A DNA stretch of 47,948 nucleotides. Origin: Halomonas halophila. Its GTDB lineage: Bacteria > Pseudomonadota > Gammaproteobacteria > Pseudomonadales > Halomonadaceae. Positions 1 through 47,948 of this stretch are shown piece after piece. The stretch spans positions 1 to 47,948 of the forward strand of contig DJIP01000269.1 of NCBI GenBank assembly GCA_002433675.1, in the 5' to 3' direction. The notes beneath the pieces were generated by a model. That model worked only from the letters and a program-made list of their open reading frames with translations. It searched no databases and was not told the origin of the DNA. The position numbers and the translations under genes are program-made. The number at the start of each line of letters is the position of its first letter. Position 1 is the first letter of the stretch.

Positions 1-215
1 ACGGTGGCGATGGCGGGCAGGGCGTCGCCGAGGGTGGCCTTGAGCCAGTCGGCGGCCAGACCCATGCCGATGTTGATGGTATCACCGACCGAGAAGGGCA
101 CCAGGAACAGCAGGATGCCGATCAACGACGGGACGAGGAACTTGATCAGACCATGGGTGCTGAGCTTGCCCCCGTCGGTCGTGATCTTGTCGGCGGAATG
201 CAGGTGGGAGGACAT
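1..215 (-). CDS. YjiH-type membrane protein, N-terminal part only (runs off the window)
   Basis: This gene is cut by the left edge; only about the first 71 residues are visible, starting at the ATG at 215-213. They show a polar N-terminus and then a hydrophobic segment (LVPSLIGILLFLVPF) followed by a GDTINIGMG-type motif, as I recall for YjiH/nucleoside-recognition 'Gate' membrane proteins. It lies 93 bp downstream of gbuA on the same strand. I infer that it may be cotranscribed with gbuA and may move a guanidino compound or its product, but nothing in the sequence proves the substrate. The family call rests on a short fragment. Confidence 0.6.
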   Translation of the reverse strand, partial: MSSHLHSADKITTDGGKLSTHGLIKFLVPSLIGILLFLVPFSVGDTINIGMGLAADWLKATLGDALPAIAT

Positions 216-246
216 GGGCGATCACTCTTTTGCTGTTGTAATGGTC

Positions 247-266
247 GGCGCCCTGACGCGGGCGCC
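247..266. other. GC-rich hairpin between gbuA and the YjiH-type gene
   Basis: GGCGCCC at 247-253 pairs perfectly with GGGCGCC at 260-266 around a 6-nt loop. No T-tract follows on the minus strand, so it is not a clear terminator. It may modulate expression or mRNA stability between the two genes. Confidence 0.4.
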
Positions 267-308
267 TCGTTGGCTGTCGCCAGGGCCACTCCCTGGCCCC
301 GTGAGGAT

Positions 309-1259
309 TCAGTCGCGGCGCGCGACTCCGGGAAGCACGCACAGCATTTCATAGAGCAGGGTGGCGCCCATCAGGGCAGTATTGCCGCTGGGATCGTAGG
401 GCGGGGACACTTCGACCAGGTCACCGCCGACGATATTCAGCCCCTGGGCGCCGCGCACGATCTCCAGGCCCTGGGCCGAGGTCAGGCCACCCATTTCCAC
501 CGTGCCGGTGCCAGGCGCCACCGACGGGTCCAGGCCGTCGATGTCGAACGAGATGTACACCGGGCCATCGCCCATCTGCTCGCGCACCTCGGCCATCAAC
601 GGCTCGAGCGACTTGTGCCAGCACTGTTCGGCCTGGACCACGCGGAAGCCCTGCTGGCGACACCAGTCGAAGTCCTCGGCGGCGTAGCCGGTGCCGCGCA
701 GTCCGATCTGGACGACCCGGTTGGCGTCCAGCAGCCCTTCTTCCTGGGCGCGGCGGAACGGGCAGCCGTGGGCCACTTCTTCACCGAACATGTGCTCGTT
801 GACGTCGGCGTGGGCGTCGATATGGATCAACCCGACCGGGCCATGCTTCTTGGCGATGGCGCGCAGGATCGGCCAGGTCAGGGTGTGGTCGCCACCGAGG
901 GTCAGCGGCACGCAGTCATGGGACAGGACGTCGTCGTAGAAGCGGCTGATGATGTCCAGGTTCTTCGGCAGGTTGAAGGTGTTGATCGGCACGTCGCCGA
1001 TGTCTGCCACCTGCAGGCTGTCAAAGGGTGCTGCACGGGTGGCCATATTGTAGGGGCGCAGCATGCGCGATTCGTCACGGATCTGGCGCGGCCCCAGTCG
1101 GGTGCCCGGGCGGTTGGAGGTGCCGATGTCCATGGGAATGCCGATAAAGGCGGCGTCCAGGCCCTCGGCGCTGGTCTGGGTGGGCAGACGCATCATGGTG
1201 GCGGGGCCACCGAAGCGCGGCATCTCGTTGCCGCCGAGAGGTTGATTGAAGTCGCTCAC
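309..1259 (-). CDS. gbuA: Guanidinobutyrase, ureohydrolase (arginase/agmatinase) family
   Basis: This cytoplasmic binuclear Mn enzyme is predicted to hydrolyse 4-guanidinobutyrate to 4-aminobutyrate and urea, a step in arginine catabolism. The 316-residue protein has the family's metal-binding motifs: GGDHT near 120, DAHADV near 145 and SFDIDGLDP near 235. It resembles Pseudomonas GbuA/GpuA much more than SpeB agmatinase, for example in the N-terminus (QPLGGNEMPRFGG) and in CWHKSLEPLMAEVRE. The start is GTG at 1259-1257, preceded by AGGAG. A sigma-54 type promoter lies about 65 bp upstream and a divergent sigma-54 activator beyond that, so induction by substrate is likely. Guanidinopropionase or agmatinase activity cannot be excluded from sequence alone. 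Confidence 0.9.
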   Translation of the reverse strand: MSDFNQPLGGNEMPRFGGPATMMRLPTQTSAEGLDAAFIGIPMDIGTSNRPGTRLGPRQIRDESRMLRPYNMATRAAPFDSLQVADIGDVPINTFNLPKNLDIISRFYDDVLSHDCVPLTLGGDHTLTWPILRAIAKKHGPVGLIHIDAHADVNEHMFGEEVAHGCPFRRAQEEGLLDANRVVQIGLRGTGYAAEDFDWCRQQGFRVVQAEQCWHKSLEPLMAEVREQMGDGPVYISFDIDGLDPSVAPGTGTVEMGGLTSAQGLEIVRGAQGLNIVGGDLVEVSPPYDPSGNTALMGATLLYEMLCVLPGVARRD

Positions 1260-1324
1260 AGGGAACTCCTGGCATCGTGGATGGGGACGGTCGCGGCCCT
1301 GGGCCTGACGGTTGTTGTGGGTGA

Positions 1325-1340
1325 TGCAGACGTCGTGCCA
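1325..1340 (-). promoter_or_regulatory. Sigma-54 (-24/-12) promoter of gbuA
   Basis: Read on the minus strand the sequence is TGGCACGACGTCTGCA, with GG at -24 and GC at -12 separated by exactly 10 bases. It matches the RpoN consensus at nearly every position. It would give a transcript starting near 1314, about 55 nt before the gbuA start codon. The divergent regulator is a sigma-54 activator, which fits. Confidence 0.8.
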
Positions 1341-1420
1341 CTTTTTAAGCTTTTATACTAAAGATGTAATAGAGGTGCTGGGATTCCGAGGCAAGGTCCG
1401 CTGTGGCGGTAGAAGTGATC

Positions 1421-1462
1421 CAGAAGTGAATCGCGATCTCGACGCATCGTGATACACTTCTG
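1421..1462. promoter_or_regulatory. Long inverted repeat, candidate upstream activator site
   Basis: A 17-bp left arm at 1421-1437 (CAGAAGTGAATCGCGAT) and a right arm at 1446-1462 match as an inverted repeat with 2 mismatches around an 8-bp centre. A further half-site AGAAGTGATC lies at 1411-1420. The repeat is about 80-120 bp upstream of the sigma-54 promoter, the usual place for an enhancer-binding protein. It ends 28 bp before the regulator's start codon, so autoregulation is plausible. Confidence 0.65.
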
Positions 1463-1490
1463 AATCAATGATGCATTTACGGATCGCTTG

Positions 1491-2990
1491 ATGAGCGACG
1501 ACGACACCAAGATTCTCAAGACCATCATCGACACCGCCCACGACCACTTCTTCATCGTCGCGCCGGACGGTCGTATCCGCGACGTCAGTCCCGGGGCGGC
1601 GGCGGTCTACGGCATGTCCTGCGAAGAGCTCTGCGCCACCAGTGTGCAGCGGCTCGAGGCCGATGGCGTGCTGACCCCGTCGGTCAGCCTGGAGGTGATT
1701 CGCAGCGGGCGGCCGGCCCAGCTGGTCCAGCGCACCGGCACCGGACGCCGGGTCATCGCCCAGGCCCATCCGGTATTCGAGGGTCAGCGGCTGGTGGCGG
1801 TGGTCAGCCGCTCCATGGACTTGACCGATCTGCAGCTGCTGCAGCAGGAGTACGCGCTGTTGCAGCGCCGCTTCAGCGAGCACCTGCGCCGGGGCCATGC
1901 GCTGGAGAGCGACAGCGAAGCACTCGAGGCCGAGCTCGATGATCTGGAGGTGAAAAGCCAGCTGATGCGCGAGGTGGCGCTGCTGCTCAAGCGGGTCGCC
2001 CCCACCGACGCCACGGTCTTGATGCTGGGCGAGTCGGGGGTGGGCAAGACCGCCTTTGCCCGCCAGCTGCACCGTTGGAGCTCCCGCCGCGATGGCCCCT
2101 TTATCGACGTCAACTGCGCCGCCATCCCTGAAAGTCTGTTCGAGTCGGAGATGTTCGGCCACGAGAAGGGCGCTTTTTCCGGTGCAGCCCCCGGGGGGCG
2201 TAAGGGGCTGATCGAGCAGGCCGAGGGCGGCACGCTGTTTCTCGACGAGATCGGCGAGTTGCCCCTGGCGGTGCAGACCAAGCTGCTCAAGACCATCCAG
2301 GACGGCAGTATTACCCGGCTTGGGGACAGGGCCCCGCGACGGGTCGACTTTCGCCTGGTGGTGGCCACCAATCAGGACCTGTCGGCACGGGTCGAGCAGG
2401 GCCTGTTTCGCCTGGATCTGTACTACCGGCTGAACGTGATTCCGGTCACCCTGCCGCCCCTGCGTGAGCGTCGCGAGGATATTCCCGGCCTGGTCGAGCG
2501 CCAGCTCAAGCGCCTCAATCGGCGCTATGGGCGCGACAAGATGCTGGCGCGGGACGTGTGGCAGGCGCTGATGGGCTGGGACTGGCCGGGCAATGTGCGT
2601 GAGTTGGAAAACACCCTGGAAAGGGCCTGGCTATCCAGTGAGGATGTGATCCAGGGCGATTTACTGGTGCCGACCACGGGGGCCTCGGTAGGGCAGTTCG
2701 GTGGGCGCCAGCATGACGCCCAACCGGCGAAGTCTGCCGCCGGCGCTATCGCTGCGGCGCCCGGAGACGCCGTGTCGCCTTCACTACCCCCCGTTGCCGG
2801 CGCTGCTGCACCCGAGCTGCCGCTTGCCCGGGGCGAGGGCCTGAAGGCCGCCCTGGCCCGGCGCGAGCGTGAGATACTGGCCGACTGCTGCACAACCCTT
2901 CCCACCACCTACGCCATCGCCGAGCATCTGGGCATCAGCCAGCCAAGCGTGGTGCGCAAGCTCAAGCAGCATGGGCTGAAGATAGGATGA
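1491..2990 (+). CDS. PAS-domain sigma-54-dependent transcriptional activator
   Basis: This 499-residue enhancer-binding protein probably controls gbuA. It has an N-terminal PAS-like sensory domain (about 1-115), a short coiled linker, and an AAA+ sigma-54 interaction domain. That domain holds Walker A GESGVGKT near 180, a GAFSGA loop near 228, Walker [10 protein letters not shown] near 250 and the [10 protein letters not shown] and WPGNVREL motifs. An Ala/Pro-rich linker leads to a C-terminal TyrR/Fis-like helix-turn-helix (about 455-499). The sigma-54 contact loop has Ser in place of the usual Thr of GAFTGA. I chose the ATG at 1491; a TTG lies directly before it. The ligand is unknown, perhaps 4-guanidinobutyrate or a related compound. 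Confidence 0.9.
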
Positions 2991-3020
2991 CCGGTAGCGG
3001 GGAGCCGACTTCTGCGGCAC

Positions 3021-3536
3021 TTACTGACGAAAGATATAAAAAAAGCCGACCCAGGTGGCCAGTATCAGTAGTGGCTTCAGCACCAATACTGCACTGCGGG
3101 TGGGGCCACGTTCGTCGTGCTCGGTGTCGCTTGATTCCCCGGGCTGCATGGCGAGTACCACCGTCAGCAGCAGGTTGGCCCCGGGGATCAGCAGCATCAG
3201 GCTCCACAGGCCCGTCTGGCCCAGGTCGTGCAGGCGACGAGTGCCATGAAGCATCAGTGGGTGAAGGCTGATGACAACCCACCAGGCCCCCAGCAGCCAC
3301 GCCTTGACCGACAGGGCATCCTCGAGGGCGGGGGCGGTGATGGTGGTAGCCCACAGGACGGCATAGTAGAACGATAGCGCCAGGGTAGCGTTGAGGCAGA
3401 AGTCGAGGCGACTCTCCCGCCCCGCCAGGCTGTCGAACCAGTAGCCCGGCAGCACTCGCCTGAGCTCGAAGGCCTGGGGCGATGAGTGCCCGGGGGCGAC
3501 AGGGTCGTGAAATCCGGGAGCAGTAGGGCGATGCAT
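3021..3536 (-). CDS. DUF805 family inner-membrane protein
   Basis: The 171-residue protein has a cytoplasmic N-terminus of about 45 residues, then the family signature (a YWFDSLAGRESRLDF-like region) and hydrophobic segments at about 52-68, 80-97, 113-130 and 152-170. The motif RRLHDLGQTGLWSLMLLIP is characteristic of DUF805. Function of the family is not established. It stands convergent to the sigma-54 activator, whose stop codon is 30 bp away, and is not obviously in an operon with the MscS gene behind it. Confidence 0.8.
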   Translation of the reverse strand: MHRPTAPGFHDPVAPGHSSPQAFELRRVLPGYWFDSLAGRESRLDFCLNATLALSFYYAVLWATTITAPALEDALSVKAWLLGAWWVVISLHPLMLHGTRRLHDLGQTGLWSLMLLIPGANLLLTVVLAMQPGESSDTEHDERGPTRSAVLVLKPLLILATWVGFFYIFRQ

Positions 3537-3696
3537 CGGTATCTCGTCCTGTAGATCCAGCGTGATGCCGGTGTGCAGTTGAGGGAGACTGGTTCGATAA
3601 GCTGCGTCCTTCCGACTTGAATCCTACCCATTTTCTCCCTTGGTCTAGATAGGCGATCACGTAGTTTCTAGTACGAACCGCGTAAACAGTGCTGGT

Positions 3697-4611
3697 TCAT
3701 AAGTCTGGTGGACGACCTGCTTCCGAAGGATGGAAGCGTTCGGCTTCTGCCTGGTCCTTGAACACCAGGGTGCGGTAGGGGAAGGGAATCTCGATATTGG
3801 CTTCATCGAGCGCGCGCTTGATGGATGCCACCACCTGATCGCGGGAGGCACGAATGTCGACGGGGCGCGACCCGGTCCACCAGGCCACCTCGAAGTCGAT
3901 GGAACTGGCGCCGAAGGCCTTGGCGAAGACCTGCACCGCACGCACATCGCTGCGCACCGAGTCCACCTCGGCGACCGCGCCCTGGATGACCTCGCGCGCC
4001 TGGTCCACGTCCTCGTCGTAGGCGACACCGACCATGATGGAGGTGCGCCGGATATCGCGATTGGTACGAACAATGACCGGCTGCTGGAACAGCAGGGCGT
4101 TGGGTACCACGATCATCTGGCCGTCGGTGCGGCGGATACGGCTGTCGCGAACGGTGATCTGCTCCACCTGACCTTCCACGTCGTTGGCCTCCAGGGCGAT
4201 GTGGTCGCCGATCTGGAAGGGTTCACGCCACAGGATCAAGAGGCCGGCGAGGAAGTTCTCGAACACATCCTTGAAGGCGAAGCCGATGGCGATGGAGCCG
4301 AGGCCAAGGGTGGTCAGGGCCTTGCCGGGGGTAACGGTCGGGAAGATCAGGGTGATGGTGATCAACAGTCCCCCGAGCCAGAGGCATAGTCCTGTCAGCA
4401 TGGTCAAGACATCGCGCAGATTGCGACGGAGTCTGGCCTTGTCGGCCACCCGCGCCACGAGAGCGCGGCCGAGTCTCGCCACCAACCAGGTCACCAGGAT
4501 CAGCAGCAGACCTGCGGCCAGGCGCGGGCCAGCAGAACCGATATCGGCCAGGTAGGCCTGAACCTCCCCCAGCAGCAGCGATACGAAGGGCAGCTGTTCC
4601 AGTTCTTCCAT
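3697..4611 (-). CDS. Small-conductance mechanosensitive channel, MscS family
   Basis: This inner-membrane channel would open on membrane tension and release solutes during hypo-osmotic shock, important for a salt-adapted cell. The 304-residue form has two N-terminal membrane segments and the conserved pore helix TM3 (TTLGLGSIAIGFAFKDVFEN). The beta domain follows (EPFQIGDHI, VEGQVEQITVRDSRIRRTDG, VVPNALL), then the C-terminal alpha/beta domain. I chose the ATG at 4611 because GGGAGG lies 5-8 bases in front of it; an upstream ATG at 4629 or 4731 would add 6 or 40 residues. It is divergent from the YfcC-type transporter. Confidence 0.9.
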   Translation of the reverse strand: MEELEQLPFVSLLLGEVQAYLADIGSAGPRLAAGLLLILVTWLVARLGRALVARVADKARLRRNLRDVLTMLTGLCLWLGGLLITITLIFPTVTPGKALTTLGLGSIAIGFAFKDVFENFLAGLLILWREPFQIGDHIALEANDVEGQVEQITVRDSRIRRTDGQMIVVPNALLFQQPVIVRTNRDIRRTSIMVGVAYDEDVDQAREVIQGAVAEVDSVRSDVRAVQVFAKAFGASSIDFEVAWWTGSRPVDIRASRDQVVASIKRALDEANIEIPFPYRTLVFKDQAEAERFHPSEAGRPPDL

Positions 4612-4752
4612 CGCATCCTCCCAGGCCATGTTCAGGCGGGGGGCGCACCATCCTGCACCCTTGTTGCTGAGCATAGCGGGGCGCCAGGCAAATCGCGCGT
4701 CACCTGCCAACGTTGGTAGTCCGGATTCCAAGTTGGCATCGACTTGACCCTC

Positions 4753-4770
4753 TATTTATCATGATAAATA
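4753..4770. promoter_or_regulatory. 18-bp perfect palindrome upstream of the YfcC-DUF1028-M20 module
   Basis: TATTTATCATGATAAATA is its own reverse complement over all 18 bases. It is AT-rich in GC-rich surroundings. A TTGACC at 4744-4749 lies just before it, and AATACT at 4768-4773 could be the matching -10 at 18-bp spacing, so a bound protein would cover the promoter. The FadR-type regulator at the other end of the module is the natural candidate to bind here; this is inference. Confidence 0.6.
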
Positions 4771-4851
4771 CTTTTGTCCATCTGGAGGGAGCCTCGACAC
4801 GCTCGCGGCGACACTCCATCCCCCGGCCTTCTCAACGACAAGGACAATCCC

Positions 4852-6240
4852 ATGAGTGCCCACGACCAGACGCTGAAAGAGCGCAAGAAGTGGTATCGCA
4901 CAGTGCCAGATCCGATGGTGCTGATCTTCCTGATCCTGCTGGCCACCTATGCGCTGACCTTCATCATTCCCGCCGGCGAGTTCGAGCGGGTCATGCAGGA
5001 CGGCCGTACCCGCGTGGTGCCGGACTCCTTTCACTACCTGAGCGATGTGGCGGCGATTTCGCCTTTCGATATCTTTGTGGCGATTCCCAAGGGCTTGAAC
5101 GCGGCCTCGCTGTACCTGTTCATCGTGTTCATCGCCGGTGGGCTGTTTCATATCCTTCAACGCACCGGTGCCCTCGAGAACGCCATCGGGGTGGCGGTCA
5201 ATCGCGTTGGCGTCGAACGGCGCAACGTCATCATCACCGCCGGTACCTTCATCTACGGCTTTTTTGGTGTGGCCGTCGGCTTCGAGAACAATATTGCGCT
5301 GGTGCCCATCGCGGTGCTGATCGCCAGCGCCGTGGGCTGTTCGAGCCTGGTGGGCACCACCATGGCGGTGGGGGGCATCGGCGTGGGCTTCGCACTGTCG
5401 CCGATCAATCCCTATACCGTGGGCGTCGCCCAGGGCATTGCCGAGTTGCCGACCTTTTCCGGCGCCTGGCTGCGCGCCTTGCTGGTACTGACCTCGCTGG
5501 GCCTGCTGTCCTGGTACATCTGTCGCTTCGTCACTCGCATGGACTTCGAGGAGCCCAATGACGCCAAGGCCATGAGCAAGTCGCTGGATGAATACCATAT
5601 GAGCAAGCGCGACAAGCTCACGCTGGTGGTGTTCGTCGGAGGCCTTGCCGCCATGCTGGTGGGGGTCTTTACCCAAGGCTGGTACATCAATGAGATCGCC
5701 GGCATGTTCCTGCTGATCGCTATTGTGATCGGCATCGTCAACGGCCTTTCGGCCAACGAGATCGTCAAGCAGATGATGGAGGGGGCATCCGGCGTGACGG
5801 CGGGCGCTCTGGTCATTGGCCTGGCCGCCTCGATCCAGGTGATCCTCAAGGACGCCCAGATCATCGATACCATCGTCTACGCCCTGAGCGGCCTGATTCA
5901 GGATATCCCGGGAGCGCTGTCGGCGATCATGGCCAGCGTCGTCCAGGGGGTGATCAACCTGTTCGTGCCCTCCGGCTCTGGCCAGGCGCTGGTGACCATG
6001 CCGATCCTGGTGCCGGTGGCCGACCTGGTCGGCATGAGCCGCCAGCTGATGATTACTGCCTTCCAGGTGGGTGACGGCCTGACCAACCTGATCGTGCCGA
6101 CCTCAGGTGGCACCCTGGCGATGCTGGCGCTGGGCCGGGTGTCCTACGAGAAGTGGCTGAAGGCCATCCTGCCCTTCATGGCGTTGGTCTACCTGCTGTC
6201 CTGGGGTGGGCTGGTGATCGGCCATATGGTCGGCTACTAG
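4852..6240 (+). CDS. YfcC family (DcuC superfamily) membrane transporter
   Basis: The 462-residue protein has about 12 hydrophobic segments and the hallmarks of the YfcC/C4-dicarboxylate carrier group: a VPDPMVLIFLILL start, FIIPAGEFER, and two re-entrant-type motifs (TFIYGFFGVAVGFENN and VPSGSGQALVTMPILVP). YfcC-type proteins are annotated as peptide, arginine/ornithine or dicarboxylate carriers, with few tested. The ATG at 4852 is preceded by AAGGA. It is followed after 8 bp by the DUF1028 gene and then by an M20 amidohydrolase, so it likely imports the compound that those enzymes process. Confidence 0.85.
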   Translation: MSAHDQTLKERKKWYRTVPDPMVLIFLILLATYALTFIIPAGEFERVMQDGRTRVVPDSFHYLSDVAAISPFDIFVAIPKGLNAASLYLFIVFIAGGLFHILQRTGALENAIGVAVNRVGVERRNVIITAGTFIYGFFGVAVGFENNIALVPIAVLIASAVGCSSLVGTTMAVGGIGVGFALSPINPYTVGVAQGIAELPTFSGAWLRALLVLTSLGLLSWYICRFVTRMDFEEPNDAKAMSKSLDEYHMSKRDKLTLVVFVGGLAAMLVGVFTQGWYINEIAGMFLLIAIVIGIVNGLSANEIVKQMMEGASGVTAGALVIGLAASIQVILKDAQIIDTIVYALSGLIQDIPGALSAIMASVVQGVINLFVPSGSGQALVTMPILVPVADLVGMSRQLMITAFQVGDGLTNLIVPTSGGTLAMLALGRVSYEKWLKAILPFMALVYLLSWGGLVIGHMVGY

Positions 6241-6248
6241 GTAGTGCC

Positions 6249-6950
6249 ATGACTCTGTCGCTGCTGCATGTTCATCCGGCCACCGGCACGGTGGCCGCCC
6301 TCACCGCCACCGGAGGCGTGGCGGTAGGCGGCTACGTTCACCATGTGTGGCGTGGTGTCGGCGCCTGCGCGACCCAGGGGCGGGTCACCCACCCCTGGTA
6401 TCCCGACGGGGTCCGCCGGGCGCTGGAACGGGGAGAGGATGCCCGCGGTGCGCTTGCCCGGCAGGTCGATGCCGATGATGGCGCTTCGCTGCGCCAGTGT
6501 CTGGTGGTGGATGCTCGGGGACGCTCAGCGCTGCATAGCGGTGCCGACAACCTCTCCACCGTCGCTTCCTGCTGCTACCCCGGCGTGGCCGCGGCGGGCA
6601 ATCTGCTGGCCAGCGCCAAGGTGGTCGAGGTCCTGGCTCACGCCTTTGTCGATACCAGTTGTACCAACGCCGATGCCGTGCGCCAGGGCGCAACGCCCGA
6701 GTACCGCGACGACTATGAGGCGTACCTGCTCGAGGGACTGATCGACGCCCTGGAGGTCGCCCTGGCAGAGGGGGGCGACGTCCGAGGTACGCGCTCCGCC
6801 GCCCTGCGTATCGAGTCGTTCACCCAGGCCCCCATCGATCTGCGTGTCGATTGGTGTGAGGGCGACATCGCGGGCGAGTTGCGCGCGCTGGCCGGGCGTG
6901 TGCGCGCGCCTGCCTTTGCCGACTTTCTGGCGTCCCTGCCGCGTCACTGA
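6249..6950 (+). CDS. DUF1028 family protein (predicted Ntn-hydrolase fold)
   Basis: The 233-residue protein fits the DUF1028 family, annotated as having an N-terminal-nucleophile hydrolase-like fold but with no assigned reaction. Visible family features are the GVGACATQGRVTHPWYPDGV segment near 38, the AAGNLLAS turn near 115 and GDVRGTRSAALRI near 177. There is no signal peptide, so it should be cytoplasmic. Its start lies only 8 bp after the transporter's stop codon and it precedes the amidohydrolase by 51 bp, so the three are probably one operon. It may act on the same imported amide or a peptide-like substrate. Confidence 0.8.
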   Translation: MTLSLLHVHPATGTVAALTATGGVAVGGYVHHVWRGVGACATQGRVTHPWYPDGVRRALERGEDARGALARQVDADDGASLRQCLVVDARGRSALHSGADNLSTVASCCYPGVAAAGNLLASAKVVEVLAHAFVDTSCTNADAVRQGATPEYRDDYEAYLLEGLIDALEVALAEGGDVRGTRSAALRIESFTQAPIDLRVDWCEGDIAGELRALAGRVRAPAFADFLASLPRH

Positions 6951-7001
6951 CGCCATTCCTTCGCTATTCCGGTGCCTTTAGGCATCCGAACTGGAGATAC
7001 C

Positions 7002-8252
7002 ATGACCGATGACCACGAGACCATGATGCTCGGCGCACAGCTGCTCGAGCGCCTCGATGAGGCTGCGCAATTCTCGGAGCCAGGTCCCGGTGTGACCCGG
7101 CTGTTCTGCTCGGAGCAACACCGCCAGGTGCTCGAACTTATCGCCGATTGGATGCGACGGGCCGGGCTCGAGCCTGAACTGGACGCCTCCGGGAATCTGA
7201 TCGGGCGCTGCGGCAAGGCGCGCGCTGGCGCGAAGACGCTGATCATGGGGTCCCACCAGGATACCGTGGTCGAAGGCGGCAAGTATGACGGTATGCTTGG
7301 CGTGGCATTGCCGCTGCTGGCGCTGGAGCGCTTGAATAAGGATGGGGTCGAGCTCGGCTACGGCGTCGAAGTGGTGGCCTTCGGTGATGAGGAGGGGACC
7401 CGTTTTCAATCCACGCTGATCGGCAGTCGTGCCCTGGCCGGTACCTTCGATCCTTCCAGCCTGGAGGCCAGGGACGCCGATGGCGTCAGCGTGGGCGAGG
7501 CGCTTCGGGCCTTTGGTGGTGATCCTGAGCAAATCCCGTCGTTGGCCCGAGATCCTGACTCGGTGCTGGGCTTCGTCGAGGTCCATATCGAACAGGGGCC
7601 GGTGCTCGAACGGCGCGATCATGCTGTCGGCGTGGTGACCTCGTTGACCGGGATCGAGCGCCACCGGCTGACGGTTGCCGGCAAGGCAGGCCACGCCGGC
7701 ACCACGCCGATGCCGGGCCGTCGCGATGCCCTGGTGGGGGCCGCCGAGATGATCGCCGAGGCCGATCGTATCCTCAACGCCACCGAGGATTTCGTCGGGG
7801 TGGTGGGCAAGCTGGAGGTGCGCCCCAACGCGGTCAATGTGATTCCCGCCGAGGTGGTGTTTACCCTCGAGTTGCGCTCTCCCCACGCCGAGGTTCGCCA
7901 TCAGGGACGGCAGGACATCCTGGCTGCCTGCCGACAACTGGCAAAGGCGCGCGAGCTGTCACTGACGGTGGAGACCACCTATGAGGCCGATGCGGTGGCC
8001 TGCGCCGACTGGCTGATCGAGGCCTTGGGGGATGCCTGCCAACGGTGTGATGAGCCCGCTGATCTGCTGTTCAGTGGCGCCGGTCATGACGGTCTGGCGA
8101 TGTGCGATCTGACCGATATCGGCATGCTGTTCGTGCGTTGTACCGATGGCCTGAGTCACCATCCGGATGAAGCCATCACCGCCGCCGACGGCGAGGCGGC
8201 CACAGGCGTGCTGATGCGCTTTCTCAAGGACCTGACTGTGAAGGTGCAATAG
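7002..8252 (+). CDS. M20 family Zn-dependent amidohydrolase (allantoate amidohydrolase / N-carbamoyl-amino acid hydrolase type)
   Basis: The 416-residue cytoplasmic enzyme belongs to the hydantoinase/carbamoylase group of M20 peptidases, which use two metal ions to cleave N-carbamoyl or allantoate-type amides. Metal-ligand and catalytic motifs are present in order: GSHQDTV, GGKYDGMLG, FGDEEGTRF, EVHIEQGP and a C-terminal GLSHHPDE. The dimerisation lid has the AGHAGTTPM motif. The start at 7002 is set by GGAG 8 bases ahead; earlier in-frame codons lack a ribosome site. No other purine-catabolic genes are nearby, so allantoate is only one candidate and an N-carbamoyl amino acid is equally likely. 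Confidence 0.85.
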   Translation: MTDDHETMMLGAQLLERLDEAAQFSEPGPGVTRLFCSEQHRQVLELIADWMRRAGLEPELDASGNLIGRCGKARAGAKTLIMGSHQDTVVEGGKYDGMLGVALPLLALERLNKDGVELGYGVEVVAFGDEEGTRFQSTLIGSRALAGTFDPSSLEARDADGVSVGEALRAFGGDPEQIPSLARDPDSVLGFVEVHIEQGPVLERRDHAVGVVTSLTGIERHRLTVAGKAGHAGTTPMPGRRDALVGAAEMIAEADRILNATEDFVGVVGKLEVRPNAVNVIPAEVVFTLELRSPHAEVRHQGRQDILAACRQLAKARELSLTVETTYEADAVACADWLIEALGDACQRCDEPADLLFSGAGHDGLAMCDLTDIGMLFVRCTDGLSHHPDEAITAADGEAATGVLMRFLKDLTVKVQ

Positions 8253-8302
8253 GCGTCGCCGAGGGGAGGGAAAGGCGCTTGTACCTCCGTCACTGATGGT
8301 CG

Positions 8303-9052
8303 TTAACCTTCGTTGAGAAAACCGCGCCGTACTTGTGCCTCGTTGTCGTTCATCACCGCCTGGGCTTCCAGTAGATGCTCGCGCATCAGGGTGCGGGCGC
8401 GTTCACCGTCGCCGGCCTCGATGGCGTCGAGCAGCCAGGCGTGGTATTGGCAGCCGGCGGGACCGATATGATGGTCGCCGGGCTCGTAGAGCCGCCGATA
8501 GACGGTGAGGTCGGACAGCACCTGGGCGGTGAAGCGGATGATGAAGGACAGCAAGGGGTTGCCGCCGGAAAGCTGCGCCAGCTGTTCATGGAAGTCCAGC
8601 GAGTCGATGTGCTGCTGGCGCTCGGCGTCCAGGTTGCAGGCGGGCTCGGCGTAGCTCGCTAGCGACTGGCGCAGCCTGGCGATGTCTGAAGCCTCGACCT
8701 GCCCCGCCAGCGAGGCGACCAGTTCCGGCTCCAGCGCCAGACGGATCTGGTAGATATCGCGGATCGAGATGTCCTTGAAATAGAGATAGTGACTGAGCAG
8801 CGAGATGGCGCGGGACTCGCTCATTTCCCGGATAAACACGCCGCCGCCGGGGCCGGTGCGCGTCTCGACCAGCCCCTGGGCTTCCAGCACCCGGGTGCTT
8901 TCACGAACGGTGCCCTTGGAGGCGCCGAGAATCTCCATCAACTCCGCCTCACCGGGCAGGCGATCACCCGGTGACAGCTCGCGTTCGACGATCCACCCCT
9001 TGATGGTCTCTGCCAATTGATAGGGTCGTCTGCGAGGTGTCGATCCAGTCAT
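8303..9052 (-). CDS. FadR-subfamily GntR transcriptional regulator
   Basis: The 249-residue protein has an N-terminal winged helix (about 8-75: YQLAETIKGWIVER, GDRLPGEAELMEILGASKGTVRE, GLVETRTGPGGGVFIR). A C-terminal FCD ligand-binding domain follows, with metal-ligand type motifs (DFHEQLAQLSGGNPLL and a later QYHAWLLDAI). The ATG at 9052 follows GAGAGACC; a longer form would start at 9097. It is convergent to the YfcC-DUF1028-M20 genes and closes the module, so I infer that it represses them through the palindrome at 4753-4770, with the imported compound or a product as ligand. Confidence 0.85.
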   Translation of the reverse strand: MTGSTPRRRPYQLAETIKGWIVERELSPGDRLPGEAELMEILGASKGTVRESTRVLEAQGLVETRTGPGGGVFIREMSESRAISLLSHYLYFKDISIRDIYQIRLALEPELVASLAGQVEASDIARLRQSLASYAEPACNLDAERQQHIDSLDFHEQLAQLSGGNPLLSFIIRFTAQVLSDLTVYRRLYEPGDHHIGPAGCQYHAWLLDAIEAGDGERARTLMREHLLEAQAVMNDNEAQVRRGFLNEG

Positions 9053-9175
9053 GATGGTCTCTCGTCGGTGATGAAAACACAGCATATCAGAGCGCATGAC
9101 GGACTGGCCGCCACCTCGTCGGCCAGGTTTGTCGCGACTGCGCAGGCAGGCCCGGCAAAGATTCTGTGAATATTG

Positions 9176-9204
9176 GTTACATTTAGTAACAGTGTGGCTA
9201 TTCT
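9176..9204 (+). promoter_or_regulatory. Candidate promoter of the GGDEF-EAL gene with overlapping inverted repeat
   Basis: GTTACA (9176-9181) and TATTCT (9199-9204) are 17 bp apart, each matching 4 of 6 consensus bases. The perfect inverted repeat GTTAC-ATTTA-GTAAC (9176-9190) covers the -35 region. It is the only promoter-like element I see in the 300-bp gap 9053-9352. Confidence 0.35.
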
Positions 9205-9352
9205 AAAAGGCTCAGGGTGATGCCTGCCCCTGAAGTGGCCTAAGCCGGCTGGACCGTGGTGCCCGTGAGGGGTTAACGGGTGACTTTTCTGCCACGCTTT
9301 GTGCAGCGTTGGTGTGGTGGTGACGCCATCGACAATCTGTGGAGGCCTTTTA

Positions 9353-11605
9353 ATGTCCTTTCGCGCTCGGCTATTGCTGGTGATGCTGGTCCTGACCATC
9401 GGGATCCAGCTGGTCGTGTCCTGGGCAGTTCTCAGTGCGCTCAAGACCACCGCCATGGAGGAGGGCGAGAAAGAACTGGGGGTCGCCTCCGGCGTGGCGC
9501 AAGCCCTGCTCGATGGCTGGGGCCAGCAATTGCTGCACAGTGTGGATCTGTTGGTGGAAGATCCCCGTTTTCGCGAGGCCATAGATCCGCTCGGCAGCGC
9601 GGTACGGGTGGACGTGCTTGGCGAGTACGCGGAGCGCATGGGGGCCAATATGGTGAGCCTGCTCGATGATGAGGGACGTGTGCTGGTGTCGAGCCATCAT
9701 GAGGCCGGTACCAGGGACGCTTTCCCTGACCTCCGGGATCAGGCGAGACGCGCCGATGGGGCCATCACTCTGTTCATTCATGGTGGCGAGGCTTTTCAGC
9801 TTGTGCTGCATCCGGTGCAGGGGATGACGTCCGCGGGCTGGCTGGTCATGGGATTTCGCCTCGACGAGGACATGGCGACGGCGCTGTCGGCGCTGATTCG
9901 CAGCGATACCCATTTCGAGGTGCTGGCAGGCGAAGGGGAGGGCACTGGCCTTGTCGGTAGCGAAGGTCTGCGCCGAGCCTCGACGCTTTACGAGGGCGAA
10001 GGGGGGCGTATCCAGCTCGTGGTGGAACGTTCCTTCGAGGCACTGCTGGCCGACTATCAGGCGATAAAGCGCCAGCTGGCCATCATCCTGGCGATCAGCC
10101 TGGCGCTGATGCTGGTGGCCGCCAGCTTGATCGCCAGGGGCGTGAGTCTGCCGCTGTTGCGGCTGGTAGGGGCGGCCAAGAGTGTGGGGCGAGGGGAGCC
10201 GCTGGATCTTGATCGGCTCCCCCGACAGGGAGAATTTGGCCTGCTGTCCTCGACCATGCTGAAGATGCAGAACGACCTGGTGCGACGGGAAGCCGACATT
10301 CGCAGGCGTTCACGCCAGGATCAGTTGACCGGGCTAGGCAACCGTCAATGCGCCAACGAGGATATCGAGGCTGCCATCGTCACCGGGCGCCCCTTTACCC
10401 TGCTGCGCCTGACCATCAACCATATGCGGCGGATCAACGATACCTTCGGCCATGACTTCGGTGATCAAGTACTGAGCACACTAGCCGGACGCCTGGCAGA
10501 TCTTCCGGCGCCCAAGGCAGGGGCTTACCGTCTCAGTGGTGACGAATTCCTGCTGCTGCTGTCGGTGTCTCATCTCGACCCGCTGTGGCTCGAGGATACC
10601 CACCGTCGACTGGTCCGGGCGATCCGCCTGGATGGATCTCCGGTGACGCTCGATTGCGCCATGGGCGAGGCACGCTATCCGGAGCACGGCGGCGAGGCCA
10701 ATCTGCTGCTGCGGCGGGCCGAGATTGCACTGGATCGAGCACGTCAGCTACGCCAGTCGTACCAGTGTTACCTGCACGGCCAGGACGAGCGGCATCTGCG
10801 CCATCTGGCGCTGGTGCGAGATCTCCAGCACGCCGCCAGCAACGGTGAGTTCTCGCTGCGTTATCAACCCCAGGTGTCGGCCCTGACAGGACGGGCCCTC
10901 GGCATGGAGGCGTTGCTTCGCTGGGACCACCCCAGGCTTGGGCGCATCCCGCCGGATGAATTCATCGCCCTGGCCGAGCGCTCGGGGTTGATCCACCAGC
11001 TGACCCAGTGGGTCATCGACACCGGCTGCCAGCAGCTGGCCAGGTGGAGCGAGGCAGGGCTCGACGTGCGTCTTGGGGTAAACGTATCGGCCATGGACCT
11101 GCAGCAGCCAGGGTTGGTCAAGCAGGTCGAGCGGGCGCTGGATCGCCACGGCCTGCGCGGCGAGCGCCTGTGCATCGAGCTCACCGAGAGCGCGCTGATG
11201 GAGTCGCCGGAGATGGGGGCGCGCAAGCTGCAGTCACTGCGCTCCATGGGCGTGGAGCTGGCCATCGATGATTATGGCACGGGCTATTCGTCGTTGGCGC
11301 AGCTCAAGCGTATGCCGGTCCAGGAGCTGAAGATCGACAAGTCTTTCGTCATGCAGTTGGTGAAGGGGTCCGAGGACGACGTCATTGTGTCCTCCACGAT
11401 CGAGCTTGCCCTCCACCTGGGGCTCAGTGTGGTCGCCGAGGGGGTGGAAGACCAGACGGTGGCAGACCACCTGGCAGAGCAAGGCTGCCACATGCTGCAG
11501 GGCTTCCTGATTTCACGGCCGATGACCGCCGAGGCCGCCACCGAGTGGCTGCGCAGTCGCGTCGGGGACGGCATGCGCGACGCCGCCAACGAAGAACTGC
11601 GCTGA
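9353..11605 (+). CDS. Membrane GGDEF-EAL protein, predicted c-di-GMP phosphodiesterase
   Basis: The 750-residue inner-membrane protein has TM1 (about 7-28), a periplasmic sensor of about 210 residues, TM2 (about 241-262), a HAMP-like segment, then GGDEF (about 320-470) and EAL (about 490-735). The EAL domain keeps its catalytic set: EALLRW near 517, NVSAMDL, ELTESAL, IDDYGTGYSS, KIDKSFV, AEGVED and the QGF motif. The GGDEF domain looks degenerate: the signature is SGDEF, and the metal-binding D-x-D before the conserved IND-FGH stretch reads T-I-N, so cyclase activity is doubtful. It should lower c-di-GMP and favour motility. The start at 9353 is ATG; the track upstream codons lack support. 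Confidence 0.92.
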   Translation: MSFRARLLLVMLVLTIGIQLVVSWAVLSALKTTAMEEGEKELGVASGVAQALLDGWGQQLLHSVDLLVEDPRFREAIDPLGSAVRVDVLGEYAERMGANMVSLLDDEGRVLVSSHHEAGTRDAFPDLRDQARRADGAITLFIHGGEAFQLVLHPVQGMTSAGWLVMGFRLDEDMATALSALIRSDTHFEVLAGEGEGTGLVGSEGLRRASTLYEGEGGRIQLVVERSFEALLADYQAIKRQLAIILAISLALMLVAASLIARGVSLPLLRLVGAAKSVGRGEPLDLDRLPRQGEFGLLSSTMLKMQNDLVRREADIRRRSRQDQLTGLGNRQCANEDIEAAIVTGRPFTLLRLTINHMRRINDTFGHDFGDQVLSTLAGRLADLPAPKAGAYRLSGDEFLLLLSVSHLDPLWLEDTHRRLVRAIRLDGSPVTLDCAMGEARYPEHGGEANLLLRRAEIALDRARQLRQSYQCYLHGQDERHLRHLALVRDLQHAASNGEFSLRYQPQVSALTGRALGMEALLRWDHPRLGRIPPDEFIALAERSGLIHQLTQWVIDTGCQQLARWSEAGLDVRLGVNVSAMDLQQPGLVKQVERALDRHGLRGERLCIELTESALMESPEMGARKLQSLRSMGVELAIDDYGTGYSSLAQLKRMPVQELKIDKSFVMQLVKGSEDDVIVSSTIELALHLGLSVVAEGVEDQTVADHLAEQGCHMLQGFLISRPMTAEAATEWLRSRVGDGMRDAANEELR

Positions 11606-11622
11606 GCCTTTTCGACGCTGGT

Positions 11623-12366
11623 TCAGGCGAAGCCACCGTTGGCACGGATGATCTGGCCATTGACCCACTCGGCCTCGGGGCTTAGCAGGAAGGCGATCAC
11701 CGCGGCGATGTCACGTGGTTGACCCAGTCGCTCCAGCGGTGGCATGTGGGTGAACTTTTCGATCTGTTCCTCGGTCTTGCCAGAGCGAAACAGTTCGGTA
11801 TCCACCGGTCCCGGTGCCACCGCGTTGACGGTGATCCGCCTGCCGCGCAACTCGCCGGCAAAGACCCGGGTCAGCGACTCCACCGCGGCCTTGGTGGCGT
11901 TGTAGAGCCCGTAGCCCGGCAGATTCAGCGCCAGCGCGCTGCTCGACAGATTGACGATTCGTCCGCCGTCCTCCAGCCGCGAGGCGGCTTCCCTCAGGGT
12001 ATTGAAGGTGCCGCGCGTATTGGTCTCGAAGTGGGCGTCGTAGTCGTCGTCCGCCGCCTCGGCGATCGGCACAGCCTTGAGCACGCCTGCATTGTTCACC
12101 AGCGCATCGATACGACCGAAGCGCTGCATGGTGGTGTCGAAAAGCTGTGCCACTTCGTCGGGGCGTGAGATGTCTGCCTGAACGGCCAGCGCCTCATCGC
12201 CCTGGGCCTGGATCTCCTCGACCAGGCCGTCGGCGACTTCTTGGTTGTGGGCGTAGTTGATGATCACTGCGTAGCCGTCGTTGGCCAGGCGCCGACTGAT
12301 GTCGGCCCCGATACCGCGTGAGCCGCCGGTGATGATGGCGACCTTGGGGGAGTCGGATTCGCTCAT
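11623..12366 (-). CDS. SDR family NAD(P)-dependent oxidoreductase
   Basis: The 247-residue classical short-chain dehydrogenase has the cofactor motif TGGSRGIG (about 14-21), NNAG near 90, a catalytic Ser in NLSSSAL, the YNATK active-site pair near 154 and a C-terminal GQIIRANGG. It is the last gene of a minus-strand cluster with a lactonase-type protein and galactonate dehydratase. I therefore infer that it oxidises an aldose such as galactose to its lactone, but a generic 3-ketoacyl-ACP or sugar-alcohol role cannot be excluded. The gap to the SMP-30 gene is 87 bp. Confidence 0.85.
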   Translation of the reverse strand: MSESDSPKVAIITGGSRGIGADISRRLANDGYAVIINYAHNQEVADGLVEEIQAQGDEALAVQADISRPDEVAQLFDTTMQRFGRIDALVNNAGVLKAVPIAEAADDDYDAHFETNTRGTFNTLREAASRLEDGGRIVNLSSSALALNLPGYGLYNATKAAVESLTRVFAGELRGRRITVNAVAPGPVDTELFRSGKTEEQIEKFTHMPPLERLGQPRDIAAVIAFLLSPEAEWVNGQIIRANGGFA

Positions 12367-12453
12367 GCTTCAGGCCTCTGGGGTGTGCGTCGTAAAGCGT
12401 TGTGGCACCGCCGCCGATGGACCATCCAGGCGCGGCCGCGCAGACGGTGCTAT

Positions 12454-13416
12454 TCAGCGCAGCGCGATTGGCGGATCATCGAGCCCACGTACGCCGGGAA
12501 GCGCCTCGCTCAGGTCAAACAGGAAGGTGGCGCCGTCCTGGCGGCCTTCCTTGTGTTCTCGCTGTCCTTCGGTAGCGGTGGTGATCAGCAGGGTGGTCAG
12601 CTCACGCCCGCCGAAGGCCGGGCAGGAGGGCTGGTCGGCGTTGACCCTGACATGACCGACCTCCTCGCCATCCGGCGTCAGCCGGGCAACCCGCCCTGAA
12701 CCCCACAGCGCCAGCCACATGTAGCCATCGGCATCGATCACTGCGCCGTCCGGGTTGCCCGGGTCGTCGTTGAAGTCCATCCAGGGTTCAGGCTCGGCCA
12801 GTTGTTCGGGCCTTGCTGCCCTTCCCTCCTGGAAGAAGGCGCCGCCATCCTGGCGCAACGGGAAGCCTTCGGCGTCGAGCGTCCAGCGCATGACTACCCC
12901 GGTCGCGGTGTCGGTGAAGTAGCCAAGGCGGCCATCCGGCGAGAAGCACAGGGCGTTGGGGATGGTGATGCTTTGCTTCAGGCAGAAGATTTCGCCGCGG
13001 TACAGGCGGTAGAGGCTGCCGGCTGCGGCTTCGGCGGCCTTGCCCATGGTCGAGAACCACAGCCCGCCGTGGCGATCGATGCGCGCATCGTTGCTGCGCG
13101 TCACCGGGTTGTCAGCCTCGACCTCACGCCAGGGCGACACGCCGCCGTGGGCGTGGTCGCGTTCCTTGAGGCCGTGCTCGGTGACCAGCAGATCATCACC
13201 GCTGGTCAAGGGGGCGGCGAAGGACACCAGCTCGTCGAGCGCCTGAGACCGATGATCGCCGTCTTCGAGGCGATAGCGGTGCAAGCGACGCCCGAGGATA
13301 TCAAGCCAGCGAAACTCGCCACGCCGGGCGTCCCAGCTGGGGCCCTCGCCGAGCTCGCAGGGGGCCTCGACGATGGCGCGAGCCTCGCCAAGGCAGGGGG
13401 ATGCGGAACGGGACAT
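12454..13416 (-). CDS. SMP-30/gluconolactonase family sugar lactonase
   Basis: The 320-residue protein is a six-bladed beta-propeller lactonase predicted to open sugar-acid lactones. The metal-binding residues sit in CELGEGPSW (Glu), TRSNDARIDRHG (Asn/Asp), IPNALCFSPDG (Asn) and NPDGAVIDADG (Asp). The ATG at 13416 is preceded by AAGGAGACGTC, a strong ribosome site; an upstream ATG at 13455 is less likely. It is placed directly after D-galactonate dehydratase, so galactono-lactone is the likely substrate: sugar dehydrogenase, lactonase and dehydratase would be successive steps. Confidence 0.87.
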   Translation of the reverse strand: MSRSASPCLGEARAIVEAPCELGEGPSWDARRGEFRWLDILGRRLHRYRLEDGDHRSQALDELVSFAAPLTSGDDLLVTEHGLKERDHAHGGVSPWREVEADNPVTRSNDARIDRHGGLWFSTMGKAAEAAAGSLYRLYRGEIFCLKQSITIPNALCFSPDGRLGYFTDTATGVVMRWTLDAEGFPLRQDGGAFFQEGRAARPEQLAEPEPWMDFNDDPGNPDGAVIDADGYMWLALWGSGRVARLTPDGEEVGHVRVNADQPSCPAFGGRELTTLLITTATEGQREHKEGRQDGATFLFDLSEALPGVRGLDDPPIALR

Positions 13417-13504
13417 GACGTCTCCTTGATCATGGCGGATGGGACCTGAGGGCATTCATCCACCAGGACTGTTGTCATTGTTCGGCAGCGCGATCAGCCG
13501 TCGC

Positions 13505-14653
13505 TCACCACTCGGCGACGGAGCCGTCATCATGCTGCCAGACCGGGTTGCGCCAGCGGTGCCCGACCTTGGCGCGTTCCTCGACGAACGCCTCGTTGAT
13601 CTCGACACCTAGGCCGGGACCCTCGGGGATGGCACAGAAGCCGTCTTCGATCGACAGTGCGTTCTTGTCGACCAGGTAGTCGAGCACGTCGTTGTCCTTG
13701 TTGTAGTGGATGCCCATGCTCTGTTCCTGAATAAAGGCATTGTGACATACCGCATCCAGTTGCAGCGACGCCGCCAGGGTCAGCGGACCCAACGGACAGT
13801 GGGGCGCCAGCGCCACATCGTAGGCTGAGGCCAGGGTGGCGATCTTCAGTCCTTCACTGATGCCGCCGCAGTGAGACAGGTCCGGCTGGACGATGTCGAC
13901 CATATTGTCGGCGAGCAGGTCACGGAAGGCGAAACGGGTGTGCAGGCGTTCGCCGGTGGCGATCGGGGTGGCCAGATCCTGGGCGATGGTCTTGAGCACC
14001 GGCAGGTGCTCGGGTGCCACCGGCTCCTCGATGAACATCAGGTGATAGGGCTCGAGCTCGCGCATCAGCGTCTTGGCCATGGGCCGATGGACACGGCCGT
14101 GGAAGTCCACCGCGATGCCCACATCGGGACCGACGGCGTCGCGGGCTTCGGCGACGCGGGCCACCGCCTCGTCGATCTTGCGATGGCTGTCGACGATCTG
14201 CATCTCCGGGGTGCCGTTCATCTTGAAGGCGGTAAAGCCCTGATCGGTCAGGGCCTTGGCGCCGGCTCCCACATCGGAAGGACGATCGCCGCCGGTCCAG
14301 GCGTACATGCGCATGCGATCACGTACCTTGCCGCCCAGCAGTTGATGCACCGGCACGCCGAGTTCGCGGCCCTTGAGGTCCCACAGCGCCTGGTCGATAC
14401 CGGCGATGGCGGACATCAGAATCGGGCCGCCGCGATAGAAGCCCGCCCGGTACATGACGTTCCAGAGGTGCTCGATATTGCGCGGGTCCTGGCCGATCAG
14501 ATAGTCCGACAGCTCGTGAACTGCGGCTTCCACGGTGGCCGCCCGGCCCTCGATGACCGGCTCTCCCCAGCCGTAGACGCCCTCGTCGGTCTCGATCTTC
14601 AGAAAGCACCAGCGCGGCGGAACCTGCCAGGTCTTGAGTCGGGTAATCTTCAT
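13505..14653 (-). CDS. dgoD: D-galactonate dehydratase
   Basis: The 382-residue enolase-superfamily enzyme converts D-galactonate to 2-keto-3-deoxy-D-galactonate. It is close to E. coli DgoD along its whole length: [14 protein letters not shown] at the start, [32 protein letters not shown], the GER motif, [29 protein letters not shown] and a C-terminal DGSVAEW. Mg ligands (Asp in VDFHGRV, Glu in FIEEP, Glu in TGER) and the catalytic His in APHCPLG are present. It follows the FadR-type regulator by 68 bp. The kinase and aldolase of the De Ley-Doudoroff route are not in this window. Confidence 0.93.
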
Positions 14654-14721
14654 GGTCGATGCCTCTTGTGGGGCCAGCTTGGCCCGGTGTCGATGGGGGA
14701 GGGGGAAGCGGGCCGACGGGC

Positions 14722-15537
14722 TTAAACGCGTCGCGGCGCAGGTGTCGTGATGCCACTGGCCGGGAGCGTCTTGTCCAGGTCTCGGGCGGTGCGCTCGAGC
14801 AACAGTTCGGTGGCGCGGCGGGCCTGCTCGGGCTGTCTCAGGCGAATCGCCTCGAGGAGCTGGCGGTGACGTTCCAGGCTATCGCCGAGTCCACGCGCAT
14901 GGCCATCTGCAGCGTCGTCCGTGTGTCCGTCAGTGGAGCTCCCGGCATGGCGCTGCGAGCGCTGGATCAGGGCGACGATGGAAGGCCTCAAAAGAAGCCC
15001 CATCTGGCGCCAGACAAGGTTGTGGCTGGCGCGATAGATGGCGTCGTGAAAGGCCACGTCGTGTTCGGCGTGGGCCAGTCGTTGTGAGGCCGCATCGGCG
15101 GTCTCTTGCATGCCGTCGAAGGCGCGCTCGATGCGTGCCAGGTCGTCGCCGGAGGCGTTAAGCGCCGCCAGCTCGCCGATATAGGGCTCCGCTGCCAGGC
15201 GAAAGGCAAACACTGCCTCGACCAGTTGCGGGTGGGGCGCGTCCAGGCTTGCCATCCAGCCGCTCATCTGCGGGTCCAGCAGATGCCAGTCGACGATATC
15301 GCGTACCACGGTGCCGCGACCGGCGGTGCGCTCGATCAGGCCCGCCGCGCTGAGTTCGCCCAGGGCGTTGCGCACCCGATTGCGGCTAGCCTCGAAGTGC
15401 TGGCACAGATCCAGCTCCCGAGGAAATAGATCCCCCGGCTGCCAGTGCCCCGACAGAATCGCCCGTGCCAGTACCTCGGCCAGCGCCGCGGCACCGCGAC
15501 CCTCGGCGGGCCTCGGGAGTGAAGCGAGAGCGTCCAT
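14722..15537 (-). CDS. dgoR: FadR-subfamily GntR regulator of the galactonate cluster (DgoR-like)
   Basis: The 271-residue protein has an N-terminal winged helix ([47 protein letters not shown]) and a C-terminal FCD domain with the metal-ligand motif [15 protein letters not shown] and a later [12 protein letters not shown]. The start is the ATG at 15537, which has GGAGG 5 bases ahead; an ATG at 15549 would add four residues. It is the first gene of the dgo cluster and its own promoter contains an inverted repeat, so it probably represses the cluster and itself until galactonate is present. The gene symbol is by context. Confidence 0.8.
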
Positions 15538-15549
15538 CCAGGCCTCCAT

Positions 15550-15592
15550 AATGTTCGACGTTACTATAGTTAATGTCAGACATTTTGGGCAA
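15550..15592 (-). promoter_or_regulatory. Sigma-70 promoter of the dgo cluster with overlapping operator
   Basis: On the minus strand TTGCCC (15592-15587) and TATAGT (15568-15563) form -35 and -10 boxes with an 18-bp spacer. AATGTTCGACGTTA (15550-15563) and TAATGTCAGACATT (15571-15584) form an imperfect inverted repeat (11 of 14 matching) that covers the -10 and spacer. This is a typical arrangement for repression by a GntR-type protein. Confidence 0.6.
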
Positions 15593-15802
15593 GGCAGGAA
15601 TGCCACGAATGGGGTAGACCTTGGTAGAAGGTGCGGTGCTGAACGCGTGCGCTTCGTAACACGCCGATTAGTGGCTGCCTGATTCTCGGCAGCCTCCGTC
15701 ATTCTGCTCTGTGCAACTCATGGGCTGACCTGCTCTGTGCCGCAGCTTACGACTGGGCTCGAGAAGGGCGTGATCAGACGCCACTCTGCGATGCAGGATG
15801 CA

Positions 15803-16801
15803 ATGACGGACCTGCCTGCCATGCGTGATAGACACGATCAGAGCTACAAGCTGCTGTTCAGCGAGCCCAGGGTAATTCGTGACCTCTTGACGGGGTTCGT
15901 CGAAGGCGAGTGGGTCGAGCGGCTGGACCTGGACAGCCTGGAGAAGGTCAGCGGCAGTTTCGTGACGGATGATCTTCGCGACCGCGAAGGTGACGTGATC
16001 TGGCGGGTGCGTTCTGGTGATGATTGGCTGTACCTTTATCTGCTGATCGAGTTTCAGAGCAGCGTCGATCCCTTCATGGCGCTGCGCATCATGACCTACG
16101 TCGGGCTGCTGTATCAGGACCTGGTGAAGCAGAGAAAGTTGTCCAGCGAGCGCAGCTTGCCGCCGGTACTGCCCATCGTCCTCTACAATGGAGAAAGACG
16201 CTGGAGTGCGGCGCAGGAGCTGTCCGAACTGATTCATCCCGTGGCGGCACAACTGGCTCGCTACCAGCCCTCGCAGTCCTATCTACTGCTGGATGAAGGC
16301 GCAATCGTCGCCGACGAGCGCTGGCCAGTGGACACCCGCAACCTGGTTGCCGCCATCTTTCGACTGGAGTATCACCACAGCCAGCAGGACGTGATCGACA
16401 CCATCGGCCAGTTGGTGGGGTGGCTGAAATCACCCGAGCAGGCTCGGCTGCGTCGTCACTTCGCGACATGGATCAAGCGCGTCCTGCTGCCCAACTGGGT
16501 ACCGGGCGGGAAGGGCGACCACGAGCAGTGGCAGGCGCTCAATGACCTTGAGGAGGTACACACCATGCTGTCGGAACGTGCTAAACGATGGCCCGAACAG
16601 TGGAAGCAGAAGGGACTCGAGGAAGGACGACGGCTAGGGCGAGAGATAGGTCTAGAGGAAGGGCGCGAGGAAGGGCGCGAGGAAGGGCGCCTGGAAACCG
16701 CGCGTAACCTGCTTGCGCGCACCGCCATGGATGACCGCGAAATCGCAGAAATCTGTGAACTCGAGCTTGAGCAGGTGGCGGGGCTGAGGAGAAAGGAGTG
16801 A
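15803..16801 (+). CDS. Rpn family PD-(D/E)XK nuclease (recombination-promoting nuclease / putative transposase)
   Basis: The 332-residue protein has an Rpn-type start (HDQSYKLLFSEPRVIRDLL) and a PD-(D/E)XK core: Asp in REGDVIW and the E-x-Q of LLIEFQSSVD, followed by PPVLPIVLYNG. A helical region and a charged tail with EEGREEGREEGR repeats come before the conserved C-terminal segment. Rpn proteins are DNA endonucleases; some E. coli members act in phage defence. The ATG at 15803 has AGGA 4 bases ahead; ATGs at 15791 or a longer form at 15737 are alternatives. No terminal repeats flank it, so it is not an IS element. A second start lies inside the gene (see 16565). Confidence 0.85.
   Translation: MTDLPAMRDRHDQSYKLLFSEPRVIRDLLTGFVEGEWVERLDLDSLEKVSGSFVTDDLRDREGDVIWRVRSGDDWLYLYLLIEFQSSVDPFMALRIMTYVGLLYQDLVKQRKLSSERSLPPVLPIVLYNGERRWSAAQELSELIHPVAAQLARYQPSQSYLLLDEGAIVADERWPVDTRNLVAAIFRLEYHHSQQDVIDTIGQLVGWLKSPEQARLRRHFATWIKRVLLPNWVPGGKGDHEQWQALNDLEEVHTMLSERAKRWPEQWKQKGLEEGRRLGREIGLEEGREEGREEGRLETARNLLARTAMDDREIAEICELELEQVAGLRRKE
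16551..16801 (+). CDS. Candidate intragenic small protein from the rpn C-terminus (RpnS-like)
   Basis: AGGAGGT at 16551-16557 is a near-perfect Shine-Dalgarno sequence, 7 bases before an in-frame ATG at 16565. Translation from there would give a 78-residue acidic/basic helical protein that ends at the rpn stop codon and carries the whole EGRE-repeat tail. E. coli rpn genes are reported to make such C-terminal proteins that block the full-length toxin. I see no clear internal promoter upstream. The ribosome site is seen directly; the function is inferred by analogy. Confidence 0.55.
16659..16694 (+). repeat. 12-bp tandem repeat in the rpn tail
   Basis: GAAGGGCGCGAG is repeated about three times (the last copy diverges at its end), encoding EGRE units. 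Copy-number change would add or remove 4 residues without frameshift. Confidence 0.7.
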
Positions 16802-17188
16802 GCTGAGTCGGTCCGATTCGCATGATGTATGCGTGTGCCAAGCTGCCGCATCGCACGGTGGCCAGGGTGGCGGTGCGGCCGAGCGCGAGGCGCCATCTCG
16901 GTTTAGGGTTACACACCACGTAAGGCAATGTAATACAGGTGTGTGTATGTAAGAGTCTAACTTTTGTTAACTCTATGTATAAGGTTTAACTTGCTGATAT
17001 AGAAGAGGTGTTTCGTTTCTTTGCGTGAAAGAGGCTCAGATGGAGGTTTGAGTGTTGCGGGTCTCTTGCCTATAAGGGAATGGCTTGTTTGGCGGTGTGA
17101 CTGGTAGTTGGCGCCGACCGGACCGATGACGGCCCACGCCTGGTGGCGTGGAAGGCTCATTTCCCGAGCAAACAACGGAGTGTTTGTC
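16802..17188. other. Intergenic region rpn-katE, partly AT-rich
   Basis: This 387-bp gap holds no gene. The part 16915-17090 is clearly more AT-rich than its surroundings. It contains an inverted repeat with AGAGT (16952-16956) and ACTCT (16970-16974) arms and a -10-like TATAAG at 16978-16983. A hairpin CCACGCC-TGGT-GGCGTGG (17134-17151) lies in the probable katE leader. I could not identify a convincing OxyR or RpoS site. Confidence 0.4.
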
Positions 17189-19339
17189 ATGGCGAAGAAT
17201 CTGTACACCCAACCGAATCGAGACGAGGCTCACGACACTGAGCATCGTACCGACGCCAACAGCAAGTCCGACAATCTCGAGACCTATCGCAGTGATGCGA
17301 CCGGGCATGACCTGCGTACCAACCAGGGCACCCGGATCGCGGACAACCACAACTCGCTGAAGGCCGGCGAGCGCGGCCCGACGCTGATGGAAGACTTCAT
17401 CTTCCGCGAGAAGATGAATCACTTTGATCACGAGCGCATCCCCGAACGTATTGTGCATGCCCGTGGCGCGGCGGCCCACGGCTACTTTCAGCCCTATGAG
17501 GCGGCGGCAAGGTACTCCAAGGCGGGACTGTTCCAGGACACCGGCAAGAAGACGCCGGTGTTCGTGCGTTTTTCCACCGTGCAGGGCGGGCGCGGGTCCA
17601 ATGACACCGTGCGCGACGTGCGTGGCTTTGCCACCAAGTTCTACACCGACGAGGGTAACTGGGACCTGGTGGGCAACAACATGCCGGTGTTCTTCATTCA
17701 GGACGCGATGAAGTTTCCCGACTTCGTACACGCGGTGAAGCCCGAGCCCCACAACGAGATTCCCCAGGGACAGTCGGCCCACGACACCTTCTGGGACTTC
17801 GTCTCGCTGATGCCCGAGAGTGCCCATATGGTGCTGTGGACCATGTCCGATCGGGCCTTCCCGCGGCACTACCGCTATATGGAAGGCTTCGGCGTCCACA
17901 CCTTCCGGCTGATCGATCGACAAGGCAAGGCTCGCTTCGTCAAGTTCCACTGGAAGCCGCTGGCGGGCACCCACTCGCTGATCTGGGACGAGGCCCAGAA
18001 GCTGTGGGGTCGTGATCCGGACTTCAACCGCCGCGAGATGTGGGGCGACATCGAGAATGGCGATGCCCTGGAATGGGAGCTCGGCATACAGGTGGTCGAG
18101 GAAGAGGACGAGCATGCCTTCGACTTCGATATCCTCGATCCGACCAAGCTGATTCCCGAGGAGCAGGTGCCGGTGACTCCCATCGGCAAGATGGTGCTGG
18201 ATCGCAACCCGGACAACTACTTTGCCGAGACCGAGCAGGTCGCCTTCAACCCCGGCAATGTGGTGCCCGGCATCGACTTCAGCAACGATCCGCTGCTTCA
18301 GGGGCGCCTGTTCTCCTATCTGGACACCCAGATGCTGCGCCTGGGTGGCCCGAACTTTCACGAGATCCCGATCAACCAGCCGGTGTGCCCGTTCCACAAT
18401 CACCAGCGCGACGCCCCGCACCGTCAGACCATCAACAAGGGGCAGGTCTCCTACGAGCCCAACTCGATCGAGGATGGCTGGCCCCGAGAGACCCCGCCGG
18501 CGGAAGAAAACGGCGGTTTCGAGAGCTATCAGGAGCGCATCGATGCCCACAAGGTCAGGGCGCGCAGTGAGTCCTTCGGAGACCACTACTCCCAGGCCAG
18601 GTTGTTCTGGCATAGCCAGAGTGACGTCGAGAAGGAGCACATTATCGCCGCTTACGCCTTCGAGTTGTCCAAGGTCGAGCGGCCCTGGATCCGTGAGCGG
18701 GTGATCAAGGAGATCCTGCCCAATATCGACATGGAGCTTGCTCGTCGGGTGGGCGAGGTGCACGGCGTCAAGCCGCCGGAGCATCCGCCGGCACCCTCGG
18801 AAGAGCTGGGTACCACGTCGCTGGACGCTTCATCGGCGCTTAGCCTGATGCATCGCGGTCAGCCGGATATTCGCTATCGCAAGGTGGCGATCCTGGCCGC
18901 CGACGGGGTCGACGGCGACCAGGTGGAAGCGCTGCAGAAGCGCCTGGAAGCCGAGGGGGCCCAAGGGCTCATCATCGCGCCATCGATGGCGCCGGTAGCG
19001 ACCGTTCAAGGCGGCACCCTGACCCCGGATGCCATGCTCAACGGTCTGCCGTCGGTGACTCTGGACGCCGTGGCGGTGGCCCCTGGCGATGACAGCGTCA
19101 AGGCGCTGGCGGGTTCCGGCCTGGGGCTTTACTACGTGCAGGAGGCCTACAAGCACCTCAAGCCGATCGCTGCACTCGGCGACGCTGCCAATGTGCTGCA
19201 GGCGGCTGGCATCGAGGTGCCGGAAGACGGCGTGTTCTCGGCGCAGACCGTGGACGATCTCTACGCCGATTTTCAGGAGGCAATTCGTGGCCACCGCGTC
19301 TGGTCTCGCGACGCCAAGGCCAATGATATGCCGGCCTGA
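17189..19339 (+). CDS. katE: Large-subunit (HPII-type) catalase
   Basis: This cytoplasmic haem enzyme turns hydrogen peroxide into water and oxygen. At 716 residues it is a clade 2 catalase. The active-site His is at about 90 (RIVHARGAAAHGYF), the distal Asn in VGNNMPVFF near 163, and the haem-binding Tyr at about 377 (LFSYLDTQMLRLGGPNF). A C-terminal flavodoxin/class I amidotransferase-like domain starts near 563 (RKVAILAADGVDG), as in E. coli HPII. The ATG at 17189 follows CGGAG; upstream in-frame codons lack a ribosome site. A rho-independent terminator follows. Confidence 0.95.
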   Translation: MAKNLYTQPNRDEAHDTEHRTDANSKSDNLETYRSDATGHDLRTNQGTRIADNHNSLKAGERGPTLMEDFIFREKMNHFDHERIPERIVHARGAAAHGYFQPYEAAARYSKAGLFQDTGKKTPVFVRFSTVQGGRGSNDTVRDVRGFATKFYTDEGNWDLVGNNMPVFFIQDAMKFPDFVHAVKPEPHNEIPQGQSAHDTFWDFVSLMPESAHMVLWTMSDRAFPRHYRYMEGFGVHTFRLIDRQGKARFVKFHWKPLAGTHSLIWDEAQKLWGRDPDFNRREMWGDIENGDALEWELGIQVVEEEDEHAFDFDILDPTKLIPEEQVPVTPIGKMVLDRNPDNYFAETEQVAFNPGNVVPGIDFSNDPLLQGRLFSYLDTQMLRLGGPNFHEIPINQPVCPFHNHQRDAPHRQTINKGQVSYEPNSIEDGWPRETPPAEENGGFESYQERIDAHKVRARSESFGDHYSQARLFWHSQSDVEKEHIIAAYAFELSKVERPWIRERVIKEILPNIDMELARRVGEVHGVKPPEHPPAPSEELGTTSLDASSALSLMHRGQPDIRYRKVAILAADGVDGDQVEALQKRLEAEGAQGLIIAPSMAPVATVQGGTLTPDAMLNGLPSVTLDAVAVAPGDDSVKALAGSGLGLYYVQEAYKHLKPIAALGDAANVLQAAGIEVPEDGVFSAQTVDDLYADFQEAIRGHRVWSRDAKANDMPA

Positions 19340-19383
19340 GGTCCGGTGAAGGCAGACCCCTTTGAACAGGCGGTCAGCACAGG

Positions 19384-19413
19384 AGCCCCCGAGGAGACTC
19401 GGGGGCTTTTTTT
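19384..19413 (+). terminator. Rho-independent terminator after katE
   Basis: AGCCCCCGAG (19384-19393) pairs perfectly with CTCGGGGGCT (19398-19407) over a GAGA tetraloop and is followed by a run of T. Confidence 0.92.
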
Positions 19414-19788
19414 GCCTTCGACTCCGCTCAAGCGCACCACTGATGACCCTGAGTTCAAGCACCAGCCGGTGTAAGCGTCACCTGCATGAAAGGTGTAGGA
19501 GCAAAGGCGGCCCCTCAAGCTAAATAAATTGCCTGAAGTGAGCATCATTGCCTGAACTGATATCGACCTTGGTTGAGTCATCAGGAGATGTCGTGCAAGA
19601 GAGGTCGTTGATCTCGTACTGATCGGTGAGACGTTGTTTTTTCTGCCACCGCCACTTTCACGAAGTTGGCGGTTTTTGTCGCTTTTTCCGTTAGTTACTT
19701 ATTCAAGTGACTCACTATGTGGTGGATTGGTTGACTATTTGACCGTATATGGGGCCTTGCCTTGAATGGGATGAATCAAGGAGGCGCC
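19414..19788. other. Non-coding stretch upstream of the IclR gene
   Basis: No gene is seen. It contains a direct repeat (ATTGCCTGAAGTGA at 19528-19541 and ATTGCCTGAACTGA at 19547-19560), and a terminator-like hairpin with ACCGCCACTT (19648-19657) and AAGTTGGCGGT (19663-19673) arms followed by T residues. It also has an inverted repeat AGTTACTT-ATTC-AAGTGACT (19693-19712) that could be an operator for the IclR regulator. Confidence 0.45.
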
Positions 19789-20574
19789 ATGGATGAACTG
19801 ATTCCCCCAAAAGACCGCTCCGGCACCCAGACCCTGAGTCGAGGGCTCGAAGTGCTGCAGTGCGTCGGGCGTGGTATTTCCACGATCAAGGCGCTTTCCC
19901 AGGCGATGCAGCTCCCTCGCAGTACGGTGGCCCGTACCCTGTCCTGCCTAGTCAGAGATGGCTACCTGCACAAGGTGCCCTACAAGGGCTACTACCTCGG
20001 GGCGCGGTTGATCGAGCTGGGCGAACGAGCGGCGGAGCAGCAGCCCTTGGTCGATATCGCCAGGCCGTACCTGGAGGCGCTGGCTGAACAGACCCGGGAT
20101 ACCGTGCACTTCGGGGTGCTCGATGGTGGCGATGTGCTCTACCTGTGCAAGTTGCCGGGCAAGCGGAGTCTTGAGATGCGCTCGCGTACCGGAGGTCGCA
20201 TGCCGGCGCTGGCCACTGCCTTGGGCAAGGCGATGCTGGCATCGAGGGATCCGTCCAGCTGGCCCGCCTACTATGCCGCCGTGCAGCGGGTATCCAGGCC
20301 TCGCGAGGATGCGCCTGCGCTCAAGTCATTCGCGGAGGTCCGTCGCGATCTGAAGGAAGCCGATGCGCGTGGCTGGAGCTTCGACTGGGAAGAAAACGAG
20401 TACGGCATCCGTTGTATCTCGGCACCGGTCAAGGATCACGCCGACAAGGCAGTGGCCGCTGTCAGTGTCACCAGCATCATCAGCTTTATGCCGAGAGACC
20501 GTATGGCATTGCTGGGCCCCCAGGTCAAGCGCACCGCCGACGCCATTTCGCGGGCGCTGAGGGGCCAAGAGTAG
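19789..20574 (+). CDS. IclR family transcriptional regulator
   Basis: The 261-residue protein has an N-terminal winged helix (SRGLEVLQCVGRGISTIKALSQ, LPRSTVARTLSCLVRDGYL) and a C-terminal IclR effector domain (DTVHFGVLDGGDVLYLCKLPG, MPALATALGKAMLA, RGWSFDWEENEYGIRCISAPV). The ATG at 19789 has a perfect AAGGAGG 5 bases ahead, so it is preferred over an upstream TTG at 19762. It lies before a D-2-hydroxyacid dehydrogenase and a TRAP transporter on the same strand and probably controls them, with a sugar acid or hydroxy acid as effector. Confidence 0.9.
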   Translation: MDELIPPKDRSGTQTLSRGLEVLQCVGRGISTIKALSQAMQLPRSTVARTLSCLVRDGYLHKVPYKGYYLGARLIELGERAAEQQPLVDIARPYLEALAEQTRDTVHFGVLDGGDVLYLCKLPGKRSLEMRSRTGGRMPALATALGKAMLASRDPSSWPAYYAAVQRVSRPREDAPALKSFAEVRRDLKEADARGWSFDWEENEYGIRCISAPVKDHADKAVAAVSVTSIISFMPRDRMALLGPQVKRTADAISRALRGQE

Positions 20575-20654
20575 CAACAAGCAGTTTCCAGCTATTGGGT
20601 GCGGTCTTGTGTAGTGCTCTGTGCTTGGTAATCACCCCTGCACAGGAGCGTGAA

Positions 20655-20792
20655 ATGGATGTATCGGTCGATACCGATCGCTGCCTTGTCGGAGATGAGG
20701 TGAAAGGGCCGCTGCTGTTTCTGATATCACCTGTCTCCGACGATGTCAGAGGGGCCGTTTTGCCGCTGAACGGTGGTTACCCAGGACCTTGA
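20655..20792 (+). pseudogene. Remnant of an SDR dehydrogenase C-terminus (or 45-residue small ORF)
   Basis: The reading frame from the ATG at 20655 encodes 45 residues whose last 33 look like the C-terminus of a short-chain dehydrogenase. They show a helix start GDEVKG, then PLLFLISPVSDDVRG and AVLPLNGGYPGP, parallel to the usual FLAS-D-Y-TG-x-L-VDGG ending. No Rossmann fold or catalytic part is present upstream, so this is probably what remains of a deleted gene. A ribosome-site-like AGGAG precedes the ATG by 6 bases, and the frame ends 13 bp before the hydroxyacid dehydrogenase start, so translation is possible. Confidence 0.5.
20688..20741. repeat. Long imperfect inverted repeat in front of the hydroxyacid dehydrogenase gene
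   Basis: GTCGGAGATGAGGTGA (20688-20703) pairs with TCACCTGTCTCCGAC (20727-20741): 8 bp, a small bulge, then 6 bp. It could form a stem in the leader RNA or serve as an operator. A second inverted repeat ATCGGT-CGAT-ACCGAT lies at 20663-20678. Confidence 0.45.
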
Positions 20793-20805
20793 AAGGATGC
20801 TTGTC

Positions 20806-21765
20806 ATGAACATTGTCTTCTCCGATCTGGATCACGCCGATCATGACATCGAGCGCGACATCCTGGCTTCCGCCGGCTTCGACGCGCCGATGCTGGCCTG
20901 TCGCAGCGAGCAGGAGTTGATCGAGCAACTTACCGACGTGGACATTGCGCTCAACCAGTACGCTCCTTTCACCCGTCGGGTCTTCGAGGCGCTGCCGCGA
21001 CTCAAACTGATCGTGCGCTACGGTGTCGGCGTCAACAACATAGATCTCGAGGCGGCCACCGATGCCGGGGTACAGGTATGCAACGTACCCGACTACGGCA
21101 CGAGCGAGGTAGCCGACCACGCCCTGGCGCTGACACTGGCGCTCACGCGCAAGCTGGTGCCGATGAACCGAGCCTGTCGTGAAGGCCGCTGGAACTACGT
21201 CGAGGCCATTCCTCTGCGGCGCCAGTCGACTCAGACGGTGGGGCTGATCGGCCTTGGACGCATCGGTCGGCTATACGCCCGGAAGCTGGGCGCCCTCGGC
21301 TTCAGCGTTATCGGCTACGACGCCTTCTATCGTCCCGGTGCCAAGGACGGTACCGACTATATCGAATCCGTTGAACTCGATTCGCTCTACGCCAGGGCCG
21401 ACGTGGTGGCGGTGTTCTGCCCGCTGACGGAGGACACCCACCACCTGGTCGACAAAGCGGCGCTGGCCGCGATGAAGCCCGGGGTCTGTCTGGTCAACAC
21501 CTCTCGCGGCGGGATTATCGACGAGTCGTCGTTGGCCGAGGCGCTGGCCTCCGGTCACGTCGCCGGGGCTGGTCTCGACACCACCGAACAGGAACCGCTG
21601 GAATCCGACAGCCCCCTGTGGGCCCAGCCAAGTTGTCTGATTACACCGCACATGGCCTGGTATTCCGACGACGCGGCTGCCGAGCTCAAGCGCAAGGTGG
21701 CCGAGGAGGCGGTGCGCTTTGCCAGCGGGGAGGCTGTGTGCTGGCCCGTCAATCGGCTCGCGTGA
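20806..21765 (+). CDS. D-2-hydroxyacid dehydrogenase (phosphoglycerate dehydrogenase-like, C-terminal-binding-protein type)
   Basis: The 319-residue NAD-dependent enzyme reduces or oxidises 2-keto/2-hydroxy acids in the cytoplasm. The N-terminal substrate domain has VRYGVGVNNIDL and the Rossmann domain has GLIGLGRIGRLYARKL with an Asp (GYDAFYRP) that suits NAD. Catalytic residues are visible: Arg in NTSRGGIID, Glu in DTTEQEPL and His in ITPHMAWYS. The ATG at 20806 has AAGGA 10 bases ahead. A terminator separates it from the TRAP genes, but shared regulation by the IclR protein is likely. Confidence 0.88.
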   Translation: MNIVFSDLDHADHDIERDILASAGFDAPMLACRSEQELIEQLTDVDIALNQYAPFTRRVFEALPRLKLIVRYGVGVNNIDLEAATDAGVQVCNVPDYGTSEVADHALALTLALTRKLVPMNRACREGRWNYVEAIPLRRQSTQTVGLIGLGRIGRLYARKLGALGFSVIGYDAFYRPGAKDGTDYIESVELDSLYARADVVAVFCPLTEDTHHLVDKAALAAMKPGVCLVNTSRGGIIDESSLAEALASGHVAGAGLDTTEQEPLESDSPLWAQPSCLITPHMAWYSDDAAAELKRKVAEEAVRFASGEAVCWPVNRLA

Positions 21766-21802
21766 CGAACCCTCGAGAAGCGGATGCAGGATCGCTGTGA
21801 CG

Positions 21803-21828
21803 ACGGGCGCCGTTGCGCCCGTGTTTTT
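21803..21828 (+). terminator. Rho-independent terminator after the hydroxyacid dehydrogenase
   Basis: ACGGGCGC (21803-21810) pairs perfectly with GCGCCCGT (21815-21822) over CGTT, followed by GTTTTTC. It lies between the dehydrogenase and dctP and may allow partial read-through. Confidence 0.8.
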
Positions 21829-21860
21829 CAATACCAATAACATCAACAAAGGAAGACCTC

Positions 21861-22844
21861 ATGCCAAGACTCTCCAAGATGAAGCTGTCTCTGATCGCCG
21901 CGGCACTGGCGATGACCCCGGCGCTGTCTCAAGCCGAAACGCTACGCATGTCCAGTGTGACCTCGGCTTCGGCCAAGGACGCCAGCATCGAGTTCAAGCG
22001 CCTGATTGAAGAGCGGACCGACGGGGACATCGAGATCAAGCTGTTCCCGGATAATCAGCTGGGCGATGACAGGGTGGTGGTGGAAAGCACCATCTTCGGT
22101 GACATCGATATCGGTATTTCCTCGACCAGTCCAATGGCCACGTTGTTTGCGGATCTGTACGTGTTCGATGCTCCCTTTCTCTTCCTTTCGACGGAGGCCA
22201 CCTACAGTGCCCTGGACGGTGAGGTCGGCGACAAGCTCCTCGAGTCACTGGAGAGCAAGGGCCTCAAGGGGTTGGCATTCTGGGAGAACGGTTTTCGCAA
22301 CTTCACCGACAGCGGCAAGGTGGTGGCCGAACCGGCTGACCTGGACGGCATGAAGGTGAGGACCATGGAGAATGAGGTCCATCTGGCGGCCTGGCGCGCC
22401 TACGGTGCCAACCCGACGCCGATGGCCTTCACTGAGCTGTTCACCGCGCTGCAGCAGGGCACCGTGGATGCCCAGGAAAATCCGTTGGGCATCATCGACG
22501 GCAATCGCTTTCAGGAAGTGCAGGACCACGTGTCGCTGACCCAGCACGTCTACACGCCCTACCTGGTGTTCATGAACCTCGACAGGTACAACGCCCTCGA
22601 TGAGCCGCTGCGTGAGGCCCTGGACGCCACCATCGATGAAATGACGACCTACCAGCGTGAGCGTTCCCAGCAGCTGGAGGGCGAGATCCTCGACAAGTTT
22701 GCCGAGCAGGGGGTGACGGTGACCGAGATTAGCCCGGAGCAGAAGGAGCTGTGGCGTGACGCAGCCGTCGAGGCCGACATCTATTCCTTGGTGAAGTCGA
22801 AGATGGACCATCCCGAGTACCTCGACGAGCTGTTGAACCCATGA
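21861..22844 (+). CDS. TRAP transporter substrate-binding protein, DctP family
   Basis: The 327-residue periplasmic protein captures a carboxylate ligand for the DctQM permease. It has a signal peptide of about 25 residues (cleavage after ALSQA, mature ETLRMSS). It also has the family regions GDIEIKLFPDNQLGDDR, FRNFTDSGKVV, DLDGMKVRTMEN and the ligand-contact stretch GANPTPMAFTELFTALQQG-VDAQENP. The ATG at 21861 follows AAAGGAAG. It begins the dctPQM set. The ligand is unknown; the IclR and hydroxyacid dehydrogenase context suggests a sugar acid or 2-hydroxy/2-keto acid. Confidence 0.92.
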   Translation: MPRLSKMKLSLIAAALAMTPALSQAETLRMSSVTSASAKDASIEFKRLIEERTDGDIEIKLFPDNQLGDDRVVVESTIFGDIDIGISSTSPMATLFADLYVFDAPFLFLSTEATYSALDGEVGDKLLESLESKGLKGLAFWENGFRNFTDSGKVVAEPADLDGMKVRTMENEVHLAAWRAYGANPTPMAFTELFTALQQGTVDAQENPLGIIDGNRFQEVQDHVSLTQHVYTPYLVFMNLDRYNALDEPLREALDATIDEMTTYQRERSQQLEGEILDKFAEQGVTVTEISPEQKELWRDAAVEADIYSLVKSKMDHPEYLDELLNP

Positions 22845-22860
22845 CGCGATGAGGCCAGAA

Positions 22861-22883
22861 GGCGCCCGCCGCACGCGGGCGTC
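22861..22883. other. Hairpin between dctP and dctQ
   Basis: GGCGCCCGC (22861-22869) and GCGGGCGTC (22875-22883) form a stem with a 5-nt loop and no T-tract. Such hairpins after binding-protein genes often protect their mRNA, giving more binding protein than permease. Confidence 0.5.
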
Positions 22884-22937
22884 TCGTGGAGGCCTTGCCG
22901 ACTTTCTGTCATCACCCCGCTGCCAGGGAGAGAGTGG

Positions 22938-23432
22938 ATGAAACTTGTGAGATGGCTCGATGAGTACGCGGAGATCTCGATCTGCGTGGCGCTGATGTCT
23001 GCGATGACGCTACTGCTCGCGGTACAGGTGTTCATGCGCTACATCATGGGCGCATCACTGTCCTGGTCCGAGGAGCTCGCGCGTTACTTCTTTATCTGGT
23101 TGATCTACCTGGGAATCAGCTACGGCGCCCGGGAAATGCGTCATATCAAGATCGATGCGGCGCTCAAGCTGTTTCCCCGCTCGGCGCGTCACTGGGTGGT
23201 CATTCTGGGGGACCTGCTGTTTCTGGCCTTCGCTCTTTACGTGGTCTGGACCAGTTGGGCGGTAATCGAGCGCCAGATGATGCTCGGCCAGGCGTCCCCG
23301 GCTATCGGCGTCCCCATGTGGGTGGTCTACGCTGCCCCCTTCGTTGGTTTCGCGCTGACGACGGTACGTCAGGTGCAGAGCATTCGCTGGCGGCTTCAGC
23401 ACCCCGACGCCGTACATGACAAGGAGGTGTGA
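22938..23432 (+). CDS. TRAP transporter small permease, DctQ family
   Basis: The 164-residue inner-membrane protein has four hydrophobic segments (about 15-33, 50-66, 90-109, 127-144). It carries the DctQ signature RYIMGASLSWSEELARYFFIWLIYLGISYGARE. It forms the integral complex with DctM. The ATG at 22938 follows a GGGAGAGAG ribosome site. Its end contains the AAGGAGG that serves dctM, so the two are translationally linked. Confidence 0.92.
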   Translation: MKLVRWLDEYAEISICVALMSAMTLLLAVQVFMRYIMGASLSWSEELARYFFIWLIYLGISYGAREMRHIKIDAALKLFPRSARHWVVILGDLLFLAFALYVVWTSWAVIERQMMLGQASPAIGVPMWVVYAAPFVGFALTTVRQVQSIRWRLQHPDAVHDKEV

Positions 23433-23433
23433 G

Positions 23434-24717
23434 ATGACAGCAACAGTACTGTTTCTCGGCCTGGTGGTGCTGCTGATCCTGAACGTCCCTGTAGGCATCG
23501 CCATCGGTCTTACCTGTGTAGTGACTATCCTGTCTTTCGGCACCCTGTCCGAGCTCTATGTGGCCCAGACCCTGGTGTCGGCCACCGACAGCTTCCCTAT
23601 CATGGCCATACCGCTGTTCATCCTGGCCGGCGATCTGATGGGGGCCGGCGGCGTGTCGCGGCGGATTCTCGGGGTGGCCTCGGCGTTCTTTGGTCGCTTC
23701 ACCGGTGGCCTTGCCATCGTTACCGTGGTGGTGTGCATGTTCTTTGCCGCGGTATCGGGCTCGGGTCCCGCCACGGTCGCCGCGGTGGGCTCCATGGTGG
23801 TGCCGACGATGCTCGAGGCCGGCTACTCGAAGTCCTTCGTGCTGGCGCTGGTGGCAGCGGCAGGCAGCATCGGCGTAATCATTCCACCATCGATCCCGAT
23901 GGTGCTGTACGGCGTCTCCACCGGGACATCGATCTCCAACATGTTCCTCGGCGGTGTCTTGCCGGGACTGTTGATCGGCCTGGTGCTGATCGCCTACGCC
24001 TACTTCTATTCCCGCAAGATGGGCTGGAAGGGTGACGATGCACCCTTCGATGGACGCAAGACGCTGTGCCTGGTGTGGGAGGCCAAGTGGGCGCTGCTCA
24101 ATCCTGTGATCATCCTGGGCGGCATCTATGCGGGCATCTTCACTCCCACCGAGGCCGCGGCGGTGGCGGCGGTGTACGCCTTTGTCTGTGGGGTGTTCAT
24201 TCATCGCGAGCTGTCGCCCCGGGATATCTTCAAGACCATTGCCGGGTCCTGCGCTACCACAGGCACGGTAATGGTCATCCTGGGCTGCGCCTCGACCTTC
24301 GCCCGCATCCTGACCATCGAGCAGATCCCGGTGGCGATCGCCGACTTCATGCTGCAGTTCTCATCGAGTCCGATGGTGTTGCTGCTGGTCATCCTGATTC
24401 TGCTGCTGCTGGTGGGCTGCGTCATGGATACCACGCCGGCGATCCTGGTGCTGTCACCGATTCTCTATCCGGTGGCGACCTCCATGGGCATCGATCCGGT
24501 GCACTTCGGCATCGTCATGGTGGTTAGCCTGGCCATCGGCTTCATCACACCACCGCTGGGGATCAACCTGTTCGTCGCCTCGCGTATCGGCAATGCCTCG
24601 CTTGGCACCGTGATCAAGGGCATTGTTCCCTTCGTGATCGTGATGATCCTGACCCTGCTGGTGATCGCCTACGTACCGCAGCTGTCGCTGGTACTGCTGT
24701 CGGTGTTCAGCGGCTAG
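23434..24717 (+). CDS. TRAP transporter large permease, DctM family
   Basis: The 427-residue inner-membrane protein has about 11-12 membrane segments and forms the Na+-coupled transport channel. It shows DctM motifs: FPIMAIPLFILAGDLM, AAVSGSGPATVAAVGS, IIPPSIPMVLYG, FTPTEAAAVA, MDTTPAILVLSPIL and FITPPLGINLF. The ATG at 23434 begins 1 bp after the dctQ stop and uses AAGGAGG inside dctQ. A hairpin (CTTGCCCTGG at 24744-24753 with CCAGGGCAAG at 24767-24776) closes the unit. Confidence 0.95.
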   Translation: MTATVLFLGLVVLLILNVPVGIAIGLTCVVTILSFGTLSELYVAQTLVSATDSFPIMAIPLFILAGDLMGAGGVSRRILGVASAFFGRFTGGLAIVTVVVCMFFAAVSGSGPATVAAVGSMVVPTMLEAGYSKSFVLALVAAAGSIGVIIPPSIPMVLYGVSTGTSISNMFLGGVLPGLLIGLVLIAYAYFYSRKMGWKGDDAPFDGRKTLCLVWEAKWALLNPVIILGGIYAGIFTPTEAAAVAAVYAFVCGVFIHRELSPRDIFKTIAGSCATTGTVMVILGCASTFARILTIEQIPVAIADFMLQFSSSPMVLLLVILILLLLVGCVMDTTPAILVLSPILYPVATSMGIDPVHFGIVMVVSLAIGFITPPLGINLFVASRIGNASLGTVIKGIVPFVIVMILTLLVIAYVPQLSLVLLSVFSG

Positions 24718-24743
24718 CCGCCGCTGGGGGGCGAAGGAGCAGT

Positions 24744-24776
24744 CTTGCCCTGGACCATCTTCAGGCCCAGGGCAAG
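24744..24776. terminator. Hairpin after dctM, shared with the convergent gene
   Basis: CTTGCCCTGG and CCAGGGCAAG form a perfect 10-bp stem with a 13-nt loop between dctM and the convergent hypothetical gene. There is no clear T-tract on either side, so the terminator function is only likely. Confidence 0.45.
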
Positions 24777-24791
24777 GTGCTGTCTGGAGTG

Positions 24792-25418
24792 TCAGCGGTC
24801 CAGGTAGTTGCGATAGATGCGCGCCATGCGCTTGCGGTCGCGGTAGCCCCTGAGTTGTTGCGTTTCCAGATGGTGGGGACGCGCCTGGCCGTTGTCATCG
24901 AACACAAAGGAGCGGCTGGCCCCCATGATGCCGGGGGCGGAGCTATAGATGTACAGCACCAGCAACTCGAGTACGTAGTCGCTATCTTCACCCTGGCACA
25001 GGGTGTTGTCTTCGTCTTCGATGTCGGCGGCGCGTGCCCGGCGCACCATGTTATCGATTTCACCGGCATCCAGGTGGGCGTTTGACGGCAGCGGGCCCTG
25101 TAGCGTGCCCCTGGCGATGGAGGTCGGGGTGTCGCCGTTTTCGTCAGTATCCAGCTCCGACACGGTGCAGCGACGTATCCCGCACTTTTCGTGCAGCCAT
25201 ACCTGGACGGTCTCGATATGGATGCCTTCGGCGCTCATGTTGCTGATCAGGCAGCGGCCCTGGGTGGACAGGCCCATCACCTGGTTGATGACCACCTTGG
25301 GGCGCCGCTGGCGACGAAAGCCGGCGTAGAGCAGCTGGGCGTAGAAGATCCAGACCGCCAAAGTGCCGAGGCTGGTCATGAATTGCAGAAAGGTGCCGTG
25401 GCTGGAGATCCATTCCAT
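24792..25418 (-). CDS. Hypothetical membrane-anchored protein
   Basis: I do not recognise this 208-residue protein. It has one hydrophobic segment near the N-terminus (about 13-34: LGTLAVWIFYAQLLYAGF), a basic stretch right after it (RRQRRPK), and then a soluble domain of about 165 residues. That domain has an acidic middle (DTDENGD, DIEDEDN) and a basic C-terminus (RGYRDRKRMARIYRNYLDR). The positive-inside rule places the soluble part in the cytoplasm. The ATG at 25418 follows AAGGA; an upstream ATG at 25463 is possible. It stands alone between the TRAP genes and the tRNA. Confidence 0.75.
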   Translation of the reverse strand: MEWISSHGTFLQFMTSLGTLAVWIFYAQLLYAGFRRQRRPKVVINQVMGLSTQGRCLISNMSAEGIHIETVQVWLHEKCGIRRCTVSELDTDENGDTPTSIARGTLQGPLPSNAHLDAGEIDNMVRRARAADIEDEDNTLCQGEDSDYVLELLVLYIYSSAPGIMGASRSFVFDDNGQARPHHLETQQLRGYRDRKRMARIYRNYLDR

Positions 25419-25576
25419 GAGAAGGGTCCTTGTGGCAAAGAGGGGAAGGGAGATCGAGTCCATGATCTCCGCGCATGACGCCGCCTATATGTGCAGTGTC
25501 GAGCATATAGAAAGGGTGGGTCAGCGGTGACGGACTTGCAAGACGTGACGCGGTGAAAGGGCGCGTGCAACGCAAA

Positions 25577-25608
25577 ACGGCCACCGCTCTGATGAGCTAA
25601 GTGGCCGT
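25577..25608 (-). terminator. Terminator of tRNA-Pro
   Basis: On the minus strand ACGGCCAC (25608-25601) pairs with GTGGCCGT (25584-25577), followed by TTTG. It starts about 15 bp after the tRNA 3' end. Confidence 0.7.
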
Positions 25609-25622
25609 CCTAACTAAATTCT

Positions 25623-25699
25623 TGGTCGGAGTAGCAGGATTCGAACCTACGACCTCTGCCTCCCGAAGGCAGCGCTCTACCAAGCTGAGCTATACTCCG
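25623..25699 (-). tRNA. tRNA-Pro, anticodon CGG
   Basis: The 77-nt cloverleaf has acceptor arms CGGAGTA and TACTCCG with discriminator A and an encoded CCA. It also has a D-arm AGCTCAGCTTGGTAGAGC, an anticodon stem CTGCC/GGCAG with loop TTCGGGA, and a T-loop GGTTCGAATCC. C1-G72 with A73 is typical of bacterial proline tRNA. Confidence 0.95.
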
Positions 25700-25730
25700 A
25701 TGTTTGAGGTGTGTCCCTCAACGGATGCGT

Positions 25731-25758
25731 AGTATACGGATCCGTGTGGATGATGCAA
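25731..25758 (-). promoter_or_regulatory. Sigma-70 promoter of tRNA-Pro
   Basis: On the minus strand TTGCAT (25758-25753) and TATACT (25736-25731) are separated by 16 bp. The tRNA starts about 32 bp after the -10 box. Confidence 0.65.
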
Positions 25759-25828
25759 CCCTCGCGAGCCCAAGCCAGCCACTTTTTTCCAGCTTCCCCG
25801 TCACTTGAAGGCGCCTGCCCGGCGTTTT

Positions 25829-26827
25829 TCAGGTCTTGCGTTCCACCGCCAGGCGGGCCAGTTCGGCCATGCTGTCGCGATAGGGCGAGGGCGGCAGATG
25901 GTCGAGTTCTGCCAGGGCCTTGGCCGCCATCTCTTCGGCCTTCTGGCGGGTGTAGTCCAGCGCTCCGGTGGACTGGACGACGGCCAGCACCTCGTCGAGG
26001 TGGTCGAGGCCGCCCTTGCGGATGGCGCGGCGCACCAGGCGGGTCTGGTCGGGGGTGCCCGCGGCCATGGCCTGGATCAGCGGCAGGGTGGGCTTGCCTT
26101 CGGCCAGGTCGTCGCCGACGTTCTTGCCCATGGCCTTGGCGTCGCCCTCGTAGTCGAGCAGATCGTCGATCAGCTGGAACGCCAGTCCCAGGTAGCGACC
26201 GTACAGCGCCAGCGCCTGCTCCTGGCGCTCGTCGGCGCCGGCCAGGATGGCGCCGCTGTGGGAGGCGGCCTCGAACAGCATCGCGGTCTTGCCGAGGATG
26301 GTGTCGAAGTAGGCGGCCTCGTCGGTGTCGGGGTTGCCCACATTGGTCAGCTGCTGGACCTCGCCCTCGGCGATGGTGCAGGTAGCGGCAGACAGCACCT
26401 CCATGATGCGCATGGAGCCGACCTCGACCATCATCTGGAACGAGCGCGAATAAAGGAAGTCACCGACCAGCACCGAGGGCGCGTTGCCCCAGGCGTCGTT
26501 GGCGGTGGCCTTGCCGCGACGCATGTGCGACTCGTCGACCACGTCGTCATGCAACAGCGTCGAGGTGTGCATGAACTCGATAAGCGTCGCCAGGGTGATG
26601 TGTCGATCGCCCTGATACTCGAGCGCTCGCGCCGCCAGCAGCACCAGCAGGGGGCGCAGACGCTTGCCGCCGCTTTCGATGATGTACTGGCCGATGGTCT
26701 CCACCAGCGGGATGCGCGAGGCGAGCTGGTCGAGGATGGTCTGGTTGACGGCGGCGAAGTCGTCGGCGACCACCGCGTGAATCGGCGAAGGAGCTGCTGA
26801 TGGTGACGGGGTGGCGTTGACTGACAT
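25829..26827 (-). CDS. ispB: Polyprenyl (octaprenyl) diphosphate synthase
   Basis: The 332-residue cytoplasmic enzyme builds the side chain of ubiquinone by adding isopentenyl units to an allylic diphosphate. Both aspartate-rich Mg sites are present: LLHDDVVDESHMRRG near 93 and FQLIDDLLDYEGD near 217. SGGKRLRPLL, VLVGDFLYSR and NVGDDLAEGKPTLPLI are also there. Position divergent to rplU-rpmA-obgE is the conserved gammaproteobacterial arrangement. The chain length (octaprenyl or nonaprenyl) cannot be read from the sequence. Confidence 0.95.
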   Translation of the reverse strand: MSVNATPSPSAAPSPIHAVVADDFAAVNQTILDQLASRIPLVETIGQYIIESGGKRLRPLLVLLAARALEYQGDRHITLATLIEFMHTSTLLHDDVVDESHMRRGKATANDAWGNAPSVLVGDFLYSRSFQMMVEVGSMRIMEVLSAATCTIAEGEVQQLTNVGNPDTDEAAYFDTILGKTAMLFEAASHSGAILAGADERQEQALALYGRYLGLAFQLIDDLLDYEGDAKAMGKNVGDDLAEGKPTLPLIQAMAAGTPDQTRLVRRAIRKGGLDHLDEVLAVVQSTGALDYTRQKAEEMAAKALAELDHLPPSPYRDSMAELARLAVERKT

Positions 26828-26980
26828 GAAGGCGGCTTCGACTGGAGGTGAGGGAGGCCGGGGGCCTTGGGTTGCCGGTCATGCTATGGGCCGCCCATGG
26901 GGGCGTCAAGACGATTAGCGCCCGGCGGCGGCCTCGCGCGGGGTTTTTTCCGGTCTTGCCACTTGACGCTGGTTGTCGGG

Positions 26981-27009
26981 TTGTGCCCACGCGAGGGTGT
27001 CGCTATAAT
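26981..27009 (+). promoter_or_regulatory. Sigma-70 promoter of rplU-rpmA
   Basis: A consensus TATAAT (27004-27009) is preceded by TTGTGC (26981-26986) at 17-bp spacing. It would give a leader of about 100 nt for rplU, long enough for autoregulation. Confidence 0.65.
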
Positions 27010-27114
27010 GCGCGACCCACTCATCCATGCTCCCTGTCAGATGGCTGCCAAAAGGGGCGCCACTCGAAGCAGGTCGATCAAGAGCCAACCCCGATGAGTT
27101 TCTGGAGAAACAGC

Positions 27115-27426
27115 ATGTACGCAGTGATCAAGAGCGGTGGCAAGCAGTACCGCGTTCAGGAAGGCCAGACCCTCAAGCTCGAGAAGCTGGAAATCCCCAC
27201 CGGCGATACCGTCGAGTTCGACGAGGTTCTGCTGGTCGGCAACGATGACGACGTTACCGTTGGTGCCCCGCTGGTTGAGGGTGCCAAGGTGAGCGCCGAG
27301 ATCGTCGCCCACGGCCGTGGCGAGAAGGTGACTATCATCAAGTTCCGTCGCCGCAAGCACAGCATGAAGCGTCAGGGCCACCGTCAGTGGTTCACCGAAG
27401 TTAAAATCACCGGAATTTCTGCCTAA
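27115..27426 (+). CDS. rplU: 50S ribosomal protein L21
   Basis: The 103-residue protein of the large ribosomal subunit starts [17 protein letters not shown] and contains the [16 protein letters not shown] basic RNA-binding stretch and the KITGI end typical of L21. The ATG at 27115 follows TGGAG. It is cotranscribed with rpmA, 62 bp downstream. Confidence 0.98.
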
Positions 27427-27488
27427 ATACGCCTCGCCCTCGGGCGAACGCGTAGCGGACTATTCCCTCAACGAGCGAGGACTTTGCA

Positions 27489-27746
27489 ATGGCTCATAAG
27501 AAGGCAGCCGGCTCCACACGTAACGGTCGCGACAGTGAAAGCAAACGCCTTGGCGTCAAGCTGTTCGGCGGCCAGGCCGTGACCCCGGGTAACATCATCG
27601 TGCGTCAGCGTGGCACCCGTTTCCACGCCGGCACCGGTGTTGGCATCGGCAAGGACCACACCCTGTTCGCCCTGGACGAAGGCGTGGTCAAGTTCGAGAC
27701 CAAGGGTCCGAAGAACCGCAAGTTCGTCAGCGTCGTCTCTGCCTGA
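27489..27746 (+). CDS. rpmA: 50S ribosomal protein L27
   Basis: The 85-residue protein begins [20 protein letters not shown] and contains [24 protein letters not shown], matching L27 throughout. Its N-terminus reaches the peptidyl-transferase centre. A terminator follows, separating it from obgE. Confidence 0.98.
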
Positions 27747-27804
27747 GACCGCCCGAACGCCATGGGCCGCCGGCGAGCGTGAATCGCTTGCCGATAGGTC
27801 CCGG

Positions 27805-27832
27805 AAGGCCCCGCCAAGCGCGGGGCCTTCTT
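27805..27832 (+). terminator. Rho-independent terminator after rpmA
   Basis: AAGGCCCCGC (27805-27814) pairs perfectly with GCGGGGCCTT (27820-27829), loop CAAGC, followed by a short CTT tail. Some read-through into obgE is likely because the T-run is short. Confidence 0.75.
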
Positions 27833-27869
27833 GTATCATGGTGGAAAGCATCCGCCAGGAGAGAAATAG

Positions 27870-29057
27870 ATGCAGTTCGTCGACGAAGCCTCGATCATCG
27901 TGGAGGCAGGCAACGGAGGTAACGGTTGCCTGAGCTTCCGGCGCGAGAAGTATGTGCCCAAGGGCGGCCCGGATGGCGGCGATGGCGGCCATGGTGGCAG
28001 CGTCTACCTGATCGGTGATGATGCCCTCAATACGCTGATCGATTTCAAGTATCAGCGCTTCTACAAGGCGCAGAACGGCCAGCCAGGCCAGGGTCGCCAG
28101 ATGAGTGGCCGTGCCGGCGAGGATCTCCACGTCAAGGTGCCGGTGGGTACCACGGTGATCGACGAGGACACCCTCGAGGTGATCGCCGACGTGACCGAGA
28201 TCGGTCAGGTGGTGCAGGTGGCCCAGGGCGGTCGCCGTGGACTCGGCAACATTCACTTCAAGTCCTCCACCAACCGGGCGCCGCGACGCACCACGCCGGG
28301 CACCGAGGGTGAGCGGCGCAATCTGCGCCTGGAGATGAAGGTGATGGCCGATGTCGGTCTGCTGGGGATGCCCAATGCCGGCAAGTCGACGCTGATCCGT
28401 TCGGTGTCGGCGGCCAAGCCCAAGGTGGCCAACTACCCCTTCACTACCTTGGTGCCGAACCTTGGGGTGGTAAAACTCGGCATGCACGAGCACTTCGTCA
28501 TGGCCGACGTGCCGGGCTTGATCGAGGGCGCCTCCGACGGTGCCGGCCTTGGATTGCGTTTTCTCAAGCACCTGACCCGTACCCGCCTGCTGTTTCACGT
28601 GGTGGATGTGGCGCCTTTCGACGAGTCCGACCCGGTGGAAGCCGCCGAGGCGATCGTCCACGAGTTGGGCGAATTCTCGCCGACCCTGGCCGAGCGTCCG
28701 CGCTGGCTGGTGCTCAACAAGCTCGACCTGCTGCCCGAGGGCGAGCGCGAGGCTACCGCCGACGAGATCGTGCGTCGACTCGATTGGGAAGGCCCGGTCT
28801 TTCGTATCTCGGCGATCTCCAATGTCGGCACCGAGGAGCTGGTGCAGGCGGCCCATCGCTGGCTGACCGAGCAGCGCACCCTCGAGAACGAGGATGACGA
28901 GGCCATGGAGCGCGAGCAGGAAATGCGCCAGCGCATGGAAGACGAGGCGGTGGCCAGGACCGAGGCGCGCCTTGGTCGTCCTCGCAAGCGTGACGAAGAT
29001 GACGATGACGATCTCGATGACGACGACTACGACGTCGAGGTCGAATACGTTCAATAG
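27870..29057 (+). CDS. obgE: Obg family GTPase
   Basis: The 395-residue essential GTPase acts in 50S ribosome assembly and stress control. It has the glycine-rich Obg fold (1-158: [32 protein letters not shown]) and a G domain with GMPNAGKST (G1), [27 protein letters not shown] (G3) and NKLDLL (G4). The C-terminal tail is strikingly acidic, with two Asp runs ([14 protein letters not shown]). The ATG at 27870 follows AGGAGAG. Confidence 0.97.
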
Positions 29058-29117
29058 CGGTCGTCAGGGGAGTCGACAGCCTCCCCGTTTGGCCAGAGCA
29101 GTGGGGCGAGAAAAAGG

Positions 29118-30260
29118 ATGTACAGCGGAGAACGGGTCCCGGGGCGTGACGCCCTGTCCAGTGCGCGCCGGGTGGTGGTGAAGATCGGCAGCGCCTTGTT
29201 GACCAATGACGGGCGTGGCCTCGATGACCCCGCCATCGGCGGCTGGGTGGATCAGATCGCCGCCCTGGCCGGGCGCGGCATCGAGGTGGTACTGGTGTCT
29301 TCCGGTGCGGTGGCGGCAGGCATGGTGCGTCTCGGCTGGCGGGCTCGCCCATCATCGGTGCGAGAGCTCCAGGCCGCGGCGGCGGTGGGCCAGAACGTGC
29401 TGACCGAGACCTACGAGAATCACTTCGGTCGTCACGATCTGGTGACGGCGCAGATTCTGCTGACCCACGACGATCTGTCCAATCGCAAGCGTTACCTCAA
29501 CGCGCGCTCGGCGCTGAGCACGCTGGTGGATCTCAAGGTGGTGCCGGTGATCAACGAAAACGACACCGTGGTCACCGACGAGATCCGCTTTGGCGACAAC
29601 GATACCCTTGGCGCCCTGGTGGCCAACCTGCTCGAGGCCGATGCGCTGGTCATCCTGACCGATCAGGAGGGCTTGTTCGACGCCGACCCGCGCCACGACC
29701 CCAACGCCCGGCTGATCGAACAAGGGCGCGCCGACGATGCGCGTCTGGCGGCGGTGGCCGGCGGTGGTGGTGCCCTGGGTCGAGGTGGCATGACTACCAA
29801 GGTGCGCGCGGCGCGTCTGGCTGCGCGCAGCGGGGCGGTCACGGTGATCGCCAGCGGTCGTCAGCCCCGGGTACTGGAGCGACTGGCCGATGGTGAGCGA
29901 CTGGGCACTTTGTTGACGCCGGACCGGGCTCCTATCGCCGCGCGCAAGCGTTGGTTGGCCGGTCAGTTGCAGGTGCGCGGTACCTTGACCCTGGACGCCG
30001 GGGCGGTGCGGGTGCTGCGCGGCAGCGGCTCGTCGCTGTTGCCGGTGGGTGTAAAGGCCGCTTCGGGCGACTTCGCGCGCGGTGATATGGTGCTGTGCGT
30101 CGATGAGCAGGGCGAGCGTATCGCCAAGGGGCTGGTCAACTACAACGCCGAGGATGCGCGCAAGATTCTCGGTCAGCCCAGCGGACGAATCTGTGATCTG
30201 CTCGGCTATATGGAAGCGCCGGAGCTGATTCACCGCGACAATCTTGTGGTGCTGGCTTGA
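29118..30260 (+). CDS. proB: Glutamate 5-kinase
   Basis: The 380-residue cytoplasmic enzyme phosphorylates glutamate in the first step of proline synthesis, relevant to osmoadaptation. The amino-acid kinase domain shows [44 protein letters not shown] and [15 protein letters not shown]-terminal PUA domain follows (about 280-375: [17 protein letters not shown] start, [20 protein letters not shown]). It lies 60 bp after obgE, the usual neighbour. Confidence 0.96.
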
Positions 30261-30340
30261 TCCAGGTGGGTATCGCCCATCTTGTTGTGCCAGGCGTCTC
30301 TCTTTAGGGATATGGATCCCGCCTTTTCTCCGTGCTCTTA

Positions 30341-30374
30341 TGCGCCGCCGACAGCAGCCGCTGTCGGCGGCGCA
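30341..30374. other. Perfect 15-bp hairpin after proB
   Basis: TGCGCCGCCGACAGC (30341-30355) and its exact complement (30360-30374) flank an AGCC loop. No T-tract follows. It may end the obgE-proB transcript or stabilise its 3' end. Confidence 0.55.
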
Positions 30375-30467
30375 TTCGCGATAGATGTCCTGTCGCGTGA
30401 GCCTTGAAGCTGAAACGTGCCTTGGTGCGTGGTCTCAGCGGTCTTTGGAGAAGAGGGAGCGTTGTCG

Positions 30468-31241
30468 ATGAAGTCTATTCTGGTAACGGGTGCCGGTTCC
30501 GGCGTCGGCTTTGAAGTCGTCAAGCTGTTTTTGGAGAAGGGCTTCAAGGTCGGTGGCCTGGATATCAACGTCAAGGCGCTGAACGAGCTGCAGGCGCAAG
30601 GACAGGCGAACCTTTTCGCCTACAAGTGCGATGTCTCCAGTCGCGCCGGTGTGCATGATGCCATCGAGCAGTTCGCCACCGTCTGCGGTGGAGTGATCGA
30701 TGTCGTGCACTCCAATGCCGGGATTCAGGCGAGTGGCCTATTCAAGGACGTCGAGCTCGAAAAGTACGAGATGATGAATCTGATCAATGCCATGGGCACG
30801 ATCTACATCATCAAGGAAGCGCTGCCCTACGTGATGGCGTCCGAGGCAGGCGCCATCCTTTTGACCTCATCGGCCTCGGCGATTACCGGCCTGCCGATGT
30901 TCAGCGTATACGGTGCGACCAAGTCATTCGTGACGTCGCTGGGCGAGTCGCTGAGTATCGAGCTGGAGTCCGATGGCATCTATGTCGGCATCATCGAGCC
31001 CGGTCTGATCAATACGCCGATGAACTCGAACAATCCTGACTCCATGGTAAGCACGGAGCAGGAGATCACCCTGGGGCCGAAGGAAGTGGCGGAGGCCGCC
31101 TACCAGGCAATCAGCATTCGCAGTCAGCTTTACTGGCACGTGGGTGAAGAGGCTCATGACCTGGCGGAGGCGATCCAGGGACTGCGGTTGCAGGAGCGCC
31201 AGCGCTTCGTCAAGCAGATGATCCAGTCGAAGCTGAAATGA
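30468..31241 (+). CDS. SDR family oxidoreductase
   Basis: The 257-residue short-chain dehydrogenase has VTGAGSGVGFEVVKLF at the N-terminus, HSNAGIQASG near 85, the catalytic Ser in TSSASAITG and YGATK near 154. The C-terminus lacks the usual V-D-GG ending and instead has a helical tail (LAEAIQGLRLQERQRFVKQM). The start ATG at 30468 follows GAGGGAG. Its substrate is unknown. It interrupts the usual proB-rpsT neighbourhood, so it is probably an accessory insertion. Confidence 0.85.
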   Translation: MKSILVTGAGSGVGFEVVKLFLEKGFKVGGLDINVKALNELQAQGQANLFAYKCDVSSRAGVHDAIEQFATVCGGVIDVVHSNAGIQASGLFKDVELEKYEMMNLINAMGTIYIIKEALPYVMASEAGAILLTSSASAITGLPMFSVYGATKSFVTSLGESLSIELESDGIYVGIIEPGLINTPMNSNNPDSMVSTEQEITLGPKEVAEAAYQAISIRSQLYWHVGEEAHDLAEAIQGLRLQERQRFVKQMIQSKLK

Positions 31242-31327
31242 TCCGAGCGGCGACGGCCGCTGGCTGAGCGCCGGGTCGGTAGGGTGGGCCTGGCGCGGCC
31301 GACGGCAAAAGGCTGGCGCGCAGGACC

Positions 31328-31437
31328 TTGACATGATAGGATGCGCCATCCTCTCAGACACGGCCCGTAACGATTGCCTCGCGACAGTGCTTGCGATGGC
31401 GGTCGGCCAGATGGCCAGGCCGACGGGGGTTTTTTTA
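31328..31437 (+). terminator. Terminator in the rpsT leader (possible attenuator or small RNA end)
   Basis: GTCGGCC (31402-31408) pairs with GGCCGAC (31418-31424) and is followed by GGGGG and a T-run to 31437, about 75 bp before the rpsT start. A TTGACA at 31328-31333 and a TAGGAT at 31337-31342 lie upstream; I cannot tell which is a promoter element. A transcript from there would end at this terminator. Confidence 0.6.
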
Positions 31438-31510
31438 TTTCCCTGTTGGATCAATACGTTATCAAGTCATCGTGCGACGGTGACGACAACTTTCTCCAAG
31501 GAGACAGTCA

Positions 31511-31777
31511 GTGGCTAACAGTAAGCAAGCCCGTAAGCGCGCCCGTCAGGCAGAATCTCGTCGTGTCCTGAAGGCAGGCCAGCGCAGCATGGTCCGCACT
31601 TACATCAAGCGCGTGATCAAGGCGATCAACAGCGGTGACCACGCCCAGGCAATGGACGCCTTCAAGTCGGCTCAGCCGGTCATCGACCGTATTGCCGACA
31701 AGGACACCCTGTCCAAGAAGAAGGCCGCTCGCATCAAGAGCCGTCTGAACAAGCGCATCAAGGCGCTGGCTGCGTAA
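31511..31777 (+). CDS. rpsT: 30S ribosomal protein S20
   Basis: The 88-residue basic protein begins MANSKQARKRARQAESRR and has the S20 features MVRTYIKRVIKAI and KKKAARIKSRLNKRIKAL. It starts with GTG at 31511, with AAGGAGA 9 bases ahead; a weak start codon is known for S20, where it takes part in autoregulation. A terminator follows. Confidence 0.97.
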   Translation: MANSKQARKRARQAESRRVLKAGQRSMVRTYIKRVIKAINSGDHAQAMDAFKSAQPVIDRIADKDTLSKKKAARIKSRLNKRIKALAA

Positions 31778-31830
31778 GCCGGTCCCGCGCTTTCGGCGTG
31801 ACGCGGATGCGTCCGTGTCGCGCACGCGAA

Positions 31831-31854
31831 AAACCGGCTACGGCCGGTTTTTTT
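31831..31854 (+). terminator. Rho-independent terminator after rpsT
   Basis: AAACCGGC (31831-31838) and GCCGGTTT (31843-31850) flank a TACG tetraloop, followed by T residues. Confidence 0.92.
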
Positions 31855-31999
31855 GTGCCTGCGGATTGATGACCCGTGGTGGCCTGGGGCCCATTCGTCC
31901 CCCATCTACATGCGAAGGCGAGCCAGGGGGCGGGGAGCGTCAGCAGGGCAACAGGGTCGGCAAAACGAGCAGGAAACCCGTAAGCAAGGAATCAGTGAC

Positions 32000-33622
32000 G
32001 TGACCGACGAGCGTCGACAGCAGGACATCGATCAGGCCCTTGAGCAGGGCTCAGGCACCTCGGTGGGCGGCGCCAAGGTGCCCGTGCGCCGAGGCCTGAT
32101 GCGCTCGGGGCTGGTGGTCAGCAGCATGACCATGCTGTCCCGGGTGCTGGGGCTGGTGCGCGACGTGGTGATCGCCACTCTGCTGGGTGCGGGGCAGGGG
32201 GCCGACGCCTTCTTCGTGGCCTTCAAGATCCCCAACTTCATGCGCCGGCTGTTCGCCGAGGGTGCCTTTAATCAGGCCTTCGTGCCGGTGCTGTCGGAGT
32301 ACTCGACCACCCGCACCCGCGAAGAGATACGCGAACTGCTCAATGCGGTGTGTGGCAGCCTGGCGGCGGTGCTGGCGCTGATCACCGCCCTGGCCGTCGT
32401 CGCTGCGCCCTGGTTGACCTGGGTGTTTGCTCCGGGCTTTGCGCGGGATCCCGACAAGCTCGCCTTGACCACCGACATGCTGCGGCTGACGTTCCCGTAT
32501 CTGCTGTTGATCTCGCTGACCGCCTTCGCCGGCAGCGTGCTCAATACCTGGAATCGTTTTGCGGTGCCGGCCTTCACCCCGGTGCTGTTGAACCTGTCGC
32601 TGATCGGCGCGGCGCTAGTACTGACCCCGATGATGAGCGAGCCGGCCATGGCACTGGCCTGGGGCGTGCTGATCGCAGGTGCCGCCCAGTTGCTGTTTCA
32701 GGTGCCCTTTCTGGTACGACTCGGGCTGATGCCTCGGCCCTGGCCCAACTTCGCCCACGAGGGTGTGCGGCGCATTCTCCGGCTGATGGCGCCGGCGTTG
32801 TTCGGGGTCTCGGTGTCGCAGATCAATCTGCTGCTGGATACCATCCTGGCCTCGCTGCTGGCGGCGGGCAGCGTCTCCTGGCTCTACTATTCCGACCGCC
32901 TGGTGGAGCTGCCGCTGGGGGTGTTCGGCGTGGCCATCGGTACGGTGATTCTACCGGCGCTGTCGCGGCGTCACGCCGAGGCCTCCACCGAGCACTTCAG
33001 CCAGATGCTGGACTGGGCGCTGCGCGCGGTGCTGTTACTGGGGCTGCCGGCAGCGCTGGCGCTGGCGTTGCTGGCCGAGCCGCTGTTGATCACGCTGTTT
33101 CATTACGGCGCCATGACCGACAACGATATCGTGATGGCGGCGATGAGCCTGCGTGCCTATGCCCTCGGGTTGGTCGCCTTCATGCTGATCAAGGTGCTGG
33201 CGCCGGGGTTCTTTGCCCGCCAGGACACCAAGACGCCGGTCAAGGTCGGTATCATCGCGATGGTTGCCAATATGGTGTTCAACTTGATCCTGATCTGGCC
33301 GCTGGCCCATGCCGGGCTGGCGCTGGCCACCGCGCTGTCGGCCTTCCTCAATGCCGGGATGCTGGCCTGGCTGCTGCGCCGACAGGGTGTGCTGCGCTTC
33401 CAGCCCGGCTGGGGGCGCTTTGCCGTGCAGCTCGGTGGCGGCTGTGTGGCGATGGGGCTGGTGCTTGTGTTGCTGGCGCCGGAGTGGCACCAGTGGCTCG
33501 GCTGGGGGCTCATGCCACGGGCACTGTGGATGGCAGCGCTGGTGGCGGCCGGCGGGCTTGCGTACTTCACCTGGCTGGGAATCACTGGCGTGAGAGTTCG
33601 TCAGTTCCGGCTCAAGGGCTAA
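32000..33622 (+). CDS. murJ: Lipid II flippase MurJ
   Basis: The 540-residue inner-membrane protein moves lipid II across the membrane for peptidoglycan synthesis. It has about 14 membrane segments and MurJ motifs: MTMLSRVLGLVRDVVIA, ADAFFVAFKIPNFMRRLFAEGAFNQAFVPVLSEY, SWLYYSDRLVELPLGVFGVAIGTVILPALSR and PGFFARQDTKTPVKVG. The start is uncertain: GTG at 32000 (AAGGA 10 bases ahead) gives a 33-residue hydrophilic extension. ATG at 32099 would begin MRSGLVVSSMTMLSR, closer to other MurJ starts, but with a weaker ribosome site. ribF follows as in related genomes. Confidence 0.93.
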   Translation: MTDERRQQDIDQALEQGSGTSVGGAKVPVRRGLMRSGLVVSSMTMLSRVLGLVRDVVIATLLGAGQGADAFFVAFKIPNFMRRLFAEGAFNQAFVPVLSEYSTTRTREEIRELLNAVCGSLAAVLALITALAVVAAPWLTWVFAPGFARDPDKLALTTDMLRLTFPYLLLISLTAFAGSVLNTWNRFAVPAFTPVLLNLSLIGAALVLTPMMSEPAMALAWGVLIAGAAQLLFQVPFLVRLGLMPRPWPNFAHEGVRRILRLMAPALFGVSVSQINLLLDTILASLLAAGSVSWLYYSDRLVELPLGVFGVAIGTVILPALSRRHAEASTEHFSQMLDWALRAVLLLGLPAALALALLAEPLLITLFHYGAMTDNDIVMAAMSLRAYALGLVAFMLIKVLAPGFFARQDTKTPVKVGIIAMVANMVFNLILIWPLAHAGLALATALSAFLNAGMLAWLLRRQGVLRFQPGWGRFAVQLGGGCVAMGLVLVLLAPEWHQWLGWGLMPRALWMAALVAAGGLAYFTWLGITGVRVRQFRLKG

Positions 33623-33753
33623 GGCTGGGGTTTGTGAGAAAGCTGCCTGCCTGCCTCGACGTTTCGGCCAGCGGTTGGGGACGCGCGGGGGTACTGGCGC
33701 TGCCCACCCAGACGCCTTCAGACGGTGGGAAGACGCGGCACCCCGCACTTCGC

Positions 33754-33759
33754 TATAAT
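33754..33759 (+). promoter_or_regulatory. Candidate -10 box of the ribF-ileS-lspA operon
   Basis: A perfect TATAAT lies 32 bp before the ribF start codon. No good -35 box is seen at 16-18 bp. Confidence 0.4.
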
Positions 33760-33791
33760 CGACTCCCTTTAGGTTCGGTGTGACCCGACTC

Positions 33792-34844
33792 ATGGAAGTA
33801 ATTCGAGGCCTGCACAATCTGCACGAGGAGCACCGTGGCACGGTGGCGACCATCGGCAACTTCGATGGGGTGCACCTGGGCCATCGGGCGATCCTCGAGC
33901 AGTGCCACGCCGAGGCGGCGCGCAGCGGTCTGCCGGTGACCGTGGTGGTGTTCGAACCGCAGCCGCGCGAGTACTTCGCCGGCGACCAGGCGCCACCGCG
34001 GTTGACGCGGTTGCGCGACAAGGTCGGCCTGCTCAAGGAGTGCGGCGTCGATCGGGTGCTGTGTCTGCCGTTCAATGAATCGCTGCGCCAGCTGACGGCG
34101 GCGGAATTCATCGAACGCGTGCTGCTGGCTGGGCTCGGCGTGCGCCACCTGGTGGTGGGCGACGACTTCCGTTTCGGCTGCGATCGCCGCGGCGATTTTG
34201 CCCTGCTGACCGAAGCCGGTCGCGCCAGCGGCTTCAGCGTCGAGCACACCCTGACCTTTCGCATCGACGATGACCGGGTGTCGAGCACCCGGGTGCGCAC
34301 CCTGCTGGCCTGTGGCAACTTCGAGGCGGCGGCGCGCCTGCTGGGCCGGCCTTACCGTGTTAGCGGCCGGGTAGTGCGTGACCAGCAGCGTGGACGCACC
34401 ATCGGTGTGCCCACTGCAAATCTGCCGCTGCTGCCGGGCCCCCTGGTGCTGCGCGGCGTCTACGCGGCGACGGTGGAGATCCACGGCGACAGCGATGGCG
34501 AGGTGTCCCGGCGTCATCCCGCGGTGGTCAACATCGGCTGGCGGCCCACGGTGGGGTCGCCGCGTCCGGTGCTGGAAGCGCACCTGCTGGACATGCAGGC
34601 GGATCTGTACGGCAAGCGCCTGACGGTGGTGCCCTGCGCCAAGCTGCGCGGTGAAGAGACCTTCGCGGACTTCGCCGCGCTGAAGACCCAGATATATGCC
34701 GACATCGACCGGGCGCGAGCAGTCTTTGCCCGGGACCCTGACGGCCCACGACCCTATCCTCTGGCATCGGCGCCACGTGCGCGCGAGGCCGCAACCCAGG
34801 ATTCCCCGGCGGGGCAGGCCCCCGCCGATCATGACGACGGCTGA
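33792..34844 (+). CDS. ribF: Bifunctional riboflavin kinase / FAD synthetase
   Basis: The 350-residue cytoplasmic enzyme makes FMN from riboflavin and then FAD. The N-terminal FAD synthetase domain shows [26 protein letters not shown] and VGDDFRFG. The C-terminal flavokinase has [20 protein letters not shown] and [10 protein letters not shown] low-complexity tail follows. I chose the ATG at 33792; a GTG at 33780 adds four residues. It is followed by ileS 10 bp later, and both belong to the conserved ribF-ileS-lspA-fkpB-ispH unit. Confidence 0.95.
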
Positions 34845-34854
34845 CCCCAGGACT

Positions 34855-37701
34855 ATGAGCGACTACAAGCACACTCTGAATCTGCCAGAAACCGAATTCC
34901 CCATGCGCGGCATGCTCCCCAAGCGCGAGCCGGCGCGGGTCGAGCAGTGGCAGAAGCTGGACATTTACCAGCGCTTGCGCGAAGCACGCCAGGGCCAGGA
35001 GGTCTTCGTGCTGCACGATGGCCCTCCCTACGCCAACGGCAGCATTCACATCGGTCACGCCGTCAACAAGATCCTCAAGGACATTATCGTCAAGTCGAAG
35101 AACCTGGCGGGCTTCGACGCGCCCTACGTGCCGGGCTGGGACTGCCACGGGCTGCCTATCGAGCACAAGGTAGAGACCACCCACGGCAAGCATCTGGAGC
35201 CCGAAAAGGCCCGGGCGCTGTGTCGCGAGTACGCCGACGAGCAGGTCAAGGGCCAGCTTCAGGACTTCGTGCGCCTGGGCGTGGTCGGTGACTGGGACAA
35301 TCCCTACCGCTCCATGGCGTACGCCAACGAGGGTGGCGAGATCCGTGCCCTGGCCGACATGGTCAAGGGTGGCTACGTGTTCAAGGGGCTGAAGCCGGTC
35401 AACTGGTGCTTCGACTGTGGTTCGGCCCTGGCCGAGGCCGAGGTCGAGTACGCCGACAAGAAGTCCGACGCCATCGACGTGGCCTTTACCTGTGCCGAAG
35501 ACGCCAAGCTGGCCGCCGCCTTCGGGCTGGACAGCCTGCCCAAGCCGGCGGCGGTGGTCATCTGGACCACTACCCCTTGGACCATCCCGGCCAACCAGGC
35601 GCTGAACGTCCATCCGGAGTTCAACTACGCCCTGGTCGACACCGGTGAGCGGCTGTTGCTGCTGGCCGAAGACCTGGTCGAGAGCTGCCTCGAGCGCTTC
35701 GGCCTGAGCGGTGAGGTGATCGCCACGGCGCGCGGCGATCGACTGGAGCTTGTCGAGTTCCATCATCCGCTGTATGAGCGCACGGCGCCGATGTATCTCG
35801 CCGACTACGTGACCTGCGACGAGGGCAGCACCGGCATCGTGCACTCGGCACCGGTCCATGGCGTCGATGACTTCGACTCCTGCCGTCGTTACGGCATGGA
35901 CTTCAGCGACTTCATCAGCGTGGTCAAGGGCGACGGCGTCTACGTCGACGACCTGCCGCTGTTCGGTGGCATGCTGATCTGGAAGGCCAACCCGAAGATC
36001 GTCGAAGCACTGTCCGAGGCCGGCGCGCTGATGGCTCACAAGACCATCACCCACAGCTACATGCATTGCTGGCGTCACAAGACCCCGGTGATCTACCGGG
36101 CCACCGCCCAGTGGTTCGTGGGCATGGACATCCCCGGCCATGACGGTCGCACCCTGCGCGAAAGCGCACTCGAGGGGATCGAGGCGACCGAGTTCACGCC
36201 GGGCTGGGGCAAGGCGCGGCTACACAGCATGATCGCCAACCGCCCGGACTGGTGCATCTCGCGTCAGCGCAACTGGGGCGTGCCGATCCCGTTCTTCCTG
36301 CATAAGGAAAGCGGCGAGCTGCACCCGCAGACCGTGGAGCTGACCGAGAAGGTCGCCGACCTGGTCGACCGCGACGGTATCGATGCCTGGTTCCGTCTGG
36401 ACCCGGCCGAGCTTCTGGGCGAAGAGGCCAGTCAGTACGACAAGGTCACCGACACCCTGGACGTGTGGTTCGACTCCGGCACCACCCACCGCCACGTGCT
36501 GCGCGGCTCGCACCCCCACGGCCACCAGAGCGGCCCGCGTGCCGATCTGTACCTGGAAGGGTCGGACCAGCACCGTGGCTGGTTCCACTCATCGCTGCTG
36601 ACCGGCTGCGCCATCGACGGTCATCCGCCGTACCGGGGCCTGCTGACCCACGGCTTCACCGTCGACGCTCAGGGCCGCAAGATGTCCAAGTCCATGGGCA
36701 ACGTGGTGGCCCCGCAGGAGGTGATGGACAAGCTCGGCGCCGATATCCTGCGTCTGTGGGTGGCCTCCACCGACTATTCCGGCGAGATGGCGGTGTCCGA
36801 CGAGATTCTCAAGCGCACCGCCGACGTTTACCGGCGTATCCGCAACACCGCGCGCTTCCTGCTGGCGAACCTCAACGGCTTCGATCCCGAGCGTGACGCT
36901 CTGGCCTTCGATGACATGCTGGCGCTGGATCAGTGGGTGGTGGACCGTGCCGCCCAGCTTCAGGCGCGCATCGAGACGGCCTACGACGAGTACCGCTTCC
37001 TCGACGTCTACCAGCAGGTGCACGGTTTCTGCGCGCGGGAGCTGGGCGGTTTCTACCTGGACGTGATCAAGGATCGCCAGTACACCACCCAGTCCGACTC
37101 CCAGGCCCGTCGCAGCGCCCAGACCGCGCTCTATCACGTGGTCCAGGCGCTGGTGCGCTGGGTCGCGCCGATCCTGTCGTTCACCGCCGAGGAGATCTTC
37201 GAAAACATCCCCGGCGAGAAGGGCCTGGCCGAAGGCCGCAGCGTGCTGCTGGAGACTTACTACAGCAGCCTGTCCACCCTCAGCGACGACGCCAATATGG
37301 GTCGTGACTTCTGGGAGCGGGTGCTGACGGTCAAGCAGGCGGTCAACAAGTGTCTGGAGGATGCCCGTAACGCCAAGACCATCAAGGGCAGCCTGGCCGC
37401 CGAGGTGACCCTGCACGTCAGCGATGAACTCAACGAGCTGCTCTCGCGCCTGGGTGACGAGCTGCGCTTCGTGATGCTGACCAGCGAGGTCCGCCTGGCG
37501 CCGCTCAATGACGCCGCCGATGCCGCCGAGACCGAGGTCGAAGGACTCAAGGTAGCGGTACGCGCCAGCGACAACGCCAAGTGCGAGCGCTGCTGGCATC
37601 ACCGTCCCGAGGTGGGCTCGCTGCCCGAACACCCGGACCTGTGTTCGCGCTGCGTCAGCAACCTGCCGGACGGTCCTGGCGAGGTGCGTCACTATGCCTG
37701 A
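34855..37701 (+). CDS. ileS: Isoleucyl-tRNA synthetase
   Basis: The 948-residue class I enzyme charges tRNA-Ile and edits misactivated valine. The HIGH motif is at 65-68 ([12 protein letters not shown]) and KMSKS at 609-613 ([10 protein letters not shown]). The CP1 editing domain lies between. The C-terminal zinc site uses CERC (910-913) and CSRC (930-933). This is the E. coli-like type 1 IleRS. The end overlaps the longest form of lspA by 8 bp. Confidence 0.97.
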
Positions 37702-37738
37702 CGCCACGGATTCCACGACCAGGGAGGGTGACGGGAAC

Positions 37739-38245
37739 ATGAGTTCACAGGTGGGACCGATGCGCCAGCCGCTGCGCTGGTGGTGGCTGGCGCTGGCCTG
37801 GGTCGTGCTCGATCTGGGCACCAAGGCGCTGATGAGCCAGACGCTGACCTACGCCACACCGGTGGAAGTGCTGCCGTTCTTCAATCTGACGCTACTGCAC
37901 AACACTGGGGCGGCCTTCAGCTTCCTGGCCGACCACCCTGGCTGGCAGCGCTGGCTGTTTGCGGCCATCGCGGTGGCGGCCACCGTCGGTCTGACGATCT
38001 GGATGCGTCGCCTGCGGCGTGATGAAAAGCTGCTGGGGGCATGTCTCGCGCTGATCATCGGCGGGGCGCTGGGCAACCTCTATGACCGCCTGGTGCACGG
38101 CTACGTGGTGGACTTTCTGTCCTTTCACGCGGCGGGCTGGTACTACCCGGCGTTCAACGTGGCGGATATCGGCATCACCCTGGGCGCCATCGGCCTGATC
38201 TGGGAGTCGATCTTCGGCGAGCGCCGCCGCGCCCGGCGCGGCTAA
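37739..38245 (+). CDS. lspA: Lipoprotein signal peptidase (signal peptidase II)
   Basis: The 168-residue inner-membrane aspartyl protease removes signal peptides from prolipoproteins. It has four membrane segments and both catalytic regions: GGALGNLYDRLVHGYVVDFL and FNVADIGI, plus NTGAAFSFL. I chose the ATG at 37739; a start at 37694 inside ileS is possible and would add 15 residues. It is followed by a hairpin at 38255-38285 and fkpB. Confidence 0.95.
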   Translation: MSSQVGPMRQPLRWWWLALAWVVLDLGTKALMSQTLTYATPVEVLPFFNLTLLHNTGAAFSFLADHPGWQRWLFAAIAVAATVGLTIWMRRLRRDEKLLGACLALIIGGALGNLYDRLVHGYVVDFLSFHAAGWYYPAFNVADIGITLGAIGLIWESIFGERRRARRG

Positions 38246-38254
38246 TTATCTGTT

Positions 38255-38285
38255 GCCGGCAGGGACGATATCGCTCGCTGCCGGC
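38255..38285. other. Hairpin between lspA and fkpB
   Basis: GCCGGCAG (38255-38262) and CTGCCGGC (38278-38285) form an 8-bp stem with a 15-nt loop. No T-tract. Confidence 0.4.
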
Positions 38286-38308
38286 CCGTCACTCTTTCGG
38301 AGATCCCA

Positions 38309-38755
38309 ATGAGCGACTACCGTATCGACGAGGGCATGGAAGTCACCCTTCACTTCACCCTCAAGCTGGAAGATGGCACCGTGGTGGACTCCACCCGGGA
38401 CAAGGCCCCGGCGACCTTTCAACTGGGCGATGGCAACCTGCCGCCCGGGTTCGAGCAACCGTTGAAGGGCATGACCGACGGCGACAGCGGCAGCTTCGAG
38501 GTCAGTCCCGAGCACGCCTTCGGTCAGCACAACCCGCAGAACATCCAGCGCATGAAGCGCGAGGTGTTCAATGGCGACGAGCCCGAGGTCGGCACCGTGA
38601 TGTCCTTTGCCGATGCCAACGGCGATGAATTGCCCGGGGTGGTCACCGAGATCGACGGCGACATGGTGGAAGTGGACTTCAATCATCCGCTGGCCGGTCG
38701 CACCCTGACCTTCGAGGTCGAGGTGCTGGGCGTCAAGCCCGCCACCACCCACTAG
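38309..38755 (+). CDS. fkpB: FKBP-type peptidyl-prolyl isomerase (SlpA-like)
   Basis: The 148-residue protein is a cytoplasmic proline isomerase/chaperone. It shows [41 protein letters not shown] FKBP core and an inserted-in-flap domain ([37 protein letters not shown]). The ATG at 38309 follows CGGAG. It sits between lspA and ispH, the place of fkpB in E. coli. Confidence 0.93.
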
Positions 38756-38868
38756 GTGATTCACGCCTCCCGGTGGGCCGGCGAGGCGCAGGACGTGATC
38801 ACCACGCAACGACCACGCGAATCATCCGCTCAACCAGGTGCCAAGACGGCACCGAGGCAAGGCAAACC

Positions 38869-39822
38869 ATGCAAATCAAGCTGGCCAACCCGCGCGGCTT
38901 TTGCGCCGGCGTCGACCGGGCCATCGACATCGTCAACAGCGCGCTGGACGTGTTCGGGCCGCCCATTTACGTGCGTCACGAGGTGGTCCACAATCGCTTC
39001 GTGGTGGACAGCCTGCGCGAGCGTGGGGCGATCTTCGTCGAGGAACTCCACGAGGTGCCCGATGACGTCATCGTGATCTTCTCTGCCCACGGGGTGTCCC
39101 GGGCGGTGCAGGAGGAAGCCGAGCGGCGCGGGCTCAAGGTCTTCGACGCCACCTGCCCGCTGGTGACCAAGGTGCATATGGAAGTGCTGCGCTACGCCCG
39201 CCGTGGCCAGGAGTGCATCCTGATCGGCCACGAGGGGCATCCCGAGGTCGAAGGCACCATGGGACGTTATGACACCTCCCACGGTGGGCAGATCTATCTG
39301 GTCGAGGACGAAAAGGACGTGGCTCGCCTGGAGGTCAAGGACCCCAGCCGGCTGGCCTTTGTCACCCAGACTACCCTGTCCATGGACGACACCGCCCGGG
39401 TGATCGACGCCCTGCGTGCCACCTTCCCCGACATCCAGGGGCCTCGCAAGGACGATATCTGCTACGCCACCCAGAATCGCCAGGACGCGGTGCGCGAACT
39501 GGCGGCGGGCTCCGATCTGGTGCTGGTGGTGGGCAGCCCCAACAGCTCCAATTCCAATCGCCTGCGCGAGCTGTCCGAGCGAGTGGGCACTCCGGCCTAC
39601 CTGATCGACAGTGCCGAGCAGATCGATCCGGCCTGGCTGGTGAATATTGGTGCGGTCGGCGTGACCGCCGGAGCCAGCGCCCCGGAAGTCCTGGTCAAGG
39701 GGGTCATCGACCGCCTGACCGAGCTGGGCGCCGAGGCTCCCGAGGAACTGGCCGGCCGCGAGGAAACCATCACCTTCTCGATGCCGCGTGAACTGCGCGA
39801 ACGGGTCATCGTCAGTGACTGA
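38869..39822 (+). CDS. ispH: 4-Hydroxy-3-methylbut-2-enyl diphosphate reductase
   Basis: The 317-residue [4Fe-4S] enzyme makes IPP and DMAPP in the last step of the non-mevalonate pathway, which also feeds IspB. Its three cluster Cys residues are in GFCAGVDRA (Cys12), [11 protein letters not shown] (about 96) and [13 protein letters not shown] (about 197). Catalytic TQTTLS and SSNSNRL regions are present. A ribosome site lies before the ATG at 38869. A terminator follows. Confidence 0.97.
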
Positions 39823-39882
39823 TGCCACCAGCGGAGCGCCATAGAGGCTTTCCACCGCTCGTTTTTCCAATGCAGCATCTCG

Positions 39883-39911
39883 ACGCCGCCCTTAGGGCGG
39901 CGTTCTTGTTT
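39883..39911 (+). terminator. Rho-independent terminator after ispH
   Basis: ACGCCGCCC (39883-39891) pairs perfectly with GGGCGGCGT (39895-39903), followed by TCTTGTTT. Confidence 0.88.
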
Positions 39912-40160
39912 CTGGGTGTAGGAAAATGGCCTAAGTCTGTGCTCAAGCGTGGCGAAGCGACACAACCTTGATCCAGCGCCTGCCCCCCACGCCTGACGTG
40001 GGACATACTCGAACGGAAAACGAGCCGGAGAAGCCCGATGCAGGGAATACGAAAACAGCGAGGCTCAATTTTCGCAGAGCAACGCCGGGATGAGCATAAA
40101 TTCAGTGAGCTGTGCCAAGAAGTCAGAGCGGATTCGGCAGCAGACACTTCATCAGGCCTG

Positions 40161-40535
40161 GTGGAACAGCAAGGTGGCTTCACCCTGATTGAACTGTTGC
40201 TGTGTATCGCCATCATCGGTCTGCTGGCGTCCGTGGCCTACCCCATGTACACCGAGCATCTACGCGAGACCCGTGTTGCCGATGGTCGCGCACTATTGAT
40301 GACGACGGCCTCGTCGCTGGAGCGTTGCTACAGCCGCGACCAGGCCTATGATATTGCCGCCTGTGACGGTCTTGAGCGACTGTCGGAGTCCGGTTTCTAC
40401 CAACTGTCGGTGGAGCGCCATCCAGGGCGCTATTTCCTTGAGGCCAGGGCCGTCGACGCCCAGTCGGTGAAGGAAGGCTGCGACAGCCTGACCATGGACC
40501 AGACCGGCGAGCGGGCACCGGATGACTGCTGGTAG
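40161..40535 (+). CDS. Type IV pilin-like protein (PilE family)
   Basis: This prepilin has a class III leader ending in Gly, with cleavage before Phe in QQGG|FTLIELLLCIAIIGLLASVAYP, followed by the conserved N-terminal helix with Glu5. The C-terminal part has Cys pairs (ERCY, IAACDG, EGCDSL, DDCW) as in minor pilins. The GTG at 40161 gives a 6-residue leader and a 124-residue protein; a longer frame from ATG at 40038 would add an unusual 41 residues. It starts the operon and overlaps the next gene by 14 bp. Confidence 0.85.
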   Translation: MEQQGGFTLIELLLCIAIIGLLASVAYPMYTEHLRETRVADGRALLMTTASSLERCYSRDQAYDIAACDGLERLSESGFYQLSVERHPGRYFLEARAVDAQSVKEGCDSLTMDQTGERAPDDCW

Positions 40536-41031
40536 CCGCCAGCGCGGGGTCACCCTGCTGGAGCTGGTCATCTGTGTCGCGGTGATCGGTCTGATGGCCG
40601 CGGTGGCGGTGCCAAGTCTGCACCATTGGCTGGCCAGCGAGCGCCTGGTGGCGGATACCAATCGCCTGGTCGGTGCGCTGACCCTGGCACGCACCAGCGC
40701 CTTGACCCGGCGGCAGGAGGTCAGGGTGCTGGTACTCGACTGCGGGGAACGGTGGCGGCTCGAGGTGCTGGCGGGAGACGTGGACGCCGTCGGCTGCCAG
40801 GCCATGCCAGCGGCGAATGGTGATGTGCTGATGGTCGATGAAGCGTCGCGCACGGACGGCACCCAGGTATCGACCGGCGGGGTCAGCTTCGATCTGATGG
40901 GGCGCCTGGATGAGTGCAGCTACGGCAGCCCCTGCCGCTGGCAACTGCGCGGGACGGGAGGCGAGGGTCGCTGGGTGTCGGTGGAACCCAGCGGCGTGGT
41001 GCGCTCCGGCGATGAAGCAGGTGCCGCGTGA
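40522..41031 (+). CDS. fimT: FimT/GspH-type minor pilin
   Basis: The 169-residue prepilin has an RQRG|VTLLELVICVAVIGLMAAVAVP cleavage and helix motif, then TNRLVGALTLARTSALTRRQEVRV typical of FimT/FimU-like proteins. A GspH-like C-terminal domain (FDLMGRLDECSYG, VSVEPSGVVRSG) follows. FimT proteins initiate the pilus tip complex and some bind DNA. Start ATG at 40522 overlaps the PilE-like gene; the stop overlaps the PilV start. Confidence 0.85.
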   Translation: MTAGSRQRGVTLLELVICVAVIGLMAAVAVPSLHHWLASERLVADTNRLVGALTLARTSALTRRQEVRVLVLDCGERWRLEVLAGDVDAVGCQAMPAANGDVLMVDEASRTDGTQVSTGGVSFDLMGRLDECSYGSPCRWQLRGTGGEGRWVSVEPSGVVRSGDEAGAA

Positions 41032-41447
41032 CAGGGCGGCGGTCCCAGGCCGGGTTCTCGCTGCTCGAGGCGCTGGTGGCGCTGGTACTGCTGTCGGTGG
41101 GTCTGTTAGGAATGGCAGGGATGCAATTGCGCAGCTTGCAGAGCGCCCATTCCAGTATTCAGAGGTCGCTGGCGGACCTGGCCGCCCAGGATGCCCGTGA
41201 ACTGCTGTGGGCGAGCCTGGCCGCCAACGGCGGACACTGCCCTGAGGGTGTCCCCGAGAGCCTTTCCCGCGAGCACTGGCACCAACACTGGGCCGATTTC
41301 CTTCCCGGCCTCGTTCCCCTGGATGAGGCGGTGATCGCTCAGGACGACTGCGCCTTCGAGCTGCGTATCGGCTGGAAGGACGAGCGCTTCACCGAACCCA
41401 GCCTGTTTGAGTACTGGGTCAAGCTGCCCTCCCGGAAAACGCCATGA
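41028..41447 (+). CDS. pilV: Minor pilin PilV
   Basis: The 139-residue prepilin shows RRSQAG|FSLLEALVALVLLSVGLLGMAGMQLRSL, the PilV signature. It starts with GTG at 41028, overlapping the fimT stop (GTGA), so translation is coupled. It lacks a long C-terminal domain. It likely joins PilW and PilX-like proteins in the pilus tip. Confidence 0.85.
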   Translation: MTGRRSQAGFSLLEALVALVLLSVGLLGMAGMQLRSLQSAHSSIQRSLADLAAQDARELLWASLAANGGHCPEGVPESLSREHWHQHWADFLPGLVPLDEAVIAQDDCAFELRIGWKDERFTEPSLFEYWVKLPSRKTP

Positions 41448-41926
41448 GTCAGGGTCCCGCCTCTTCCCCAAGCGTGTCCCGCCGTCGCCAGCGCGGCGTG
41501 TCGCTGGTCGAACTGATGGTCGCGATGCTTGTCGGCAGCCTGGTGATCCTGGCCGCCGGCTCGCTGTTTCAGGAGGTCAACGCCAATGCGCGAGACGTGC
41601 TGCGCCTGGCCGATCGCCAGGCGGTCTTGAGCTACGCCCTCGACACCATCACTGCGGCGGTGCGCCGTGGGGATGCCTCCCCCGGGGACTATGTGCTGCG
41701 CCCAGCACCAGATGGCAAGACCTGTACTCTGCACGAGGCCGACAGCGGTGAGCCTCTGATTGACGGCCTGGCCGACGATGGCGCCTGCGAGGATGATCAG
41801 GTACTGGAGGAGCTGGGCGGGGGGCTCTATCGCATCACCCTGCACCTGCCCCACGCCAAGGCACCGATCCTCCTGCACGCGGTGGATCGTCTCCAGGCGG
41901 TGTCCGCAGCAGAGAATGCCGAATGA
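41444..41926 (+). CDS. pilW: Minor pilin PilW
   Basis: The 160-residue prepilin has RRQRG|VSLVELMVAMLVGSLVILAAGSLFQE, as in PilW. Its length is much shorter than the roughly 250-330 residues common for PilW, so the C-terminal half is reduced. Start and stop each overlap the neighbours by 4 bp (ATGA), which marks tight coupling. Confidence 0.82.
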   Translation: MSQGPASSPSVSRRRQRGVSLVELMVAMLVGSLVILAAGSLFQEVNANARDVLRLADRQAVLSYALDTITAAVRRGDASPGDYVLRPAPDGKTCTLHEADSGEPLIDGLADDGACEDDQVLEELGGGLYRITLHLPHAKAPILLHAVDRLQAVSAAENAE

Positions 41927-42924
41927 AGGCGTCAGCGAGGCAGCAAGGCGCCGCGCTATTGGTCGTGCTGTCGCTGGTGGCGATTGCCTCGGTGGTGGCC
42001 ATGGCCGGGGTCAAGTCGGCGCTGGTGGATGAGCGCCTGGCCGGCAATATGCGCGCCATGGCCCAGGCCCAGATGGCGGCGGACTGGGGGGGAGCGGAGC
42101 GGCTAAGTGAAACGCCTGAATCAAGCGGTTTGTCAGAATGCGAGGTGGCCCGCGACAAGGCCCTTGATGGACGGCTGATTGCCGGCTGGTCGGACGTGCT
42201 CCCGGTGTCCGGTAGCGAGACGGTCGGCTATCGCTATATCGACTGTTTGTATCAAGCGACGCCATTGCAGTTGATCCGGGGTCAGGTCAGTGACGGCGAG
42301 CAGGTGCTGGCACAGCATTTTCTGATGGTGGGCCGAGAGAGCGAGGGAGATGCGGGGCTCGATCTTCCGGATCTTGTGCCGGAGGAATGTATAGTGGTAT
42401 CCAGCGGGCCGACCTGGCCGCCGATACCGGGGGTGCCCGCTAGCTGCGACAACTTTCTGCATGGGGAAGAGCTCAAACCTGATGGCTACGTCGCTGAAGT
42501 GGCGCAGGAATTTGCTGACGAGCCATTTAACCCCGACGGTTGCGCTAACCAGGGAAAGCTCGTTTATTGCGCTCAAGATCAGGGGTTTGAGGGCAGCATG
42601 AATCTGGCGTCCTATGCCGATGCCGATCAAATCGTCATTGAGTATGAAGGACAGCTAACGCTAGAGCTGACAGACGCCTCTTGCGATGCCTCGATCGCCA
42701 CGACGGCAGCGCCGACAGTAGAAGCCCATGGCGATGTAACGCTCAACGGTGACTTGTGGAGTAGCGGTAGTCTGGCTATCTATGGCGACGCCGAGGGCAG
42801 CACCGTTGTGACAGGAACCGTCGTATCCACCGGTGGTGTTTCGACGGACAATATCACCTTCGTCCCCGGCGAAAATGCTGGGGGAGGTGGTGGGGGAGTT
42901 GTTTGGGTGGACCGGGATGATTAG
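41923..42924 (+). CDS. PilX-type pilus assembly protein with extended C-terminus
   Basis: The 333-residue protein begins RQQGAALLVVLSLVAIASVVAMAGVKSALVDERLAGNM-like, the PilX N-terminal segment. The C-terminal 100 residues look like a beta-helix (VEAHGDVTLNGDLWSSGS, LAIYGDAEGSTVVTG) and end in a glycine run before VVWVDRDD. Usual PilX proteins are about half as long. The 3' half has more AT-rich codon use than the rest of the operon. Its stop codon overlaps the stop of the convergent FimT-like gene. Confidence 0.8.
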   Translation: MKASARQQGAALLVVLSLVAIASVVAMAGVKSALVDERLAGNMRAMAQAQMAADWGGAERLSETPESSGLSECEVARDKALDGRLIAGWSDVLPVSGSETVGYRYIDCLYQATPLQLIRGQVSDGEQVLAQHFLMVGRESEGDAGLDLPDLVPEECIVVSSGPTWPPIPGVPASCDNFLHGEELKPDGYVAEVAQEFADEPFNPDGCANQGKLVYCAQDQGFEGSMNLASYADADQIVIEYEGQLTLELTDASCDASIATTAAPTVEAHGDVTLNGDLWSSGSLAIYGDAEGSTVVTGTVVSTGGVSTDNITFVPGENAGGGGGGVVWVDRDD

Positions 42925-43538
42925 GGGGTGTCTGGCGTAGCATCGCAGCCGCCATCGCTGTGTCGATACCTGCCGAAATTGCTCAATACCAACCGTGCTC
43001 CCAGGCTTTCCTTCGAGCAGATCTCGAAGGTCCCGTTATGCCCGCTGGCGCGACCATTGGCCAGAAAACGCACCGGCTTTGCATCCTCGCGAAAATCGAT
43101 GCGCGCAAGCCGGCTTGGCGCAAAGACATGCAGTGTCGCGCCCTGCCATCCTGGCGCCCCCGCCTTGATCAACAGCTTCCCCCGCCAGTCCTCGCCACAG
43201 TGAACGCCGTCGTTACTCGGGCATAGGGTAACGGGCCTCGCCCGGGCAATGGCCGTGCCCCGGGCCAGGCTCAGGGCGCCTTCTAGCCGCGAAAGCTCGC
43301 TGGCGATATCCTGACGGGCGGCCACTGCCCGGTAGCCCGGCAGGGCCACGCCGACCAGAAGGCCCACAATAGCCACCACCAGCAACAGTTCCAGCAAGGT
43401 GGTCCCGGACTGGCGGAAAGCGATTCGATGAGCTTCGTGACGGCAAGGTTCGGGATGGCAAGATTCTTGGTGGTGAGGTGCGTGCCGGTGAGCACGGAAC
43501 ATGCATAAATGGCAGCGGATTCGGGCGTCGTCGTCCAT
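42921..43538 (-). CDS. Second FimT/GspH-type pseudopilin, with long His/Cys-rich leader
   Basis: The 205-residue prepilin has RQSG|TTLLELLLVVAIVGLLVGVALPGYR, then a GspH-like domain (ELSRLEGALSLARGTAIARARPVTLCPSNDG, GKLLIKAGAP, FLANGRASGHNGTFEIC). The start at 43538 gives a leader of about 44 residues before the cleavage site, rich in His and Cys; an upstream ATG at 43574 or an internal one (about residue 13) is possible. It is convergent to the pilin operon, sharing the TTAG of the two stop codons. A duplicate FimT may have a different role. Confidence 0.82.
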   Translation of the reverse strand: MDDDARIRCHLCMFRAHRHAPHHQESCHPEPCRHEAHRIAFRQSGTTLLELLLVVAIVGLLVGVALPGYRAVAARQDIASELSRLEGALSLARGTAIARARPVTLCPSNDGVHCGEDWRGKLLIKAGAPGWQGATLHVFAPSRLARIDFREDAKPVRFLANGRASGHNGTFEICSKESLGARLVLSNFGRYRHSDGGCDATPDTP

Positions 43539-43625
43539 GGCGTACGCTTCCTTGTTGTGGTTGTTTGAATTCAAGGTTCCTTGAGCCTAGCTCGAAGAAG
43601 GGAGAGCAGACGTTGGAGAAGCGCT

Positions 43626-44732
43626 TTGAGTGATTTCCTGGTGATTGGCGGCGGCGTCATTGGGCTGATGACGACACTGCAACTGGCGGATGCCGGCCAC
43701 AGCGTGACGGTGGTAGAGCGAGGTGGCTGCGGTAGCGAGGCCTCATGGGCCGGGGGCGGGATCGTCTCGCCACTTTATCCCTGGCGCTACAGCTCGCCGG
43801 TATCGCGCCTGGCGAGCTGGTCCGAGGGGGCTTATCCCGAATTGGCCCTGCGCCTGCTGGAAGAAACCGGGATCGACCCGGAGTATCGCCAGAAAGGGCT
43901 TCTCTACCTGAGGGTGGATGACGAGGCGCGTGCACTCGAGTGGGCGCGGGAGGTCGGCAAGCCGCTGTCGCGGGTAGGCGCAGAAGTGATCCGGAAAAAA
44001 GAGCCCAACGCCCGCCGCGATATCGACGAGGCGCTGTGGATGCCGACCCTGGGCAGCATTCGTAACCCACGGCTGATGCGCGCACTGAGGTCCCGGCTGG
44101 AGGATATGGCGTCGGTGACGTTGCGCGAGCAATGCACGGTCACCGGGTTCGAGCGTCAAGGGGAAGGGGTGGTGGCGGTGAACACCGACCAGGGCGACCT
44201 CAGTGCCGATCAGGTGGTGATCTGCGCCGGCGCCTGGTCGGCGGGGCTTGCCGACCTGGCGGGACTCGATCTGCCGGTACGTCCGGTCAAGGGTCAGATG
44301 ATTCTGTTCAAGGCACCACTCGGACTGGTCGAGCGGGTGGTGCTGATGGATGGGCGCTACGTGATTCCCCGTGGCGACGGGCGGGTGCTGGCCGGTTCCA
44401 CCCTGGAAGAGGTAGGGTTCGACAAGAGCACCGACGGCGACGCCCGTAGCTCACTATGGCATAGCGCTACCGGTATTATTCCAGCACTGGCCGACTGCGA
44501 GATCGAGCACCACTGGGCCGGGTTGAGGCCCGGATCACCAGACGGGGTGCCGTACATCGGCAAGGCTCCCGGCTGGGACAACCTGCACATCAACGCCGGG
44601 CACTACCGCAATGGGCTGGTGCTGGCGCCGGCCTCGACGCGGCTGCTGGTGGATCAACTGCTGGGCAGGGAGCCGATCATCGATCCCGCGCCCTATCGGT
44701 TAGAAGGGCGTGTGGAAGGACACCCTGGCTGA
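43626..44732 (+). CDS. thiO: Glycine oxidase ThiO
   Basis: The 368-residue FAD flavoprotein oxidises glycine to dehydroglycine for thiazole synthesis in thiamine formation. It begins with DFLVIGGGVIGLMTTLQLADAG, the FAD-binding GxGxxG region, and has EASWAGGGIVSPLYPWRY, VVICAGAWSAGLADLAG, VKGQMILFK and the C-terminal GLRPGSPDGVPYIG and NAGHYRNGLVLAP. I chose the TTG at 43626 because GGAG lies 7 bases before it. Other thiamine genes are not seen here. Confidence 0.9.
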   Translation: MSDFLVIGGGVIGLMTTLQLADAGHSVTVVERGGCGSEASWAGGGIVSPLYPWRYSSPVSRLASWSEGAYPELALRLLEETGIDPEYRQKGLLYLRVDDEARALEWAREVGKPLSRVGAEVIRKKEPNARRDIDEALWMPTLGSIRNPRLMRALRSRLEDMASVTLREQCTVTGFERQGEGVVAVNTDQGDLSADQVVICAGAWSAGLADLAGLDLPVRPVKGQMILFKAPLGLVERVVLMDGRYVIPRGDGRVLAGSTLEEVGFDKSTDGDARSSLWHSATGIIPALADCEIEHHWAGLRPGSPDGVPYIGKAPGWDNLHINAGHYRNGLVLAPASTRLLVDQLLGREPIIDPAPYRLEGRVEGHPG

Positions 44733-44773
44733 CCGGGGAGGGGCGCGATCGAAGCAGGGGCAAGGTGAGGTAA

Positions 44774-44836
44774 CAATGGGCAATGGGGCAATGGGGCAAT
44801 GGGGCAATGGGGCAATGGGGCAATGGGGCAATGGGG
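44774..44836. repeat. Octanucleotide tandem repeat (CAATGGGG)
   Basis: Seven perfect copies of CAATGGGG run from 44781 to 44836, preceded by one 7-base copy (44774-44780) and followed by CATCGG. It lies in the short space between the 3' ends of two convergent genes (thiO and the PP0621-like gene). The number of copies could vary by slipped-strand mispairing. Confidence 0.95.
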
Positions 44837-44874
44837 CATCGGACAGCAGGGCGTCGGCGTGACTGTCAGGGTGT

Positions 44875-45177
44875 CTAGCGCCCCTGGGTGTCGTTGTCAT
44901 CGCCGTTATCGCCGTCAGCATCGTCGCCTTGGCGGCTTTCGGCGATGAACTTGTCACGATGGTCGCCGCAGCAGAACCATTCACCCTTTTCCCGCAGGGC
45001 GTCCTGCTCGGGCAGGTGTACCTTGCACCAGGTGCAGCGCACCATTTTGCCACCCTCATGGGAGGTGGGGCCTTGATCCTGCTGCTCAAACTTCCACTCG
45101 CGGTACATGCGATAAAGCTTGAGCCCGGCAAAGAACACCACGGCGAAGATCAGAAGGCGGATTATCAAGAGGTTCAT
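44875..45177 (-). CDS. PP0621-like small membrane-anchored zinc-binding protein
   Basis: The 100-residue protein has an N-terminal membrane segment (about 4-20: LIIRLLIFAVVFFAG), then a Cys/His zinc site: CTWCKVHLPEQDALREKGEWFCCGDHRDKF, similar to small PP0621-type proteins. An acidic tail (DDADGDNGDDND) follows. The ATG at 45177 has GGAG 5 bases ahead. Function is not known to me. It is divergent from nadE. Confidence 0.75.
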   Translation of the reverse strand: MNLLIIRLLIFAVVFFAGLKLYRMYREWKFEQQDQGPTSHEGGKMVRCTWCKVHLPEQDALREKGEWFCCGDHRDKFIAESRQGDDADGDNGDDNDTQGR

Positions 45178-45275
45178 CCTTACTCCACACGGATTGGAGG
45201 CGGCCTTTGCCTGTTGGCGGCCCTTGCGGGACAATGGGGGCTGATCCCCCCGATTCTCGAGAGATTTCTCCGCTC

Positions 45276-46907
45276 ATGCAAGACCTGACTCTGGTGATGG
45301 CGCAGCTCGACCCCTTGGTCGGCGACATCCCCGGCAACGCCGACCGGGCCATCGAGACCGTACGCGAGGCTTTCCTCGAGCACGGTGCCGACGTGGTTGT
45401 TCTGCCGGAACTGTTCTTGACCGGGTATCCGCCCGAGGACCTGTTGCTGAGGCCGTCGATGGAGACCCGCCTGCGCGAGGCGCGTACCCGCATGGCGGAA
45501 AAGATGGTCCGCGACGTCATGGTCATCGTGGGCTATCCCGGTCGCCGCGAGGGCGCACTGCACAACATGGCGGGCGTGCTTTACAACGGCCAGTGGCTGG
45601 ATGAGTACGCCAAGCAGGCCCTGCCCAACTATCAGGTGTTCGATGAGCAGCGCTACTTCCAGCCCGGTGACACGCCGCTGGTGGTGGAACACAAGGGTGC
45701 CAGGCTCGGCATTCTGATCTGTGAGGATATCTGGCAGGAGGCGCCGGTCCGTCAGGCCCGCGACGCCGGTGCCGATATCCTGGTCACCCTCAATGCCTCG
45801 CCCTACCACCAGAACAAGCCGGCCGAGCGGCTTGAGCTGCTCGAGCAGCGCGCCAGCGACGTCGGCCTGCCGCTGGTCTATGTCAATCAGATCGGTGGTC
45901 AGGACGAGTTGGTGTTCGACGGTGGCTCCTGCTGTGTCGACGCTGAAGGCAAGCTGGCGGTACAAGCGCCGCACTGGGATATCTGGCTGAGCCCGGTGCA
46001 CTTCGTCGAGGAAAAGGGCAAGTGGAGCCCGCGCCAGGGCGAGGTGGATCTGGACGTGGCGCCGGAGGAAGACCTCTACAGCGCCCTGGTTACCGGCCTG
46101 CGCGACTACGTCAACAAGAGCGGGTTCAAGGGCGTGGTGCTGGGACTGTCTGGCGGTATCGATTCGGCCCTGTCGCTGGCCATCGCGGTGGATGCGCTCG
46201 GCCCCCAGCGGGTCCATGCGGTGATGATGCCCTATCACTACACCGCCGACATTTCCAAGCAGGACGCCGCCGAGCAGGCCCGGCTGCTAGGGGTCAGCTA
46301 TGAAGTAATGCCGATCGCACCCATGGTCGAAGCCTTCATGGACACCCTGGCCGAGAGCTTCGAGGGTACCGAGCGCGATACCACCGAGGAAAATCTCCAG
46401 TCGCGTTGTCGCGGTGTACTGCTGATGGCGCTGTCCAACAAGAAGGGCCTGATGGTCCTGACCACCGGCAACAAGAGCGAGATGGCGGTGGGTTACGCGA
46501 CCCTCTATGGCGACATGGTCGGCGGCTACAACGCCATCAAGGACGTCTACAAGACCTGGGTGTATCGCCTGGCGCGCTGGCGCAACACCGAGAATCTGGT
46601 GATCCCGGAGCGGGTCATCGAGCGTCCGCCTTCGGCGGAACTGGCGCCGGACCAGCAGGACAGCGATTCGCTGCCGGACTACGACACCCTGGACGCTATT
46701 CTGGTGCGCTACATCGAAGGTGACATGAGCGCCGAGGCGATCATCGAGGCAGGCTTCAGCGCCGAGGACGTCTACAAGGTGGTCAAGCTGGTGGACCGCT
46801 GCGAGTACAAGCGCCGCCAGGCGCCTGTAGGCGTGCGCGTGACCCAGCGCGGCTTCGGCCGCGACCGTCGCTACCCTATCGTCAATGGATGGCAACCGGG
46901 CCTCTGA
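45276..46907 (+). CDS. nadE: Glutamine-dependent NAD+ synthetase
   Basis: The 543-residue enzyme amidates nicotinic acid adenine dinucleotide to NAD+. Its N-terminal nitrilase-like glutaminase domain has Glu45 (LPELFLTGYPPEDL), Lys113 (AKQALPNY) and Cys149 (LICEDIW). The C-terminal synthetase has the SGGIDSAL ATP loop at 292-299 and TTGNKSEMAVGYATLYGDM. The Gln-dependent form is distinct from the short ammonia-dependent NadE of E. coli. The ATG at 45276 lies in front of QDLTLVMAQLDPLVGD. Confidence 0.96.
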   Translation: MQDLTLVMAQLDPLVGDIPGNADRAIETVREAFLEHGADVVVLPELFLTGYPPEDLLLRPSMETRLREARTRMAEKMVRDVMVIVGYPGRREGALHNMAGVLYNGQWLDEYAKQALPNYQVFDEQRYFQPGDTPLVVEHKGARLGILICEDIWQEAPVRQARDAGADILVTLNASPYHQNKPAERLELLEQRASDVGLPLVYVNQIGGQDELVFDGGSCCVDAEGKLAVQAPHWDIWLSPVHFVEEKGKWSPRQGEVDLDVAPEEDLYSALVTGLRDYVNKSGFKGVVLGLSGGIDSALSLAIAVDALGPQRVHAVMMPYHYTADISKQDAAEQARLLGVSYEVMPIAPMVEAFMDTLAESFEGTERDTTEENLQSRCRGVLLMALSNKKGLMVLTTGNKSEMAVGYATLYGDMVGGYNAIKDVYKTWVYRLARWRNTENLVIPERVIERPPSAELAPDQQDSDSLPDYDTLDAILVRYIEGDMSAEAIIEAGFSAEDVYKVVKLVDRCEYKRRQAPVGVRVTQRGFGRDRRYPIVNGWQPGL

Positions 46908-46940
46908 CGAGACCTGCTTCTTTCCTCTTGTTGCTACCCC

Positions 46941-46971
46941 CACCCGTCGGGCCAGATCGGCTCGGCGGGTG
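46941..46971 (+). terminator. Probable terminator after nadE
   Basis: CACCCGTCGGGCC (46941-46953) and GGCTCGGCGGGTG (46959-46971) pair at 11 of 13 positions, followed by GCTCTTTCG. The T-run is short. Confidence 0.55.
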
Positions 46972-47480
46972 GCTCTTTCGTGCCTACCCTTCGCCGCTTG
47001 TGACGTTGGCTCCTGTTGTTTGCCATGATCTCCCGTGCCGGGATTTCTCTTGCGCTCGCTAAAGCCCCGCTACCATTAGATGGTATTTCCTTTGATGCGT
47101 ACGCCGTTTTTACATGGTGATCGACGTCACTTTTTATATTCGTCCGAAGAGATGATTTAAGCCTTAATGACTGAAGCGCCAATAGGCATCGTAAAGGTAG
47201 TGGAGAAGAGTGCGATGAGAGGTGTAGGCGATATCGCAAGTCTTGCTGAACTAGTATGGTTGTTGTCGGTGGGTTAGGTGAGCATTGTTTTTTTGTCATT
47301 GTTTTTACTGGTTTTTTATAAATCGTGTATGCCTAATTAAATTAATTTGTAATGGTGGTTTTTGGGTATATTTAGACCAATGTTTCGGTAGATGTAGCGC
47401 GATATTTCAATGTTGGGGCGACGCGATGGTGCTAAGGTTTTTTAGAACAGGAACCTTTTACGCCGGCTGAGGGAGCGCGA
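46972..47480. other. AT-rich intergenic region upstream of the polyol ABC transporter gene
   Basis: This 509-bp stretch has no convincing gene. The part 47230-47400 is strongly AT-rich. Seen inside: an inverted repeat TACCAT-TAG-ATGGTA (47071-47085), a CRP/Vfr-like GTGA-N6-TCAC (47117-47130), and an AATTAAATTAATT palindromic run near 47335. It is likely the control region of the transporter that begins at 47481. Confidence 0.5.
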
Positions 47481-47948
47481 ATGATGACGTCGTTTCGAGT
47501 AAAAACCGCTTGTGCGCTGGTGATGGGGGGTGGGGTGATGTTTGCCCAGCAGGGCGTGGCTGCCGAGTTGACTATCGCCACGGTGGATAACCGGGACATG
47601 CTGCGGATGCGAGAGTTGAGCCAGGACTTTGTCGCGGGGAACTCCGATATCCAGCTCAATTGGGTAACCTTGGACGAGAGTACGCTGCGCCAGCAGGTCA
47701 CCACCGATATCGCGACCTCCGGGGGGCGCTTCGACATCGTCACCATCGGCACCTACGAAGCCCCCATCTGGGCGGAACGTGGCTGGCTTGTGCCCATCGC
47801 CGATATGCCTGGCGACTACCAGCCCGAGGATCTGCTGCCTACCGTGCGCCAGGCGCTGTCCTTTCAGGACATCCTCTATGCGGCTCCCTTCTATGCGGAG
47901 TCTGCCTTCACCATGTACCGCACTGACCTGTTCGAGGATGCGGGCCTG
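47481..47948 (+). CDS. ABC transporter substrate-binding protein (sorbitol/mannitol type), partial
   Basis: About 156 residues are visible before the window ends. A signal peptide of about 27 residues (hydrophobic CALVMGGGVMFA, cleavage after GVAA) precedes ELTIATVDNRDMLRMRELSQDF and the stretch NSDIQLNWVTLDESTLRQQVTTD, IATSGGRFDIVTIGTYEAPIWAERGWLVP. This is the pattern of family 1 solute-binding proteins that feed mannitol/sorbitol ABC importers. The ATG at 47481 follows GGGAG. Permease and ATPase genes are expected downstream, outside the window. Confidence 0.88.
   Translation, partial: MMTSFRVKTACALVMGGGVMFAQQGVAAELTIATVDNRDMLRMRELSQDFVAGNSDIQLNWVTLDESTLRQQVTTDIATSGGRFDIVTIGTYEAPIWAERGWLVPIADMPGDYQPEDLLPTVRQALSFQDILYAAPFYAESAFTMYRTDLFEDAGL

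Follow-up and report, generated by a model that had tools for sequence, protein, structure and literature searches.

The closest described systems to the gene considered here are the Rpn nucleases of Escherichia coli. A first-pass annotation of the locus had described these as reported anti-phage toxins inhibited by small proteins made from inside their own genes, and this is indeed what has been published (Zhong et al. 2023, PMC10327210). According to that paper, the RpnA complex is a 2:2 tetramer of the full-length nuclease RpnL and the short protein RpnS, in E. coli the presence of RpnS prevents cleavage, induction of SOS and the inhibition of growth, and in RpnC the addition of one repeat abolishes inhibition. 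The fold of RpnS (7TH0) comprises three helices, the first of them long. For the nuclease itself the RpnA mutants D63A, E82A and Q84K lost all three phenotypes while Q84A was still toxic (PMC5350276). A comparable arrangement is that of Cas11d, likewise a second protein from an internal start of a large gene (cas10d), which, as introduced in PMC10327210, is a partner subunit of a CRISPR complex and not an inhibitor. Among open-licence papers searched by title and abstract, PMC10327210 was the only one found on Rpn intragenic antitoxins, and none was found that pairs an Rpn family recombination-promoting nuclease with Halomonas.

We looked at a 47,948-nucleotide stretch of Halomonas halophila (contig DJIP01000269.1 of assembly GCA_002433675.1, referred to throughout as the window), in which an rpn gene on the plus strand is flanked on one side by a GntR/FCD regulator gene (14722..15702, minus strand) and on the other by a long catalase gene (within 17108..19339, plus strand). 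The full-length gene, rpnL, is placed at 15821..16801 and encodes 326 residues, its start having been picked from relatives. Other possible starts lie upstream on the same strand at ATG 15803, ATG 15791 and GTG 15737, and the true start is probably ATG 15821, because the codon at the position of 15803 is TTG in L004, a close relative, and 15821 is where the related protein P0050 starts. With its start taken as 15803, the protein matches PF04754 (Transposase_31, YhgA-like) with an E-value of 1.8e-33 and 116.3 bits against a cut-off of 21. The nuclease part is 28% identical to that of E. coli RpnA over 201 aligned residues, and equivalents of the E. coli catalytic residues are present here, with RpnA D63, E82 and Q84 aligning to D58 (codon 15992..15994) and to E77 and Q79 (E77-F78-Q79 codons, 16049..16057), each of which is kept in 44/44 aligned proteins. 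Going by this match and alignment the full-length protein is a predicted PF04754 Rpn nuclease with PD-(D/E)XK catalytic residues. Sequence searches of solved structures gave no match, either for the window protein at E up to 1 or, with E allowed up to 10, for its relative P0052, and the predicted full-length model had no match in the PDB at E < 0.001. A likeness of this model to the Cap4 nuclease (PDB rows at E >= 0.26) was set aside as giving no evidence, and the PADLOC 'putative invertase' model was likewise rejected, as it matched the Rpn protein (0.022) and the short form (0.0023) only weakly.

The first-pass annotation had placed a Shine-Dalgarno (SD) sequence inside this gene ahead of an in-frame ATG, and on re-reading the sequence both coordinates and frame proved exact, with AGGAGGT at 16551..16557, a 7 nt spacer at 16558..16564 and an ATG at 16565..16567, in the Rpn frame that closes at the TGA at 16799..16801 (all plus strand). 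Together with the conservation of the start column described below, this reading frame defines a predicted intragenic gene, rpnS (16565..16801, plus strand), with 78 codons from ATG to TGA, the length originally given for the C-terminal product. Its description as a near-ideal ribosome site, better than that of the full-length gene, agrees with the predicted duplex with the 16S tail, which is -13.5 kcal/mol at the internal site and -3.4 kcal/mol or weaker at the candidate rpnL starts (-2.4 at GTG 15737, +0.4 at ATG 15791, -3.4 at ATG 15803 and -3.2 at ATG 15821). The SD is also stronger than those of the four E. coli K-12 genes (-8.5 to -10.8 kcal/mol) and ranks first among the 1,027 internal in-frame ATG, GTG and TTG codons of 38 ORFs in the window (runner-up -11.5), a set chosen by eye in which over-extended ORFs may have let in some genuine starts as competitors. 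With the six codons upstream of ATG 16565 redrawn from the gene's own synonymous codons, -13.5 was reached in 2.1% of draws (p 0.021), and whole-gene synonymous shuffles gave p = 0.017 for the internal SD; since about 2% of synonymous draws equal its SD, the window gene by itself is suggestive only. Two further candidate features were dropped, and their absence counts against the internal start. The mRNA at the internal start is unremarkable in its predicted opening energy (12.6 kcal/mol, inside the 8.4-13.7 range of other starts), so unusual openness does not apply, and no sigma-70-like promoter was found on the plus strand of 15500-17000.

Judged by its sequence the C-terminal tail has the anatomy of RpnS, with four-residue repeats that begin at residue 17 and vary in number. 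The 12-nt repeat stretch occupies 16613..16690 on the plus strand, with Gly at each fourth residue from RpnS residue 17, that is, with the first repeat Gly within 8-20 residues after the short-form Met. The repeat tail attributed to the short form is present there, including a perfect array of three copies of GAGGAAGGGCGC at 16655..16690. Repeat number differs between close relatives with nearly the same flanks, RpnS having 78 residues in the window, 74 in P0050 of Halomonas sp. YLB-10, which has one four-residue repeat fewer, and 62 in P0001. Both P0050 and the Rpn of H. litopenaei (L147, on the same contig as L004) are 95% identical to the window protein, and in L147 the SD, spacer and ATG are identical. 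Relative to E. coli RpnA the immediate sequence has changed, the Halomonas short form opening with MLSER after EEVHT and that of RpnA with MTIAER after KESL. A Foldseek search with the short-form model returned no match at E < 0.001, and 7TH0 was absent among the best 50 matches. As sorted by simple motifs, the tails that follow the repeats in 88 family genes are HTH-like in 67, DUF4351-like with an FG motif in 16 and of other kinds in 5, and each of the first two types is found in both nuclease clades, as if there had been an exchange of tails. Two other ORFs of about 100 residues (L016 1107-1412 and L108 165-470), whose first part is unmatched to Rpn, end in an RpnS-like repeat-plus-tail, and the tail may therefore be common to another protein family.

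In the Halomonadaceae, 84 of 275 genomes had a match at E <= 1e-10, some matches not being taken further. From 112 loci (L001-L112) we drew 88 full-length genes, the window's included, as those whose best tblastn match covered at least 150 residues, reached query residue 270 and started by residue 20; L054, L092 and L107 were left out for their interrupted frames. The internal site was first found in each gene by a short motif and then seen to fall at one alignment column. The initial observation had named as its own check whether close homologues keep the internal SD and ATG. The check holds, with a start codon falling at this column in 88/88 genes (87 ATG and one GTG, in L048) and an SD of <= -5.8 kcal/mol in 87/88 (<= -6 in 81, -5.8 in six and a poor -2.2 in L019). 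With the next codon set aside, no other internal start was as good in 70/88 genes (37/47 in clade A and 33/41 in clade B). The SD region encodes mostly EVHxM in one clade and EDKxM in the other, and the distance from AGG to the start is equal in both. These alignments support a gene with two starts, the inner one conserved.

Further afield, a class sample in which 40 of 369 genomes matched (n = 30 loci) and a set of named genomes (46 loci) gave 76 loci. Removal of two copies of family genes, one locus without a match and nine short frames left 64, and removal of 11 Halomonadaceae repeats (L147-L156 and L169) left 53 distant genes, or 141 together with the 88. A start with an SD of <= -6 was found 40-130 codons before the stop in 50/53 distant genes. 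Clustering of the 141 genes at 60% identity gave 48 representatives, 45 of which carry such a start in their last 45-130 codons, as against 14 and 9 for two equal windows upstream. The mean best SD of the representatives was -8.44 in the tail, compared with -4.67 and -4.52 in the upstream windows and -6.91 in synonymous shuffles; the tail start lay below its own null mean in 41/48 (Wilcoxon 6e-9; Fisher over single-gene p values 0.012). The best tail start falls elsewhere than the expected site in L122, L132, L134 and L166. Similar SD-start signals occur in other gammaproteobacteria and in MAGs titled Caldilineaceae, Planctomycetota and a Synechococcaceae cyanobacterium; among 33 pattern matches in viral contigs no relative was confirmed. 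In E. coli K-12, our positive control, the same scan finds the published internal start M244 of rpnA, together with strong sites at the corresponding place in rpnB, rpnC, rpnE and the solo gene ypaA.

As in E. coli, separate solo copies of the short gene exist. A motif search, which favours copies keeping the start region, gave 39 hits whose frame closes upstream after fewer than 200 open codons, and after eight unrelated proteins were dropped 31 RpnS-like ORFs remained among the family loci, including L013 2877, which crosses masked bases. Their start is ATG in 30 and ATA in one, with an SD of <= -5.8 in 29/31. One of the 31 comes from the window's own genome, where an orphan piece of the Rpn C-terminus (L003/L205, G000:C102:4323-4748) keeps an intact RpnS ORF of 70 residues with an SD of -9.7; a second full-length Rpn in this genome (L002, G000:C74:3951-4925) is 66% identical. 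L203 lacks most of its nuclease part, and upstream of its short ORF the frame closes after 8 codons; the 62-residue protein P0001 begins at the conserved internal Met. Such ORFs agree with the short protein having a gene of its own, though the fragments could also be decaying copies. In another case P0098 (236 aa, a nuclease part that stops ahead of the short region) and P0004 (90 aa, RpnS-like) both have a longest contig of 13,859 bases and may come from one contig, possibly as a split rpn gene.

In five close Halomonadaceae pairs (89-100% identity) the extra copy (L013 3071, L023 2540, L031 2805, L053 2250 on the minus strand and L091 613) differs from its neighbour's inner RpnS by whole repeats in 5/5, and in the L053 pair all residues outside the repeat difference are identical; the partner in L091 is a truncated gene and not a free-standing short ORF, and seven more distant pairs (44-65% identity), one of equal length (L085), were left out. 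The region is matched in 5,371 of 5,426 E. coli genomes, and 18 of 60 listed matches were drawn on. At the E. coli rpnE loci (L116, L208-L224) both copies were present in 17/19 examined. They form 12 distinct rpnE/ypaA allele pairs, with no pair from L216 (solo annotated as frameshifted) or L225 (no solo), and 0/12 match in repeat length. The inner RpnS of L225 (E. coli QML220614, rpnE 246-1148) bears the tail usual for the downstream copy and no solo follows, as if the inner and solo copies had been fused by deletion. Given that a one-repeat mismatch abolishes inhibition in RpnC, solo copies may be non-cognate by selection. By permutation, repeat lengths vary so much that just 1.1 matches were expected in E. 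coli, and the absence of any is not significant (P(0) = 0.29); with no excess over chance we rejected avoidance of matching repeats as an established fact. A bolder reading, which we consider rather unlikely, is that the internal start is ancestral and family-wide, RpnS is a self-standing unit, copied and retained by itself, and repeat number is a recognition code, with solo copies beside an rpn gene kept only if mismatched to that neighbour because a match would switch the defence off for good. If true, mismatched solo copies would act as immunity against other Rpn variants.

The surroundings of the window gene were searched with PADLOC across ten neighbouring ORFs, nine of which had no match; the tenth, an IclR-type regulator, gave weak CARF/Csa3 matches (best E 1.5e-4). 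Placement among defence genes, a tendency of the family and no requirement, was not found among these ten neighbours, and as they lend no such support a phage role at the Halomonas locus is argued from family membership. H. litopenaei is the closest named genome found (95% identity in protein, 94.5% in DNA across 3,990 bases). Synteny with it breaks at the rpn 3' end (window 16792-16919; L147 3990-6993; G070:C5:117233-139082), its catalase gene (95% identical) lying about 18 kb further downstream than in the window, and an indel or rearrangement of about 18 kb therefore abuts the rpn gene.

We put at about 0.8 the probability that Halomonas has here a member of the RpnL/RpnS family (COG5464, PF04754) of gene-within-gene toxin-antitoxin systems, sharing with that family an internal in-frame SD and start before a C-terminal domain with four-residue repeats, and with translation and inhibition carried over from E. 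coli. The E. coli pair has been characterised by experiment, the Halomonas system here by sequence. By this analogy the gene very probably also makes its own 78-residue inhibitor. Weak initiation would give the full-length RpnL, a PD-(D/E)XK DNA nuclease, and the strong internal SD-ATG an excess of RpnS, the repeat-bearing C-terminal domain alone. The long first helix of RpnS would pair with the same domain of RpnL through the common repeat helix and silence the nuclease, RpnL being freed once a trigger arrives, probably infection by a phage. RpnS would, as in E. coli, be made, bind RpnL and inhibit it, and the system would defend against phages.

There might instead be no internal product, the Met and the Glu-rich stretch being conserved as part of the nuclease tail and the SD arising incidentally from Glu/Gly-rich coding. 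The protein itself dictates a good part of the SD, and synonymous-codon nulls gave an internal start less support than had been hoped for: the null means at its place already span -0.7 to -9.2 kcal/mol, per-gene p values are mostly not significant, and the observed and null SD are -7.95 and -4.21 in clade A and -8.79 and -5.85 in clade B, with combined p values over representatives of 0.0018 and 0.40. Against a mere by-product, the Glu that lies four residues ahead of the start is encoded by GAG in 87/87 family genes and the 88th gene has Gly GGG, which preserves the SD pairing, compared with a GAG share of 51% among all 2,845 Glu codons of the 88 genes. Clustering at 80% identity leaves it at 35/35. 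The sequences are related and do not count as independent trials, and clade B has one further Glu column, 177 residues before the start, that is likewise always GAG. In addition GTG replaces ATG at the internal start in L048, L124 and L183 (and in L187, tied with an ATG further on), and start function, rather than the Met residue, therefore seems to be kept. With the proven rpnA start also recovered by the same scan, we think a gene with one product improbable. The internal start signal itself, beyond the enclosing protein, appears to be maintained across very different Rpn genes, and in part beyond what the protein demands.

A short protein could also be made and serve another end. As a structural subunit or activator of a nuclease complex it would resemble Cas11d in type I-D Cascade, a protein to which it is not known to be related. 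The 2:2 RpnL-RpnS tetramer of RpnA is compatible with such a part, and the anatomy of RpnS fits subunit and inhibitor alike; set against this are the blocking of toxicity by E. coli RpnS, and RpnS-like ORFs that lack an intact nuclease frame, which a mere subunit leaves unexplained, though decaying copies could explain them. We take this to be very unlikely. The last helices of the short form resemble helix-turn-helix proteins, which would suit a mainly DNA-binding autoregulator, to our mind a very improbable role.

For the preferred reading, an RpnL/RpnS toxin-antitoxin gene, what is new here is the comparative evidence for a maintained internal start, part of which may already stand in the supplement of PMC10327210. 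With it a toxin-antitoxin design shown in E. coli, and for which production of the short protein has also been shown from one C. difficile gene, would reach an environmental halophile. How inhibitor specificity evolves could be tested cheaply by comparing repeat number between inner and solo copies. In many genomes a gene labelled as one 'putative transposase' probably stands for two proteins, of which the smaller has gone unannotated.
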